Made by a program: the position numbers and the translations under genes. Below, piece after piece: positions 1 through 46,445 of a stretch of DNA of 46,445 nt (positions are counted from its first letter, which is position 1; every line of letters starts with the position of its first letter). Source of the stretch: Patescibacteria group bacterium (GTDB lineage Bacteria > Patescibacteriota > Minisyncoccia > Phycocordibacterales > Phycocordibacteraceae); NCBI GenBank assembly GCA_018969385.1, contig JAGWYL010000005.1, positions 1 to 46,445 of the forward strand. Reading direction: 5' to 3'. The notes below the pieces were generated by a model. It was not told the origin of the DNA, ran no database searches, and worked only from the letters and a program-made list of their open reading frames with translations.

Positions 1-118
1 CCTGATCTACCTCAAAGCCTGCCGAGACCGGCAGGCCTCAGTAGGGAAGTGAGAGTCGTCGCCGGGAAGCCCTTGGATACCTTATATGGTGGGGTCCAAG
101 ACCGTCACGGGCAACAAG
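1..118 (+). other. Unidentified hairpin-rich sequence at window edge
   Basis: The stretch contains a perfect 8-bp stem with a four-base loop at 18-37, a CTCA/TGAG stem at 38-55 and a CTTGGA/TCCAAG pairing around 72-100. It could be the 3' part of a structured RNA running in from outside the window, because it is followed by a strong hairpin at 119-155. A second possibility is the tail of a protein, since frame 2 stays open from the edge to a TGA near 50. It does not match the tRNA, tmRNA, RNase P or SRP signatures that I know, so no name is given. Confidence 0.3.
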
Positions 119-155
119 AAAACAGAAAGCCGCCGTGAGGCGGCCTTTCTGTTTT
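119..155 (+). terminator. Bidirectional intrinsic terminator hairpin
   Basis: A GCCGCC/GGCGGC stem with a GTGA loop is extended by AAAACAGAAA on the left and TTTCTGTTTT on the right. One base bulges. The A-tract and T-tract flanks make it usable on both strands. It closes whatever transcript enters from the left edge. Confidence 0.7.
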
Positions 156-629
156 CGTTGACGGGGGCTGGAATTGCAAGCCGGAGCGATGTTTCGCCAG
201 CAGGCGAAACCGCGAGGCGGGGTCGCGAACATTTCGAGCGGCGGCGAGAAATGACTCGTGGCCAATGCGTGCTTGCCGTCTTCGGCAAGGCACTTCCCGC
301 CCCCGCAACACGATAGGGCGACCTGGTCATCCAGACCGCCCGGCATCGAAAGTGCCGAAATTCAGTTCAAGACCGACACGGTCAAAACCGCGAAAGGCGC
401 CCACTTTAGGACCGGTTCGGTCAACCCTCCGTAGCCGGAAGGGGGAAGAAAGCGGTGCAGGTGCGCGCTGTGAAGAGATAGCGCGCGGATGCCCTATGGG
501 GAAGCGAAGCCCGCCCGATCTGAAACGCCTCCTGCGGCAGCAGGACCACCTCACGCGCCCGCCGCGTCTCGAGGGCAAGGTGAAGGAAGCGATGATGCAG
601 CCGGTGCAAAAACCAAAGAAGAAGCACGT
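156..629. other. Intergenic region, no gene recognised
   Basis: This stretch holds two perfect small hairpins, GTTTCGCC/GGCGAAAC at 191-210 and CTTGCCG/CGGCAAG at 272-289. Open frames cover it on both strands, but none has a recognisable domain, promoter or ribosome-binding site. The frame leading into the phosphoribosyltransferase is open from 489, but its first 47 codons look like low-complexity GC-rich sequence rather than protein. Confidence 0.5.
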
Positions 630-1259
630 ATGAGATTTTCCGATCGTCGCGATGCGGGCGTGCGGCTTGCGAAGGCTCTAGCCCGATACGACAGCGAAGA
701 CGCCGTCGTTTACGCGCTGCCCCGCGGCGGAGTGGTGGTCGCCGACGAAGTCGCAGCGCAGCTCGAGCTGCCGCTTTCGCTCATCATTCCGCGCAAGATA
801 GGACACCCGGAGAACGAGGAGTACGCGGTTTGCGCCGTGACGGAAGACGGAGAACTCGTGTGCAACGAAGAGGAATCGAGCCGGCTCGACCCGAAGTGGC
901 TTAGCGCGGCGAGACGGCGCGCGCAGGCGGAAGCCCGGAGGAGGCGCGCCGCCTACGGCGGCGCGCGCATTCCGGCAACGGGCAAAATCGCGATACTCGT
1001 GGACGACGGCGTCGCGACCGGGCTCACGATGCGCGCAGCCATCCGCGCGCTCCGCCGTGAATTGCCGAACGAGGTCATCGTCGCCGCGCCGGTTGCGCCG
1101 CATGAAGTCGTCGAATATCTGAAAGCAGAAGCCGACGATGTCGTCGTGCTTGACGACTCGGAGCCGTTTCTGGGCGCCGTTGGTGCGTACTACGACTCCT
1201 TCCCGCAGGTTTCAGACGGAGAGGTTGTCGAAATCATGCATCGGCCGCACAGCGAATGA
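630..1259 (+). CDS. Phosphoribosyltransferase family protein
   Basis: This is a 209-residue type I phosphoribosyltransferase. Such enzymes move a phosphoribosyl group from PRPP to a base or other acceptor; the acceptor here cannot be told. The PRPP loop DDGVATG lies at residues 125-131 and is preceded by hydrophobic strand AILV. The conserved N-terminal segment ALPRGGVVVADEVA at about 29-42 is typical of the stand-alone cytosolic members often annotated as 'putative phosphoribosyltransferase'. The ATG at 630 is preferred over the in-frame ATG at 489 because family similarity starts at RFSDRRDAG. The next small gene overlaps the stop by four bases, so the two are probably co-translated. Confidence 0.85.
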   Translation: MRFSDRRDAGVRLAKALARYDSEDAVVYALPRGGVVVADEVAAQLELPLSLIIPRKIGHPENEEYAVCAVTEDGELVCNEEESSRLDPKWLSAARRRAQAEARRRRAAYGGARIPATGKIAILVDDGVATGLTMRAAIRALRRELPNEVIVAAPVAPHEVVEYLKAEADDVVVLDDSEPFLGAVGAYYDSFPQVSDGEVVEIMHRPHSE

Positions 1260-1393
1260 TTAAGAAGATAAAGGGCGCGTACGCGGTGCTTTCCGAGAAA
1301 ACCGGTCGGCAATTCGGTACGTACCGTACGCTCGCAAAAGCGAAGAGGCGGCTGCGCCAGGTTGAGTTCTTCAAGAACCGCGGCAAGAAATGA
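1256..1393 (+). CDS. Small basic conserved-type hypothetical protein (45 aa)
   Basis: This short reading frame starts in the ATGA overlap with the phosphoribosyltransferase stop. It encodes a very basic 45-residue peptide beginning MIKKIKGAYAVLSEKTGR and ending in FKNRGKK. The pattern of a GAYAVLSE-type strand, a GTYRTLAKA helix start and an RRLRQVEFF helix resembles small proteins seen repeatedly in Patescibacteria, but no function is known. The tight overlap argues that it is translated. It might bind nucleic acid, judged only from its charge. Confidence 0.6.
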   Translation: MIKKIKGAYAVLSEKTGRQFGTYRTLAKAKRRLRQVEFFKNRGKK

Positions 1394-1412
1394 CGGCCGC
1401 GCGGGCAGCCCG

Positions 1413-1754
1413 CTACGGGAGCCGCCCCAGCGCCTCTTGGAGCACGAGCGCGTGGTTGTGCTCGGCGTCTTTCGCTCCGTACACGAGCGAGAGGCGCTTC
1501 GCGCTCTTTTTAAGCGTGCGCAGCTCGGCCGCATGCGTCTTCAATTCCGCCTTGTAGCGCTTCTTGAATTCGCTCCAGCGTTTCGGGTCATGGCCGAACC
1601 AGATTCGCAGCGCCGCAGAGGGTGCGAGCTCTTTCTCCCAGGCGTCAAGCTTGAGCTTCGCTTTAGAGACGCCGCGCGGCCAGAGACGGTCGACGAGCAC
1701 GCGACGACCATCCGATTTCTCAGGTTTCTCGTACGCGCGTTTTATCGTAATCAT
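1413..1754 (-). CDS. DUF488 family protein (YeaO-like)
   Basis: The 113-residue product carries the DUF488 signature: RAYEKPEKSDGRRVLVDRLWPRGVSK at the start (residues about 6-31), then WFGHDPKRWSEFKKRY in the middle and LVYGAKDAEHNHALVL near the C-terminus. The length is that of the family. Its biochemical role is not established. A TAGCGT hexamer lies eight bases before the ATG, which fits the leaderless promoter style of the window. It is convergent with the small gene ending at 1393. Confidence 0.85.
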   Translation of the reverse strand: MITIKRAYEKPEKSDGRRVLVDRLWPRGVSKAKLKLDAWEKELAPSAALRIWFGHDPKRWSEFKKRYKAELKTHAAELRTLKKSAKRLSLVYGAKDAEHNHALVLQEALGRLP

Positions 1755-1765
1755 GCGTTTCTACG

Positions 1766-2116
1766 CTACTCGAACCACCCGTAGTGCTGGGTAAGGAGAA
1801 GGAAAACGAGCGCGAAGGCGAAGAAGGCGGCGAGCGCGATGCCTATGGTCTTGGAGGTATCGGCGCGCGGCGCAAGATAGATGACGACGAGCATGTAGGG
1901 CACCCACGCGACGAGCGTGCCGACGAGCACGAGTTCCGCGTGCTTCGAGAGCGCGATACCGCCGCGCGACTCTCCGACGAAAAAGTAAGCGATAAGCGTG
2001 AAGACCGGCATCAAGGTTGCGAGCCCCGAGAGGAGACGCAATCCGCTTTCTTCGAGGAGCACTATTGCGGTCGTCACGACGCCGCCCGTGATGAAATAAA
2101 TGAGTATATTCTGCAT
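1766..2116 (-). CDS. Small integral membrane protein, GlpM/DUF3147-like
   Basis: The 116-residue product has about four hydrophobic segments (near residues 3-20, 26-45, 61-81 and 93-112), a GLATLMPVFTLIAYFFVG loop-helix and a short polar end. The arrangement resembles small four-helix GlpM/DUF3147 membrane proteins, but this is a topology match only. The ATG at 2116 is chosen over the upstream ATG at 2173 because TATAAT lies exactly seven bases before it, inside the longer frame. The role is unknown. Confidence 0.6.
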   Translation of the reverse strand: MQNILIYFITGGVVTTAIVLLEESGLRLLSGLATLMPVFTLIAYFFVGESRGGIALSKHAELVLVGTLVAWVPYMLVVIYLAPRADTSKTIGIALAAFFAFALVFLLLTQHYGWFE

Positions 2117-2262
2117 GCAGTCGATTATACAGGGCGTCGAGCCGTACACCGAGCTTTGTCCTATTGTCTTCAAGAGGGCGCGTGCTGGCCGACAGTCATG
2201 GAATTACGAGGCATGCCTTCGCGCTATAGCCCGGATACGCACGGATGCGCTACACTGCAGGA

Positions 2263-3054
2263 ATGACAGCTGCGAAGCCGATTGCCGCCATAGTTGCCGC
2301 GTGCGCGCTCGCGCTCCCCGCCGCCGCTGCGGCGGCGGGGAACTACGTCCCGAGCAACCTCGGGTACGACCTTTCCTACAACGCGTCCTCCTATCCGGTC
2401 GATGCGTTCAATTTCGGCATCATCGGCATCACGGGCGGCAAGGCGTTCGTCCACAATGAGAGGCTCATATCGGAGTATGCGTGGGCGCGATTCGGTTCCG
2501 TCGCGCCGACGGTATACATGAACCTGAACGCTCCGTTCGGCAGCACGGTCGCGGGGCACGTGAGCGCGCCGAAGACGTGTCCCGCATCCGCCACGGATGC
2601 CGCGGCGAGCACCACCAAGCCCACCGCCTGCGAAGCGTACGACTACGGCTATAATGCGGCAGCCGACGCCTTCGCGTACGCGCGAAGCGCGCACGTCTCG
2701 TCTTCGCTCTGGTGGCTCGATATCGAAGAAGCGAACAGCTGGGCAGAGGCGTCGAGCACGAACGACGCGACGATACAGGGCGCCATAGACTACCTGAACG
2801 CCAAGCAGGTCCGTGCCGGCATCTATTCCACGCCGCGCATGTGGAAGGCTATCGCCGGAAGCGATTTCGTCCCGCGGCAGACGCTTCGCGGAACGGACGC
2901 ACCCGTTCCGGTGTGGCTCCCGATAGGCATCGCGAGCCAGGTGGCCGCGATGAACGCCTGCGTCACGCAGTCCGCTTTCATACCCGGCAGTCCCGTCTGG
3001 CTCGTGCAGTTCGAAGCGAGTTCGACCTCCGTCGACCGCAACAACGCCTGCTAG
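2263..3054 (+). CDS. Secreted glycoside hydrolase-like protein (GH25-like barrel)
   Basis: The protein of 263 residues starts with a clear signal peptide (MTAAKPIAAIVAACALALP, cut after the alanine run). The mature part begins with GYDLSYNASSYP, continues with FGIIGITGGKAF and PTVYMNLNAPFG, and has WWLDIEEANSW at about residues 150-160. This series of strand ends with D and E residues resembles GH25 lysozyme-type and DUF1906-like barrels, where the acidic pair in a DxE motif is catalytic. A role in cell-wall cleavage of self, host or neighbour is an inference. TACACT lies six bases before the ATG. Confidence 0.55.
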   Translation: MTAAKPIAAIVAACALALPAAAAAAGNYVPSNLGYDLSYNASSYPVDAFNFGIIGITGGKAFVHNERLISEYAWARFGSVAPTVYMNLNAPFGSTVAGHVSAPKTCPASATDAAASTTKPTACEAYDYGYNAAADAFAYARSAHVSSSLWWLDIEEANSWAEASSTNDATIQGAIDYLNAKQVRAGIYSTPRMWKAIAGSDFVPRQTLRGTDAPVPVWLPIGIASQVAAMNACVTQSAFIPGSPVWLVQFEASSTSVDRNNAC

Positions 3055-3146
3055 ATCGCGTCGAATGAATCGTACGCGACGCAAGAACGGCACGCGTATT
3101 TTCCGTCTTTGCACTCGCCAGCCCGTCTGCAGGTTGCGAGTCCCGG

Positions 3147-3620
3147 TTACGGGACGAGTACGCGCATGACCTCGTTCGTGCCGCGGCCTTCGGAGAAGTC
3201 GCCCCAGCGGACCCACGTCGGCGTGAGCTTGAGGAACACCATGTCGCCGGGGCTGAAGCGCGTTATCGGCGCGAAGTAGTTCGTATTCGAAAGCAGGACG
3301 ATGGTGAGCTCGACGAGCGCCGGGTCGATGAGCGCGGTCTTCGTGAGGTTCGTGATGGTGCCCTCTATCTGCAGGGTGCGCGGCACCTTCTCTTCGGAGA
3401 CGACGAACGAACCGCGCGCATGCGCCTGCACGTCTTCCCATTTGCGCGTGTTCGCGAGCGTCACGAAATAGATGGCGAACGTCTTGTCGCTCGCGAAATA
3501 CACGGTGCGCGCTCTCGGCGTGCCGTCCGGCGCGACGGTGGAGAAGGTTCCGGTCGTGTGCGCCTTGAGGAAGGCGAGCGCTTCCTTCCGCAGGAGTTCC
3601 TTTTCGTCCCCGGGATTCAT
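3147..3620 (-). CDS. Pyridoxamine 5'-phosphate oxidase-like FMN-binding split-barrel protein
   Basis: The 157-residue protein has the split-barrel opening typical of this superfamily: a helix with LLRKEALAFLKAH, then GTFSTVAPDGTPRARTVYFA at about 24-43. Later strands contain TLQIEGTITNL and the C-terminal MVFLKLTPTWVRWGDFSEG. Members bind FMN, F420 or heme, and many are annotated only as general-stress or pyridoxamine oxidase-like proteins, so the substrate is open. TATACT lies six bases before the ATG. A truncated gene with a similar N-terminus occurs at 43057. Confidence 0.75.
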   Translation of the reverse strand: MNPGDEKELLRKEALAFLKAHTTGTFSTVAPDGTPRARTVYFASDKTFAIYFVTLANTRKWEDVQAHARGSFVVSEEKVPRTLQIEGTITNLTKTALIDPALVELTIVLLSNTNYFAPITRFSPGDMVFLKLTPTWVRWGDFSEGRGTNEVMRVLVP

Positions 3621-3644
3621 ACCGACAGTATACCGTCCGCGCGC

Positions 3645-4652
3645 TTATGCGTGCACGATATTCGCGGGCGCGCCCGCCGAAAACGCCTCGATGTTCCCGA
3701 TGGTGGTATCGATGATGCGCGTGACCGCTTCGAGCGTGTCGAACGCCACGTGCGGCGTGACGATGACGCGCGGGTGGTCGATGAGATAGTTGTTCGCGAG
3801 CGCCGTACGGATGGCTTCGTCGTTCGGGTGCGGCGCGGCGAGGAGCATGGATTCGTCGTTTATGTCGCCTTCCTCCTCGAGCACGTCGAGTCCGGCGCCG
3901 GCGAGAGTGCCGTTCTTGAGCGCTTCCACCAACGCCTCGGTCTCCACCACCGCCCCGCGCGCCGTATTCACGAGGTACGCGCCCTTCTTCATCTTCGCGA
4001 ATGCGTCGCGGTTTATGAGGTGATGCGTGTGCGGGTTGTAGGGCACGTGAAGGGAAATCACGTCGGAACGCGCGAAGAGTTCGTCGAGCGAGACGTAGCT
4101 GAAACCGAGCTTCGCCGCAAGCTCGGCATCCTGGTGCACGTCGAAGCACACCACCGTCATACCGAAGCCGCCTCCCATGCGGATGGCGTGCTCTCCGATG
4201 TGCCCGCCGCCCACGATGCCGAGAGTCTTCCCCGCGAGGTCGAAACCGCGGAGCCCCTCCTGTTTGAAGGTGCCTGAATCGCGCACGGAGTCGTTCGCCT
4301 CGATGATGCGGCGCGACAAGGCGAGGATGAGCGCGAAGGCGAACTCCGCGACCGTGTTCTCGCCGTAGCTCGGGACGGAGGCGACCGCGACGCCGCGTGC
4401 GGCGCACGCGGCTAGGTCGATGTGGTCAAAGCCGGTCGAGCGCGTCGCGATGAGCTTCAGAGCAGGGAAGCGTTCAAGCTCGCTCGCGCCGATTTTCGAA
4501 TCGATAAAGATGCACAGAGCATCTGCCGCATCGTCTTTCACGTCCGGATTTGCCTCGACCGAACCCTTATGGAAAACAAGCTCATCGCCCGGCATCTTCC
4601 CGCGCACGTACGCCTCCTCCCACTCTTCGCCCGAAAAATAATGGATTTTCAT
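3645..4652 (-). CDS. D-2-hydroxyacid dehydrogenase (NAD-dependent)
   Basis: This 335-residue enzyme belongs to the D-isomer 2-hydroxyacid dehydrogenases, which interconvert 2-keto acids and D-2-hydroxy acids with NAD(P)H. The Rossmann motif GIVGGGHIG is at about 145-153. The catalytic residues are visible as Arg in NTARGAVVE (about 230), Glu in DVLEEEG (about 258) and His in VTPHVAFDT (about 299). Family members include D-lactate, glyoxylate/hydroxypyruvate and phosphoglycerate dehydrogenases. The neighbouring enolase, glycerate kinase and PEP synthase make a glycerate-forming reductase attractive, but the sequence does not settle it. TATAAT lies nine bases before the ATG. Confidence 0.85.
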   Translation of the reverse strand: MKIHYFSGEEWEEAYVRGKMPGDELVFHKGSVEANPDVKDDAADALCIFIDSKIGASELERFPALKLIATRSTGFDHIDLAACAARGVAVASVPSYGENTVAEFAFALILALSRRIIEANDSVRDSGTFKQEGLRGFDLAGKTLGIVGGGHIGEHAIRMGGGFGMTVVCFDVHQDAELAAKLGFSYVSLDELFARSDVISLHVPYNPHTHHLINRDAFAKMKKGAYLVNTARGAVVETEALVEALKNGTLAGAGLDVLEEEGDINDESMLLAAPHPNDEAIRTALANNYLIDHPRVIVTPHVAFDTLEAVTRIIDTTIGNIEAFSAGAPANIVHA

Positions 4653-4661
4653 GTCGCTTGA

Positions 4662-5900
4662 TTATACCGCTTCCGCTTCCTTTTCAATTTCCAAGAGACG
4701 CTCATACTTTTCGAGTCGCTGTTTCTGTCCCAAGCCGCCCGCTTTGATGCCCTCTGCGCCGACGCCATAGGCGAAGTCGGCGATGAAGGTGTCGTCGGTT
4801 TCGCCCGAACGGTGCGAGCAGATGGCCGCCCAGCCGGCCGCGTGCGTAGCCTCGACCGCTTCGATGGCTTCTTTCACGGAGCCTATCTGGTTCGGCTTTA
4901 TGAGCACCGCGCTTATCGCCTCCTCGCGCGCCGCATGCGCGATGCGCGCGGGATTCGTCACGGTGAAGTCATCGCCGACGACGAGGCATGTGCCGCGAAG
5001 CGCCGCGGTGAGTCTCGCGAAGTCCGCACCCGCGTCTTCGGAGAACGGGTCTTCGATGCTGTGGAAAGGGAAGCGGCTCGCAAGGTCTTCGTAGAGCCTC
5101 ATAAGCGCGTCCGGCGCGTACGTTTCTGCAAGAAGCCGGTAGGCCCCTTCGCTTAGCAGCTCGTTCGCCGCAGCGTCGATGGCGATGGACGTACCCGCGT
5201 GCTCGGCAACGAGCGCGGCAAGAAGCTCGAAGGGCTCCTGAAGCGTCTCGAACGTCGGCGAATAGCCGCCCTCCTCGCCCATCGGCACGTTCCCGAGCGT
5301 GGCGCCGAGCGCGTCGAACGCCGCGCGAGCGGCGGCGAACGCAGCGCTCGTCCTGCCTTCGCACACGAGGATGTATTCCTGGAAGGGGAGGCGGAAATCC
5401 GCATGCACGCCGCCGTTCATCACGTTCACGTAGAGCCGCGGCGCACCGGGCGTCGTTCCCGCGCGCTCGGCAATCGCCTTCCAGAGCGGCACGTTTGCTT
5501 CTTGCGCGAACAAGCGCTGCGCGGCGATGGAGACCGCAAGAATCGCGTTCGCCCCGAGGCGCGATTTATTCGGCGTCCCGTCGAGTGCAATGAGTGCACC
5601 GTCGATTTCGTCAGGCGAATTCCACTTGCGCGCGCAAAGCGCGCGCGCTATCTCGCCCTCCACGTTCGCCACCGCCGTCTCGACGCCGCCATCCGCGTCG
5701 CGCAGTTCGCACGCTTCATGACTCCCCGTACTCTTCCCGCTCGGCACGCTCGCGTGGGTGGACACCGGGTGTCCACCCACTTCGCTTGCCGTCGCCTCCT
5801 TGTGCATACCTGGTATGCACAAGGCGTGGAGCGTCACCTCCACCGTCGGCTTCCCCCGCGTGTCGGGAATTGCCCTCGCCTCAACACGTTCGATTTTCAT
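4662..5900 (-). CDS. eno: Enolase with a palindrome-encoded insertion
   Basis: The product is a 412-residue enolase that converts 2-phosphoglycerate to phosphoenolpyruvate with Mg2+. Expected residues are present: SGKSTGSHEA loop, MGEEGGYSP, metal ligands in SIAIDAAAN, SIEDPFSED and VVGDDF, catalytic Lys in LIKPNQIGS, SHRSGET, and IKAGG. Between the TVEVTL strand and ASVPSGKSTG the family normally has 7-8 residues. Here there are about 25, encoded by two perfect 27-base palindromes (5754-5780 and 5798-5824). TATAAT lies nine bases before the ATG. The C-terminus is slightly shorter than in typical 420-430 residue enolases. A short remnant of another enolase start lies at 6839-6892. Confidence 0.93.
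   Translation of the reverse strand: MKIERVEARAIPDTRGKPTVEVTLHALCIPGMHKEATASEVGGHPVSTHASVPSGKSTGSHEACELRDADGGVETAVANVEGEIARALCARKWNSPDEIDGALIALDGTPNKSRLGANAILAVSIAAQRLFAQEANVPLWKAIAERAGTTPGAPRLYVNVMNGGVHADFRLPFQEYILVCEGRTSAAFAAARAAFDALGATLGNVPMGEEGGYSPTFETLQEPFELLAALVAEHAGTSIAIDAAANELLSEGAYRLLAETYAPDALMRLYEDLASRFPFHSIEDPFSEDAGADFARLTAALRGTCLVVGDDFTVTNPARIAHAAREEAISAVLIKPNQIGSVKEAIEAVEATHAAGWAAICSHRSGETDDTFIADFAYGVGAEGIKAGGLGQKQRLEKYERLLEIEKEAEAV
5754..5780. repeat. Perfect 27-base palindrome inside enolase
   Basis: GTGGGTGGACACC and its exact reverse complement flank a single central base at 5767. It lies in frame in the enolase gene and encodes part of the extra loop (GGHPVSTH). Its length is a multiple of three, so it can be gained or lost without breaking the frame. 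Confidence 0.85.
5798..5824. repeat. Second perfect 27-base palindrome inside enolase
   Basis: CCTTGTGCATACC and its exact reverse complement flank one central base at 5811. It is 17 bases from the first palindrome and encodes ALCIPGMHK of the extra enolase loop. The two palindromes differ in sequence but share the same architecture of 13 + 1 + 13 bases. Confidence 0.85.
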
Positions 5901-5953
5901 ATATTTCCGATTATATACTCTACAAAACGATCACTTACAGCAACCTCAACTCA

Positions 5954-5976
5954 TTGCCGACACTAAGTGTCGGCAA
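5954..5976. repeat. REP-like palindrome, copy 1
   Basis: TTGCCGACACT, one base, then the exact reverse complement. It lies just beyond the 3' end of the transposase gene and in the enolase promoter region. Copies 2 and 3 are on the other side of the transposase. Confidence 0.85.
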
Positions 5977-5993
5977 ATCAACCAGACCAGGCA

Positions 5994-6680
5994 TCATAGG
6001 TCGTAGTCTTCAAGGGCTTCGAGTCTGCGGAGCAGCGTTTCGCGGGCGAATTCTTTGAAATGCTCTTGCTCGTCGAATAGTTCTCCAAGGAGTTCCCTGT
6101 CCAAGATCGGCGACACGTCTTTGGGGTTATCGTAATGCCGCAAGCTGGTAAACGGGTTGCGGAGCGCTTCTGCGTATGCCGTATCGAACTCTTGGCAAGC
6201 ACGAGCGAGCCCGCCCGGGTACAGCTCGAACGGATTCTTGACCATGATGTATACGGCAAGATTCTTGAAGTCGGCTTCGTCGGTGATGAGACGAGATTTG
6301 TAGGTCCCCTCGAAGAGGCTCCCGCTCTCGTCGTATTTCTTATTGATGAACTTCGAATACGCCATCGAGATGCGGTGCATGAACCGTGCGATACCGCCTT
6401 CCGTAGTCTCTTTCAGGAACAGATGAATGTGATTGGGCATGAACGTGTGGGCGAGAACGGAAACGATTGGTGCCCGCTCGGGCCATGACGAAGGCCACGC
6501 AAGAGCGTTCATGTCCTCAACGTCGCGCGTCCAGTGGTTCGGCAGCGGCTGGTCATGGTTAAGATAGAAGAGGAGCGCGCGCAATCGCTCAAAATCTCGT
6601 TCGTTGCGGTAAATCGGCATCTTCTTCGTGCCGCGATTGCAGACGTGCACATACGTATCCAGACCGGTTTCGCGATACGC
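5994..6680 (-). CDS. REP-associated tyrosine transposase (Y1/HUH family, RAYT)
   Basis: The 228-residue protein belongs to the Y1 transposase family (TnpA_REP type), single-strand HUH nucleases that nick and join at palindromic hairpins. The metal-binding HUH motif is seen in FMPNHIHLFL at about 102-111. The helix RFMHRISMAYSKFINKKYDESGSLFEG at about 120-146 carries the tyrosine region typical of RAYTs. The frame is open from 6728, but the first 16 codons are made by a REP palindrome. The ATG at 6680 is preferred because TAGGAT lies eight bases before it. Three identical REP palindromes surround the gene, which supports a domesticated or REP-mobilising role rather than an ordinary insertion sequence. 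Confidence 0.85.
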   Translation of the reverse strand, partial: AYRETGLDTYVHVCNRGTKKMPIYRNERDFERLRALLFYLNHDQPLPNHWTRDVEDMNALAWPSSWPERAPIVSVLAHTFMPNHIHLFLKETTEGGIARFMHRISMAYSKFINKKYDESGSLFEGTYKSRLITDEADFKNLAVYIMVKNPFELYPGGLARACQEFDTAYAEALRNPFTSLRHYDNPKDVSPILDRELLGELFDEQEHFKEFARETLLRRLEALEDYDL

Positions 6681-6706
6681 CATATACAAGCATCCTAGCA
6701 CGCGTG

Positions 6707-6727
6707 TGCCGACACTAAGTGTCGGCA
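6707..6727. repeat. REP-like palindrome, copy 2
   Basis: GCCGACACT, one base, then the exact reverse complement, extended by a T/A pair. It sits immediately upstream of the transposase promoter. Confidence 0.85.
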
Positions 6728-6775
6728 AGTGGCAACAGCGCGGAATCAGCTAAAGGGGATGGAGCGCGGGGTGTG

Positions 6776-6798
6776 TTGCCGACACTAAGTGTCGGCAA
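6776..6798. repeat. REP-like palindrome, copy 3
   Basis: The same 23-base palindrome as copy 1, TTGCCGACACT around one central base. It is separated from copy 2 by about 48 bases in direct arrangement, as in paired REP units. Confidence 0.85.
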
Positions 6799-6838
6799 CA
6801 GCGAAGGTTGAGCGTGGGGGGGTAGAGCGCGCGGGTGT

Positions 6839-6892
6839 TTAGTGCCCGCGCGTGTCCGGTATGCTCCTCGCCTCTGCCCGTTCGATTTTCAT
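6839..6892 (-). pseudogene. Remnant of an enolase 5' end
   Basis: The frame reads MKIERAEARSIPDTRGH and then stops. The intact enolase starts MKIERVEARAIPDTRGKP, so 14 of the first 16 residues agree, while several codons differ, mostly at synonymous positions. The ATG overlaps the stop codon of the SET gene by four bases (ATGA). An enolase copy was therefore once translationally coupled to the SET gene and was cut after about 16 codons, next to the REP/transposase block. The intact enolase now lies on the other side of that block with its own promoter. Confidence 0.65.
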
Positions 6893-7407
6893 AGACTTCC
6901 TTGTTCTATCAATTCGTTAATATACGGAACAAAGTGCCCTTGGTATCTATCCTGCACTTCTTTGAGTTTCCAGTCGTTGCCGGTAATGGTGTGCCGGCAA
7001 AGAGGAGAACCACACCGGCAAGGCTCGTCCATTACCCAATTCTCGTCTATCGACCACGTCGCATAGTCGGCAGTTATTTCTTCGCCCGGAGCGATGTCTC
7101 GACGAGCAACAAGAGTGACTTCATCTGTGAGCCATGTGTTTGGGTCGCAGGAATGATTAAGGTAAATATCATCAGAGTACGGCTCGTCTAGTTTGCTCCC
7201 GAGCCAGTGATGCGCATCGAGTCTTGACGCCGTGTACTTCTTAATGAGCCCCGCTGCTTTTTCTTCTTCAGTAAACACAGTACCGCCCCATACGCTTACC
7301 GTCTCTCCTTTCCCTATGGGAGCCGTCGCAAACATGCCGCGCCCTTTACCGGAGTCTCGCACCTCTATGCGCGGATCAATCCAGGATTCTTTTTTGTACT
7401 CTTTCAT
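6889..7407 (-). CDS. SET domain protein
   Basis: The 172-residue protein is almost entirely a SET domain, the S-adenosylmethionine-dependent lysine methyltransferase fold. The opening GKGRGMFATAPIGKGETVSVWGG is at about 20-42. The cofactor and knot motif YLNHSCDPNTW is at about 82-92, and GEEITADYATW at about 108-118. A post-SET-like cysteine cluster CRCGSPLCRH follows. Bacterial SET proteins are scattered and their substrates are mostly unknown; ribosomal or DNA-binding proteins are possible. The stop codon overlaps an enolase-start remnant, so the gene was formerly followed by an enolase. It may share a transcript with the upstream PEP synthase gene, 16 bases away. Confidence 0.85.
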   Translation of the reverse strand: MKEYKKESWIDPRIEVRDSGKGRGMFATAPIGKGETVSVWGGTVFTEEEKAAGLIKKYTASRLDAHHWLGSKLDEPYSDDIYLNHSCDPNTWLTDEVTLVARRDIAPGEEITADYATWSIDENWVMDEPCRCGSPLCRHTITGNDWKLKEVQDRYQGHFVPYINELIEQGSL

Positions 7408-7423
7408 TAGATTGCGTCTATAT

Positions 7424-9847
7424 CTATCGACCCAGTTTCTCCTCGATTTCGGCGACGTGCTCGATGGTCTTCAGGACGGAGTCGGGGTTGAGGGACATGC
7501 TTTCGATGCCTTCCTCGACGAGGAATTCCGCGAAATCGGGGAGGTCGGAGGGGCCTTGGCCGCAGATGCCGAGGTATTTCCCGCGGGCCTTGCACGTGCG
7601 GACGACTTTCGATATGAGCGCGCGGACCGCCTCGTCGTTCTCGTTCGAAATGTGGCTCACGATGCCCGAGTCGCGGTCGAGCCCGAGCGTGAGCTGCGTG
7701 AGGTCGTTAGAGCCGATACTCATGCCGTCGAAACGGTCGAGGAACTCTTCGGCCAGGAGCACGTTCGAGGGAATCTCGCACATCACGTACACCGGCGTCG
7801 TCTTCTGGCCGTCCTTCGCGAGCGATTTCGCGACCAGTCCGTTCTCGGCCATGATGGCGAGCACCGCGTCCGCTTCCTTGGTCGTGCGGCAGAAGGGAAT
7901 CATCGGGATGACGTTCGCAAGCCCCATCTCGTCCCGCACGCGCGCGATGGCGCGGCACTCGAGCTCGAACGCGCCCTTGAATTTCGGATCGTAGTAGCGG
8001 CTCGCTCCGCGCCAGCCGAGCATCGGATTCTCTTCGGAAGGCTCGTACGCTTCGCCGCCGAGCAGGGTGGAGTATTCGTTCGTCTTGAAGTCGGAGAAGC
8101 GCACGATGACGGGGCGCGGCGAGAACGCCGCGCCTATCTTCCCGATGCCGTACGCGAGGTTGTCGACGTAGAACGCTATCGGGTCCGTCCAGCCGGCCAT
8201 CTTCTCCGCGATGGCGGCTTTCACCTTCGCCGGCTGCTTCTTCAGGTTGAGGAGCGCGAGCGGATGCACGCCGATTCCGGAAGCGATGATGAACTCTTCG
8301 CGCGCGAGCCCTACGCCCGCAACGGGCAAGAACGAATCCTCGAACGCGATGTCCGGCGACGCGATATTCACCATGATGTGCGTCTTCGTCTCGGGAAGCT
8401 TCCCGATGTCGTGCTCGTACCGCTCTATCTTCTTCGGATGCCCCTGCGTCACGATGCCCGCGCTTCCCGTCGTATCCACGGTGATTTCCATGCCGGACTT
8501 GAGCGCTTTCGTGGCGTTACCCGAGCCGACTATCGCCGGAAGCCCGAGCTCGCGCGAGACGATGGCCGCATGGGAGGTGCGTCCGCCCTTGTCGGTGACG
8601 ATGGCCGAAGCCATCTTCATGATGGGTTCCCAGTCCGGGTCCGTCATCGTGGTGACGAGCACCTCGCCTTTCTTGAACTCCTTTATCTGCTTGGGCGAGA
8701 GGATGATGTGCGCCTTGCCCGTCGCCACCTTGGAGCCCACCGAGATGCCGCGCACGAGTTCGCGCCCCGCGCCCTTTACCGCGTACTCCACTATCTTCGA
8801 GAAGTCGCGTCCGGCCTGTACCGTCTCCGGCCGCGCCTGCACGAGGAAGAGCTCTCCCGAGATGCCGTCCTTGGCCCATTCCATGTCCATCGGCGTCCAC
8901 TTCTTCGCGCATTCCGAATAGTGCTCTTCCACCGTCTTGCCCCAGGACGCCATCGTGACTATCTCTTCGTCCGAAAGCACGAATCGCCTCGTGTCCGCTT
9001 CAGGCGTCGGGACCACCTTGGTCTGTTCGACCGCATCGCGTCCCGTCGCGTATATCATCTTCTTCCTGTTCGTGCCTATTTTCTTCCAGATGATGGGGGA
9101 CTTCACCTTCCCGATCCTCGACTTCGAGACCAGGTACTCGTCCGGCGTGACGTGTCCCTGCACGATCATCTCGCCGAGGCCGTACGTGGCGTTCACCACG
9201 ACGACATCCTTGAAGCCGTTTTCGGTGTCGACGGTGAACATGACGCCGGACGCGCCCTTATCCGAACGCACCATCTTCTGCACCCCGACGGAGAGCGCGA
9301 CTTTCATGTGGTCGAAGCCCCGGTCCGCGCGATACGAGATGGCGCGGTCCGTGAAGAGCGAAGCCATGGTCCACACGGCGGCGCGCACGACGTCTCTGCC
9401 GCCGCGGATGTTGAGGTACGTCTCCTGTTCGCCCGCGAAAGAAGCGCCCGGAAGGTCTTCCGCGGTCGCGGAGGAGCGCACCGCGACATCCGTGTCCTTC
9501 CCGTACAGCTTTTCCATGCGCGCGTACGCGTCGGTTATCTTCTTTTCGAGGTCCTTCGGCAGCGGCGTCGCGCGCATCTTCTCGCGGATGAGCTTTCCCG
9601 AGCGGGAGAGCTCCTTGAGGTCCTTGGTGTCGAGCCCCTTGAGCGTCCGTTCTATGAAAACGTCGAGGCCGGTCTCTTCGAGATAGTGGAAATACGCGGC
9701 TGCCGTGACGGCGAAGCCGTGGGGGATGCGCACGCCTTTCGGCTCCACGGCGCGGATGAGTTCTCCGAGGGACGCGTTCTTGCCGCCAACCTGCGGCACG
9801 TTGTCCATGCTGATTTCGTCAAACCAAAGGATGAATTTCGATTCCAT
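7424..9847 (-). CDS. ppsA: Phosphoenolpyruvate synthase
   Basis: This 807-residue enzyme interconverts pyruvate plus ATP with PEP, AMP and phosphate. Domains in order are the N-terminal ATP-grasp domain (VGGKNASLGEL near residue 17, VRSSATAEDLPGASFAG near 125), the central swivelling domain with the phospho-histidine in GGRTSHAAIVSRELGLPA (about 425-442), and the C-terminal PEP/pyruvate barrel with SIGSNDLTQLTLGLDRD and CGQGPSD. The ATG at 9847 is chosen over the longer frame because homology begins at SKFILWFDEI. It follows the glycerate kinase gene by ten bases and lacks its own -10, so the two form an operon feeding PEP metabolism. Confidence 0.93.
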   Translation of the reverse strand: MESKFILWFDEISMDNVPQVGGKNASLGELIRAVEPKGVRIPHGFAVTAAAYFHYLEETGLDVFIERTLKGLDTKDLKELSRSGKLIREKMRATPLPKDLEKKITDAYARMEKLYGKDTDVAVRSSATAEDLPGASFAGEQETYLNIRGGRDVVRAAVWTMASLFTDRAISYRADRGFDHMKVALSVGVQKMVRSDKGASGVMFTVDTENGFKDVVVVNATYGLGEMIVQGHVTPDEYLVSKSRIGKVKSPIIWKKIGTNRKKMIYATGRDAVEQTKVVPTPEADTRRFVLSDEEIVTMASWGKTVEEHYSECAKKWTPMDMEWAKDGISGELFLVQARPETVQAGRDFSKIVEYAVKGAGRELVRGISVGSKVATGKAHIILSPKQIKEFKKGEVLVTTMTDPDWEPIMKMASAIVTDKGGRTSHAAIVSRELGLPAIVGSGNATKALKSGMEITVDTTGSAGIVTQGHPKKIERYEHDIGKLPETKTHIMVNIASPDIAFEDSFLPVAGVGLAREEFIIASGIGVHPLALLNLKKQPAKVKAAIAEKMAGWTDPIAFYVDNLAYGIGKIGAAFSPRPVIVRFSDFKTNEYSTLLGGEAYEPSEENPMLGWRGASRYYDPKFKGAFELECRAIARVRDEMGLANVIPMIPFCRTTKEADAVLAIMAENGLVAKSLAKDGQKTTPVYVMCEIPSNVLLAEEFLDRFDGMSIGSNDLTQLTLGLDRDSGIVSHISNENDEAVRALISKVVRTCKARGKYLGICGQGPSDLPDFAEFLVEEGIESMSLNPDSVLKTIEHVAEIEEKLGR

Positions 9848-9857
9848 GAAAGATCTC

Positions 9858-11150
9858 TTAGCTCTTAAGCGCGATGATGAGGTCGGAAACGTTCGAACCG
9901 GTATAGCCGGTTTCGAGAAAATCGCCCGTCTCACTGAAGAAAGTATAACTCTCATGCGCCGAAAGGGAGTCGGCTATGGAGAGGTTCCGTTCCTTCGCGT
10001 GCGCGAGCGTCGCCACATCCGCGATGGCGCCCGCATGGTCCGTGTTGTCGCGTCCGTCGGACGCGAACGGGAGCACCAGCTCATCCTCGCGGACGTTCGC
10101 GAGGGCGCCAAGCGCGAGTTCCTGGTTGCGGCCGCCCTTGCCCGCGGCGCCGGCAATCTTCACGGTGCTCTCGCCGGCGTAGAGAAGCGCGGTCTTCGCC
10201 TCTGCCGCATGAAGCGCTTCCGCGATGCGTTCGCCTACGTCGCGCGCTTCGCCCGCGATGCGGTCGCCCGCGACATCCGCGCGGTAGCCGCGCCGTGCCG
10301 CTTCCGCGCGCATCGCGGCGAGCGCGTCGCCGTTCCCGAGGAAGAGCACGTTCGAGACGCGCGCGAAGTACTTCGGGTCCTTCGGCGTCTCGATGAACGC
10401 CGTGTCGGGGGGCGCGGCGATGCCGTAGCGCGCGAGCACCGCCTTCGCTTCGTCGACGGTCGAGGTGTCGCATGCCGTGGGACCCGAGGCGATGAACTCG
10501 ATATCGTTCCCCGGCACGTCGGAGACGATGAGCGAGACGACCTCCGCCGGATACGCGGCGGCGGCAAGGCCGCCGCCGCGCGCCTTCGAGATGTGCTTGC
10601 GCACGGTATTGAGTTCCTCGATGGTCGCGCCCTTGTCCGTGAGCTCGTCAAAGAGCGTCCGTTCGTCCGCACAGGTCATGGCCGCGTCCGGAAGGCAGAG
10701 CAGGGTGGAGCCGCCGCCCGAGATGAGCATGAGGACGAGGTCGTCCTCGCGGCACTCGGAGAGGAAGGCGACGATGCGTCCGCTCGCGCGCACGTTCGTC
10801 TCCGACGGTTCCGGATGCGTCCCGATGAGCACCTCCGTCTTCGTGAGCCCGCGCGCTTCGATGTCGGACACGTCGAACGCGATTCCCGCCGTAAGCCGTT
10901 CGCCAAGCAGCGTCTCGACGGCGCACGCGCCCGCGACCGCGCACTTGCCGATGCCGACGAAGAAGATGCGCCGGCCGCTTATCGGCCGGCGCAGTTCGCC
11001 CGCGACCAGTTCGCCGCCTTCGATGCGCATCTTGGCGAGCACGGCGCCGTGCGTGTTTACCGCGGCGTACGCGGCCTCGGCGATGGCGAGCGCATCCTCG
11101 CGCGGGCGCGTGACGGCGAGCGCGCCGCTGTTCCTGATGATGTCCGCCAT
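9858..11150 (-). CDS. Glycerate 2-kinase (DUF4147/MOFRL family)
   Basis: The 430-residue product belongs to the MOFRL glycerate kinases, which phosphorylate D-glycerate to 2-phosphoglycerate with ATP. The N-terminal DUF4147 domain includes VGIGKCAVAGA (about 68-78), ISGGGSTLL (about 138) and HISKARGGGLA. The C-terminal MOFRL domain has GKGGRNQELALGAL and ASDGRDNTDHAGAIAD. The ATG at 11150 is preferred to that at 11168 because TACTAT lies six bases before it. The operon with ppsA, and enolase downstream on the same strand, form a route from glycerate to PEP and pyruvate. Confidence 0.88.
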   Translation of the reverse strand: MADIIRNSGALAVTRPREDALAIAEAAYAAVNTHGAVLAKMRIEGGELVAGELRRPISGRRIFFVGIGKCAVAGACAVETLLGERLTAGIAFDVSDIEARGLTKTEVLIGTHPEPSETNVRASGRIVAFLSECREDDLVLMLISGGGSTLLCLPDAAMTCADERTLFDELTDKGATIEELNTVRKHISKARGGGLAAAAYPAEVVSLIVSDVPGNDIEFIASGPTACDTSTVDEAKAVLARYGIAAPPDTAFIETPKDPKYFARVSNVLFLGNGDALAAMRAEAARRGYRADVAGDRIAGEARDVGERIAEALHAAEAKTALLYAGESTVKIAGAAGKGGRNQELALGALANVREDELVLPFASDGRDNTDHAGAIADVATLAHAKERNLSIADSLSAHESYTFFSETGDFLETGYTGSNVSDLIIALKS

Positions 11151-11214
11151 GTCCCCATAGTACCGCATAGCCGTGCCGTCCGGCCGCCCGTATCCCGCGG
11201 CCGCGGGGATTGGC

Positions 11215-11505
11215 CTACAGGTACGTCTCGCCGTAGCGCCGCATGGCGCGCTCGATGATGCGAAGCCCGCGGCCCTTCTTGGTCGCCTCGTAGAAGCCGT
11301 CCTCGCGCTTCCTCGCCAGGCCTTCCTGCTCCAGTTTCCGCAGCTTGAGCGTAAGCGTCCGGGTGGAGATGTCCGGCAGCGCCCGTTCGAGTTCGCAGAA
11401 ACGCTTCTTACCCTCGAGCAGCTCTTCGGCGACGAGCATGGTCCACGTGTCCGAGAGGAGCTGCGCGACCTTGGTGACAGGGCAGGATGTCTTGAATTCC
11501 TTCAT
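11215..11505 (-). CDS. HxlR-family winged-helix transcriptional regulator
   Basis: The 96-residue protein is a complete HxlR-type winged helix. It begins SCPVTKVAQLLSDTWTMLV, with the family cysteine at residue 8. The recognition region is ELERALPDISTRTLTLKLRKLEQEGLA, and a wing follows. HxlR proteins bind DNA as dimers and often respond to redox or electrophile stress through that N-terminal cysteine. A perfect 16-bp inverted repeat lies in the divergent promoter region at 11531-11565 and is the obvious operator. It likely controls itself and the divergent LUD-domain gene. Confidence 0.88.
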   Translation of the reverse strand: MKEFKTSCPVTKVAQLLSDTWTMLVAEELLEGKKRFCELERALPDISTRTLTLKLRKLEQEGLARKREDGFYEATKKGRGLRIIERAMRRYGETYL

Positions 11506-11530
11506 GCCGTGATGTTCCCAGGATAACAGA

Positions 11531-11565
11531 GCACGGGATACTTTACAAGGTAAAGTATCCCGTGC
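11531..11565. promoter_or_regulatory. Perfect inverted repeat, likely HxlR operator
   Basis: GCACGGGATACTTTAC, the spacer AAG, and the exact reverse complement. It lies between the divergent HxlR and LUD genes, 26 bases from the regulator start and 33 from the LUD start. The inner TACTTTAC/GTAAAGTA half-sites have the size and symmetry expected for a dimeric winged helix. Being perfect, it could also form a hairpin in RNA, but it has no following T-tract. Confidence 0.75.
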
Positions 11566-11597
11566 TACCCTTGGCTCCTACGAATCACCTCATCACC

Positions 11598-12215
11598 ATG
11601 ACCTACGACACCCTCGCTTCCGCCGATACGATTACCGAGACCGCCGCGGCGCTTCAAAAGCGCGGCGTCGATGTCATCGTCGTAAAAGACGCCGCAGAGG
11701 CTCTCGCGAAAGCGAAGGAACTCATTCCTGCGGGCGCGTCCGTCATGAACGGGTCTTCGCGCACGCTCGAGGAGATAGGATTCATCGGGTACCTCAAGGA
11801 AGGGAAGCACGGATGGAACAACCTGCACGAGGCCGTGCTCGCGCAGCAGGACCCGGCGAAGCAGGCCGCGCTCCGCGCGGCGTCCCTCTCGTCCGACTTC
11901 TACCTCGGCAGCGTGCATGCGCTCGCGCAGACCGGCGAGATGCTCGTGGCGTCCGCGTCCGGCAGCCAGCTGCCGCACCTCGCCTTCACCTCGCCGAACC
12001 TGGTGCTGGTCGTCGGCGCGCAGAAGATAGTGCCGACGCTTGCGGACGCGTTCGCGCGCCTCCGGGAGTACGTCTTCCCGCTCGAGGACGCGCGCATGAA
12101 GAGCGTGGGATATCCGGGCAGCCTGCTCGCGAAGATTCTCATCATGGCGGACGAGCTTCCGATGATGGGACGGAAGGTGCACGTCATCCTCGTCGAGGAG
12201 AAGCTCGGCTTCTGA
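11598..12215 (+). CDS. LUD domain (LutC/DUF162-like) protein
   Basis: The 205-residue protein is a stand-alone LUD domain (PF02589 type), related to the LutC subunit of lactate utilisation complexes. The characteristic segments are PAGASVMNGSSRTLEEIGF (about 46-64), the central SVHALAQTGEMLVASASGSQ (about 105-124) and LVLVVGAQKIVPTLADAFAR. Without LutA and LutB nearby, lactate oxidation is not implied, and stand-alone LUD proteins are of uncertain role. It is divergent from the HxlR gene with the shared operator between them, so redox-responsive expression is likely. Confidence 0.85.
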   Translation: MTYDTLASADTITETAAALQKRGVDVIVVKDAAEALAKAKELIPAGASVMNGSSRTLEEIGFIGYLKEGKHGWNNLHEAVLAQQDPAKQAALRAASLSSDFYLGSVHALAQTGEMLVASASGSQLPHLAFTSPNLVLVVGAQKIVPTLADAFARLREYVFPLEDARMKSVGYPGSLLAKILIMADELPMMGRKVHVILVEEKLGF

Positions 12216-12316
12216 CCCCGCGAGCACTCTTGAAAACGGCCCCGCGTCCTCGCGCAGCCAGCCGGGCGGCTCCTTGCGCACGGCGATGCTACACTGGAAT
12301 CCTACTAATCATCCGC

Positions 12317-12973
12317 ATGGTACGCATGAGAAAATTGATAACCGGTTCCGTGCTTTCGCTCGCGCTTGCGCTCGGTGCCGCGCCGGCCGCGATGGCCGAT
12401 ACGGCGACTTCGACCGCGACCGCCTCTACGACCGCATCCGTCACCGCGACGGCGGGCGGCGTCGTAGCGGCGCTCGAAGCGCAGATACAGCAGCTTATGG
12501 CGCAGGTGCAGGCGCTCACCGCTCAGCTCACCGCCGTCGAGGGGACGGTGCAGCAGGCGCTCCAGCTCAATCAGCAGCTGAGTCAGGGCATGACCGGCAC
12601 GGAGGTGAAGAGTCTCCAGCAGGTGCTCGCGACCGATCCGAACCTTTTCTCCAAAAATAACGTGACGGGATATTTCGGTCCGCTCACCGAAAAGGCGGTT
12701 TCCGAATTCCAGAAACATTTCGGCATCGACCCTGTCGGCGTCGTAGGGCCGCAGACGCTCGGGAAGCTGAATGAGCTTCTCAAGTCTGCGGACGCGACGA
12801 GCACCGACGGCCTTTCGGAGAAGGAGCTCGGCGACCTTTCCGAGAATTCCGGTGCGACCGCCGGGAGCGGCGATTCCGCGGAACAATCGTCCGGCGGGGG
12901 CGACCACTCGGGAACGGCCACTTCATCCGCTGACAGTACGACTGCAGGCGGACAGCAGGGAGGGGACAACTGA
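12317..12973 (+). CDS. Secreted peptidoglycan-binding protein with coiled coil
   Basis: The 218-residue protein has a signal peptide (MRKLITGSVLSLALALGAA, cut near AMA-DT). A Thr/Ala/Ser linker follows, then a coiled coil (ALEAQIQQLMAQVQALTAQL) at about 55-95, a PG_binding_1 domain (GTEVKSLQQVL to VGPQTLGKLNELL) at about 99-160, and a Gly/Ser/Thr-rich tail. PG_binding_1 domains anchor secreted proteins to the cell wall. No catalytic domain is seen. ATG at 12326 is an alternative start. TACACT lies at 12290-12295, leaving a short leader of about 15 bases. Confidence 0.82.
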   Translation: MVRMRKLITGSVLSLALALGAAPAAMADTATSTATASTTASVTATAGGVVAALEAQIQQLMAQVQALTAQLTAVEGTVQQALQLNQQLSQGMTGTEVKSLQQVLATDPNLFSKNNVTGYFGPLTEKAVSEFQKHFGIDPVGVVGPQTLGKLNELLKSADATSTDGLSEKELGDLSENSGATAGSGDSAEQSSGGGDHSGTATSSADSTTAGGQQGGDN

Positions 12974-13009
12974 TTCATATCGCGGACGGCACGTCCGGAC
13001 GGAAATGAA

Positions 13010-13051
13010 GATACGGGAACGGCGCCGCATATGCGGCGCCGTTCCCGTATC
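13010..13051. terminator. Perfect 42-base palindrome after the peptidoglycan-binding gene
   Basis: Two exact 21-base arms, starting GATACGGGAACG, meet with no loop. Transcribed, it would form a very stable hairpin 36 bases past the stop codon. It lacks a T-tract, so it may act as a 3' stabiliser or weak terminator rather than a classical one. Confidence 0.55.
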
Positions 13052-13088
13052 AGGTCATCCCGCTTCCGCACAGGAGCGGATACGGAAA

Positions 13089-13121
13089 GCGCTCGCGGGA
13101 AGCGAGAGCTTCCGCGAGCGC
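13089..13121 (-). terminator. Hairpin at the 3' end of the 13126-13557 gene
   Basis: A 14-bp GC-rich stem (GCGCTCGCGG-AAGC type) closes on a GAGA loop and lies directly after the stop codon of the minus-strand hypothetical gene. A short CTTTCC follows on that strand. Confidence 0.6.
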
Positions 13122-13125
13122 CTTG

Positions 13126-13557
13126 TTACGAGAGATGTGCGGCATAGAGCGCGATGAGCCCGAGCTGCATGCCGGCGATGCGCTTAGCCATACGCGCGAT
13201 GCGGCCGTGAAAATGCGCGTCGTCGAATTCCGACTCCCAGCCGTACGCGTTCGTCAGCCAGAAGCGCTTCTCGCCGCATACCGCCTGCGCGATACGCAGC
13301 GGCCGGCGCATGCCGCGCGGCGTGACCAGGCCGACGATGACGCTCACCGAGATGGCATCCGGCCGCGTACCGATGACCGGCTTCATGCGCTCGATGCTCC
13401 ACGGCGTCATGAATACTTCCGTGGTGTCCCTAAGCGCCGGATTCTTTCCGACCGCTTCCGTGAAGCTCTGGTACGTGCAATCGGCATAGTATTCGAGCCG
13501 GTACAGATGCTCGCCCGCTGACACGGCGGGACAGATTCTCTTAAGCCATACGGGCAT
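13126..13557 (-). CDS. Orphan hypothetical protein with Shine-Dalgarno start
   Basis: I do not recognise this 143-residue protein. It starts MPVWLKRICPAVSAGEHLYR, has an aromatic segment LEYYADCTYQSF at about 21-32 and a C-terminal positively charged helix RIARMAKRIAG. No signal peptide is evident. GGAGG is placed five bases before the ATG at 13557, which decides this start over the open frame reaching back to 13710. Genes led by a strong Shine-Dalgarno are exceptional in this window and are all orphans with their own hairpin terminator, as here. Confidence 0.65.
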   Translation of the reverse strand: MPVWLKRICPAVSAGEHLYRLEYYADCTYQSFTEAVGKNPALRDTTEVFMTPWSIERMKPVIGTRPDAISVSVIVGLVTPRGMRRPLRIAQAVCGEKRFWLTNAYGWESEFDDAHFHGRIARMAKRIAGMQLGLIALYAAHLS

Positions 13558-13748
13558 GTCCGCCTCCGTTTCCGTGAGCGTCTCGCGACGCGATGCGTCC
13601 GTACGAGAGCGTACGCGCCCTGCGCGGCGTGTCAATTCCCGCCGCGCGCTGCCGGGAAACCGGGTTTCGCCGGAAAACGCGGCGAGCGCGCGGCCGGAAC
13701 GTCCGGACAAGAAGGAACCGCCCGTCTCGCGCGTACTATACTGTGCGT

Positions 13749-15764
13749 ATGATTCGTACCGTATCGTTTCCCGTGCGAGCCGCCTTACTCGTCAGCATCG
13801 TTTTCGGCTTCGCATCCTTCGCGTTTGCAGCCGTCCCGCCGAGCCTGTCGCTTTCGGCGACGGGAAGCGGCGACAACGTCCAGGTGAACGTCTATGGAGA
13901 CCCGAACTCGAGCGTGCTCCTCTCGTATACCGAAAGCGGCTCCGGCCCGACCATCGTCGTCCTCGGTTCCACCGACGCGAACGGCAATTACTCTTCCGTC
14001 CTATCGAGCGCGAGCTACGGGCTCGTTTCGGGAACGGCGGTCACGGCCATCGTCGGCGGCACGGGCGGGCCGAAGTCGCAGACCGTCTCGTGGCCGACGG
14101 TGACCTCGGCAAACGCGCTCACGTTGAGCCAGGACGCGGTCGTGCTCTCCGTCGGTTCCTCTTCGACCGTCACCGCGAACACCATCGGCTCCGCGGCGCT
14201 CTACGTTTCCAATAACTCGAATCCCTCCATCGCGAACGTGAGCATCAGCGGCTCGCAGGCGACCATCGCGGGCGTAAGTTCCGGTTCGACGACGATTACC
14301 CTCTGCCAGGTGGGGAACACCGCGAACTGCCCGAGCGTGTACGTTACGGTGGAGCAGGCCGGCGCAGGGCAGCTCTCATTCAGCCAGAACAACGTGACGG
14401 TAGTGAGCGGCCAGAACCTGCCGCTCACCGTAAGCGGCGGAAACGGAGCGTATCAGATACTGCGCAACTCGAACGCGAGCACCATCCAGGCGAGCCTCTC
14501 CGGTTCCGTGCTCACGCTTTCGACTGGCGCTTCTACCGGCTCCTCCTCGATAACCCTCTGCTCGACCGACATGGCCGCTTGCGGCGTCGTCGTGGCGAGC
14601 GCGGGCAGCGCGAGCTCGGTCGCCATCACGTTCAGCAACAGCGCGCCGGTGGTCTCCACGAACGAAAGCGCGACCGTCGCCATCTACGGCCCTTCGGGCG
14701 TGCAGTTCTACGTTTCCTCCAATTCGAATCCGAGCATCGTGCAGGCGAACCTCTCCGGCACCTCGCTTACGCTCACCGGCCTTGCGGCGGGCACGTCGTC
14801 CGTGGCCGTGTGCGCGTCGACGGGCACGTGCGCGAACCTTTCGGTGACCGTACAGTACGTCGCGACCGGCGGAAACATAACGCTCGGCCAGACCACGCTC
14901 TCGCTCCTTGCCGGACAGAACAGCGTGCTCACCGTCTCCGGCGGCGAACAGCCGTATACGGTCATGGGCGGCACGAGTTCCGTCTCGCAGGAGACGCTTT
15001 CGGGAGGTTCGCTCACGGTCTACGGCGTCGCCGCGGGCACCTCATCGGTCAACGTGTGCTCTTCGGGCGGCGGATGCGTGCCGCTCGACATCACCGTGAG
15101 CGGGGGCGGCACGTCCGCGGCGCTCTCGACGAGCCGGTCGAGCGTTTCGCTTTCCGTCGGCGGGAACGCCGCGGTAGCGCTCTACGGGAACGGTTCCTAC
15201 TATCTTTCGGGGAACACCGCTTCGAATGTCGCATCGGCTTCCGTTTCCGGCGCGAACCTCTATCTCACCGGCCTTGCCGCGGGGAACACGAGCGTCACCG
15301 TCTGCGCAAGCGGCTCCGTCTGCGCGACGATTCCCGTGACGGTTGCCGCAGCGAGCGTCACGCCTCCCGAACCGCCGTCCGCGGCAAGCGGCGGCTACAC
15401 GTTCACCGAATACCTTTCGCCCGGCAAACAGGATGCGGAAGTCACGGAACTCCAGAAGATGCTCGCCGCGGAAGGCTATCTCACCGTCGCGCCGACGGGC
15501 TACTACGGGACCCTGACGGAAAACGCCGTCCTCGCGTTCCAGAAAGCGAAAGGCATCACGCAGCTCGGCGTGGTGGGTCCCGCGACCCGCGCGGCGCTCA
15601 ATACGATAGCGGCCGGCGCGAATGCCGTTTCCTCCGGAAGCGCGAACGCGGTCGGCACGCCCATCGCGAGCATGACCTTGAGCCAGCTTCAGGCGGAAGT
15701 GCAGCTCCTGCAATCGGAACTCACGCAGGCGCTTACGCGCATCGCGCAGCTGACGGCGCACTAG
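13749..15764 (+). CDS. Large secreted surface protein: repeated Ig-like domains and C-terminal peptidoglycan-binding domain
   Basis: The 671-residue protein has a signal peptide (MIRTVSFPVRAALLVSIVFG, cut near FAFA). An N-terminal beta domain (about 28-115) is followed by about five repeats of 80-95 residues. Each repeat opens with a strand like LTLSQDAVVLSVGSS or ITLGQTTLSLLAGQN and closes with a Cys-containing strand such as SVTVCASGSVCATIPVTV. The repeats look like bacterial Ig-like (Big) domains, each with a likely disulphide. A PG_binding_1 domain (DAEVTELQKML to GVVGPATRAAL) occupies about 560-625 and a short coiled coil ends the protein. TATACT lies six bases before the ATG. A wall-anchored adhesin or cell-contact role is inferred from the architecture. 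Confidence 0.82.
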   Translation: MIRTVSFPVRAALLVSIVFGFASFAFAAVPPSLSLSATGSGDNVQVNVYGDPNSSVLLSYTESGSGPTIVVLGSTDANGNYSSVLSSASYGLVSGTAVTAIVGGTGGPKSQTVSWPTVTSANALTLSQDAVVLSVGSSSTVTANTIGSAALYVSNNSNPSIANVSISGSQATIAGVSSGSTTITLCQVGNTANCPSVYVTVEQAGAGQLSFSQNNVTVVSGQNLPLTVSGGNGAYQILRNSNASTIQASLSGSVLTLSTGASTGSSSITLCSTDMAACGVVVASAGSASSVAITFSNSAPVVSTNESATVAIYGPSGVQFYVSSNSNPSIVQANLSGTSLTLTGLAAGTSSVAVCASTGTCANLSVTVQYVATGGNITLGQTTLSLLAGQNSVLTVSGGEQPYTVMGGTSSVSQETLSGGSLTVYGVAAGTSSVNVCSSGGGCVPLDITVSGGGTSAALSTSRSSVSLSVGGNAAVALYGNGSYYLSGNTASNVASASVSGANLYLTGLAAGNTSVTVCASGSVCATIPVTVAAASVTPPEPPSAASGGYTFTEYLSPGKQDAEVTELQKMLAAEGYLTVAPTGYYGTLTENAVLAFQKAKGITQLGVVGPATRAALNTIAAGANAVSSGSANAVGTPIASMTLSQLQAEVQLLQSELTQALTRIAQLTAH

Positions 15765-15827
15765 GCGCGGCTACGGGTACGGCGTCGGATCATCCGCATC
15801 CCGCTCGAAAGGGACGCGGCCCTTCGC

Positions 15828-17336
15828 TCATGCGAAGCCGGGGAAGAAGTCAGACCTGATGTGGCGGCGGGGAACGCCCATGCCCGCGAGCGTGTCGGTG
15901 AACGCGCTCACCATGCCGTGCGGGCCGGAAATGTAGAAGATGCGTTCGGCGTAATCCGGAATCTTCTTGCGGATAAGTTCCGCGTCCACGCTGCCCGCAT
16001 GCGCGCCCGGTATCGGGCCTTTTTCGTCCGAAAGCGCATAGACGGTGCGGATGCCGAGTTCGTTCTGCGCCTTCTCGAACACGTCTTCATAGGAGACGTC
16101 TTCGGCCTTGCGGTTCGCGTAAAGCATCACGACGGAGCGCGGCTCCTTCTTGTCGACGAGATACTGGATCATGCTCCGGAACGGCGTCACGCCGATGCCG
16201 CCCGCGATGAAGGCGAGCTTCTTCTTCGGGTCGCGGGGCAGCGTGAATTCACCCGCGAGGTGCGACACGGAAATCTTGTCGCCTATCTTCATGGCCGCGA
16301 GCGCGCGCTTGAAGCTGCTCGCCTTCTTGTAGAACTTCACGCCGAGATGCACGTCGCCTTCGGTGGGGGAGGAAGCGATGGTGAAATAGCGGCGATTCCC
16401 GCGGCCGTCCGGCGACGCGTGGGCGAGCGTCCACTCGAGATACTGTCCCGGCGAGAACGCGAACGCGCGGTCGCTCTCGAAGACGAAGTCGTACACGCCG
16501 CTCCCCGTCTCCCGCACCTCCTTGAGCGCGAGCATGAAGCGGCCTTTCGGGCTCGCCGCCCATGAGAAGACGTTGCCGGCGATAAGCGCGAGCTCCGGCG
16601 TGAAGAAGAACCCGAAAAGGCTGAAATTCGGCGAGAACAGGAGGCCGACGAGCGCGCCGTATCCCATGCGCAGCCATCGGTTCGGCGGCGTCGTGAGCGG
16701 CTCCGTGAGCATGACGGACGCGAAGAAGATGAACGGCGTGTGGAGGAAGAGCGTCATGACGCCCGTCAGGGGATTGCCGGACGTGGCGAGGAGCGAGACG
16801 AACGTGACCGCGAAGAACGCGAGCACGAGGTCGAAGCGCTGCACCTTGCGCGTGATGAGGAATCCGCCGACGAGGACGAACGGGAGGAGTATGAGGTTGC
16901 CGCCGACCCACCACGTGGCGGACTGGCTGATGAGGAGCGCGGAGAGCGCAACACCGAACGCGGCCGGATTGAAGACGTGGCGCTTCCCGACCGCGAAGAT
17001 GAACTTCGACGCCATCGCCCACACCGACGCGAATATGAGGAACCCGGTGCCGGCGAGGTTCCCGGGCGCGACGGGCGTGATGATGAGTACGAGGATAAGC
17101 GCCGTGATGTATACGGATTCGACGTTCGCGATGGCGTCGAACGTCCACGCGAACACGCGGTTCGAAAGCCACGAGGCGGCGAGGACGACCGCCGTGGAAT
17201 AGGCGAGCGAAAGCGGCGCGTAGGGAAGCCAGCCGACGGCGCCGAACAGGGCCGCGAGCGCCAAGAGCGCGATGAGGTGGTAGAGCACGAGCCGGTACAT
17301 CGTGATGCCGTTCAGGAAGTTGTCGACGTATTTCAT
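15828..17336 (-). CDS. RnfD/NqrB-like membrane domain fused to FAD/NAD(P) oxidoreductase
   Basis: The first half of this 502-residue protein (about 1-245) is a polytopic membrane domain with about eight helices and an RnfD/NqrB-like look (HVFNPAAFGVALSALL, ATSGNPLTGVMTLF). The second half is a ferredoxin-NADP reductase-type module: a FAD-binding barrel with RRYFTIASSPTEG (about 323-335) and a nucleotide domain with FIAGGIGVTPFRSM (about 380-393), YANRKAEDV and ISGPHGMV. It should move electrons from NAD(P)H through FAD to membrane flavin and out to the FMN protein encoded upstream. ApbE and the FMN-binding protein are on the same strand, separated by a long hairpin at 17352-17435. Confidence 0.85.
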   Translation of the reverse strand: MKYVDNFLNGITMYRLVLYHLIALLALAALFGAVGWLPYAPLSLAYSTAVVLAASWLSNRVFAWTFDAIANVESVYITALILVLIITPVAPGNLAGTGFLIFASVWAMASKFIFAVGKRHVFNPAAFGVALSALLISQSATWWVGGNLILLPFVLVGGFLITRKVQRFDLVLAFFAVTFVSLLATSGNPLTGVMTLFLHTPFIFFASVMLTEPLTTPPNRWLRMGYGALVGLLFSPNFSLFGFFFTPELALIAGNVFSWAASPKGRFMLALKEVRETGSGVYDFVFESDRAFAFSPGQYLEWTLAHASPDGRGNRRYFTIASSPTEGDVHLGVKFYKKASSFKRALAAMKIGDKISVSHLAGEFTLPRDPKKKLAFIAGGIGVTPFRSMIQYLVDKKEPRSVVMLYANRKAEDVSYEDVFEKAQNELGIRTVYALSDEKGPIPGAHAGSVDAELIRKKIPDYAERIFYISGPHGMVSAFTDTLAGMGVPRRHIRSDFFPGFA

Positions 17337-17351
17337 AGGGACTCTCGTTGG

Positions 17352-17435
17352 ACCCGAAGACCTGATGGGCAGGAAGACCGCTCCGGGGCGCTTGCCCGAG
17401 TCTTAGTCTTCCTGCCCATCAGGTCTTCGGGTTCC
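17352..17435 (-). repeat. Long inverted repeat between apbE-like and oxidoreductase genes
   Basis: Arms of about 28 bases (starting GACCCGAAGACCTG) at 17352-17379 and 17407-17435 match with about one mismatch and enclose a 27-base loop. It lies wholly in the gap between the two genes of the flavin cluster. It could be a processing or attenuation hairpin that sets different levels for the two products. It could also be a miniature inverted-repeat element. Confidence 0.7.
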
Positions 17436-17442
17436 CTCGTAC

Positions 17443-18189
17443 TCATGGTATGGCAAGCGCGTTCCATCCGTCCGTCATGGTCGCGACCTTGTCGGGCGTG
17501 ATGCCGTATCCTTCGAATCCTGAAAGGTTGGCGATGAACGCGAGTCCCTTCTTGCCCATCGCGAATGCGGCGGTCGCGAAGCGGTCGGCTTCGAGCACGT
17601 CCGGTCCGACGACGGTGAGGCTCACGAGTTCGTCCGGCGCTTTCCCGGGCGCGTGCGGGTCGTAGATGTGGTTCCCGCGGATATAGTTTCCGGACGTGGC
17701 GACGCCCTGCCCGCGCGGGTAGATGACCTTTACTATCTCGTCGCGCGAAAACGGATTCCGGATTCCCACGCTCCACGGTTCGCCCGCTCGGTTCACGCCC
17801 TGCGACGCGACATCCCCGCCCGCATCGACGAAGAAATTCTCGTGCCCCGCGGCCTTAAGCCGCGACGCCGCTTCTCGTATCGCCCATCCTTTCACGATGC
17901 CGGAAGGGTCGAGCGTGCCGGCGGGCGTCCGTATGTCGAAATAGCCGTCCGTCTCCCGCTTCGTCTTCTCCGCGAGCGCGAAGATGTCGCGCATGTCCTG
18001 CGAGTATTCGCCTGGCGAAAGCTCGCCGCGGTTGATGCGTGAAATCTCGCTGTCCGGCTTATACGTGCTCATGCGCTCGTCGACGCTTTCGAAGAAAGAG
18101 AATACGTCTTCGAGCGTCTCGGCGGTCGCGGACTCGTCCGCGACTTCCACCGTTACGGGCATGCCCATGCTAAGCCTCGTGTCCCGCAT
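17443..18189 (-). CDS. apbE: ApbE-type FAD:protein FMN transferase
   Basis: The 248-residue enzyme transfers FMN from FAD to a Thr or Ser of target proteins, forming a covalent phosphoester. Family signatures are MGMPVTVEV at the start, DERMSTYKPDSEISRIN (about 37-53), DPSGIVKGWAI (about 93-103), FFVDAGGDVASQG (about 119-131), GVATSGNYIRGNHIYDP and the Mg-binding DRFATAAFAMG. No signal peptide or lipobox is obvious at this start, although many ApbE proteins are exported. The FMN-acceptor gene ends three bases upstream, which gives an evident substrate. Confidence 0.9.
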   Translation of the reverse strand: MRDTRLSMGMPVTVEVADESATAETLEDVFSFFESVDERMSTYKPDSEISRINRGELSPGEYSQDMRDIFALAEKTKRETDGYFDIRTPAGTLDPSGIVKGWAIREAASRLKAAGHENFFVDAGGDVASQGVNRAGEPWSVGIRNPFSRDEIVKVIYPRGQGVATSGNYIRGNHIYDPHAPGKAPDELVSLTVVGPDVLEADRFATAAFAMGKKGLAFIANLSGFEGYGITPDKVATMTDGWNALAIP

Positions 18190-18192
18190 GCG

Positions 18193-18732
18193 TCAGGCGT
18201 TCTTCGCTTTCGCGAGCGCATCGGCAAGAGACTGCTGGAACGCCATGCTCGTGTCGGTGGCGCCCGAAACGATGTTCACGTTCGCGCTCTGCGCGGCGAG
18301 CGCTTCCTGCGTGAGATACGGCATCGCCTGGCTGTTGATGTAGCGGGACGTGCTGCGGTCACTCGGGTACTGGAGGAACGTGACGTTCGAAATCTTGCCG
18401 CCCGAGACGTTCACCTCGACCTGGACGTATCCGTAGTACGCGTCCGCGACGCTCCCGGTGTAGGTGCCGTCCGCATAGAGACCCTTCGGCTTCGGCGCGG
18501 GAACGGGAGCCGGAGCGGGCGCTGGCGCGGGTGCCGGCTTCGTGGAAGGAGGCGGCGTGCTCGCGCTCGCCGTGTTCGCGGGCGCTGGCGCGGGACTCGT
18601 GCCGGAGGTTACGGGAGCCGCCGGCGAAGAAGTGACCGCGACGGACACGGGCGCGGCGTTCCCCGCGTTCTGCGAGAACGCGTAGACGACGGAAAAGAAT
18701 AAGACGATAGCGGAAAGGATGGCTTTCTTCAT
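18193..18732 (-). CDS. Secreted FMN-binding domain protein (flavinylation target)
   Basis: The 179-residue protein has a signal peptide (MKKAILSAIVLFFSVVYAFS), a long Pro/Ala/Thr-rich linker to about residue 85 and a C-terminal FMN-binding domain (PF04205 type, as in RnfG/NqrC). The domain begins with DGTYTGSVADAYYGYVQVEV and ends with the flavinylation motif VSGATDTSMAF, whose threonine (about 160) should carry covalent FMN. A single domain suggests a one-flavin carrier on a flexible tether outside the membrane. ApbE follows after three bases. The start at 18732 replaces an open frame back to 18834 because the signal peptide begins there. Confidence 0.87.
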   Translation of the reverse strand: MKKAILSAIVLFFSVVYAFSQNAGNAAPVSVAVTSSPAAPVTSGTSPAPAPANTASASTPPPSTKPAPAPAPAPAPVPAPKPKGLYADGTYTGSVADAYYGYVQVEVNVSGGKISNVTFLQYPSDRSTSRYINSQAMPYLTQEALAAQSANVNIVSGATDTSMAFQQSLADALAKAKNA

Positions 18733-18787
18733 GTTCGGGTATGTATCAGATAGTACACGCCTAGGGGCGCTTTCTTTCACCCGCGCC

Positions 18788-19486
18788 TTAGAGCGGGTGG
18801 ATACCGTAGGCGCGTACCGTGCCGCTCGCCGCATCGCCCGCTACGTAGAGCCGCTCGCCGACGTGAAGGGAAGCGGCGTCGAATCCGGACGGAGGAGTGA
18901 CGGTGTACGTCCGTTCATCGGCGTCGGTGTCGCGGTCGTTACAGGCGAGGGAGAATCCGTCCGTGCCGATGGCGGTAACGGTGCCGCGGAATACGCCGCG
19001 GTCTTCCTGCGGCGCGCGCAGCGCCTCGTAGAGCTCTCCGACGAACGGGAGTTCGCCGCGGTCCGCGCGTTCCTGGAGGAGCGGATGGAGCGGCGTGAGC
19101 GAGACGATGAAGCCGAGGGCGAACGAAGCGGCCAGTATGGCTGCGAACGCGAAAAGGAGCGGCGAGCGGTAGCCGAGGCGGAAGCGGCGCAGCTGAAGGC
19201 CGATGAGCGCGACGAAGACGGCGACCAGGATGAGTCCGGTCCAGGGGATGAAGCCGAGGAACGTCGAGACGCCCCGTCCGCCGAAGCCGAGCAGGAGCCA
19301 TTCGCCGCTTTCATGCACGCTCCAGAACCCGAAGGATGCGATGAGCGCGATGAGCGCGAGCGCGAGCGCGATGAGCGCGATGGCGCCCGCGACGCGCACG
19401 GCGAAATACGCGCGCGAATGCATCGCGACCTGGCCGCTTCGTATCCGTTCGAGCACGTTCTTCTTGATGTCTTCGGGGTTGTTCAT
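18788..19486 (-). CDS. Membrane protein coupled to ECF sigma factor (possible anti-sigma)
   Basis: The 232-residue product starts with a short polar segment MNNPEDIKKNVLERIRSGQ. Four hydrophobic segments follow (about 30-52, 63-72, 80-97, 105-127), then a soluble C-terminal domain with a beta-rich OB-like pattern (FRGTVTAIGTDGFSLAC, YTVTPPSG, VGERLYVAGD). Its start overlaps the sigma factor stop by four bases. That position and the cytosolic N-terminus suggest an anti-sigma function, but no zinc-binding anti-sigma motif is seen, so this is inference from context. The FMN-binding gene follows on the same strand 55 bases away. Confidence 0.6.
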   Translation of the reverse strand: MNNPEDIKKNVLERIRSGQVAMHSRAYFAVRVAGAIALIALALALIALIASFGFWSVHESGEWLLLGFGGRGVSTFLGFIPWTGLILVAVFVALIGLQLRRFRLGYRSPLLFAFAAILAASFALGFIVSLTPLHPLLQERADRGELPFVGELYEALRAPQEDRGVFRGTVTAIGTDGFSLACNDRDTDADERTYTVTPPSGFDAASLHVGERLYVAGDAASGTVRAYGIHPL

Positions 19487-20061
19487 GGGGTGAGGTGCGA
19501 ATCATGCGCGGGGTCGGCTTCGAGGTGCTTCTTGAGCGCCTCGCGCGCGCGTTTCAAGCGGACGCCGACCGTACCGGTCGGGACATGCAGCACGTCCGCT
19601 ATCTCCCGATACTCGAGTTCCTCCAGATAGTAGAGCGCGATGATTTCGCGGTATGCGGGAGAGAGCTTGCCGATGCCGCGTTCGACGACGCGCCGCATCT
19701 CTTCGCGCTCCGCCGCCGATTCCGTATCGTCGGCGCTGTGCGCCACGATGGCGTCGAGGTCGAGGAAGACGAGCGGATCGCGGTCCTTCTTCCGGAGCGC
19801 GTTCACGAACGCGTTGTGCGCGATGCGGTATATCCAGGGCGACCACCGGCGGGTCGTGTCGAAATCCATGATGTTCCGGTACGCCTTGATGAACACCTCC
19901 TGCACGACGTCCTCGATGGAATCCTCGGTTCCAAGGAACCGCCTGCCGTAGCGCATGAGCTTCGGCTGGTACCTATCCATGAGTACCCCGAATGCGTCCT
20001 GATTATTTCCCTGGACCAGTGCCGCAAGCTCTTCGTCCGTCCGGGTGTCCGCGCCTTCCAT
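19483..20061 (-). CDS. ECF-type RNA polymerase sigma factor
   Basis: The 192-residue protein has sigma region 2 (DRYQPKLMRYGRRFLG to DVVQEVFIKAYRN, about 30-65) and region 4 (LSPAYREIIALYYLEELEYREIADVL with the helix-turn-helix VPTGTVGVRLKRAREAL, about 130-175), with no region 3, as in group 4 sigma factors. It is the first gene of a minus-strand run with the membrane protein and the flavin cluster, so it may control them. TATACT lies six bases before the ATG, so its own promoter looks like the housekeeping type of this genome. Confidence 0.9.
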   Translation of the reverse strand: MEGADTRTDEELAALVQGNNQDAFGVLMDRYQPKLMRYGRRFLGTEDSIEDVVQEVFIKAYRNIMDFDTTRRWSPWIYRIAHNAFVNALRKKDRDPLVFLDLDAIVAHSADDTESAAEREEMRRVVERGIGKLSPAYREIIALYYLEELEYREIADVLHVPTGTVGVRLKRAREALKKHLEADPAHDSHLTP

Positions 20062-20147
20062 AGGCGGAGTATACCGCGCGCCGGCGAAGCGGGTTTCCGG
20101 ACATGCGGTATTCCAAATGAACGCGGTGCACGGTATGCTGGTGCGTA

Positions 20148-20852
20148 ATGCAAGCAGTCATCCTTGCCGCGGGCGAAGGGAAACGCATGCGCCCCCTGAC
20201 CCTCACGCGCCCGAAGCCGATGGTGGAGGTTGCGGGGAAGCCGCTCCTCGCGCACATCATCGACGCGCTGCCGCCGGAGATAGACGAGGTAATCCTCGTC
20301 ATCGGCTACAAGCGGGAAGCGATACGCGAATATTTCGGGAACGAGTACGGCGGCCGCCGCATCACGTACGTGGAGCAGACGGAGCCGCTCGGCACCGGCC
20401 ATGCGCTCCATCTTGCGCGTCCCCATATCCGCGGACGGTTCCTGTTCATGTTCGCGGACGACCTGCATGGGCCGGAAGACCTCGCGGAGGCGCTGCGCCA
20501 TCCGCTCGCCATCCTCGCGACGAGGCACGAGGACCCGAAACGTTTCGGCGTCATCGAGGTGAGCGAAGACGGCCGTCTCATCGGCATAGAGGAGAAGCCC
20601 GCCGAACCGCGTTCGAACCTCGTCTCCACGGGCGCGATGGTGCTCGACGAGCGCATCTTCGGCTACGAGCTTGAGCGCCATGAGAACGGCGAATACTACC
20701 TCACGAGCCCCCTGGCGCGTCTTGCCGAAGAGCATCCGGTCATGGTGGTGGAGCAGGGGTTCTGGGTGCCGCTCGCGTACCCTGAAGACGTGGAGGCGGC
20801 TGAGCGCATCCTCGCGGAACGCGCCGCCGTTGAAGGTTCGTCCGCCGCATAG
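20148..20852 (+). CDS. Nucleotidyltransferase (sugar-1-phosphate type)
   Basis: The 234-residue protein has the nucleotidyltransferase signature LAAGEGKRMRPLTLTRPKPM at about 6-25, GKPLLAHIIDAL at 30-41, a metal-binding FADD at about 104 and VIEVSEDGRLIGIEEKP at about 141-157. Such enzymes make NDP-sugars from a sugar-1-phosphate and an NTP. Length and sequence resemble glucose-1-phosphate thymidylyl- or uridylyltransferases, but the exact sugar cannot be told. TATGCT lies eight bases before the ATG. It is divergent from the sigma operon and precedes tRNA-Met. Confidence 0.85.
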   Translation: MQAVILAAGEGKRMRPLTLTRPKPMVEVAGKPLLAHIIDALPPEIDEVILVIGYKREAIREYFGNEYGGRRITYVEQTEPLGTGHALHLARPHIRGRFLFMFADDLHGPEDLAEALRHPLAILATRHEDPKRFGVIEVSEDGRLIGIEEKPAEPRSNLVSTGAMVLDERIFGYELERHENGEYYLTSPLARLAEEHPVMVVEQGFWVPLAYPEDVEAAERILAERAAVEGSSAA

Positions 20853-20865
20853 TATTGTCGGGTGA

Positions 20866-20939
20866 CGCTGGGATAGCTCAGGTAGTTAGAGCATGGGACT
20901 CATAAACCCAAGGTCGGAGGTGCAAGTCCTCCTCCCAGC
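20866..20939 (+). tRNA. tRNA-Met(CAU)
   Basis: The acceptor stem GCTGGGA/TCCCAGC, D-arm GCTC/GAGC, anticodon loop CTCATAA and T-stem GGAGG/CCTCC all form, with one A-A mismatch at the top of the anticodon stem. G1-C72 pairing argues against the initiator. A CAU anticodon could also be tRNA-Ile2 read with lysidine. CCA is not encoded. Confidence 0.88.
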
Positions 20940-20952
20940 ACACGATTTTCTA

Positions 20953-20999
20953 CGAGGACGGCGCGCTCCATAAAACATGGAGCGCGCCGTCCTCATTGT
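20953..20999 (+). terminator. Intrinsic terminator after tRNA-Met
   Basis: A perfect 18-bp stem starting GAGGACGGCGCG closes on AAAAC and is followed by ATTGTCTTTTTT. It isolates the tRNA from the endonuclease gene. Confidence 0.88.
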
Positions 21000-21038
21000 C
21001 TTTTTTGGGTAGAGTAATGTCCTGTTACACTGTACATA

Positions 21039-21728
21039 GTGCCGATAGCTCGAACGCTCAATCAGGATTTCTTCAAGAAGTGGACGCCGGAGATGGCGTA
21101 CGTCCTTGGCTATTTTGCTGCGGACGGTTCGATGATTCGCCACCAAAATAGAGGTTGCTTCATTGAGTTTACTTCAACGGACAAATCCTTGCTCGCCACT
21201 TTGCGGCACGTAGCGGGCGCGGGACAACGCATAGCGACTCGGAAACGTCGGAGTCGTAACTGGCAAGAGCAATATCGCATCCAAATTGGATCGAAAGAAT
21301 GGTTCACCGACCTGACCAAACTCGGCTTCGCTCCCGCCAAAAGCACAATACTTACATTTCCCTCCGCACCCAATGCGTACTTAGCGCATTTCGTACGGGG
21401 CTATTTCGATGGTGATGGCTGCGTGTACTTCAGGAAGCTGCAATACGCAGACCGCACTCGCAAGAGATGGGTGCTTATGTCGCTGTTTACGAGCGGTTCG
21501 CGAGACTTCCTGGAATCATTATGGATAGTACTTAAGACGAATGGCGTTAGTGGCGGCACGATTCAACCGAAAACAAGGGGATTTGAACTGAAATTCAGCC
21601 ACCGGGACAGCCTTGCACTCTACCGCTTCATGTATGATACTGCCTCTGCTACAGAGCCGTATCTCCCACGGAAGCGCACGCTTTTCCGGAAAGCGATACG
21701 GACCCTGTATCCGGAACTGCGGGGGTAG
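21039..21728 (+). CDS. LAGLIDADG homing endonuclease, free-standing
   Basis: The 229-residue protein carries two LAGLIDADG motifs, MAYVLGYFAADGSM at about 19-32 and LAHFVRGYFDGDGCVYF at about 112-128. Each acidic residue provides a catalytic metal ligand, and the fold is that of a single-chain homing endonuclease. The start is GTG at 21039, with TACACT seven bases before it. The base composition is visibly poorer in GC than the neighbours, consistent with transfer. The last three codons and the stop TAG lie inside tRNA-Asp, a ten-base overlap, so the element abuts the tRNA exactly. Confidence 0.87.
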   Translation: MPIARTLNQDFFKKWTPEMAYVLGYFAADGSMIRHQNRGCFIEFTSTDKSLLATLRHVAGAGQRIATRKRRSRNWQEQYRIQIGSKEWFTDLTKLGFAPAKSTILTFPSAPNAYLAHFVRGYFDGDGCVYFRKLQYADRTRKRWVLMSLFTSGSRDFLESLWIVLKTNGVSGGTIQPKTRGFELKFSHRDSLALYRFMYDTASATEPYLPRKRTLFRKAIRTLYPELRG

Positions 21729-21793
21729 CTCAATTTGGTTAGAGCGTCGGCTTGTCACGCCGAAGGTTGCGGGTTCAAGTCCCGTCCCTCGCG
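21719..21793 (+). tRNA. tRNA-Asp(GUC)
   Basis: The acceptor stem GCGGGGG/CCCTCGC (one G-T pair), D-arm GCTC/GAGC, anticodon stem TCGGC/GCCGA with loop TTGTCAC, and T-loop TTCAAGT are clear. The discriminator is G. CCA is not encoded. Its 5' ten bases double as the end of the homing endonuclease gene. Confidence 0.92.
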
Positions 21794-21798
21794 CAGCA

Positions 21799-21829
21799 GC
21801 AGAATCCCAGCCGAGAGCTGGGATTCTGC
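21799..21829 (+). terminator. Hairpin after tRNA-Asp
   Basis: GCAGAATCCCAG and CTGGGATTCTGC form a perfect 12-bp stem with a seven-base loop, six bases after the tRNA. There is no T-tract, so it may be a processing or weak termination hairpin. Confidence 0.6.
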
Positions 21830-21891
21830 ATTATGAGCGTGAGCGCGAAGCGACGCTTCGCGAAGGCTTCAGGCGCGTGTCGCAGCGTCGT

Positions 21892-22344
21892 TTAGTGATG
21901 CTGGTGATAGCGATGCGGGTTACGCGCAATGAAGTAGCGATTTACCGGAACGGTGATGATGAAGGCCGCGATGAGTGAAGCGAACAACTTATACCAGTAG
22001 ATCGGGTTGCCCAGATATGCGCCCATCGCTCCTGGGATGAGAAGTAAGAATGCGCTGTCAACGGTCTCCATGGAGATGATCGACACCGTGTCCGTCGCGA
22101 AAGCCGCTTTCGCGGCGCTAGCCCAAGACATACCCTTGCGTCGCATCGACGAGGAGGTGAGCAGGTACCCGAACAGGAACGCGAGCGGTATCGAGAAGGC
22201 TACCTTCGCCACGACCGCCCATCCGAGCAGCGTAGTTACGGACATGCCGAGTACCTCGCCTATCGAGCAACCGAGGAGGCAGTGGAGCGTGTGGCGAATG
22301 GCCGCGCGGGTATGGTCGTCGAGGCGGGAAAATAGGTCATTCAT
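21892..22344 (-). CDS. DUF4396 membrane protein
   Basis: The 150-residue product shows the DUF4396 signature AIRHTLHCLLGCSIGEVLGM at about 14-33, with the CLLGC cysteine pair at the membrane edge. Two helix pairs follow, and the C-terminal helix ends in a His-rich HRYHQHH tail. Function is not established, but the family often appears with metal-resistance genes. Its start overlaps the end of the upstream His-rich gene by eight bases, so it is the last gene of the repressor-led operon 23508-21892. The ATG at 22344 fits the family start better than the frame opening at 22407. Confidence 0.8.
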   Translation of the reverse strand: MNDLFSRLDDHTRAAIRHTLHCLLGCSIGEVLGMSVTTLLGWAVVAKVAFSIPLAFLFGYLLTSSSMRRKGMSWASAAKAAFATDTVSIISMETVDSAFLLLIPGAMGAYLGNPIYWYKLFASLIAAFIITVPVNRYFIARNPHRYHQHH

Positions 22345-22825
22345 AGCGAAGGACGATAGTGTCGCCGTCGCGCATGACGTACGAGCCGTATGCCGTGGAT
22401 GTCGCACTATTTATGGTCATGATCATGTTCGAACCGAACGAGTCCATGGGGTGACCCCACTCATCGAAGACACGATGCAGTTCTAAGTCGCTCTCGTGTA
22501 CGACGCCCGGGAACTCCATGTGGATGCGACCCGTGTCGTCATGCGTGTGAATCGGCATCTCGGACGCGCCGAGTCCGATTCCAGCGGGAACGGGAATCGT
22601 GGTCGTGCCGACTTCGATGGTGAGCATCGCGTGCCAATGGAGGCCGTGCGTGGTCACGAGAGCCGGGTTTCCGGAAGGTGCGAAGGCAGCCCATCCCAAG
22701 AGTCCGGCTATGAGAAGCGCGGTGACGGTCCAAAAGCGTCGCAGGTACATACCCGCAGAGCCGTGCCCGCCGTGCTCGTGTCCCGCTTTCCCAAGCGTAT
22801 GGTGGTCGTGCCCGGGGTGATTCAT
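22337..22825 (-). CDS. Membrane-anchored histidine-rich protein
   Basis: The 162-residue protein begins with a His-rich cytosolic end (MNHPGHDHHTLGKAGHEHGG), then one membrane helix (about 32-50), then an external domain. That domain has a HWHAMLTIEV strand, PVPAGIGLG, HTHDDTGRIHMEFPG (about 91-105) and a C-terminal YVMRDGDTIVLRYE. The HTHD and HWHA clusters would suit a copper- or other metal-binding site; that is inference from composition and from the adjacent CsoR/RcnR-type repressor. I know the external domain only as an uncharacterised one found in archaea and Patescibacteria. Confidence 0.7.
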   Translation of the reverse strand: MNHPGHDHHTLGKAGHEHGGHGSAGMYLRRFWTVTALLIAGLLGWAAFAPSGNPALVTTHGLHWHAMLTIEVGTTTIPVPAGIGLGASEMPIHTHDDTGRIHMEFPGVVHESDLELHRVFDEWGHPMDSFGSNMIMTINSATSTAYGSYVMRDGDTIVLRYE

Positions 22826-22835
22826 CGTGAAGAGG

Positions 22836-23225
22836 TTACGCCGCAAGGCTGGCGATGACGCGCTGCAGCTTTTCTTCGGCTTCGGCGGCAACGGACGCGA
22901 GCGCCGTATCGTCGAGCATGCTCATGGCGGCGGTCGGCCGTATGGCTTCAATGACGACGCGGTCGCCTTCCTCATAGACGATGACGTTGCAGGGCAGGAA
23001 GAGGCCGATGTCTTTCCGCGCCGAGAGCGCGCGGTGAGCAAGTCCCGGATTGCATGCGCCGAGGATGACGTACGGCGCATAGTCCGCGCCCATCTTCTCT
23101 TTCATGGCGGCTTGCACGTCTATTTCGGCGAGCACGCCGAACCCTTCTCTGGCGAGCGCCGCCTTCGTCGCGGCGAGCGCTTCGGGGAAACTCTTGGCGA
23201 GTCGTACCGTGTATGAGATTTCCAT
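22836..23225 (-). CDS. DUF302 family protein
   Basis: The 129-residue protein is a full DUF302 domain: SFPEALAATKAALAREGFGVLAEIDV at about 12-37, the central YVILGACNPGLAHRALSARKDIGLFLPCNVIVYE at about 52-85 and a charged C-terminal helix. Its two cysteines, in GACNP and LPCNV, are positions conserved in the family. DUF302 proteins are common beside metal-efflux and sulphur genes, but their activity is unknown. It lies 13 bases after the repressor gene and ten bases before the His-rich gene, as part of one operon. Confidence 0.87.
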   Translation of the reverse strand: MEISYTVRLAKSFPEALAATKAALAREGFGVLAEIDVQAAMKEKMGADYAPYVILGACNPGLAHRALSARKDIGLFLPCNVIVYEEGDRVVIEAIRPTAAMSMLDDTALASVAAEAEEKLQRVIASLAA

Positions 23226-23238
23226 GATGTTGTGTCGG

Positions 23239-23508
23239 TTATTTCTTCTTAGAGACCTTGTATACCGCCAGGATTTCGCTGATGGCTTTCTTCTGCGCTC
23301 CGCTCCTCATCTGCTCGACGACGTGCGTCGCGAGATGGTTTTCGAGAAGCGCGTCCTCGACCGCCGAGAGCGCCTGCCGTATCGCGGACGCCTGCGTGAT
23401 GACGTCGATGCAATACGCGCCGTTCTCGACCATCTTCTCGAGTCCGCGCACCTGTCCCTCGACGGTTTTCAACCTGCGCACCACTTTCCGCTTGACGTCA
23501 GGTTTCAT
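23239..23508 (-). CDS. CsoR/RcnR-family metal-sensing repressor
   Basis: The 89-residue all-helical protein has the family pattern RRLKTVEGQVRGLEKMVENGAYC and a second helix with NHLATHV. The ligand positions that define the family are Cys33, His58 and His62. CsoR (copper) has Cys-His-Cys at these places, while RcnR (nickel/cobalt) has Cys-His-His plus an N-terminal His. This protein has Cys-His-His but Pro at position 3, so its metal is uncertain. TATTAT lies six bases before the ATG and a G/C-tract operator abuts it at 23518-23535, giving clear autoregulation. Confidence 0.9.
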   Translation of the reverse strand: MKPDVKRKVVRRLKTVEGQVRGLEKMVENGAYCIDVITQASAIRQALSAVEDALLENHLATHVVEQMRSGAQKKAISEILAVYKVSKKK

Positions 23509-23517
23509 GGGTCCATA

Positions 23518-23535
23518 ATACCCCCAGGGGGTCTT
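23518..23535. promoter_or_regulatory. CsoR/RcnR-type operator
   Basis: ATACCCCCAGGGGGTCTT is an inverted G/C-tract of the kind bound by CsoR and RcnR tetramers. It directly adjoins the -10 of the repressor gene and lies 35 bases before the divergent Met-rich protein gene, so one site can control both sides. Confidence 0.78.
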
Positions 23536-23570
23536 AGGTCAAGAACGCGTATCCGCATAACTTCCTTCGC

Positions 23571-24170
23571 ATGAAGACATTCGCACTCGGGACACTCTTT
23601 TCAGTACTCGCGCTCGTCGGCTTGGGCGGGGTGGCGCACGCGCAGATGATGTACGGCAACGGCTCCGGATACGGTCCAGGCATGATGGGTGCCTATTACG
23701 GCGGGGAGGCGGCAAGTACGACCGCGAGCACGACGGACAGCGGTGACGCCGCCGGCGCCGCGCTCTTGCAGAAGCTCTCATCAGGGCAGACGACGTGCGC
23801 GTCGCTTACCGAGAGCGACTTCGCCGCGCTCGGCGACTATTTCATGGGTTCGATGATGGGTTCCTATCACGAGCAGGCGGACCAGTACATGACGCAGTCG
23901 CTCGGAGCGCAGGGCGACGAGGCGATGCACGTAGCGATGGGTGAGCGGCTTTCGGGATGCAATCCGTCCGCGCCGTATCCGAACGGCGCGTTCGGTTCCT
24001 ATCCGCCCGCGCGCGGCGGATGGGGCATGATGAGCGGCTGGTATCCCGTCATGGGATACGGCTATAGCCCCTTCGGCTGGCTCGGAAACGCGCTTCTCGT
24101 CATCTTCGCTATCATCGGCGTCATCGCGCTTGCGCGATGGGCTCTGCATCTGCTGGTTCACGGACGCTAA
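23571..24170 (+). CDS. Met-rich secreted/membrane protein divergent from the metal repressor
   Basis: The 199-residue protein has a signal peptide (MKTFALGTLFSVLALVGLG, cut near AHA-QM), then a Met/Gly/Tyr-rich segment (MMYGNGSGYGPGMMGAYYGG). A Cys-containing helical middle follows (TTCASLTESDFAALGDYFMGSMMG, and GERLSGC). A second Met/Gly/Pro-rich stretch precedes one C-terminal membrane helix (NALLVIFAIIGVIALARWAL). Clustered methionines are typical of extracytosolic copper(I) binding. TAACTT lies seven bases before the ATG. The shared operator suggests metal-induced expression with the divergent operon. Confidence 0.7.
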   Translation: MKTFALGTLFSVLALVGLGGVAHAQMMYGNGSGYGPGMMGAYYGGEAASTTASTTDSGDAAGAALLQKLSSGQTTCASLTESDFAALGDYFMGSMMGSYHEQADQYMTQSLGAQGDEAMHVAMGERLSGCNPSAPYPNGAFGSYPPARGGWGMMSGWYPVMGYGYSPFGWLGNALLVIFAIIGVIALARWALHLLVHGR

Positions 24171-24195
24171 TCCGTCACCGCGCTCGCCCGTCTTG

Positions 24196-25344
24196 TCAGT
24201 CCAGCACGATTTCCCGAGGGCGCGGGCGCTGGTTGTAATCCGAGCCCATGACGTAGCCGTACGCTCCGGCGTCCGCGAAAAGGAGGAGGTCGCCTATGCG
24301 CGGGGCGGGGAGCGCGCGATGCTTCGCGAAGATGTCGCCCGATTCGCAGATGTTTCCCGCGACGGTGACGCTCTCCTTCTTTCCGCGCGGATTCGTGAGA
24401 TTGAAGATATGGTGGTACGAGCCGTACATCATGGGACGCACGAGGTGGTTGAAACCGGTATCGACGCCGACGAACGAATGCGCGGTCGTCTCCTTCCGGT
24501 CCGTGACTTCGGCGAGGAGCGCGCCGGCTTCGGCCACGAGGTAGCGCCCGGGTTCGATGGCGAGTTCAAGCTCGCGCCCGTATGCCTTGCAGAATTTCGC
24601 GAACGCGGCGCTCACCCTTGCGCCGAGCGCACGCACGTCAAGCGGCTTCTCTTCCGGCCGGTAGGGGATGCCGAGCCCGCCGCCGAAATCAATCGCTTCG
24701 AGATCGGGGAAGCGTTTCGCGCTCTCAAGGAGATTTCGCATCGCGCGCACGAACGCGCGCGCGTCGAGGATATTCGAGCCGATGTGCTGCTCCAGTCCGG
24801 CAACGGTGAGCCCGTACTCCCTCACGATACGCAGAAGCTCCGGAATGTCCGTGTGATAGATGCCGAACTTGCTCTCCGGCCCGCCCGTGATGACATGGCT
24901 GTGGTGGCCGGCGCCGAGTCCGGTGTTGATGCGCACAAAAATCGAAGAGCCCGGAAACGCCGCGCCGATGCGGCGCACCTGGTTCAGGGAATCAAGGTGC
25001 ATGCGCACGCCCTTCTTCGCGACCGCAAGCAGTTCCTTTTCGGAAAGGTTGCTGCAGGTGAAAGAGATGCGGCTCGGCGGGAATCCCGCGCGAAGCGCGA
25101 GCGCCACTTCGCCCGGACTCACCGTCTCGATGCACGCGCCCGCCCTCCGGAGTGTCGCGAGCAGTTTCGCGTTCGCGTTCGCCTTGCATGCGTAATAGAT
25201 GCGCGTCTTCGGATAGGGGATGGCCGCGCGCAAGCGCCGATACGTTTCCGCCACGACGCTCTGACGATACACGTAGAGCGGCGTGCCGTACTTCGCGGCA
25301 AGCCGTTTCGCTTCGGCACCCGAGATGAGAGGTTTCTTTTCCAT
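24196..25344 (-). CDS. lysA: Diaminopimelate decarboxylase
   Basis: The 382-residue PLP enzyme decarboxylates meso-diaminopimelate to lysine. The PLP lysine is in YYACKANANAKLL at about 47-59. Further motifs are ETVSPGEVALALRAGF, GLEQHIGSNI (about 182), FGGGLGIPYRP, AIEPGRYLV (about 262), the active-site Cys in GNICESGDIF (about 323) and GAYGYVMGSDYN near the C-terminus. The frame is open to 25440, but the upstream part is made by a repeat hairpin. ATG at 25344 has TATACT ten bases before it. No other lysine genes are in the window. Some relatives act on ornithine or arginine, which these motifs argue against. Confidence 0.88.
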   Translation of the reverse strand: MEKKPLISGAEAKRLAAKYGTPLYVYRQSVVAETYRRLRAAIPYPKTRIYYACKANANAKLLATLRRAGACIETVSPGEVALALRAGFPPSRISFTCSNLSEKELLAVAKKGVRMHLDSLNQVRRIGAAFPGSSIFVRINTGLGAGHHSHVITGGPESKFGIYHTDIPELLRIVREYGLTVAGLEQHIGSNILDARAFVRAMRNLLESAKRFPDLEAIDFGGGLGIPYRPEEKPLDVRALGARVSAAFAKFCKAYGRELELAIEPGRYLVAEAGALLAEVTDRKETTAHSFVGVDTGFNHLVRPMMYGSYHHIFNLTNPRGKKESVTVAGNICESGDIFAKHRALPAPRIGDLLLFADAGAYGYVMGSDYNQRPRPREIVLD

Positions 25345-25389
25345 AGCAGCCACCAGTATATATGACGGGGATGCGCAGTATGGCGCTCT

Positions 25390-25445
25390 CTCGGATGTGC
25401 GGTTCGGAAGACTTGAATGGGCTTCTTCCGAACCGCACATCCGAG
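25390..25445. repeat. Hairpin repeat family H, copy A
   Basis: Exact 22-base arms (inner part GGTTCGGAAGA and TCTTCCGAACC) enclose a 12-base loop containing CTTGAATGGGC. It lies between the divergent lysA and tspO genes. Copies B and C share the inner arms and the loop pattern. Confidence 0.8.
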
Positions 25446-25485
25446 GGAACGTCCGCAGCCCTTGCGGCAGGTATATACTGTATGC

Positions 25486-25962
25486 ATGGATACCGACACG
25501 AAACTCGCGAACTACTTCATCGTCTACGTCACGACGCTCCTCTTCTTCGGCGTCGGCGCGATAACGACGCTCGGTCTTCCCTGGTACGGCACGCTCGTCC
25601 TTCCCGCGTTCATGCCCGCGACGCCGCTCGTCGCGGTCATCTGGTGCGCGCTCTTCATCCTCGCGGCGTGGTCAGCTTGCCTGTTCTGGGACAAGAAGCC
25701 GCACGATGCGCGGTTCGAAGCTACTTCCGCGCTCTTCATGGGCAACGCGCTTCTCGTGCTTTTCTGGAATTACGCGTTCTTCGGGCTCCACCAGCTTGTC
25801 CTCGCGTTCTGGGTCTCCGTCTTCATCGCGCTGTCCGTCGCCGCGCTCATCGCGCGGCTCCGTTCGCTCCTGCGTACGGCCGCATGGCTGCTCGCCCCGT
25901 ACCTCGCGTGGGTCGCCTTCGCCGCGTACCTCACCTACGCCATCTGGACGCTCAATCCGTAG
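25486..25962 (+). CDS. tspO: TspO/MBR family membrane protein
   Basis: The 158-residue protein has five hydrophobic helices, as TspO does. Diagnostic segments are LPWYGTLVLPAFMPATP (about 31-47), VIWCALFILAAWSACLFW (about 52-69), NALLVLFWNYAFFGLHQ (about 87-103) and the end LLAPYLAWVAFAAYLTYAIWTLNP. TspO proteins bind porphyrins and have been linked to tetrapyrrole breakdown and stress. No heme pathway is visible nearby. TATACT lies six bases before the ATG at 25486, which decides this start against an earlier one inside the repeat hairpin. Confidence 0.88.
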   Translation: MDTDTKLANYFIVYVTTLLFFGVGAITTLGLPWYGTLVLPAFMPATPLVAVIWCALFILAAWSACLFWDKKPHDARFEATSALFMGNALLVLFWNYAFFGLHQLVLAFWVSVFIALSVAALIARLRSLLRTAAWLLAPYLAWVAFAAYLTYAIWTLNP

Positions 25963-26042
25963 CGCTTCCGCGCGGCGCATCCTTCAGGGTAGAATCGCGG
26001 TTACGATGACTAGAGCCTATTTCAAAATCTTCGGCGAGATGA

Positions 26043-26088
26043 TGCGCGGTTCGAAAGGCTTGAACGGGCTTCTTCCGAACCGTGCACC
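26043..26088. repeat. Hairpin repeat family H, copy B (degenerate)
   Basis: GCGCGGTTCG, a loop with CTTGAACGGGC, then TTCTTCCGAACCGTGC. The left arm has drifted, so only the outer part pairs. It is nested within a weak longer repeat (CCTATTTCAAAA / TTTTTGAATAGG at about 26018-26110). A 33-codon frame over it is not considered a gene. Confidence 0.65.
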
Positions 26089-26137
26089 TCGAGTCAGTTT
26101 TTGAATAGGTTTCTAAATAACTCATAAACGACGCGGC

Positions 26138-26989
26138 ATGAAAATCGGCTTCATCGGGCAGGGCTGGATAGGGAAGAACTATGCGGACGATTTCGAGGCG
26201 CGCGGCCACGATGTCGTGCGCTACGCTCTTGAGGCGCCGTACGCCGCGAACAAGGACAAGATTGCAGCGTGCGACATCGTCTTCATCGCCGTGCCGACGC
26301 CGACGACGCCGGAAGGATTCGACGATTCCATCGTCCGCGCGGTGCTCCCTTTGGTGGGGAAGGGCAGGATCGCCGTCGTGAAATCCACCGTGCTTCCCGG
26401 GACGACGAAGTCACTCCAGGAGCAGTTTCCGGACATCTTCGTGCTCCACAATCCGGAGTTCCTGCGCGAGGTCACCGCGGCATACGACGCCGCGCATCCC
26501 GACCGCAACATCGTCGGCATACCCGTGATGAACGACGAGTATCGCAAGAAGGCGGAAGCCGTGCTCGCGGTGCTTCCGGATGCGCCATTCGAGAAGATCA
26601 TGTCCGCGCATGACGCCGCGTTCGTGAAGTATGCGGGGAACTGCTTCCTCCTGACGAAGGTGATGTTCATGAACCTCCTCTATGACCTCGTCGAGAAGAA
26701 CGGCGGCGACTGGGGCGATATCCGCGACGCGTTCACCCACGATCCCCGGATAGGCGGGAGCCATACGGAAGTCGTGCATAAGTCCGGCCGCGGCGCGGGC
26801 GGGCACTGCTTCATCAAGGACTTCGAAGCGTTCCGCGACATGTACCACACGGAGGTGGGCGACGCCTATGGCGATGCGATACTTGCGGCCATGAAGGACA
26901 AGAACATCGAACTTCTCGCGAAATCCGGGAAGGACCTGGACCTTCTCGAAGGCGTCTACGGCGACATTTCCAAATACAAGGGCGCGTAG
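26138..26989 (+). CDS. UDP-glucose/GDP-mannose dehydrogenase family protein, short form
   Basis: The 283-residue protein covers the NAD-binding domain (GFIGQGWIGKNYADDF at about 4-19, VFIAVPTPT at about 47) and the central domain (KYAGNCFLLTKVMFMN at about 165-180). The catalytic cysteine lies in GRGAGGHCFIKDFEA at about 220-234. The C-terminal UDP-binding domain of the roughly 430-residue family members is missing. Classical members oxidise the sugar C6 alcohol of an NDP-sugar twice. This short form keeps Cys and Lys of the active site, so it may still work as a dehydrogenase, but the substrate is unclear. Confidence 0.78.
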   Translation: MKIGFIGQGWIGKNYADDFEARGHDVVRYALEAPYAANKDKIAACDIVFIAVPTPTTPEGFDDSIVRAVLPLVGKGRIAVVKSTVLPGTTKSLQEQFPDIFVLHNPEFLREVTAAYDAAHPDRNIVGIPVMNDEYRKKAEAVLAVLPDAPFEKIMSAHDAAFVKYAGNCFLLTKVMFMNLLYDLVEKNGGDWGDIRDAFTHDPRIGGSHTEVVHKSGRGAGGHCFIKDFEAFRDMYHTEVGDAYGDAILAAMKDKNIELLAKSGKDLDLLEGVYGDISKYKGA

Positions 26990-27030
26990 CGTGCGCGAAA
27001 CGCTCGGGGAACGGCCCCGCAACACCAACA

Positions 27031-27068
27031 CAAAATGTTACTATATATGCATATATAGTAACATTTTG
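27031..27068. repeat. AT-rich palindrome family P, copy 1
   Basis: A perfect 38-base palindrome with core GTTACTATATAT and outer arm CAAAAT. It lies 42 bases after the UDP-sugar dehydrogenase stop and 32 bases before maf. It contrasts strongly with the GC-rich surroundings. Confidence 0.85.
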
Positions 27069-27099
27069 CGACGAGCGCGAACGTGCTAGCATCGTTCGC

Positions 27100-27681
27100 A
27101 TGAGAAGGCTCGTACTCGCTTCAAGTTCCCCGCGCCGGCAGCAGCTCCTCGCGGACGCGGGTTTCGCGGCGAGCATCGTCGAACCGGAGTACGAAGAGGA
27201 CCTGACGCTTAGGCTTCCGCCTGCGGAGCTGGTGAAATTCCTCTCGCGCGGAAAGGCGGAATCGGTCGCGCCGCGCGCGCCGGACGCCGTCATCGTCGCG
27301 GGCGACACCATTGTCGTCCACGAGGGCCGCGTGCTCGGCAAGCCGCACGAGCCGGCGCGCGCGAAGGAGATGCTCCGCGAGCTCTCCGGCACGACGCACT
27401 TCGTCATCACGGGATTCACCGTGCTCGATGCCGGAAGCGGAAGGGCGGTTTCGGACGCGATAGAGGCGCGTATCTTTTTCAAGACGTTAGGCGAAGAGGT
27501 TATCGCGAGCTACGTCGCCACCGGCGAGCCTTTGGATAAGGCGGGCGCGTATGCCGTGCAGGGGAAGGGCGGCGAATTCATCGAACGCATCGAAGGGGAC
27601 TTCGCCACCGTCGTCGGTCTCCCTATCTCGCGCCTCGCGGAAATCTTGCCGGAGTTCGGTATCACGCGGCGCGCTTCATAG
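27100..27681 (+). CDS. maf: Maf family nucleotide pyrophosphatase
   Basis: The 193-residue protein is a Maf/YhdE-type pyrophosphatase that hydrolyses (often modified) nucleoside triphosphates to monophosphates. Signatures are LASSSPRRQQLL at about 5-16, the catalytic VAGDTIVVHEGRVLGKP at about 67-83, GEPLDKAGAYAVQGKGG at about 146-162 and VGLPI near the end. The dTTP/UTP versus m7GTP subclass is not decided. TAGCAT lies seven bases before the ATG. AT-rich palindromes occur on both sides of the gene. Confidence 0.9.
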   Translation: MRRLVLASSSPRRQQLLADAGFAASIVEPEYEEDLTLRLPPAELVKFLSRGKAESVAPRAPDAVIVAGDTIVVHEGRVLGKPHEPARAKEMLRELSGTTHFVITGFTVLDAGSGRAVSDAIEARIFFKTLGEEVIASYVATGEPLDKAGAYAVQGKGGEFIERIEGDFATVVGLPISRLAEILPEFGITRRAS

Positions 27682-27727
27682 CGGAGCCGGACGGGAGAGC
27701 TCCCGAACGCGGATTCCCGCACGCGAT

Positions 27728-27787
27728 CCCTGCAAATGCAAAACGTTACTATATATGTATATATAGTAACGTTTTGCATTTGCAGGG
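27728..27787. repeat. AT-rich palindrome family P, copy 2
   Basis: A 60-base palindrome with 29-base arms and only the central two bases unpaired. The core GTTACTATATAT is shared; the outer arm CCCTGCAAATGCAAAAC is unique to this copy but exactly mirrored. It lies 47 bases after maf and before the 3' end of glmS. Confidence 0.87.
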
Positions 27788-27857
27788 CGGAGTGAGCCGG
27801 TTTTGAAATGAGTTCCGGCAAGCCGTGCGTGCCGGCCAGAGTACGCGCGCCGCGTGC

Positions 27858-29684
27858 TTACTCCACCGTCACGCTCTTGGCGAGGTTTCGCGGCTTGTCT
27901 ATGGGAAGCCCGCGCTCCTTCGCGACATAGTACGCGAAGAGCTGGAGCGGGATGGTGGTGAGTATCGGGAGCAGGGCTTCGTGAGTCTTCGGCACCGCGA
28001 TGACGTCATCGGCCACCTGCGCGAGCTCTTCTTCGCTGCCGTCCGTCGTCACGGCGATGACCTTGCCGCTTCGCGCGCGTATCTCCTGGATGTTCGACTT
28101 CGTCTTTTCGTACAGCGAATCCCGGGGCGCAAGCACCACGGAGGGGAACGCGGGCTCGATGAGCGCGATAGGGCCGTGCTTCATCTCTCCCGCCGGATAG
28201 CCTTCCGCATGCACGTAGGAAATCTCCTTCAGCTTCAGCGCGCCTTCGTACGCGATGGGGGACTGGAACTTCCTTCCGAGAAAGAGCGCGTCTTCCATGG
28301 ACGCGTATCTCTTCGCGAGCGCTTCGATGTGCGCGGCGCGCGAAAGGACCGTGCGCGCGTGTTCGGGCAGCGCCGCAAGTTCGCGCACGAACGCGCTGCC
28401 GTCCGTGGCGGAAAGGGAATCCGCCCGGCCGAGGAGGAGGCCGATGAGCGAAAGCACGGTGAGCTGGGAGACGAAAGCCTTGGTGGACGCGACGCCGATT
28501 TCGGGACCCGCGTGGTTGTAGACGCCCGCGTCCGTCTCCCGCGCGATGGTGGAACCGACGACGTTCACGATGCCGAGCGTGAGCATGCCGTGGCGCTTCG
28601 CTTCCTTGATGGCTTCGAGCGTGTCGAGCGTCTCGCCGGACTGCGAGATGGCGATGAGGACGGCGTCTTCCGGATTCATCGTGGGGCGGCGGTAGCGCAG
28701 CTCGGACGCGATTTCCACTTCGACCGGGATGCCCGCGAGCTCTTCGATGAGCAGTTCGCCGACGAGTCCGGCATAGTACGCGCTGCCGCATCCGGTGATG
28801 ATGATGCGCTTTGCCCGCTTCACGCGCGGCAGCACGTCGCGCAGTCCGCCGAGGTTCGCGGTGCCTTCGTCGGGAACGAGCCGTCCGCGCATGGAGTTCT
28901 CGATGACCTCCGGCACCTCCATGATTTCCTTCAGCATGAAATGCTCATGGCCTTTCTTCTGCACCGCTTCCACGTCCCACTCGAGCGTCTCCACGGTCTT
29001 CTTCACCGGTTCGTGTTCCCGCGTGCGCACGTCATAGCCCTCCCGCGTCACGATGACCATCTCGCCGTCGTCGAGGTAGACGACCTCGCGCGTGTGCTTC
29101 AGGATGGGCGTCGCGTCGGAAGCGATGTAGTACCCGTCCGTGCCGATGCCGAGCATGAGAGGACTTCCGAAGCGCGCGGCGACGAGCTTCTCCGGTTCGC
29201 GCACGGAAGCGACGACGATGCCGTACGTGCCGCGCACTTCGGCAAGCGCCGCGCGCACCGCCTCTTCAAGCGGCGTCTTCGCGTCGTACTTCGAGGCGAT
29301 GAGCGCGACGAGCGCCTCCGTATCGGTTTCCGTCCGGAAGCGGACGCCCTTCGCGGAAAGCGCGTCCCGCAGTTCCGCATAGTTCTCGATGATGCCGTTA
29401 TGCACGAGCCACACGGTCTCGCTCTCGTCCGCGTGCGGGTGCGCATTGAGTTCGGTGGGCAGCCCGTGCGTGGCCCAGCGCGTGTGCGCGATGCCGGCGG
29501 TGCCGGAAAATCCCTCCGGCACGGATTTCGCGAGTTCCTCCACCTTGCCCGCGCGCTTTATGGTGCCTGCGGAGACCACGTAGATGCCCGCGGAGTCATA
29601 GCCGCGGTATTCAAGCGCGCGCAGCCCGTCTATGAGGAAGGGGGTGGCGTTATTCTTGCCGATATAGCCGACGATGCCACACAT
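27858..29684 (-). CDS. glmS: Glutamine-fructose-6-phosphate aminotransferase (isomerising)
   Basis: This 608-residue enzyme makes glucosamine-6-phosphate for cell-wall precursors. The N-terminal glutaminase begins MCGIVGYIG with the nucleophilic Cys2, followed by AHTRWATHG (about 68-76) and LVHNGIIENY (about 92-101). Two SIS domains follow, with ITGCGSAYYAGL (about 297), ISQSGETLDTL (about 344) and AEGYPAGEMKHGP (about 490). The C-terminus is the conserved NLAKSVTVE. Short seven-base repeats (CTGCCTA type) lie directly before the start, as before pyrG. No glmS ribozyme was noticed in the short upstream region. Confidence 0.95.
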   Translation of the reverse strand: MCGIVGYIGKNNATPFLIDGLRALEYRGYDSAGIYVVSAGTIKRAGKVEELAKSVPEGFSGTAGIAHTRWATHGLPTELNAHPHADESETVWLVHNGIIENYAELRDALSAKGVRFRTETDTEALVALIASKYDAKTPLEEAVRAALAEVRGTYGIVVASVREPEKLVAARFGSPLMLGIGTDGYYIASDATPILKHTREVVYLDDGEMVIVTREGYDVRTREHEPVKKTVETLEWDVEAVQKKGHEHFMLKEIMEVPEVIENSMRGRLVPDEGTANLGGLRDVLPRVKRAKRIIITGCGSAYYAGLVGELLIEELAGIPVEVEIASELRYRRPTMNPEDAVLIAISQSGETLDTLEAIKEAKRHGMLTLGIVNVVGSTIARETDAGVYNHAGPEIGVASTKAFVSQLTVLSLIGLLLGRADSLSATDGSAFVRELAALPEHARTVLSRAAHIEALAKRYASMEDALFLGRKFQSPIAYEGALKLKEISYVHAEGYPAGEMKHGPIALIEPAFPSVVLAPRDSLYEKTKSNIQEIRARSGKVIAVTTDGSEEELAQVADDVIAVPKTHEALLPILTTIPLQLFAYYVAKERGLPIDKPRNLAKSVTVE

Positions 29685-29958
29685 AGCGAAATAGTTAGCA
29701 GTAGGCAGTAGGCCGTAGGCAGAAAGCCCAAAACCCGGATGCAGGACGGCTGGTCATGATACGGAGACTATAACCTATGTGACGTACAAAAGTATGCGTT
29801 CATACAGCGGGAATTGAAATGTCGGGTGATATGACGTACTCTGCGGGGGTTCTCAACCGTCGCACGTTCACCGCTGTATGGCACTCGCAAAGCCTCGGCC
29901 ATACCTCGGCTCGTTCGGCGCTTGAGAACGTGAGGACACGTTCTCAATTCCTCACTTC
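29685..29958. other. Intergenic region with nested inverted repeats before tRNA-Thr
   Basis: The stretch holds seven-base repeats next to glmS (29695-29725). It also holds a 10-bp inverted repeat CATACAGCGG/CCGCTGTATG at 29801-29810 and 29871-29880, and a perfect 11-bp hairpin TTGAGAACGTG with AGGA loop at 29922-29947. That hairpin ends 12 bases before tRNA-Thr. No protein gene is convincing here. Confidence 0.6.
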
Positions 29959-30264
29959 GCCGATGTAGCTCAGTTGGTAGAGCACGTCCATGGTGGGTCG
30001 CAAGCCCTGCCCACTCGCGCGGCAACGCGCGGGTGAATCCCGAATAACGGTTAACGGCTCCACAAGCTAAGACCGTGGCCCCGTGAGATAGGCGAAGCCT
30101 CCATCTCACGGGGCCCGAACGACTGACAAGGGTGTCCCGTGAGATAGCGCGAAGACGCGGCATCTCACGGGACAAAGATACAGTCTAGCCCTTTCCCAAG
30201 TGGTTTTGAGGGAAGGTGTAAGCGAAGGACGGGGTCGTCGGTTCAATCCCGACCATCGGCTCCA
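29959..30264 (+). tRNA. tRNA-Thr(GGU), interrupted by a group I intron
   Basis: Exons are 29959-29994 (36 bases) and 30225-30264 (40 bases, CCA encoded). Joined, they give a normal 76-base tRNA. The acceptor stem is GCCGATG/CATCGGC, the D-arm GCTC/GAGC, the anticodon stem CGTCC/GGACG, the loop ATGGTAA with anticodon GGU, and the T-arm GTCGG/CCGAC. The interruption falls after U36, directly 3' of the anticodon, a usual place for bacterial tRNA group I introns. The last exon base before the intron is U and the last intron base is G, as group I chemistry requires. A second threonine tRNA (CGU) is at 30842. Confidence 0.88.
29995..30224 (+). ncRNA. Group I self-splicing intron in tRNA-Thr
   Basis: The 230-base intron carries the conserved catalytic elements. 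P7 strands are GACTG (30121-30125) in a GAACGACTGACAAGG context like the R element, and CAGTC (30181-30185) in an AAAGATACAGTC context like the S element. Other helices are CGCGCG with a GCAA loop at 30016-30031 (P2), a 13-bp hairpin at 30077-30115 (P6 region), the P8 hairpin at 30134-30173 and a P9 hairpin near 30189-30216. The last intron base is G. The P6-region and P8 hairpins share the stem CCGTGAGAT/ATCTCACGG, so one may derive from the other. No reading frame is inside. Confidence 0.85.
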
Positions 30265-30266
30265 AA

Positions 30267-30303
30267 AGAAAACACGGAGGTCAAGGCCTTCCGTGTTTTC
30301 TTT
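30267..30303 (+). terminator. Intrinsic terminator after tRNA-Thr(GGU)
   Basis: GAAAACACGGA pairs with TCCGTGTTTTC across a ten-base loop and is followed by TTTTTGCG. Confidence 0.87.
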
Positions 30304-30372
30304 TTGCGTCTTATCAACATGCGTATTACATTTTTATGCAATTTGGTCTGCAGTTGCGGTATCATATAAGCA

Positions 30373-30825
30373 GTGAATCCGAAGAAACCGCGTGTCCCAT
30401 GTCCTGTGTGTGGAAAAGAGCCGGCAAGGTCTTTCTACAAATACTGCAGCAATGCTTGTCAGCATGAATTCCAATACCGTGAATACATTCACAGATGGAA
30501 AATAGCGAAGATAAGCGGTCTGAATGCGATGGGAATCGTTTCAAGCCCTGTGAAGCGTTATTTGCGAGAGAAATTCGGGAATAAATGTTGTTTATGCGGA
30601 TGGTCAAAGATTAACTCGACCACCGGCGTCGCTCCGCTCATCGCAGATCATATAGACGGCAATTGGCGAAATAATGTAGAAAAGAATCTCCGTCTAGTAT
30701 GTCCGAACTGTGACTCCCTAAGCTCGACTTTTTCTGCGCTTAACAAGGGGAACGGCAGGAAGAATCGCGAGGTAAGCAAGAGAACCTTGGAGGCGCGCAA
30801 ACTCGCCAAGAACCGAGCGATTTGA
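30373..30825 (+). CDS. HNH endonuclease, free-standing, next to the intron-bearing tRNA
   Basis: The 150-residue protein has an N-terminal zinc cluster (CPVCGKE with a later CSNACQ). A helical linker follows, then an HNH-type core with CCLCGW at about 74-79, the catalytic ADHIDGNWRNN at about 91-101 and LVCPNCDS at about 107-114. The tail is basic. The start is GTG at 30373 with an AT-rich -10 just before it. The gene is lower in GC than its neighbours. It lies 109 bases after the intron-containing tRNA-Thr and 17 before tRNA-Thr(CGU), which suggests a free-standing homing endonuclease that mobilises the intron. A fixed domesticated role is also possible. Confidence 0.85.
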   Translation: MNPKKPRVPCPVCGKEPARSFYKYCSNACQHEFQYREYIHRWKIAKISGLNAMGIVSSPVKRYLREKFGNKCCLCGWSKINSTTGVAPLIADHIDGNWRNNVEKNLRLVCPNCDSLSSTFSALNKGNGRKNREVSKRTLEARKLAKNRAI

Positions 30826-30841
30826 TATATTCTCGCTATCC

Positions 30842-30917
30842 GCCGCCCTAGCTCAGCTGGTAGAGCAATCCCTTCGTAAGGGATAGGTCCGGAGTTCGAA
30901 TCTCCGGGGCGGCTCCA
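30842..30917 (+). tRNA. tRNA-Thr(CGU)
   Basis: The acceptor stem GCCGCCC/GGGCGGC, D-arm GCTC/GAGC, anticodon stem ATCCC/GGGAT with loop TTCGTAA, T-stem CGGAG/CTCCG and encoded TCCA form a complete 76-base tRNA. It is uninterrupted. Confidence 0.95.
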
Positions 30918-30923
30918 GACAAG

Positions 30924-30958
30924 ACACCCGGCCGCGCGCAAGCGCGGCCGGGTGTTTT
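30924..30958 (+). terminator. Intrinsic terminator after tRNA-Thr(CGU)
   Basis: ACACCCGGCCGCGC and its exact complement enclose a GCAA tetraloop, followed by TTTT. The prfB -10 begins within a few bases of it. Confidence 0.88.
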
Positions 30959-30975
30959 CGTATACACTCTCCCGT

Positions 30976-31854
30976 ATGGATGAAGCGTCAAGGAAGCGCA
31001 TGGAGGAACTCGAAGCGATGATGGCATCGCCCGAATTCTGGGCGGACAAGGCGGCGGCGCAAGCCGCGGTCGCGGAATACCAGATGCTCAAGGAAGGCGG
31101 CGGCGGCGACCCGCACGACCGCGGCAACGCATCGCTTGCGATACTCGCGGGCGCGGGCGGCGACGACGCGGAAGATTTCGCACGGATGCTCCGGCGCATG
31201 TACGAAGGCTATGCGGCGCGGAAAGGGTGGGGCGTGCGTGAACTCCATGCGAACGAGAATGACCACGGCGGCTACCGGAACGTCGTGCTCGAGATCATCG
31301 GCGCGGGCGCATACGGACGGCTGAAGCACGAATCCGGCGTGCATCGCCTGGTACGGCAGTCGCCCTTCAACGCGAACGCGAAGCGGCAGACCTCGTTCGC
31401 GATGGTGGAAGTCCTGCCGACCCTGGTGCCGACCGACAAGGTCGTGCTCGAGCCGGACGATATCGAGGTGCAGTTCGCCCGCGCCGGAGGCGCGGGCGGG
31501 CAGAACGTGAACAAGCGCGAGACCGCCGTGCGCATACTCCACAAGCCGACGAACCTTTCCGTGCACGTCTCTTCGGAACGCAGCCAGCTCGCGAACCGCG
31601 AGAAGGCGCTCGAGCTCCTCGCGGCGAAGATATTCGCGAAAGAGGAGGAGAAACGGCTCGCGGAAGCCCGCGGACGCTCCGTTTCCGCCACGACGGCGAA
31701 CGAATGGGGCAGCCAGATGCGCTCCTACGTGCTCCATCCGTACAAGATGGTGAAAGACCACCGCACCGGACACGAATCGGGGCAGCCGGAAGCGGTCCTC
31801 GAAGGGGATATCGACGATTTCATAGAGGCTGAGCGCGCCCGAAGCGCGGACTAG
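30976..31854 (+). CDS. prfB: Peptide chain release factor 2, short N-terminal domain
   Basis: The 292-residue protein is a class I release factor. The stop-codon reading motif SPF occurs in [12 protein letters not shown] (about 129-140), which is the RF2 type that reads UGA and UAA. The catalytic GGQ lies in [14 protein letters not shown] (about 173-186). RF2 is normally about 365 residues. Here the N-terminal helical domain is reduced to roughly 50 residues before the central domain. There is no upstream frame or slippery site for the programmed frameshift known from other bacteria. TACACT lies seven bases before the ATG. Confidence 0.9.
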
Positions 31855-31886
31855 AGCTCATTGCGAAACCTCCGGCAAGCGCTCGC

Positions 31887-31926
31887 ATGGTTCGGAAGAC
31901 CGGGGAACAGGCTTCTTCCGAACCGT
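31887..31926. repeat. Hairpin repeat family H, copy C
   Basis: GGTTCGGAAGA and TCTTCCGAACC enclose a loop with GGGGAACAGGC. It is nested in an outer repeat, AGAGCTCATT at about 31854 and AATGAGCTCT at about 31947, so the full element spans about 31853-31957. It follows prfB. Confidence 0.78.
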
Positions 31927-32039
31927 ACGCCGCAAGCCGGTCTTGAAATGAGCTCTGGATAGGCCATGCGCGCATCCCGCAGTCCCCAGCGGCGCACGGT
32001 TTTGGCATGCGTCGCCGGGTAAGGTACAATGAGCCGGTC

Positions 32040-32720
32040 ATGATCTATTTTGAGAAAGTGATGAAGCGATACGGCGAAGACGCGCCCGCGCTCGAAGACA
32101 TCACCCTCTCCATCGCGCCCAAAGAGTTCGTTTCCATCGTCGGACACTCGGGCGCCGGCAAGACGACCCTCTTGAAGCTCCTGCTCGCGGAGGAGAAGCC
32201 GACTGCCGGGTCGGTCTTTTTCGAATCCGTGAACGTGAACGACCTTCCGTCTTCCGCGCTGCATCGGTATCGCCGCAAGATCGGCACCGTGTTCCAGGAT
32301 TTCCGCCTCATCCCGAACAAGACCGCGTACGAGAACATCGCATTCGCCATGGAAGCGGCGGGCCGCACGGATGAGGAGATAGCCTCGGACGTCCCGTACA
32401 TCCTCGACCTCGTCGACCTCGGCGGGAAAGCCAACAGCTTTCCCGACCAGCTTTCGGGCGGGGAGAAACAGCGCGTCGGCATCGGCCGCGCCATCGTAAA
32501 CCAGCCGGACATCGTCGTCGCGGACGAGCCGACGGGGAACCTTGACCCCATCAACACGTACGAAGTCGTGCAGATACTGAAAAAGATAAACGAGCTCGGC
32601 ACCACGGTCATCATCACCACGCACAACAAGGGCGTGGTGGATTCGGTGGGACGCCGCGTCATCACCGTTGACCGCGGACGCATCGTGCGGGACGATATGC
32701 AAGGCCAATACGTACTATGA
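32040..32720 (+). CDS. ftsE: Cell division ATP-binding protein FtsE
   Basis: The 226-residue ABC ATPase works with FtsX to control peptidoglycan hydrolases at the division site. Walker A GHSGAGKTTLL is at about 35-45, Q-loop VFQDFRLIPN at about 84-93, the signature LSGGEKQRVGIGRA at about 138-151, Walker B IVVADEPTGNLDP at about 158-170 and the H-loop THNK at about 195. TACAAT lies nine bases before the ATG at 32040. Its stop overlaps the ftsX start by four bases. Confidence 0.95.
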   Translation: MIYFEKVMKRYGEDAPALEDITLSIAPKEFVSIVGHSGAGKTTLLKLLLAEEKPTAGSVFFESVNVNDLPSSALHRYRRKIGTVFQDFRLIPNKTAYENIAFAMEAAGRTDEEIASDVPYILDLVDLGGKANSFPDQLSGGEKQRVGIGRAIVNQPDIVVADEPTGNLDPINTYEVVQILKKINELGTTVIITTHNKGVVDSVGRRVITVDRGRIVRDDMQGQYVL

Positions 32721-33652
32721 TGAACCTCGATTGGATGATGTTCCGAAGAATGTGCGTTGCGGGCGCGAAAAGCTTCGCGCGAAGCGGCGTCGTCTCCTTC
32801 GCCACCGTGCTCATCATGACGGTGACGCTCTCCATCATCACCGGACTCATCTTCCTGTCCGGCCTCCTCTCGTTCACGCTCTCGACCATCGAGCATAAGG
32901 TGGACGTGAGCGTGTACTTCGTCACGTCCGCCGCGGAGCCGGACATCCTCGCGCTTCAAAGCCAGATTGAGAAGCTTCCGGAGGTCGCGTCCGTCACGTA
33001 CACGTCCCGCGACCAGGCGCTCGCCGATTTCCGGCAGCGGCATGCGACCGACCAGCTCACGCTCCAGGCGCTCGACGAGCTCGGCGGAAATCCGCTCGGC
33101 GCGTCGCTTTCCATCACGGCGAAGGACCCTTCGCAGTACGAGAGCATCGTGAATTTCCTCGGGAGCGGCTCGGCGCTTTCGCAAGGCTCCGCGTCCATCA
33201 TCGACCGCATCAACTACGACCAGAACAAGGCAGTCATAGACCGCATCACGGCGGCCATCGGCGCGGCGGAGAAGGCCGGCATGATAGTGGTCCTCCTCTT
33301 CGCGCTCGCGTCCGTCATCATCGCGTTCGCGACCATCCGGCTCGCCATCTACACCGCGCGCGACGAGATATCCGTCATGCGGCTCGTGGGGGCGAGCAAT
33401 GCCTACATCCGCGGGCCGTTCATCGTCGAAGGCGTCATTTCAGGCGCCATCGCCGCGCTCATCACGCTTCTCATCTTCTATCCGGCCACCTGGTACGCGG
33501 CGGGCGCGACCGCTTCCTGGCTCGGCGGCTTCGACTTCTTCGCGTACTACCGGACGTACTTCGCGCTCATCTTCGTGGTCATCCTCGGTTCGGGAGTAGT
33601 GCTCGGTGCGCTCGCGAGTTTCCTCGCGGTGCGTCGTTACCTACGCATATGA
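32717..33652 (+). CDS. ftsX: Cell division protein FtsX
   Basis: The 311-residue membrane protein has the FtsX layout: a cytosolic N-terminus, helix 1 (about 26-51), an extracellular domain (about 55-170, starting KVDVSVYFV) and a C-terminal three-helix block. That block includes ATIRLAIYTARDEISVMRLVGASNAYIRGPFIVEG at about 205-240. The external domain normally activates cell-wall hydrolases or their partners, and the secreted peptidoglycan-binding proteins in this window are possible clients. It is translationally coupled to ftsE by an ATGA overlap. Confidence 0.93.
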   Translation: MMNLDWMMFRRMCVAGAKSFARSGVVSFATVLIMTVTLSIITGLIFLSGLLSFTLSTIEHKVDVSVYFVTSAAEPDILALQSQIEKLPEVASVTYTSRDQALADFRQRHATDQLTLQALDELGGNPLGASLSITAKDPSQYESIVNFLGSGSALSQGSASIIDRINYDQNKAVIDRITAAIGAAEKAGMIVVLLFALASVIIAFATIRLAIYTARDEISVMRLVGASNAYIRGPFIVEGVISGAIAALITLLIFYPATWYAAGATASWLGGFDFFAYYRTYFALIFVVILGSGVVLGALASFLAVRRYLRI

Positions 33653-33755
33653 GGCAGCAGGGAGCAGGAGCAGGGAGCAGCGGTCAATTCCTTGGCACAC
33701 CGGGGCGTGAGCGTGTATCCTGCTACCAGCTACTGCTTACTGCTTACTGATTCTT

Positions 33756-35402
33756 ATGGCACGCGAAGGACACAAATACATATTCGTCATCGGGGGCGTG
33801 ATGAGCGGCGTGGGGAAGGGCATCGCCGTCTCGTCGATGGGACTCATCCTGAACCAGCGCGGCTACGCGGTGAACCTGGTCAAGATCGACCCGTACCTGA
33901 ACGTCGATGCGGGCACGATGAATCCGACGGAACACGGCGAGGTGTTCGTACTCAACTCCGGACTCGAGACGGATCAGGACATGGGGAACTACGAACGCTT
34001 CCTGAACCGCGACCTCACCTCCGCGGACTACATGACGGGCGGCATGGTCTATCAGTCCGTCATCGAGCGCGAGCGCTCGCTCGGCTACGGCGGCAAGTGC
34101 GTGGAAGCGATACCGCACGTGCGCGACGAGATACTGCGTCGCATCGAAGCGGCCGCGGAACACAACGGCAGCCGCATCTCCGTCATCGAAGTGGGCGGCA
34201 CTGTCGGCGATTTCCAGAACGCGCTCTTCATCGAAGCGGCGCGCGTCCTCAAGATGCAGCATCCGGACGATGTCACCTTCGTGATGGTCTCCTACCTGCC
34301 CGTACCGGGAACGCTCGGGGAGATGAAGACGAAGCCGACGCAGAACGCCGTGCGCCAGCTGAACGCCTACGGCGTGCAGCCGGACTTCCTCATCGCGCGC
34401 GCGAAGCATCCCCTCGACGAGAAGCGCAAGGAGAAGCTCGCGCTCGCCGTATCCGTGCGCGCGGACCACATCATCTCCGCGCCGGACGTGGACAGCATCT
34501 ACGAGGTGCCGCTCAATTTCGAAGTGGACAAGTTCGGCGATGCGCTTCTGGAGACGCTCAAGCTCCCCACGGAACGGCAGGCCGATTTCACCGAATGGAA
34601 GAAGTTCGTGGAGAATACGCGCGTCACGGAACCGGAGGTCACCATCGGCATCGTCGGCAAGTATTTCGATACCGGCGACTTCGTCCTCTCGGACGCGTAC
34701 CTTTCCGTCATCGAAGCCATAAAGTTCTCCGGCGCGAAGCTTGCCGCGAAACCGAAGATAGAGTGGGTGAATGCGAAGGATTTCGAACGCGGCGAGGACG
34801 TCGCGAAGCTCGCGAAGTACGACGGCATCATCGTGCCGGGCGGTTTCGGCGAGACCGGCATCGAAGGGAAGCTCGCCGCCATCCGCTACGCGCGCGAGAA
34901 TAAGATTCCGTACTTCGGGCTCTGCTACGGCATGCAGCTCATGACCGTGGAATACGCGCGCAACGTGGTGGGACTCGAAGGCGCGCATACGGTGGAGATA
35001 GATCCCGCGACGCCGCACCCCATCATTGACGTCATGCCGGACCAGAAGGATGTCATCGCGGAAGGGAACTACGGCGGCACCATGCGTCTTGGCGTCTATC
35101 CGGCGAAGCTCGCGGGCGGTACCATCGCGCGCGAAGCGTACGGCACGGACGCAATCGAAGAACGCCATCGTCATCGCTATGAGGTGAATCCCGCGTACGT
35201 CGAGCGGCTCACGGATGCGGGCCTCGTCTTCTCCGGCACCAGCCCGGACGGCGTCCTCATGGAAATAGCCGAACTGCCCAAGGAGAAGCACCCGTTCATG
35301 CTCGGCACGCAATTCCATCCGGAACTCCAGGCGCGCCCGCTTGCGCCGCACCCCTTATTCACCGCGTTCCTTGCCGCCGCGCTTCTACGCAGCAAGAAAT
35401 GA
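33756..35402 (+). CDS. pyrG: CTP synthase
   Basis: The 548-residue enzyme aminates UTP to CTP with glutamine and ATP. The synthetase domain begins VIGGVMSGVGKGIAVSS (about 11-27), with KIDPYLNVDAGTMNP and VIEVGGTVGDFQNALFIEA. The class I glutamine amidotransferase domain has VPGGFGETG, the nucleophile Cys in FGLCYGMQL (about 386-394) and the His-Glu pair in QFHPELQARP near 515. Repeated CTGCTTA units lie just before the ATG. The nuclease gene overlaps the stop by four bases. Confidence 0.96.
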   Translation: MAREGHKYIFVIGGVMSGVGKGIAVSSMGLILNQRGYAVNLVKIDPYLNVDAGTMNPTEHGEVFVLNSGLETDQDMGNYERFLNRDLTSADYMTGGMVYQSVIERERSLGYGGKCVEAIPHVRDEILRRIEAAAEHNGSRISVIEVGGTVGDFQNALFIEAARVLKMQHPDDVTFVMVSYLPVPGTLGEMKTKPTQNAVRQLNAYGVQPDFLIARAKHPLDEKRKEKLALAVSVRADHIISAPDVDSIYEVPLNFEVDKFGDALLETLKLPTERQADFTEWKKFVENTRVTEPEVTIGIVGKYFDTGDFVLSDAYLSVIEAIKFSGAKLAAKPKIEWVNAKDFERGEDVAKLAKYDGIIVPGGFGETGIEGKLAAIRYARENKIPYFGLCYGMQLMTVEYARNVVGLEGAHTVEIDPATPHPIIDVMPDQKDVIAEGNYGGTMRLGVYPAKLAGGTIAREAYGTDAIEERHRHRYEVNPAYVERLTDAGLVFSGTSPDGVLMEIAELPKEKHPFMLGTQFHPELQARPLAPHPLFTAFLAAALLRSKK

Positions 35403-36142
35403 GTCCGCTTTCTTTCGTCTCGCTCAACATAGAGAAACGGAAGCACCTCGACGCCGTACTTCCGTTCCTCGCAAAGCGAGCCGCGGACGTCGTCTGCGTG
35501 CAAGAACTCTCGGAGCTTGATATCCCCGCTTTCGAGAAGGAACTGGGCGCGTCGGCATTCCTGCCGATGTGGCGCACGGCGGACGACAGTCCGGACGGCG
35601 ACGGCCCCGGCACGCTGGTCGGAGTCGGCATCTTTTCCCGTCTCCCGTTCGTGAGGACGGATACCCGCTACTATCATCGCGCCGCCGCGGGTACGCCCAC
35701 GTTCGCGGATAAGAGCGTGGAAGAGAAACGCGTATCGCAGAACCTCGGCGTGCTGCTCGCGGATGTCGAGAAAGACGGCGTGACGTACCGGAGCGCGAGC
35801 ACGCATTTCACCTGGACGCCGGACGGGGAAGCGGATGAGTATCAGCGCCAGGATGTGCGCACGATGCTCGACCTCCTCGAATCTGAGGGAGAGTACGTAC
35901 TTTGCGGCGATTTCAATGCGCCGCGCGGCAAGGAGATATTCTCTGCCATTTCCGCGAAGCTCAAGGACAACGTGCCTTCCGAGTACGAGACGAGCATCGA
36001 CGGGAACATCCATCGGGCCGGCGCGCTTCCGTACATGGTGGACGGCCTGTTCTCGACTCCCGGCTACGCGGTGTCCGACGTGGAAATGCACTGCGGCGTC
36101 TCCGACCATTGCGCGCTCACCGCAACCATCAGACGAGCATAA
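35399..36142 (+). CDS. Endonuclease/exonuclease/phosphatase family protein
   Basis: The 247-residue protein has the EEP fold signature: SLNIEKRKHLDAVLPFL with the metal-binding Asn, VVCVQELSELD (Glu at about 39), GVGIFSRLPF, STHFTWTPDG (His at about 133), LCGDFNAPRGKEIF (about 163-176) and a C-terminal GVSDHCALTA. EEP enzymes cleave DNA, RNA or phospholipid and inositol phosphodiesters; the substrate here is open. The start overlaps pyrG by four bases. A second, different EEP gene is at 45324. Confidence 0.87.
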   Translation: MSPLSFVSLNIEKRKHLDAVLPFLAKRAADVVCVQELSELDIPAFEKELGASAFLPMWRTADDSPDGDGPGTLVGVGIFSRLPFVRTDTRYYHRAAAGTPTFADKSVEEKRVSQNLGVLLADVEKDGVTYRSASTHFTWTPDGEADEYQRQDVRTMLDLLESEGEYVLCGDFNAPRGKEIFSAISAKLKDNVPSEYETSIDGNIHRAGALPYMVDGLFSTPGYAVSDVEMHCGVSDHCALTATIRRA

Positions 36143-36165
36143 CCCTGCGCCCCTTCTTGATTTTC

Positions 36166-36183
36166 CGATCGGTTCGCCGATCG
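36166..36183. repeat. Small UUCG hairpin after the nuclease gene
   Basis: CGATCGG, TTCG, CCGATCG form a perfect seven-base stem with the very stable UUCG loop, 24 bases after the stop and 14 bases before palindrome P3. Confidence 0.6.
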
Positions 36184-36196
36184 ATTCGCTCAAAAG

Positions 36197-36250
36197 CGCA
36201 AAGGCAAAATGTTACCATATATACATATATGGTAACATTTTGCCTTTGCG
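36197..36250. repeat. AT-rich palindrome family P, copy 3
   Basis: A 54-base palindrome with 26-base arms and a two-base centre. The core reads GTTACCATATAT on the left and ATATGGTAAC on the right, so the T-to-C change seen against the other copies is matched on the opposite arm. The outer arm is CGCAAAGGCAAAAT. Confidence 0.87.
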
Positions 36251-36326
36251 GGAAGCGGGGCGCGTCTGCGGAGATTCGGAAGAGCTCGCACCGGTTCAGT
36301 GCGGCTTCGGTGTACTATGAGCGGGC

Positions 36327-36929
36327 ATGCGCGAATACGAGCTCAAGTTCCTCGCTGTCGAGCCGGAGGCGGTCGAAGCGAAGCTGCGCGTCATAGGCGC
36401 GGCGAAGGAGAAGGAATTCTCATACACGCTGCGCGCTTTCGATTTTCCGGGATTGCCGCTTGCGGGTAGGCACGCGTGGATACGGCTTCGCACGGACGGA
36501 ACGGAAACCACGCTCGCGTGGAAGAAACGGCTCGGCGTTTCCGTAAATGACGGGAGCGTGCGCGATGAGGGGATGGAAGAAGTGGAGACGGCGGTCGGGG
36601 ATTTCGAAACGATGACGATTATCCTGAAGAACCTCGGACTCATACAGAAATTTCATCAGGAGAAGAAGCGCATCCGGTACGTGAAGGGAGACATAGAGTA
36701 TGACCTCGACACCTGGCCGCTTATCCCGCCGTACCTTGAGATAGAAGGGCCGAGCGAAGAAGCCGCCGAGGCCGCCGCGCGCGAGCTCGGCTTCGACCCG
36801 TCCGACGCGAAGGTCTGTTCCGCATCGCAGGTGTATCGCGTGCACGGACTCGAAGTGAACGAATACGCGTTCCTCGGATTCGAGAAGCAAGTGAAGCATG
36901 CGGTTCCGCTTGAAAAGGTCGGTACTTAA
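36327..36929 (+). CDS. CYTH domain protein (class IV adenylate cyclase/thiamine triphosphatase-like)
   Basis: The 200-residue protein has the CYTH tunnel signature. The N-terminal YELKF carries the ExExK-type acidic/basic pattern. Later strands include WIRLRTDGTETTLAWKKR (about 51-68), MEEVETAVGDFETM (about 77-90), KKRIRYVKGDIEYDLDTWP (about 112-130) and PYLEIEGPSEEA (about 134-145). CYTH proteins bind triphosphate compounds with Mg2+ or Mn2+ and act as cyclases, thiamine triphosphatases or tripolyphosphatases. The activity is not decided. TACTAT lies eight bases before the ATG. Confidence 0.87.
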   Translation: MREYELKFLAVEPEAVEAKLRVIGAAKEKEFSYTLRAFDFPGLPLAGRHAWIRLRTDGTETTLAWKKRLGVSVNDGSVRDEGMEEVETAVGDFETMTIILKNLGLIQKFHQEKKRIRYVKGDIEYDLDTWPLIPPYLEIEGPSEEAAEAAARELGFDPSDAKVCSASQVYRVHGLEVNEYAFLGFEKQVKHAVPLEKVGT

Positions 36930-36935
36930 AACCGA

Positions 36936-36968
36936 GTAAAACTAGGACATCGGATGTCCTAGTTTTAC
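36936..36968. terminator. Palindromic terminator-like hairpin after the CYTH gene
   Basis: GTAAAACTAGGACATC, one base, then the exact complement ending in TAGTTTTAC. The A/T flanks allow action in both directions. It has the same one-base centre as the REP and enolase palindromes. Confidence 0.68.
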
Positions 36969-36995
36969 CTCGAAACCCTTGGCGCCAAAAGATAG

Positions 36996-37027
36996 AGGGG
37001 CGGTCTGCAAGGATTGCAGCCGCCCCT
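36996..37027 (-). terminator. Intrinsic terminator of the 37051-37440 gene
   Basis: AGGGGCGG/CCGCCCCT and CTGCAA/TTGCAG stack with one bulged base. On the minus strand it is followed by CTATCTTTTGG and on the plus strand by TTCGTTT. Confidence 0.78.
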
Positions 37028-37050
37028 TTCGTTTACTCCCTGAACTCGGC

Positions 37051-37440
37051 TTAGCTTACGTACCGGCGGACCGACTCCGTCGGAATCGGACTCGGGAATG
37101 TCCGAACCGGCGTCGTCCTTTCGAGGAAGCGAAGCACCGCATCCGCGTGCTCCGGCTCTGTAATCCAGACGAACCATCCGGGACGAACCCGCCGCAGATG
37201 CGTGAGGTCATCCCTCCCGGTGAGCGAGAAAACGAAGAGGTCCTCGTTCTCATGCAGCTTCAGGTGGTGCGTCGCCGGATGCAGCGGAGGCAGAACCTCC
37301 ACGAGCCCGGTAAGCGTGCGCTTGGAAAGCGTACGCCGCGTGCTCGAGACCCGTTCGATTTCAGCGTGTGAAATCAACAGGCGCTGCGCACCGGCGAGAT
37401 GGGCGGAATCCAAAAGGACTCCGCAGGCGTAAAAGATCAT
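37051..37440 (-). CDS. Orphan hypothetical protein with Shine-Dalgarno start
   Basis: I do not recognise this 129-residue protein. It begins MIFYACGVLLDSAHLAGAQR. The middle has LVEVLPPLHPATHHLKLHENEDLFVFSL with four histidines, and RPGWFVWITEPEHADAVLRFLE follows. There is no signal peptide or strong membrane segment. AGGGGG lies a few bases before the ATG at 37440, and the earlier in-frame ATG at 37455 overlaps that ribosome-binding site and is rejected. It has its own promoter region and terminator, like the other Shine-Dalgarno-led orphans. Confidence 0.65.
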   Translation of the reverse strand: MIFYACGVLLDSAHLAGAQRLLISHAEIERVSSTRRTLSKRTLTGLVEVLPPLHPATHHLKLHENEDLFVFSLTGRDDLTHLRRVRPGWFVWITEPEHADAVLRFLERTTPVRTFPSPIPTESVRRYVS

Positions 37441-37496
37441 ACAAACCCCCTTCAATCAGGTTGAGCGTATATTGTCGCACAATAAAGTATAAAAGC

Positions 37497-37524
37497 AACC
37501 CCGCGCCCGTGAGGGCGCGGGGTT
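37497..37524 (-). terminator. Intrinsic terminator of metK
   Basis: AACCCCGCGCCC and its exact complement enclose a four-base loop. On the minus strand, the direction of metK, GCTTTTATACTTTA follows. The metK stop is 18 bases upstream. Confidence 0.88.
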
Positions 37525-37541
37525 AAGCCATCCTGTGGGGT

Positions 37542-38597
37542 TTATCCGAGCTTTATGACCTCCTCCCAAGGCCGACCCGCAACGCCGAAGTGGCCGTATG
37601 CGGCCGTCTGCCGGAAGATGGGGCGCGTGAGGCCGAGTCGTTCGATGATAGCCTTCGGCTTGAAATCGAAATGCTTGGCGACCACGTTGGAGAGGTTCTT
37701 TCCGCTCTCGTCGAACGCTTCCACCATGACCGGTTCCGCGCGCCCTATAGCGTAGGCGACGGACACGAGCACCTTCGTGCCGAAGCCGTTCGCCACGAGG
37801 TTCTTCGCGACGAAGCGGCACATGTACGCCGCCGATCGGTCCACTTTCGTCGCGTCCTTCCCGGAGAACGCGCCGCCGCCATGCGGCATGAGGCCGCCGT
37901 ACGTATCCACCATTATCTTCCTGCCGGTAAGTCCGGCGTCCGCTTCGAATCCGCCCTGCACGAATCGTCCGGTCGGATTCACGAGGAGCTCGATGCCGGA
38001 TATGTCGCCGAGCACCGCGGGAAAGAGATGCTTCACGAGTCCCGCGCGCACATCCTCCAGGGTCGCATCCTCCGCGTGCTGGGTGGAGGTGAGCGCCGTA
38101 ATCACGCTGCCGTTCTTTATCGTCACCTGCGTCTTCCCGTCCGGACGCAGGAAGGGAAGCGTGCCGTCGCGGCGAAGCGCTTCGAGCTTCCGTGCGAGCG
38201 CATGCGCGAGCACCACGCCTTGCGGCATATACTCCGGCGTCTCGTTCGTCGCGTAGCCGTACATGATGCCCTGGTCTCCCGCGCCGCCGGTGTCGACACC
38301 CATGGCGATGTCGTTCGATTGCGCAGCGACCTTCACCAGGACATCAAGCGGCTCCGTGTAGCCGATATCGGCATACACTGCCCGCGCGATGGCTTCATAG
38401 TCCACCTTTGCGTTGGTCTTCACTTCGCCGCCGATCATGAGCGTGCCGTGGCTGCCGAACGTCTCCACCGCCACGCGGCTTTTCGGGTCTTCCGTAAGGC
38501 AAGCGTCGAGTATGGCGTCGGAAATCTGGTCGCAGACCTTGTCCGGATGGCCGGCAGTCACGCTTTCGGTGGTATAGGTTGAGAGAAGATGGAACAT
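37542..38597 (-). CDS. metK: S-adenosylmethionine synthetase
   Basis: The 351-residue enzyme makes S-adenosylmethionine from methionine and ATP. Motifs are SVTAGHPDKVCDQISDAILD (about 12-31), QSNDIAMGV and GAGDQGIMYGYATNETPEYMP (about 105-125), the lysine loop DTYGGLMPHGGGAFSGKDATKVDRSAAY (about 231-258) and RAEPVMVEAF. It is shorter than the usual 380-400 residues, mainly in loops. A run of CTGTCA/GCTGT-like repeats precedes the start. The SET-domain methyltransferase in the window would use its product. Confidence 0.95.
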   Translation of the reverse strand: MFHLLSTYTTESVTAGHPDKVCDQISDAILDACLTEDPKSRVAVETFGSHGTLMIGGEVKTNAKVDYEAIARAVYADIGYTEPLDVLVKVAAQSNDIAMGVDTGGAGDQGIMYGYATNETPEYMPQGVVLAHALARKLEALRRDGTLPFLRPDGKTQVTIKNGSVITALTSTQHAEDATLEDVRAGLVKHLFPAVLGDISGIELLVNPTGRFVQGGFEADAGLTGRKIMVDTYGGLMPHGGGAFSGKDATKVDRSAAYMCRFVAKNLVANGFGTKVLVSVAYAIGRAEPVMVEAFDESGKNLSNVVAKHFDFKPKAIIERLGLTRPIFRQTAAYGHFGVAGRPWEEVIKLG

Positions 38598-38908
38598 AAG
38601 AATAGCTTACAGGTGACAGCAAACAGCTGACAGGGATACGAGATAATGCAAATGAATACGCTCCTTAGGGAGCGTATTCATAAGAATATCTGTCCCCGAA
38701 GGGCTGGAGGGGGCACCGTTTCCTTTCGGAATGGTTGCCGGCGGGTCATAAAGCCAGTTCTCTCGCCGCGCTCTGGATAGGTATTCAGTTGTGCGGATAC
38801 GATACCATGCCCCGGGTCCCGTTGGGAAACGGGACCCGGGAACATTGCTTTTTCATGATAGATGTTATAATATGCACTCGTGCAATAGAAAACCCATGGG
38901 AGGGTTAC
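38598..38908. other. Intergenic region between metK and the 38909 orphan
   Basis: It holds the repeat-rich metK upstream sequence. A 12-bp hairpin TGAATACGCTCC/GGAGCGTATTCA lies at 38653-38680. A perfect 13-bp hairpin CCCGGGTCCCGTT with GGGA loop lies at 38811-38840. The promoter of the orphan is TATAAT at about 38868-38873 with TTGCTT upstream. No gene is supported in the first 200 bases. Confidence 0.65.
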
Positions 38909-39223
38909 ATGGAGTTCGATTGTCTGTTTACGATTGACGGGCGGAAGTTTTCCGCCCGATGGGATGGCCACCGCTGGTCTGTCCACGAGTGGGTGGACGG
39001 GAAGTGGTATGACACGCACTCGCTTTCAGAATCTGCGCGCCGCGCCATCCTCGCGAAGTTCGGATTGCCAGTGACCGCGTGCGTGTTGCCGCTCTCGGAA
39101 GTCTTCCACGTGTCGCCCGCGGAGCTCCAGAAGTTCCGCGAGACATACGGCAAGACCTGCGGACGCGAAGCGTCCGTTGTCACGGGCGATATCACCGGCA
39201 TCGCGGCAGACCTGGCCGCCTGA
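38909..39223 (+). CDS. Orphan hypothetical protein with promoter, Shine-Dalgarno and terminator
   Basis: I do not recognise this 104-residue protein. The first half has a small aromatic beta pattern (CLFTIDGRKFSARWDGHRWSVHEWVDGKWYD). The second half has helices (SESARRAILAKFGLP, SPAELQKFRETYGKTCG). GGGAGG lies five bases before the ATG. A canonical -10 (TATAAT) gives a leader of roughly 30 bases. A strong terminator follows at 39273-39324. This complete, self-contained transcription unit contrasts with the leaderless genes around it. Confidence 0.72.
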   Translation: MEFDCLFTIDGRKFSARWDGHRWSVHEWVDGKWYDTHSLSESARRAILAKFGLPVTACVLPLSEVFHVSPAELQKFRETYGKTCGREASVVTGDITGIAADLAA

Positions 39224-39272
39224 TCTTTCCCCAAGCGGGGATACGACGTTCCTGTTGGCATGGGAACGACCA

Positions 39273-39324
39273 CGGGCGCATCAGGGGAAGAGCACCGCTC
39301 AACCCTTGATGCGCCCGCCTCTTT
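39273..39324 (+). terminator. Intrinsic terminator after the 38909 orphan
   Basis: CGGGCGCATCAGGG pairs with CCCTTGATGCGCCCG across a 16-base loop and is followed by CCTCTTTTT. A second small hairpin, CGTTCC/GGAACG, precedes it. Confidence 0.83.
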
Positions 39325-39439
39325 TTGTCGGTGTCGATTGGACACATGTATCGCCGCGGCAGGTGCAAGTCTCGCGAAAAGAGGAAGTGCAAGATTTGAT
39401 AAATCTGCTAAAGTTCAGAAACTACGATTCGTAGTCATT

Positions 39440-39512
39440 GCGGGATCATCTAGTGGTAGGATGCGACTCTCTGAAAGTCGTCACCTTGGTTCGAATCCAA
39501 GTCCCGCAGCCA
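39440..39512 (+). tRNA. tRNA-Gln(CUG)
   Basis: The acceptor stem TGCGGGA/TCCCGCA, D-arm CATC/GATG, anticodon stem CGACT/AGTCG with loop CTCTGAA, T-stem CTTGG/CCAAG and encoded GCCA are present. The discriminator is G. Confidence 0.92.
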
Positions 39513-39516
39513 ACTC

Positions 39517-39705
39517 GTGCGAGATTATTCCGCCAGTGGGGGCATGCCGTGGTCGCTTTGGACTGTTGGTCGCGACCAAGATGCAAAGAACTACACGGTG
39601 CTCTACACAGACAATCGCCGTGTGTCACGGGTGTATGAGATGAGCATTGATGGCATGATCTGGAAGATGTGGCGAAACAATCCGCAGTTCGGTGTACAAT
39701 GCTAA
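39517..39705 (+). pseudogene. Likely C-terminal fragment of a larger gene
   Basis: The 62-codon frame begins at a GTG just after tRNA-Gln and has no promoter of its own. Its second half (YTVLYTDNRRVSRVYEMSID and WKMWRNNPQF) reads like the end of a longer beta-rich protein, with a repeated strand-turn pattern, but I cannot place the family firmly. The 5' part may have been lost when the tRNA end arrived. It stops three bases before the start of the next gene, whose -10 lies within it. Confidence 0.4.
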
Positions 39706-39707
39706 CT

Positions 39708-40238
39708 ATGTCAAACCCAGAAACAGCGGGTGTAGTAGATGCGAGCAAAGAGAAAATGCTCGAAGAGATAAGAGTGGCGAAGGGGAAAGCCCTGCCTTTT
39801 GAGGACATTCAGAGAATGAAAGATGTGCATAACGAGGCGACCAGAGCGTTCCTGCGCGGGGAAAGCTCATATGAGCAAATGCAGGAATCCTTTCATTCGC
39901 TCGATGACCAGGCGGGTGTAATTCAAAGAAAGAGCATCACTGAATTCATATCGCTATTGAGAGCAATCGGTCTTACCGATGAAGATACGAAACGGATTGC
40001 TGCTCACGAAAATGAACATCTGGTAGAAGCATTGACGCGTGGCGCGGAGCCACTGTATCAAATCCAATTTATGACCCGTACAGCAAGCGACGGCAAGATA
40101 CAGATGGGTATTTACCCGTCAGTCGCCGTTTATTGGCCGGATGACGTGCCGACCGAGAATATAAAAGAAGGTCTTACGTCCATTATTGCCGCTCCCGCGA
40201 AGCTGAGTTCTTCGGACCGAGCGAAGTTGGGCGAATGA
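39708..40238 (+). CDS. Hypothetical protein with an HEXXH-like motif
   Basis: The 176-residue protein is mostly helical at first (about 1-95). It has IAAHENEHLVEALTRG at about 110-125, where HENEH fits the zincin pattern HEXXH. A beta-rich end follows (YQIQFMTRTASDGKIQMGIYPSVAVYW). No third ligand is recognised and there is no signal peptide, so protease activity is only a possibility. TACAAT lies seven bases before the ATG at 39708, which decides the start. A 70-base repeat (family R) follows the stop. Confidence 0.65.
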   Translation: MSNPETAGVVDASKEKMLEEIRVAKGKALPFEDIQRMKDVHNEATRAFLRGESSYEQMQESFHSLDDQAGVIQRKSITEFISLLRAIGLTDEDTKRIAAHENEHLVEALTRGAEPLYQIQFMTRTASDGKIQMGIYPSVAVYWPDDVPTENIKEGLTSIIAAPAKLSSSDRAKLGE

Positions 40239-40260
40239 ATAAAGACGTGGTCACAACAGC

Positions 40261-40331
40261 GTCCTGGCGACCAATTTCATTCAGGTACGAAGTGCGTTAG
40301 AGAAAGGAAGGACTCCTGTGGTGGCGGCCAG
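40261..40331 (+). repeat. 70-base repeat family R, copy 1
   Basis: The copy contains CCAATTTC, a variable centre, TGCGTTAGAGAAA and CTCCTGTGGTGGCGG. It lies 22 bases after the stop of the preceding gene and reaches to just before the promoter of the next one. The ends are partly complementary (TGGCGACCA with TGGTGGCGGCCA type), so the transcript could fold. Confidence 0.75.
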
Positions 40332-40359
40332 CTCGTCAGAAGCGCGCTATTATTACAGA

Positions 40360-41067
40360 GTGTTTTTCATTCCAGCGACAGGTTTCTATCTCGTGCTCAC
40401 GATCCCATTCCTCTTCGTCTGGGGCGCTCTGTATGCTTACAGTAAGCGGACACGTACGGAGCAATGGCTCCTAAGTGTTGCGGGAGCTATCGTTGGACCA
40501 CTGAGCGAGATAATTTACGTGCGGGATTATTGGTCTCCGCAGAGCGTACTTCCGCTTCACTTCGGCTTCTTCGTGTTCATGCCTGAGGACCTACTCTTCG
40601 GGTTTGCTGTGGGCGGTATCGCCGCAGTGATTTATGAGGCGGTATTTCGATTGCGGCAACGTAAGGTGCGTGTCCATAAGAGATACGCCTCGATGCTGAT
40701 TGTCGCGTTCTTCTTCGTCGTGCTCGAGCTACTCTTGCGGCTTCACTGGAATTCAATCTATGCGTCAGCCGCTGCGTTCGTCATCGTGGCGCTTCCGATG
40801 TTCTGGTGGCGCTCGGATTTGCTTTGGGACGCGATCGGCTCCGGTGTCGGCACCGCTGCCGTCCTATTCCTCTGCTACGCGTTCGTCTTCGGCTTGACCG
40901 CGAATATTGATGCGCTTCTCCGAGAGGGGTGGCTCTTGTATGGAACGACATTCGATTGGCGTTTCCTCGGTATCCCGATAACTGAACTGACCTGGGCGTT
41001 TACCATGGGTTTCTTGATAGGTCCGCTGTATGAATTCTTGCGGGACAAGAAACTCGTTCACGCCTAG
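40360..41067 (+). CDS. Polytopic membrane protein, lycopene cyclase-like topology
   Basis: The 235-residue protein has about six or seven hydrophobic helices with short loops. Conserved-looking loops are SEIIYVRDYWSPQSVLP (about 49-65) and FMPEDLLFGFAVGG (about 73-86), and the C-terminal helix ends with GPLYEFLRDKK. The paired E/D-rich loops recall small carotenoid lycopene cyclase-type membrane proteins, but this is a weak likeness. The start is taken as GTG at 40360 because TATTAT lies six bases before it; the GTG at 40318 lies in a repeat. Genes on either side end in copies of that repeat. Confidence 0.6.
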   Translation: MFFIPATGFYLVLTIPFLFVWGALYAYSKRTRTEQWLLSVAGAIVGPLSEIIYVRDYWSPQSVLPLHFGFFVFMPEDLLFGFAVGGIAAVIYEAVFRLRQRKVRVHKRYASMLIVAFFFVVLELLLRLHWNSIYASAAAFVIVALPMFWWRSDLLWDAIGSGVGTAAVLFLCYAFVFGLTANIDALLREGWLLYGTTFDWRFLGIPITELTWAFTMGFLIGPLYEFLRDKKLVHA

Positions 41068-41080
41068 CGGTCCCGCCAGC

Positions 41081-41150
41081 GTCCCAGCGCCAATTTCTCT
41101 TCGGACGAGGTGCGTTAGAAAAATGAAAGCGCTTCTGTGGTGCCGGTCAG
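41081..41150 (+). repeat. 70-base repeat family R, copy 2
   Basis: Same orientation as copy 1, with CCAATTTCTCTTC, GGTGCGTTAGAAAAATGAAAG and CTTCTGTGGTG. It starts 13 bases after the membrane protein stop and ends 20 bases before the promoter of the T-box leader. Confidence 0.78.
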
Positions 41151-41169
41151 TTTACCCTGGAAGGGGAAA

Positions 41170-41198
41170 TTGTCTTTTGTTCTATCTCTTGCTATTCT
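41170..41198 (+). promoter_or_regulatory. Promoter of the T-box leader
   Basis: TTGTCT at 41170-41175 and TATTCT at 41193-41198 are separated by 17 bases. A start near 41206 places the 5' end right at the base of the leader's first stem. Confidence 0.65.
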
Positions 41199-41206
41199 CG
41201 TATCCA

Positions 41207-41430
41207 TAAAGTGTTGACGGGAATAGTAGGCGAAAGCCGAACCGACCCCTGAGCTGCGCAGCCTAATAAGTTGCGACGGAGACTGAGCCGTAAAACACAG
41301 ATGCTGATGTCGTAAACAGAGTCAGCTACAAAGGCCCAAGCAGCAATGGTTGGGTAAACGTAAGGTGGCACCACGAGAGAAGTCTCGTCTTTACTTGGAT
41401 CGAATGATCTTTGTAGAGACGAGGCTTTTG
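41207..41430 (+). promoter_or_regulatory. T-box riboswitch leader
   Basis: The leader has the diagnostic T-box sequence AAGGTGGCACCACGAG at 41362-41377. It sits in an antiterminator made of GTAA/TTAC and ACGAGA/TCTCGT helices. Near the 5' end, GACGGGAATAGTAGG resembles the conserved base of Stem I, closed by GTGTT/AACAC. The alternative terminator pairs AGTCTCGTCT (41381-41390) with AGACGAGGCT (41417-41426), followed by TTTTG. The TGGC in the bulge should pair with a tRNA ending GCCA, so the sensed tRNA has G at position 73 (as tRNA-Asp and tRNA-Gln here do). I could not assign the specifier codon. Confidence 0.8.
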
Positions 41431-41454
41431 TCTTACTCGCAAAAGGAGCGACAC

Positions 41455-41667
41455 ATGGACGCGATAGAGAAATCTATCAAACGACATCAAAAGAAGCTTG
41501 AGACGAAAATACAGCCGAAGGAAAAGAAGAGTGTGCCGTGGGGATGCGGAATGGGGTGGCCTGAGGCCAAGGATTTCCCGACCCGAGCGGACTACATTGC
41601 GGCCAGGCGAGCCGCTGACCCTGATTATGCAGCCGGCCATGACGGCAGATTGTGGGCGATAGTATAG
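41455..41667 (+). CDS. T-box-controlled orphan small protein (70 aa)
   Basis: I do not recognise this 70-residue protein. It begins with a basic helix ([20 protein letters not shown]). A tryptophan- and glycine-rich part follows ([16 protein letters not shown]), then [31 protein letters not shown] lies six bases before the ATG, a strong Shine-Dalgarno. Expression should depend on a tRNA charging state through the T-box leader, which is unusual because T-boxes normally precede aminoacyl-tRNA synthetases, amino-acid biosynthesis or transport genes. It is followed by its own terminator. Confidence 0.72.
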
Positions 41668-41677
41668 GTTTCGCCGC

Positions 41678-41710
41678 AAGGCCCGCGGGATTACTCGCGG
41701 GCCTTTTTCT
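41678..41710 (+). terminator. Intrinsic terminator after the T-box-controlled gene
   Basis: AAGGCCCGCG and CGCGGGCCTT enclose an eight-base loop and are followed by TTTCTT. It ends just before the csaA -10. Confidence 0.9.
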
Positions 41711-41725
41711 TGTATAGTTGAGAGC

Positions 41726-42055
41726 ATGATTACTTGGGAAGATTTTGAGAAAGTTGAACTCAGAGTCGGTACGATCATCGACGTGCAGGATTTTCCTGAA
41801 GCGAGAAAACCTGCCTACAAACTCACCATCGACTTCGGCGAATTCGGCATCAAGAAGTCGAGCGCACAAATCACGCAGCATTATAAGAAAGAAGACCTTA
41901 TCGGTCGGCAGATTGTCGGTGTCATCAACTTTCCTCCTAAGCAAATAGGTCCTTTCGTATCCGAATGCCTCACCACTGGCTTCGCAGACGAAAATGGAGA
42001 CGTGGTGTTAACTCAGCCCGAGCAGAAGGTTCCGAACGGCTCAAAGATGTTCTAG
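41726..42055 (+). CDS. csaA: CsaA-type tRNA-binding domain protein
   Basis: The 109-residue protein is a single EMAP/Trbp111-like OB-fold tRNA-binding domain. It starts [17 protein letters not shown] and has [23 protein letters not shown] (about 28-50) and [27 protein letters not shown] (about 59-85). This matches CsaA, a dimer described as a chaperone in protein export and able to bind tRNA. TATAGT lies seven bases before the ATG. It follows a tRNA-sensing leader gene but has a separate terminator and promoter. Confidence 0.9.
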
Positions 42056-42060
42056 AGGTT

Positions 42061-42130
42061 CCAACAGCGTCACCACAGGAGTACTTTCATTTCTCTAACT
42101 CCGCGGACGAAGAAGAGAAATTGGTCGCCC
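42061..42130 (-). repeat. 70-base repeat family R, copy 3 (inverted)
   Basis: On the minus strand it reads GCGACCAATTTCTCTTC, then GTTAGAGAAATGAAAG and CTCCTGTGGTGACGC, matching copies 1 and 2. It begins six bases after the csaA stop. ATTTCTCT and AGAGAAAT within it are complementary. Confidence 0.78.
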
Positions 42131-42179
42131 GGAGGGTTAGCCAACTAGACAGTTTGAGTCGCTTCATACCATGCGCTAG

Positions 42180-43052
<873 letters not shown>

Positions 43053-43056
43053 CCGT

Positions 43057-43158
43057 ATGAAAACGGTCGATTGGAACGCAAAAGCGAAAGAAGTACTCGA
43101 GCGGACAGACATCATGGCACTCTCGACTTCGCGCCATAGGCATGGTGCTATACTTTAG
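43057..43158 (+). pseudogene. N-terminal fragment of a pyridoxamine oxidase-like gene
   Basis: A 33-codon frame, MKTVDWNAKAKEVLERTDIM, continues with ALSTSR and then runs into a stop. The helix followed by IMALSTSR is how FMN-binding split-barrel proteins start, but the DG-x-P turn and everything after it are gone. The -10 of the next gene is inside the fragment. It therefore looks like a decayed or truncated gene. Confidence 0.42.
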
Positions 43159-43160
43159 CC

Positions 43161-43760
43161 ATGAACCCGAAAATATCCGGAATACTCATCTTCATCATCG
43201 TGCTCGCGACGTTTCTCACCGGCGCGGTAGCGTATCCGCACGTGGAAAGCGTACGGCTCGCGTTCGGCCTGCCGGCAATCCTGCTCGCGCTCTTCGGTCT
43301 CTGGGCGCTCCTGCCCCGGATAGACCCGGTCGCGAAAGGCTTTCCCGGTTTCCGCTATGTCTACGACCTCATCTGGATTCTTCTCACCGCGCTGCTCGCG
43401 TATGGCTATGCGCTCAAGCTCGGCCAAACGCTCGGCTGGCAGGTGGACGTGCTGCATGCGACTATACCGGGCATAGCCGTGCTCATCTTCGTGGCCGGCG
43501 CGCTTTTGACGCGCATACGCCGCAACTGGTTCTTCGGCGTCCGGACTCCGTGGACGCTCTCTTCGGATGAGGACTGGGCGAAGACGCACCGATTCGCGCG
43601 TCCGCTCTTCATGATAGCGAGCGTGTTCATCCTCATCGGCACCTTCACGCCGCAGTTCTGGAGTGCCGTGCTCCTCATCGGCTCGATTCTCGTCGCCGTC
43701 GTCTCAAGCGTCGTCTACTCCTATCTCGTCTTTCGTCGCGGACAGGCATCCGGCGGATAA
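43161..43760 (+). CDS. SdpI/YhfL-type membrane protein
   Basis: The 199-residue protein has about six hydrophobic helices and the SdpI-family loop IRRNWFFGVRTPWTLSSDEDWAKTHRFA at about 118-145. SdpI is known as the immunity protein against the SdpC killing factor in Bacillus, but most relatives have no toxin partner and are of unknown role. The DUF1648-type motif usual at the N-terminus is not clear here. TATACT lies six bases before the ATG. Confidence 0.83.
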   Translation: MNPKISGILIFIIVLATFLTGAVAYPHVESVRLAFGLPAILLALFGLWALLPRIDPVAKGFPGFRYVYDLIWILLTALLAYGYALKLGQTLGWQVDVLHATIPGIAVLIFVAGALLTRIRRNWFFGVRTPWTLSSDEDWAKTHRFARPLFMIASVFILIGTFTPQFWSAVLLIGSILVAVVSSVVYSYLVFRRGQASGG

Positions 43761-43818
43761 GCGGTCGCGTTCTCATTGATTCGCGCATTTGGCGTAGCGC
43801 GGTTGCTATACTTCGCGT

Positions 43819-44310
43819 ATGAATCCCTGGCTCGACTTCTTCGCGGTCGTTTCCGTGCAATTCTTTTTCTTCATGTTCCTCGCGTATCGGAAGCGTGCGT
43901 TCAATGAAATCACGCTCGGCCTCGTCGGACGAAGCGTTGCTGCGGGACTGATTTTCGGAATCGCTTTCGACCTTGCGGTCGGGAAGTATCTTGGCGTCTT
44001 CGAGTACGCGCTTCGGTTCGAGCCTCTGTTCCTCGTCCTGAACGGCGCGCTTTCGTACGGTCTGTGGATGCTCACCATCCGGCTCCTGCGCGATGAAAGC
44101 TTCCTGTCGTTCTTCGCGTGGACCATCGCAATCGGCGCGGTGTATGAAATCGCGGATTATCTGTATCCCGTATGGACGTGGACCTTCGGCGGCGGTTTCC
44201 TGTTCCAGGAAAGCATCGTCCTCCTCGCCGCGTACTGCGGGCTCGCGATGCTCGCCGCGTTCGTCGCCACATACGCGACGCGAACCACGTTCCGAGCCTT
44301 CAGGGCGTAA
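43819..44310 (+). CDS. Polytopic membrane protein of unknown function
   Basis: The 163-residue protein has five hydrophobic segments. It starts MNPWLDFFAVVSVQFFFFMF and has polar loops YRKRAFNEITLG, EYALRFEPLF and YEIADYLYPVWTWTFGGGFLFQES. The EIADYLYP loop between helices resembles a loop in the membrane protein at 40360 (PLSEIIYVRDYWSP), so the two may be distant relatives. TATACT lies six bases before the ATG. No function is assigned. Confidence 0.65.
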   Translation: MNPWLDFFAVVSVQFFFFMFLAYRKRAFNEITLGLVGRSVAAGLIFGIAFDLAVGKYLGVFEYALRFEPLFLVLNGALSYGLWMLTIRLLRDESFLSFFAWTIAIGAVYEIADYLYPVWTWTFGGGFLFQESIVLLAAYCGLAMLAAFVATYATRTTFRAFRA

Positions 44311-44377
44311 GGCTGCGTTGCTTGGCCAGGGGTGACATATACGCAAGGCGGCTGGTGTACCATAGACCGTACGACCC

Positions 44378-44683
44378 ATGGAAGTAATCCTCGAGAATCT
44401 CATCCCCGTCGTGGCCGCCATCGTGCTCGGCGGCGCGATATTCATGCAGGGCACGCTGAATCCGGCGCCGCAGGCGCCGGTGGCGGCCGGCAAGCCGGCC
44501 GCCGCATCAAGCAGCGTCCCCGCTTCGCCTCCGGCGCAACCCGCGCCGGCGCAGACATCCGCAGCTCCCGCATCCTCCGCAACCGCGCCGGCGACGAATA
44601 CGGGAACCGCCACCGTGACCCACAGCATCAAGGGCGCGGGCGGCGAGCGTGAAGGCGGATTCTTCGGAGGATTCGACGACTAG
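44378..44683 (+). CDS. Single-pass membrane protein with Ala/Pro-rich tail
   Basis: The 101-residue protein has one N-terminal hydrophobic helix (LIPVVAAIVLGGAIFMQG, about 8-25). A long Ala/Pro/Ser/Thr linker follows, then a short conserved-looking end (GERE-GGFFGGFDD). It resembles a membrane-tethered flexible extension. TACCAT lies before the start at a larger distance than usual. The reading frame on the other strand also covers its 3' half, but composition and the clean GGFFGGFDD end favour this one. Confidence 0.55.
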   Translation: MEVILENLIPVVAAIVLGGAIFMQGTLNPAPQAPVAAGKPAAASSSVPASPPAQPAPAQTSAAPASSATAPATNTGTATVTHSIKGAGGEREGGFFGGFDD

Positions 44684-45205
44684 CAAAAAGATGCGCCTCC
44701 GGTCGGGGAAACCGGAGGCGAGGGGTCTTCCGCTACAGACAAAGGTGTCCAAACGGATGACATAGGTGGGCTTGCCGCCGACATCGCGCAGTTTTACATA
44801 CGCGATGTCCGGAACGCAGTGATTGCGGAGGTTGTCCGCGCCCTCTTTCTTGAGTGCCGCGAAGAACTCGTCGCGCTGGGCCGCGCTGTAGTAATTCGCA
44901 CCCCAGTCGTCGCGGACGACGAGGCGGTCGAAGAGTTCCGGCCATTCGCGCGCAATCACGGCGTCACGCTTTGCAAGGATGGGCGTGACGTCGCATGTGG
45001 GCGAATAGGCCATGCACTCCTTGAACTCGTCGAACGTATCCGCGAGCGCAGGGGAGCGGCGCAGGAATTCCTCCGAAACCCCCACAATCCGATGCTCAAG
45101 GAAGCCAAGCTTCGAATGAGGGTTGAAGGAGCGGAGCAAATCCGGACGGGCAAGTCCGAAAAAAAGAACAAGAACGGTGGAAACGGCAACAAAGACGGCG
45201 CGCAT
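44507..45205 (-). CDS. Orphan hypothetical protein with signal anchor; 3' end probably frameshifted
   Basis: The open frame has 232 codons. It starts with a hydrophobic signal (MRAVFVAVSTVLVLFFGLA). A domain of unknown type follows, with a cysteine pair in FDEFKECMAYSPTCDVTP, RLVVRDDWGANYYSAAQRDEFF and HCVPDIAYVKLRDVGGKPTYVIRLDTFVC. GGGAGG lies seven bases before the ATG at 45205 and TTGACA about 70 bases upstream marks its promoter. The terminator at 44694-44720 lies inside the frame, and beyond it the frame reads as shadow of the opposite gene. A one-base slip near 44738 would give a stop at 44733, just before the terminator. Confidence 0.6.
   Translation of the reverse strand: MRAVFVAVSTVLVLFFGLARPDLLRSFNPHSKLGFLEHRIVGVSEEFLRRSPALADTFDEFKECMAYSPTCDVTPILAKRDAVIAREWPELFDRLVVRDDWGANYYSAAQRDEFFAALKKEGADNLRNHCVPDIAYVKLRDVGGKPTYVIRLDTFVCSGRPLASGFPDRRRIFLLVVESSEESAFTLAARALDAVGHGGGSRIRRRRGCGGCGSCGCLRRRGLRRRRSGDAA
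44694..44720 (-). terminator. Intrinsic terminator of the 45205 orphan
   Basis: CGCCTCCGGT pairs with ACCGGAGGCG across a seven-base loop. On the minus strand CATCTTTTTGC follows, so it acts for the gene coming from 45205. It also lies 11 bases after the end of the plus-strand gene. Confidence 0.8.
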
Positions 45206-45323
45206 GGCGAGCCTCCCTCAAAACGGTTGCGTCGTATTTTTATGACAAGAAACGAATCGTGTCAATGTCTGGGAAGCGGCAGGCGGGCGCGGAGTACCGC
45301 GACCGCCGCGGTATACTCGGCAT

Positions 45324-46013
45324 ATGGAACTCAAGATACTGTCCTGGAATATCTGGATAGACGGGCACTTTGAGGACATCAAGGCATTCCTCGCCTCCGC
45401 GGACGCGGACATCATCGGCTTGCAGGAGGTGAAGGATGACGACCCGGAGCGCGATGTCATCGGCTTTCTTTCCGGCCTCGGCTATGCGCATGTATTCGCG
45501 CCCGCGAAGAAATCCTGGGGAGGCCACGTCTATCGGGACGGCCCCGCCGTATTCAGCAGACTGCCGGTTCTGAAAAGCGAAACCCATCTGCTTTCGGAAA
45601 GGGACGAACGCGCCGCGGCGCGCGCGGACATCCAAGCAGGGAAGCGCGTCCTCCACGTATTCAGTACGCACCTCGTGCATACGCACCAGAAAGAGTCGGA
45701 AGTGCAGGCGGCGCAAGCGGAGAAACTGCTTTCGCTTCTGCCCGCCGCGGACACCATCCTCATGGGCGACTTCAACGCGACGCCCGAAAGCGGCACCATA
45801 CGCCGCATGAAAGAAACGCTCACGGACGCGGACGCGCAGGACCTGCCCACCTGGAGCGTCTACCCCGAAGGCTGCTCGACCTGTCTTCCGCAGCGCGTGG
45901 ACACCAAGCTCGACTACATCTTCACCACCCCTGACCTCAAGACCCGCTCCTTCCGCGTCGAAGAGTCGAAAGGCTCGGACCACCTTCCCGTTTCCGTCAT
46001 GGTGGAGGCGTAG
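45324..46013 (+). CDS. Endonuclease/exonuclease/phosphatase family protein
   Basis: The 229-residue protein is an EEP-fold hydrolase: [18 protein letters not shown] with the metal-binding Asn (about 6-23), [12 protein letters not shown] (Glu at about 36), [36 protein letters not shown] (about 111-134), [11 protein letters not shown] (about 147-157), [11 protein letters not shown] and [13 protein letters not shown]. It looks closer to metal-dependent phosphodiesterases and exonuclease III-like enzymes than to the EEP protein at 35399. TATACT lies six bases before the ATG. A family P palindrome follows 127 bases downstream. Confidence 0.9.
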
Positions 46014-46139
46014 GTTACCCGCGGAGAGTCTCGAAAGGGTGCCAGGTTCGAATTCGATATGCCTCCTAATCCGCGCGAGCCATCGCCAAATACGTACCCG
46101 ATACGAATCAAAAAGTAAGCAGAAACTGCAAGAGCCGCA

Positions 46140-46185
46140 GAACCGAATTGTTACTATATATACATATATAGTAACAATTCGGTTC
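46140..46185. repeat. AT-rich palindrome family P, copy 4
   Basis: A 46-base palindrome with 22-base arms and a two-base centre. The core GTTACTATATAT is shared with the other copies; the outer arm GAACCGAATT is unique but mirrored. It lies between the nuclease gene and radC. Confidence 0.87.
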
Positions 46186-46302
46186 GGGACGGTTGCTTCG
46201 GGAGAGTTCGGACGCATTGCGCCTCTGAAGTTTTGGAAGGGGGAAGGAAATTGTTCCCATCCGCTCTGGCGAAAGCTCAAGTGCGCTATCATGCATTTAG
46301 CA

Positions 46303-46445
46303 ATGAGCTCGAAAATAAAAAATCTGCCGAAGCACGAGCGCCCGCGCGAGAAGCTGATTGAGAAGGGTGCGGAAAATCTAAGCGACAAAGAACTGCTCGC
46401 CATACTTCTGCGCACCGGCAGGGCGGGGAAGAGCGCGCTCGACAT
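46303..46445 (+). CDS. radC: RadC family protein (start only)
   Basis: The first 47 codons are in the window. They read [20 protein letters not shown] then [14 protein letters not shown], the conserved N-terminal part of RadC (UPF0758/JAB-domain) proteins, including the helix-hairpin-helix region. The JAB metalloprotease-like domain lies beyond the edge. Despite the name, a DNA-repair role is not proven. TATCAT lies ten bases before the ATG. An in-frame ATG at 46291 is a possible alternative. Confidence 0.85.

Follow-up and report, generated by a model that had tools for sequence, protein, structure and literature searches.

A putative copper-sensing CsoR divergon in a Patescibacteria genome encodes a predicted chimeric membrane protein where relatives encode a P1B-3 pump

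A five-gene cluster in the genome of a Patescibacteria group bacterium is best read, with a probability of about 0.7, as a copper-sensing CsoR divergon that derives from an ancestral pump cluster and has been remodelled by loss of the pump toward copper binding at the membrane. The 46,445-nt stretch that we analyzed (hereafter the window) is one of 32 contigs that make up an assembly of 757 kb with a completeness of 92.6%. What is new here is that the pump has been lost and that a chimeric protein is encoded in its place. Four genes are encoded on the minus strand, csoR followed by those for a DUF302 protein, a His-rich membrane protein, and a DUF4396 protein, and a gene for a Met-rich exported protein lies on the opposite strand. 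There are 13 nt between csoR and the DUF302 gene and 10 nt between the latter and the gene for the His-rich protein, which in turn overlaps the DUF4396 gene by 8 nt; this spacing indicates that the minus-strand genes are coupled. The initial annotation had linked the same three genes to the repressor, in agreement with this spacing, and the coordinates and residues that it gave were correct for all parts.

The repressor (89 aa; 23239-23508, minus strand) belongs to the CsoR/RcnR family, matching PF02583 with an E-value of 1.2e-25, above the gathering score. Reading of its residues confirmed the previously noted ligand set Cys33-His58-His62 (C-H-H), as well as an N-terminus, MKPD, that has no His at position 3. 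We aligned the protein to PDB entries 4m1p, 4adz, 2hh7, and 3aai. In a gap-free alignment, Cys33, His58, and His62 match Cys36, His61, and Cys65 (C-H-C) of Mycobacterium tuberculosis CsoR (2hh7), and Tyr32 and Glu78 occupy the positions of its second-shell residues Tyr35 and Glu81. The same ligand columns are Cys-His-His in 3aai, which we take to be Thermus thermophilus TTHA1719. TTHA1719 has been described as a bona fide CsoR, the repressor of copZ-csoR-copA, with a G/C-rich pseudopalindromic site (PMC10318464). A comparison set of 96 CsoR proteins from related genomes contains 62 with a C-H-C set, 33 with C-H-H, and one with C-S-C; the closest relative, 92% identical, is the CsoR of locus L188, which is apparently a record of the MAG locus L037.

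These comparisons do not support the suggestion that the ligand set fits neither classical copper nor nickel/cobalt sensing, as C-H-H is the set of the T. thermophilus copper sensor and of 33 of the 96 relatives, and on the same grounds we rejected a new metal specificity arising from C-H-H. Assignment as an RcnR nickel/cobalt sensor was likewise rejected. The protein lacks the N-terminal His of the RcnR set (His3-Cys35-His60-His64), its operator is of type 2 rather than the type-1 form TACT-G6-N-AGTA, and the RcnR model scores it at 39.2 bits against a cut-off of 138. The protein has the PF02583 fold family, C-H-C/C-H-H ligand columns without His3, and a type-2 operator in its own promoter, as expected of a CsoR. 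Judged by these features it belongs to a known copper-binding type of sensor, and neither the sensor nor the operator is new in kind.

The operator core, ACCCCCAGGGGGT (23520-23532), is perfectly palindromic, and there is no second exact copy of it anywhere in the 757-kb assembly. It is part of a 21-bp type-2 operator, TAATACCCCCAGGGGGTCTTA (23516-23536; TAC-N9-GTM form), that is 90% palindromic and conserved in relatives. Type-2 CsoR operators have two short G/C tracts inside TAC-N9-GTA (PMC3902906), and the window operator fits this form with one departure, GTC for GTA. Operators with at least 11 of the 12 half-site bases were present upstream of 84 of the 95 related csoR genes scored, compared with 1 of 475 shuffled upstream regions, and their distance from csoR is near-fixed. 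In the window, the operator lies inside the -35/-10 spacers of two overlapping, head-to-head promoter-like sites, where 0.2 such sites would be expected in shuffles. It fills the spacer of the csoR promoter, TTGACC-16-TATTAT (23515-23542, minus strand), and is overlapped by the divergent promoter of the Met-rich gene, TTGACG-16-CATAAT (23492-23519, plus strand). The perfect G/C-tract operator described beside the csoR -10 element is thus real, and the overlapping promoters together with the conservation in 84 of 95 relatives support a metal-responsive regulon in which one operator is common to two divergent units. The csoR mRNA is probably leaderless, since the -10 element lies only 6 nt before the ATG. 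Spacing is similar (6-7 nt) across this promoter and those of seven related loci, L188, L189, L190, L191, L192, L193, and L204.

The initial annotation had also stated that no efflux ATPase is present, which is true within the cluster: tblastn with a CPH ATPase gave no match in the window. Whole-genome searches of the 92.6%-complete assembly found three P-type ATPases only, none of them of the CPC or CPH type, and no HMA domain was found in the genome. The three are, by sequence reading, an H+-type, a Mg-type, and a TPC-motif P1B ATPase. The last (L008, 5252-7030, contig C9 of the same genome) is without an N-terminal HMA domain and is the only heavy-metal-type ATPase left in this genome. The cluster therefore lacks the CPC or CPH ATPase that defines membership among CsoR-regulated copper efflux operons, although the ~7% of the genome that was not assembled could include one. 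The T. thermophilus cop operon resembles the cluster in its CsoR fold family, C-H-H ligands, G/C-tract pseudopalindromic operator, and autoregulation as a copper operon, but its genes include those for an ATPase and a copper chaperone, whereas the window has neither a pump nor an HMA chaperone.

Related loci do carry the pump. In L192, from genome G295 of the same genus, the Met-rich gene stands divergent from csoR, DUF302, and a gene for a full CPH-type (P1B-3, CopB-like) ATPase; L204 has the order csoR, DUF302, CPH ATPase; and in L188 the CPH ATPase gene lies behind the Met-rich gene, across the same operator from csoR. A CPH motif and a His-rich N-terminus define the P1B-3 class (PMC5552934). 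These three loci and L190 and L191 share with the window the repressor, the operator, the promoter spacing, and Met-rich and/or DUF302 and HisTM genes, but differ in having a full-length CPH ATPase and a HisTM gene that is separate or missing. Because a genome of the same genus keeps the same order with a full CPH pump, the absence of the pump from the window appears to be derived, with the cluster descending from a pump-bearing ancestor.

A CPC or CPH ATPase lies within 3 kb and on the same strand at 79 of the 96 related csoR genes, including 24 of the 33 that encode C-H-H sensors (CPH 19, CPC 5). The C-H-H sensors have 19 CPH and 5 CPC neighbors, compared with 5 CPH and 50 CPC for the C-H-C sensors (Fisher p=1e-9). 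On the tree, this association is mostly clade structure (two lineages), with only two supported independent pairs, and we set aside co-evolution of the C-H-H sensor and the CPH pump because the pattern is mostly one of shared ancestry. A minority of csoR loci, L122, L201, L232, and L189, are also without a nearby copper ATPase; in L232, csoR is followed by an HMA-plus-membrane protein that is SafE/DsbD-like by eye.

The position of the missing pump is occupied by the gene for the His-rich single-helix membrane protein (22337-22825, minus strand), which directly follows DUF302, as copB does in L192 and L204. The protein has no Pfam or NCBIfam match. It reads as a chimera, fused in frame at the former site of the pump, because residues 1-39 match only the pump N-terminus and residues 46-162 only HisTM proteins. 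The first 39 codons (22709-22825, minus strand) correspond to the part of a CPH-type, CopB-like P1B ATPase that comprises the His-rich tail and the beginning of membrane helix 1, and the remainder (22337-22708, minus strand) to the rest of the helix and an HxH/HTH/HxE domain. In phmmer searches, residues 1-45 returned the protein itself and otherwise nothing but the N-termini of CopB-like ATPases (17 to 31 bits, E-values of 7e-8 to 2e-3), and residues 46-162 returned only separate HisTM-domain ORFs, with E-values down to 5e-55. At the DNA level, CGTCACCGCGCTTCTCAT in the window matches CGTCACGGCGCTTCTCAT in L192 copB over about 18 bp with one mismatch, and the sequences diverge directly after. 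This places the junction at about 22709/22710, in frame and inside the membrane helix. Residues H63, H65, H93, H95, H102, and E104 are invariant among 27 HisTM-domain sequences. Compared with a P1B-3 ATPase (CopB), the fusion has the N-terminus, but the CPH motif and ATPase domains are absent and a HisTM domain is found instead, so it does not belong to that class. A PDB profile search found no solved structure matching the HisTM domain, and an AlphaFold model of the fusion, built from a 3-row alignment, has a mean pLDDT of 48.6 and was of too low a quality to be used.

The fusion gene was found in one genome only when about 390 related genomes were searched. Genome G303 contains a locus of each parental kind, csoR-HisTM (L189) and csoR-DUF302-copB (L204), which makes it plausible that the chimera arose when two such copper loci recombined. 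The same observations would suit an assembly or binning artefact, in which the organism has an ordinary csoR-DUF302-copB locus as well as an independent HisTM gene and the two were wrongly joined where they share a short similarity, and the fragmented, 92.6%-complete assembly adds to that concern. We nevertheless consider an artefact unlikely. The junction keeps the reading frame and makes sense topologically, the match to L192 copB (roughly 18 bp, one mismatch) is shorter than usual assembler k-mers, the DUF4396 gene follows with an 8-nt overlap, and a search of the assembly for other fragments of copB found none.

Loss of the pump, and the absence from the Met-rich protein of the SHOCT tail seen in some relatives, could also point to a decaying relic, the remaining genes of which no longer protect the cell and drift. 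Against such decay, the promoters, the operator, and all ORFs are intact, the chimera retains the His and Glu ligands that are invariant in the domain, and an extra gene has joined the operon. The dN/dS of csoR relative to L188 is 0.06, and the other cluster genes gave 0.10-0.25 where estimable, with dS near or at saturation, and saturated in most comparisons; the low values indicate that the cluster looks maintained, and a relic seems to us rather improbable. The reading favored in the initial annotation, a system that never had a pump and binds or shuttles metal at the surface under a sensor of new specificity, draws on the lack of a pump in the cluster, on the Met-rich and His-rich exported domains, and on Staphylococcus aureus CopL, a partner of a P1B-3 pump under CsoR control that has been suggested to bind copper outside the cell (PMC10233261). 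Its account of the origin is contradicted by the relatives, which have a pump at the same place, and by the His-rich tail, which is a pump remnant; the ligand set, moreover, is a known copper one. We regard this version as very improbable. Its emphasis on binding over pumping is retained in part, as nothing of the pump remains but the His-rich N-terminus preserved in the fusion, even though the cluster descends from one that bore a pump.

In our preferred reading, of a pump cluster remodelled toward membrane binding, the ancestor would have had the Met-rich gene on one side of the operator and csoR, DUF302, and a CopB-type pump on the other. By analogy with the family, apo-CsoR on the type-2 operator would silence both divergent promoters, and Cu(I) binding at Cys33-His58-His62 would release it. 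Of the products, the DUF302 protein would be cytosolic, the Met-rich protein exported and anchored in the membrane, and the DUF4396 protein a membrane protein; the pump position would supply the chimera, in which the His-rich cytosolic tail and first-helix start of the pump (residues 1-39) would be joined to an extracytoplasmic HxH/HTH domain. The DUF4396 gene would have been added downstream of the chimera. The present role of the cluster is thus likely to be copper binding or buffering at the membrane instead of ATP-driven export. More tentatively, pump loss may amount to re-tooling rather than decay: capture of the pump tail and first helix by the extracytoplasmic domain would have given a single-pass protein able to bind copper on both membrane faces and forming, with the Met-rich and DUF4396 proteins, a CsoR-controlled, ATP-independent buffering or relay system. 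The S. aureus copXL and copB-mco clusters (P1B-3 CPH pumps, CopB/CopX) are similar in their CsoR control, in the His-rich cytosolic N-terminus of the pump, and in an exported partner protein proposed to bind copper; in the window, by contrast, all that is left of the pump is the His-rich N-terminus, joined to a different domain, and the partner proteins come from other families. The cluster would exemplify a copper-export operon that, in a reduced genome, has given up its pump and kept its sensor, operator, and accessory proteins, and the chimera offers a concrete protein with which to ask whether binding alone manages copper. Our literature search found no paper joining the Candidate Phyla Radiation with copper and P-type ATPases.

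Gene-neighborhood evidence links three families about which little is understood, DUF302, DUF4396, and the HxH/HTH single-helix domain, to copper. The DUF302 protein (129 aa; 22836-23225, minus strand; PF03625, E=9e-25) is a recurrent csoR neighbor in relatives, as in the csoR-DUF302-ATPase order of L192 and L204. DUF302 also occurs in CsoR-family sulfur/persulfide clusters, which we counted against the copper reading. The DUF4396 membrane protein (150 aa; 21892-22344, minus strand; PF14342, E=1e-34) has an invariant THC..GC..G motif and a His-rich C-terminus in the family alignment. On a Kineococcus plasmid, DUF4396 is accompanied by a metal regulator, an HMA protein, and a heavy-metal P-type ATPase; in Streptomyces liliifuscus it lies close to CopC, and in S. 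clavifer it adjoins a four-helix copper-binding protein. These neighbors favor a copper role without proving it, and no such metal or copper neighbor was seen in two other plasmid neighborhoods of DUF4396 that we inspected. One paper found in our literature search names DUF4396, which there flanks a metal-resistance cluster alongside DUF302.

The Met-rich protein (199 aa; 23571-24170, plus strand) has a signal peptide, a conserved Cys/His core, and a C-terminal membrane helix in the alignment. It had been described as secreted and encoded across the operator; the divergent arrangement, also found in L188, L190, and L192, and the signal peptide agree with this, but the protein is probably membrane-anchored rather than secreted because it has a C-terminal transmembrane segment besides the signal peptide. 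Some relatives (e.g. that in L122) end in a C-terminal SHOCT domain, which the window protein lacks. PDB profile searches matched DUF302 to two uncharacterised structures and returned nothing for the Met-rich or DUF4396 families.

Copper clusters of this kind repeatedly adjoin tRNA-Met and/or tRNA-Asp (window, 20867-21794; L188, 4402-4473; L189, 4030-4101; L203, 5136-5405). The window flanking genes that we tested are absent from the tRNA-adjacent copper loci of those relatives. The recurrence of tRNA adjacency while these flanking genes are absent suggests that the copper cluster is an island moving between tRNA-adjacent sites. A free-standing LAGLIDADG-like ORF (21039-21728, plus strand) lies between the tRNA-Met and tRNA-Asp genes and has a GC content of 0.52 versus 0.61; a 42% identical relative in L232 adjoins tRNA-Met near another csoR. 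Elsewhere in the window, a SAM riboswitch (38683-38783, minus strand) lies 86 nt upstream of a MetK-like ORF (37542-38597).
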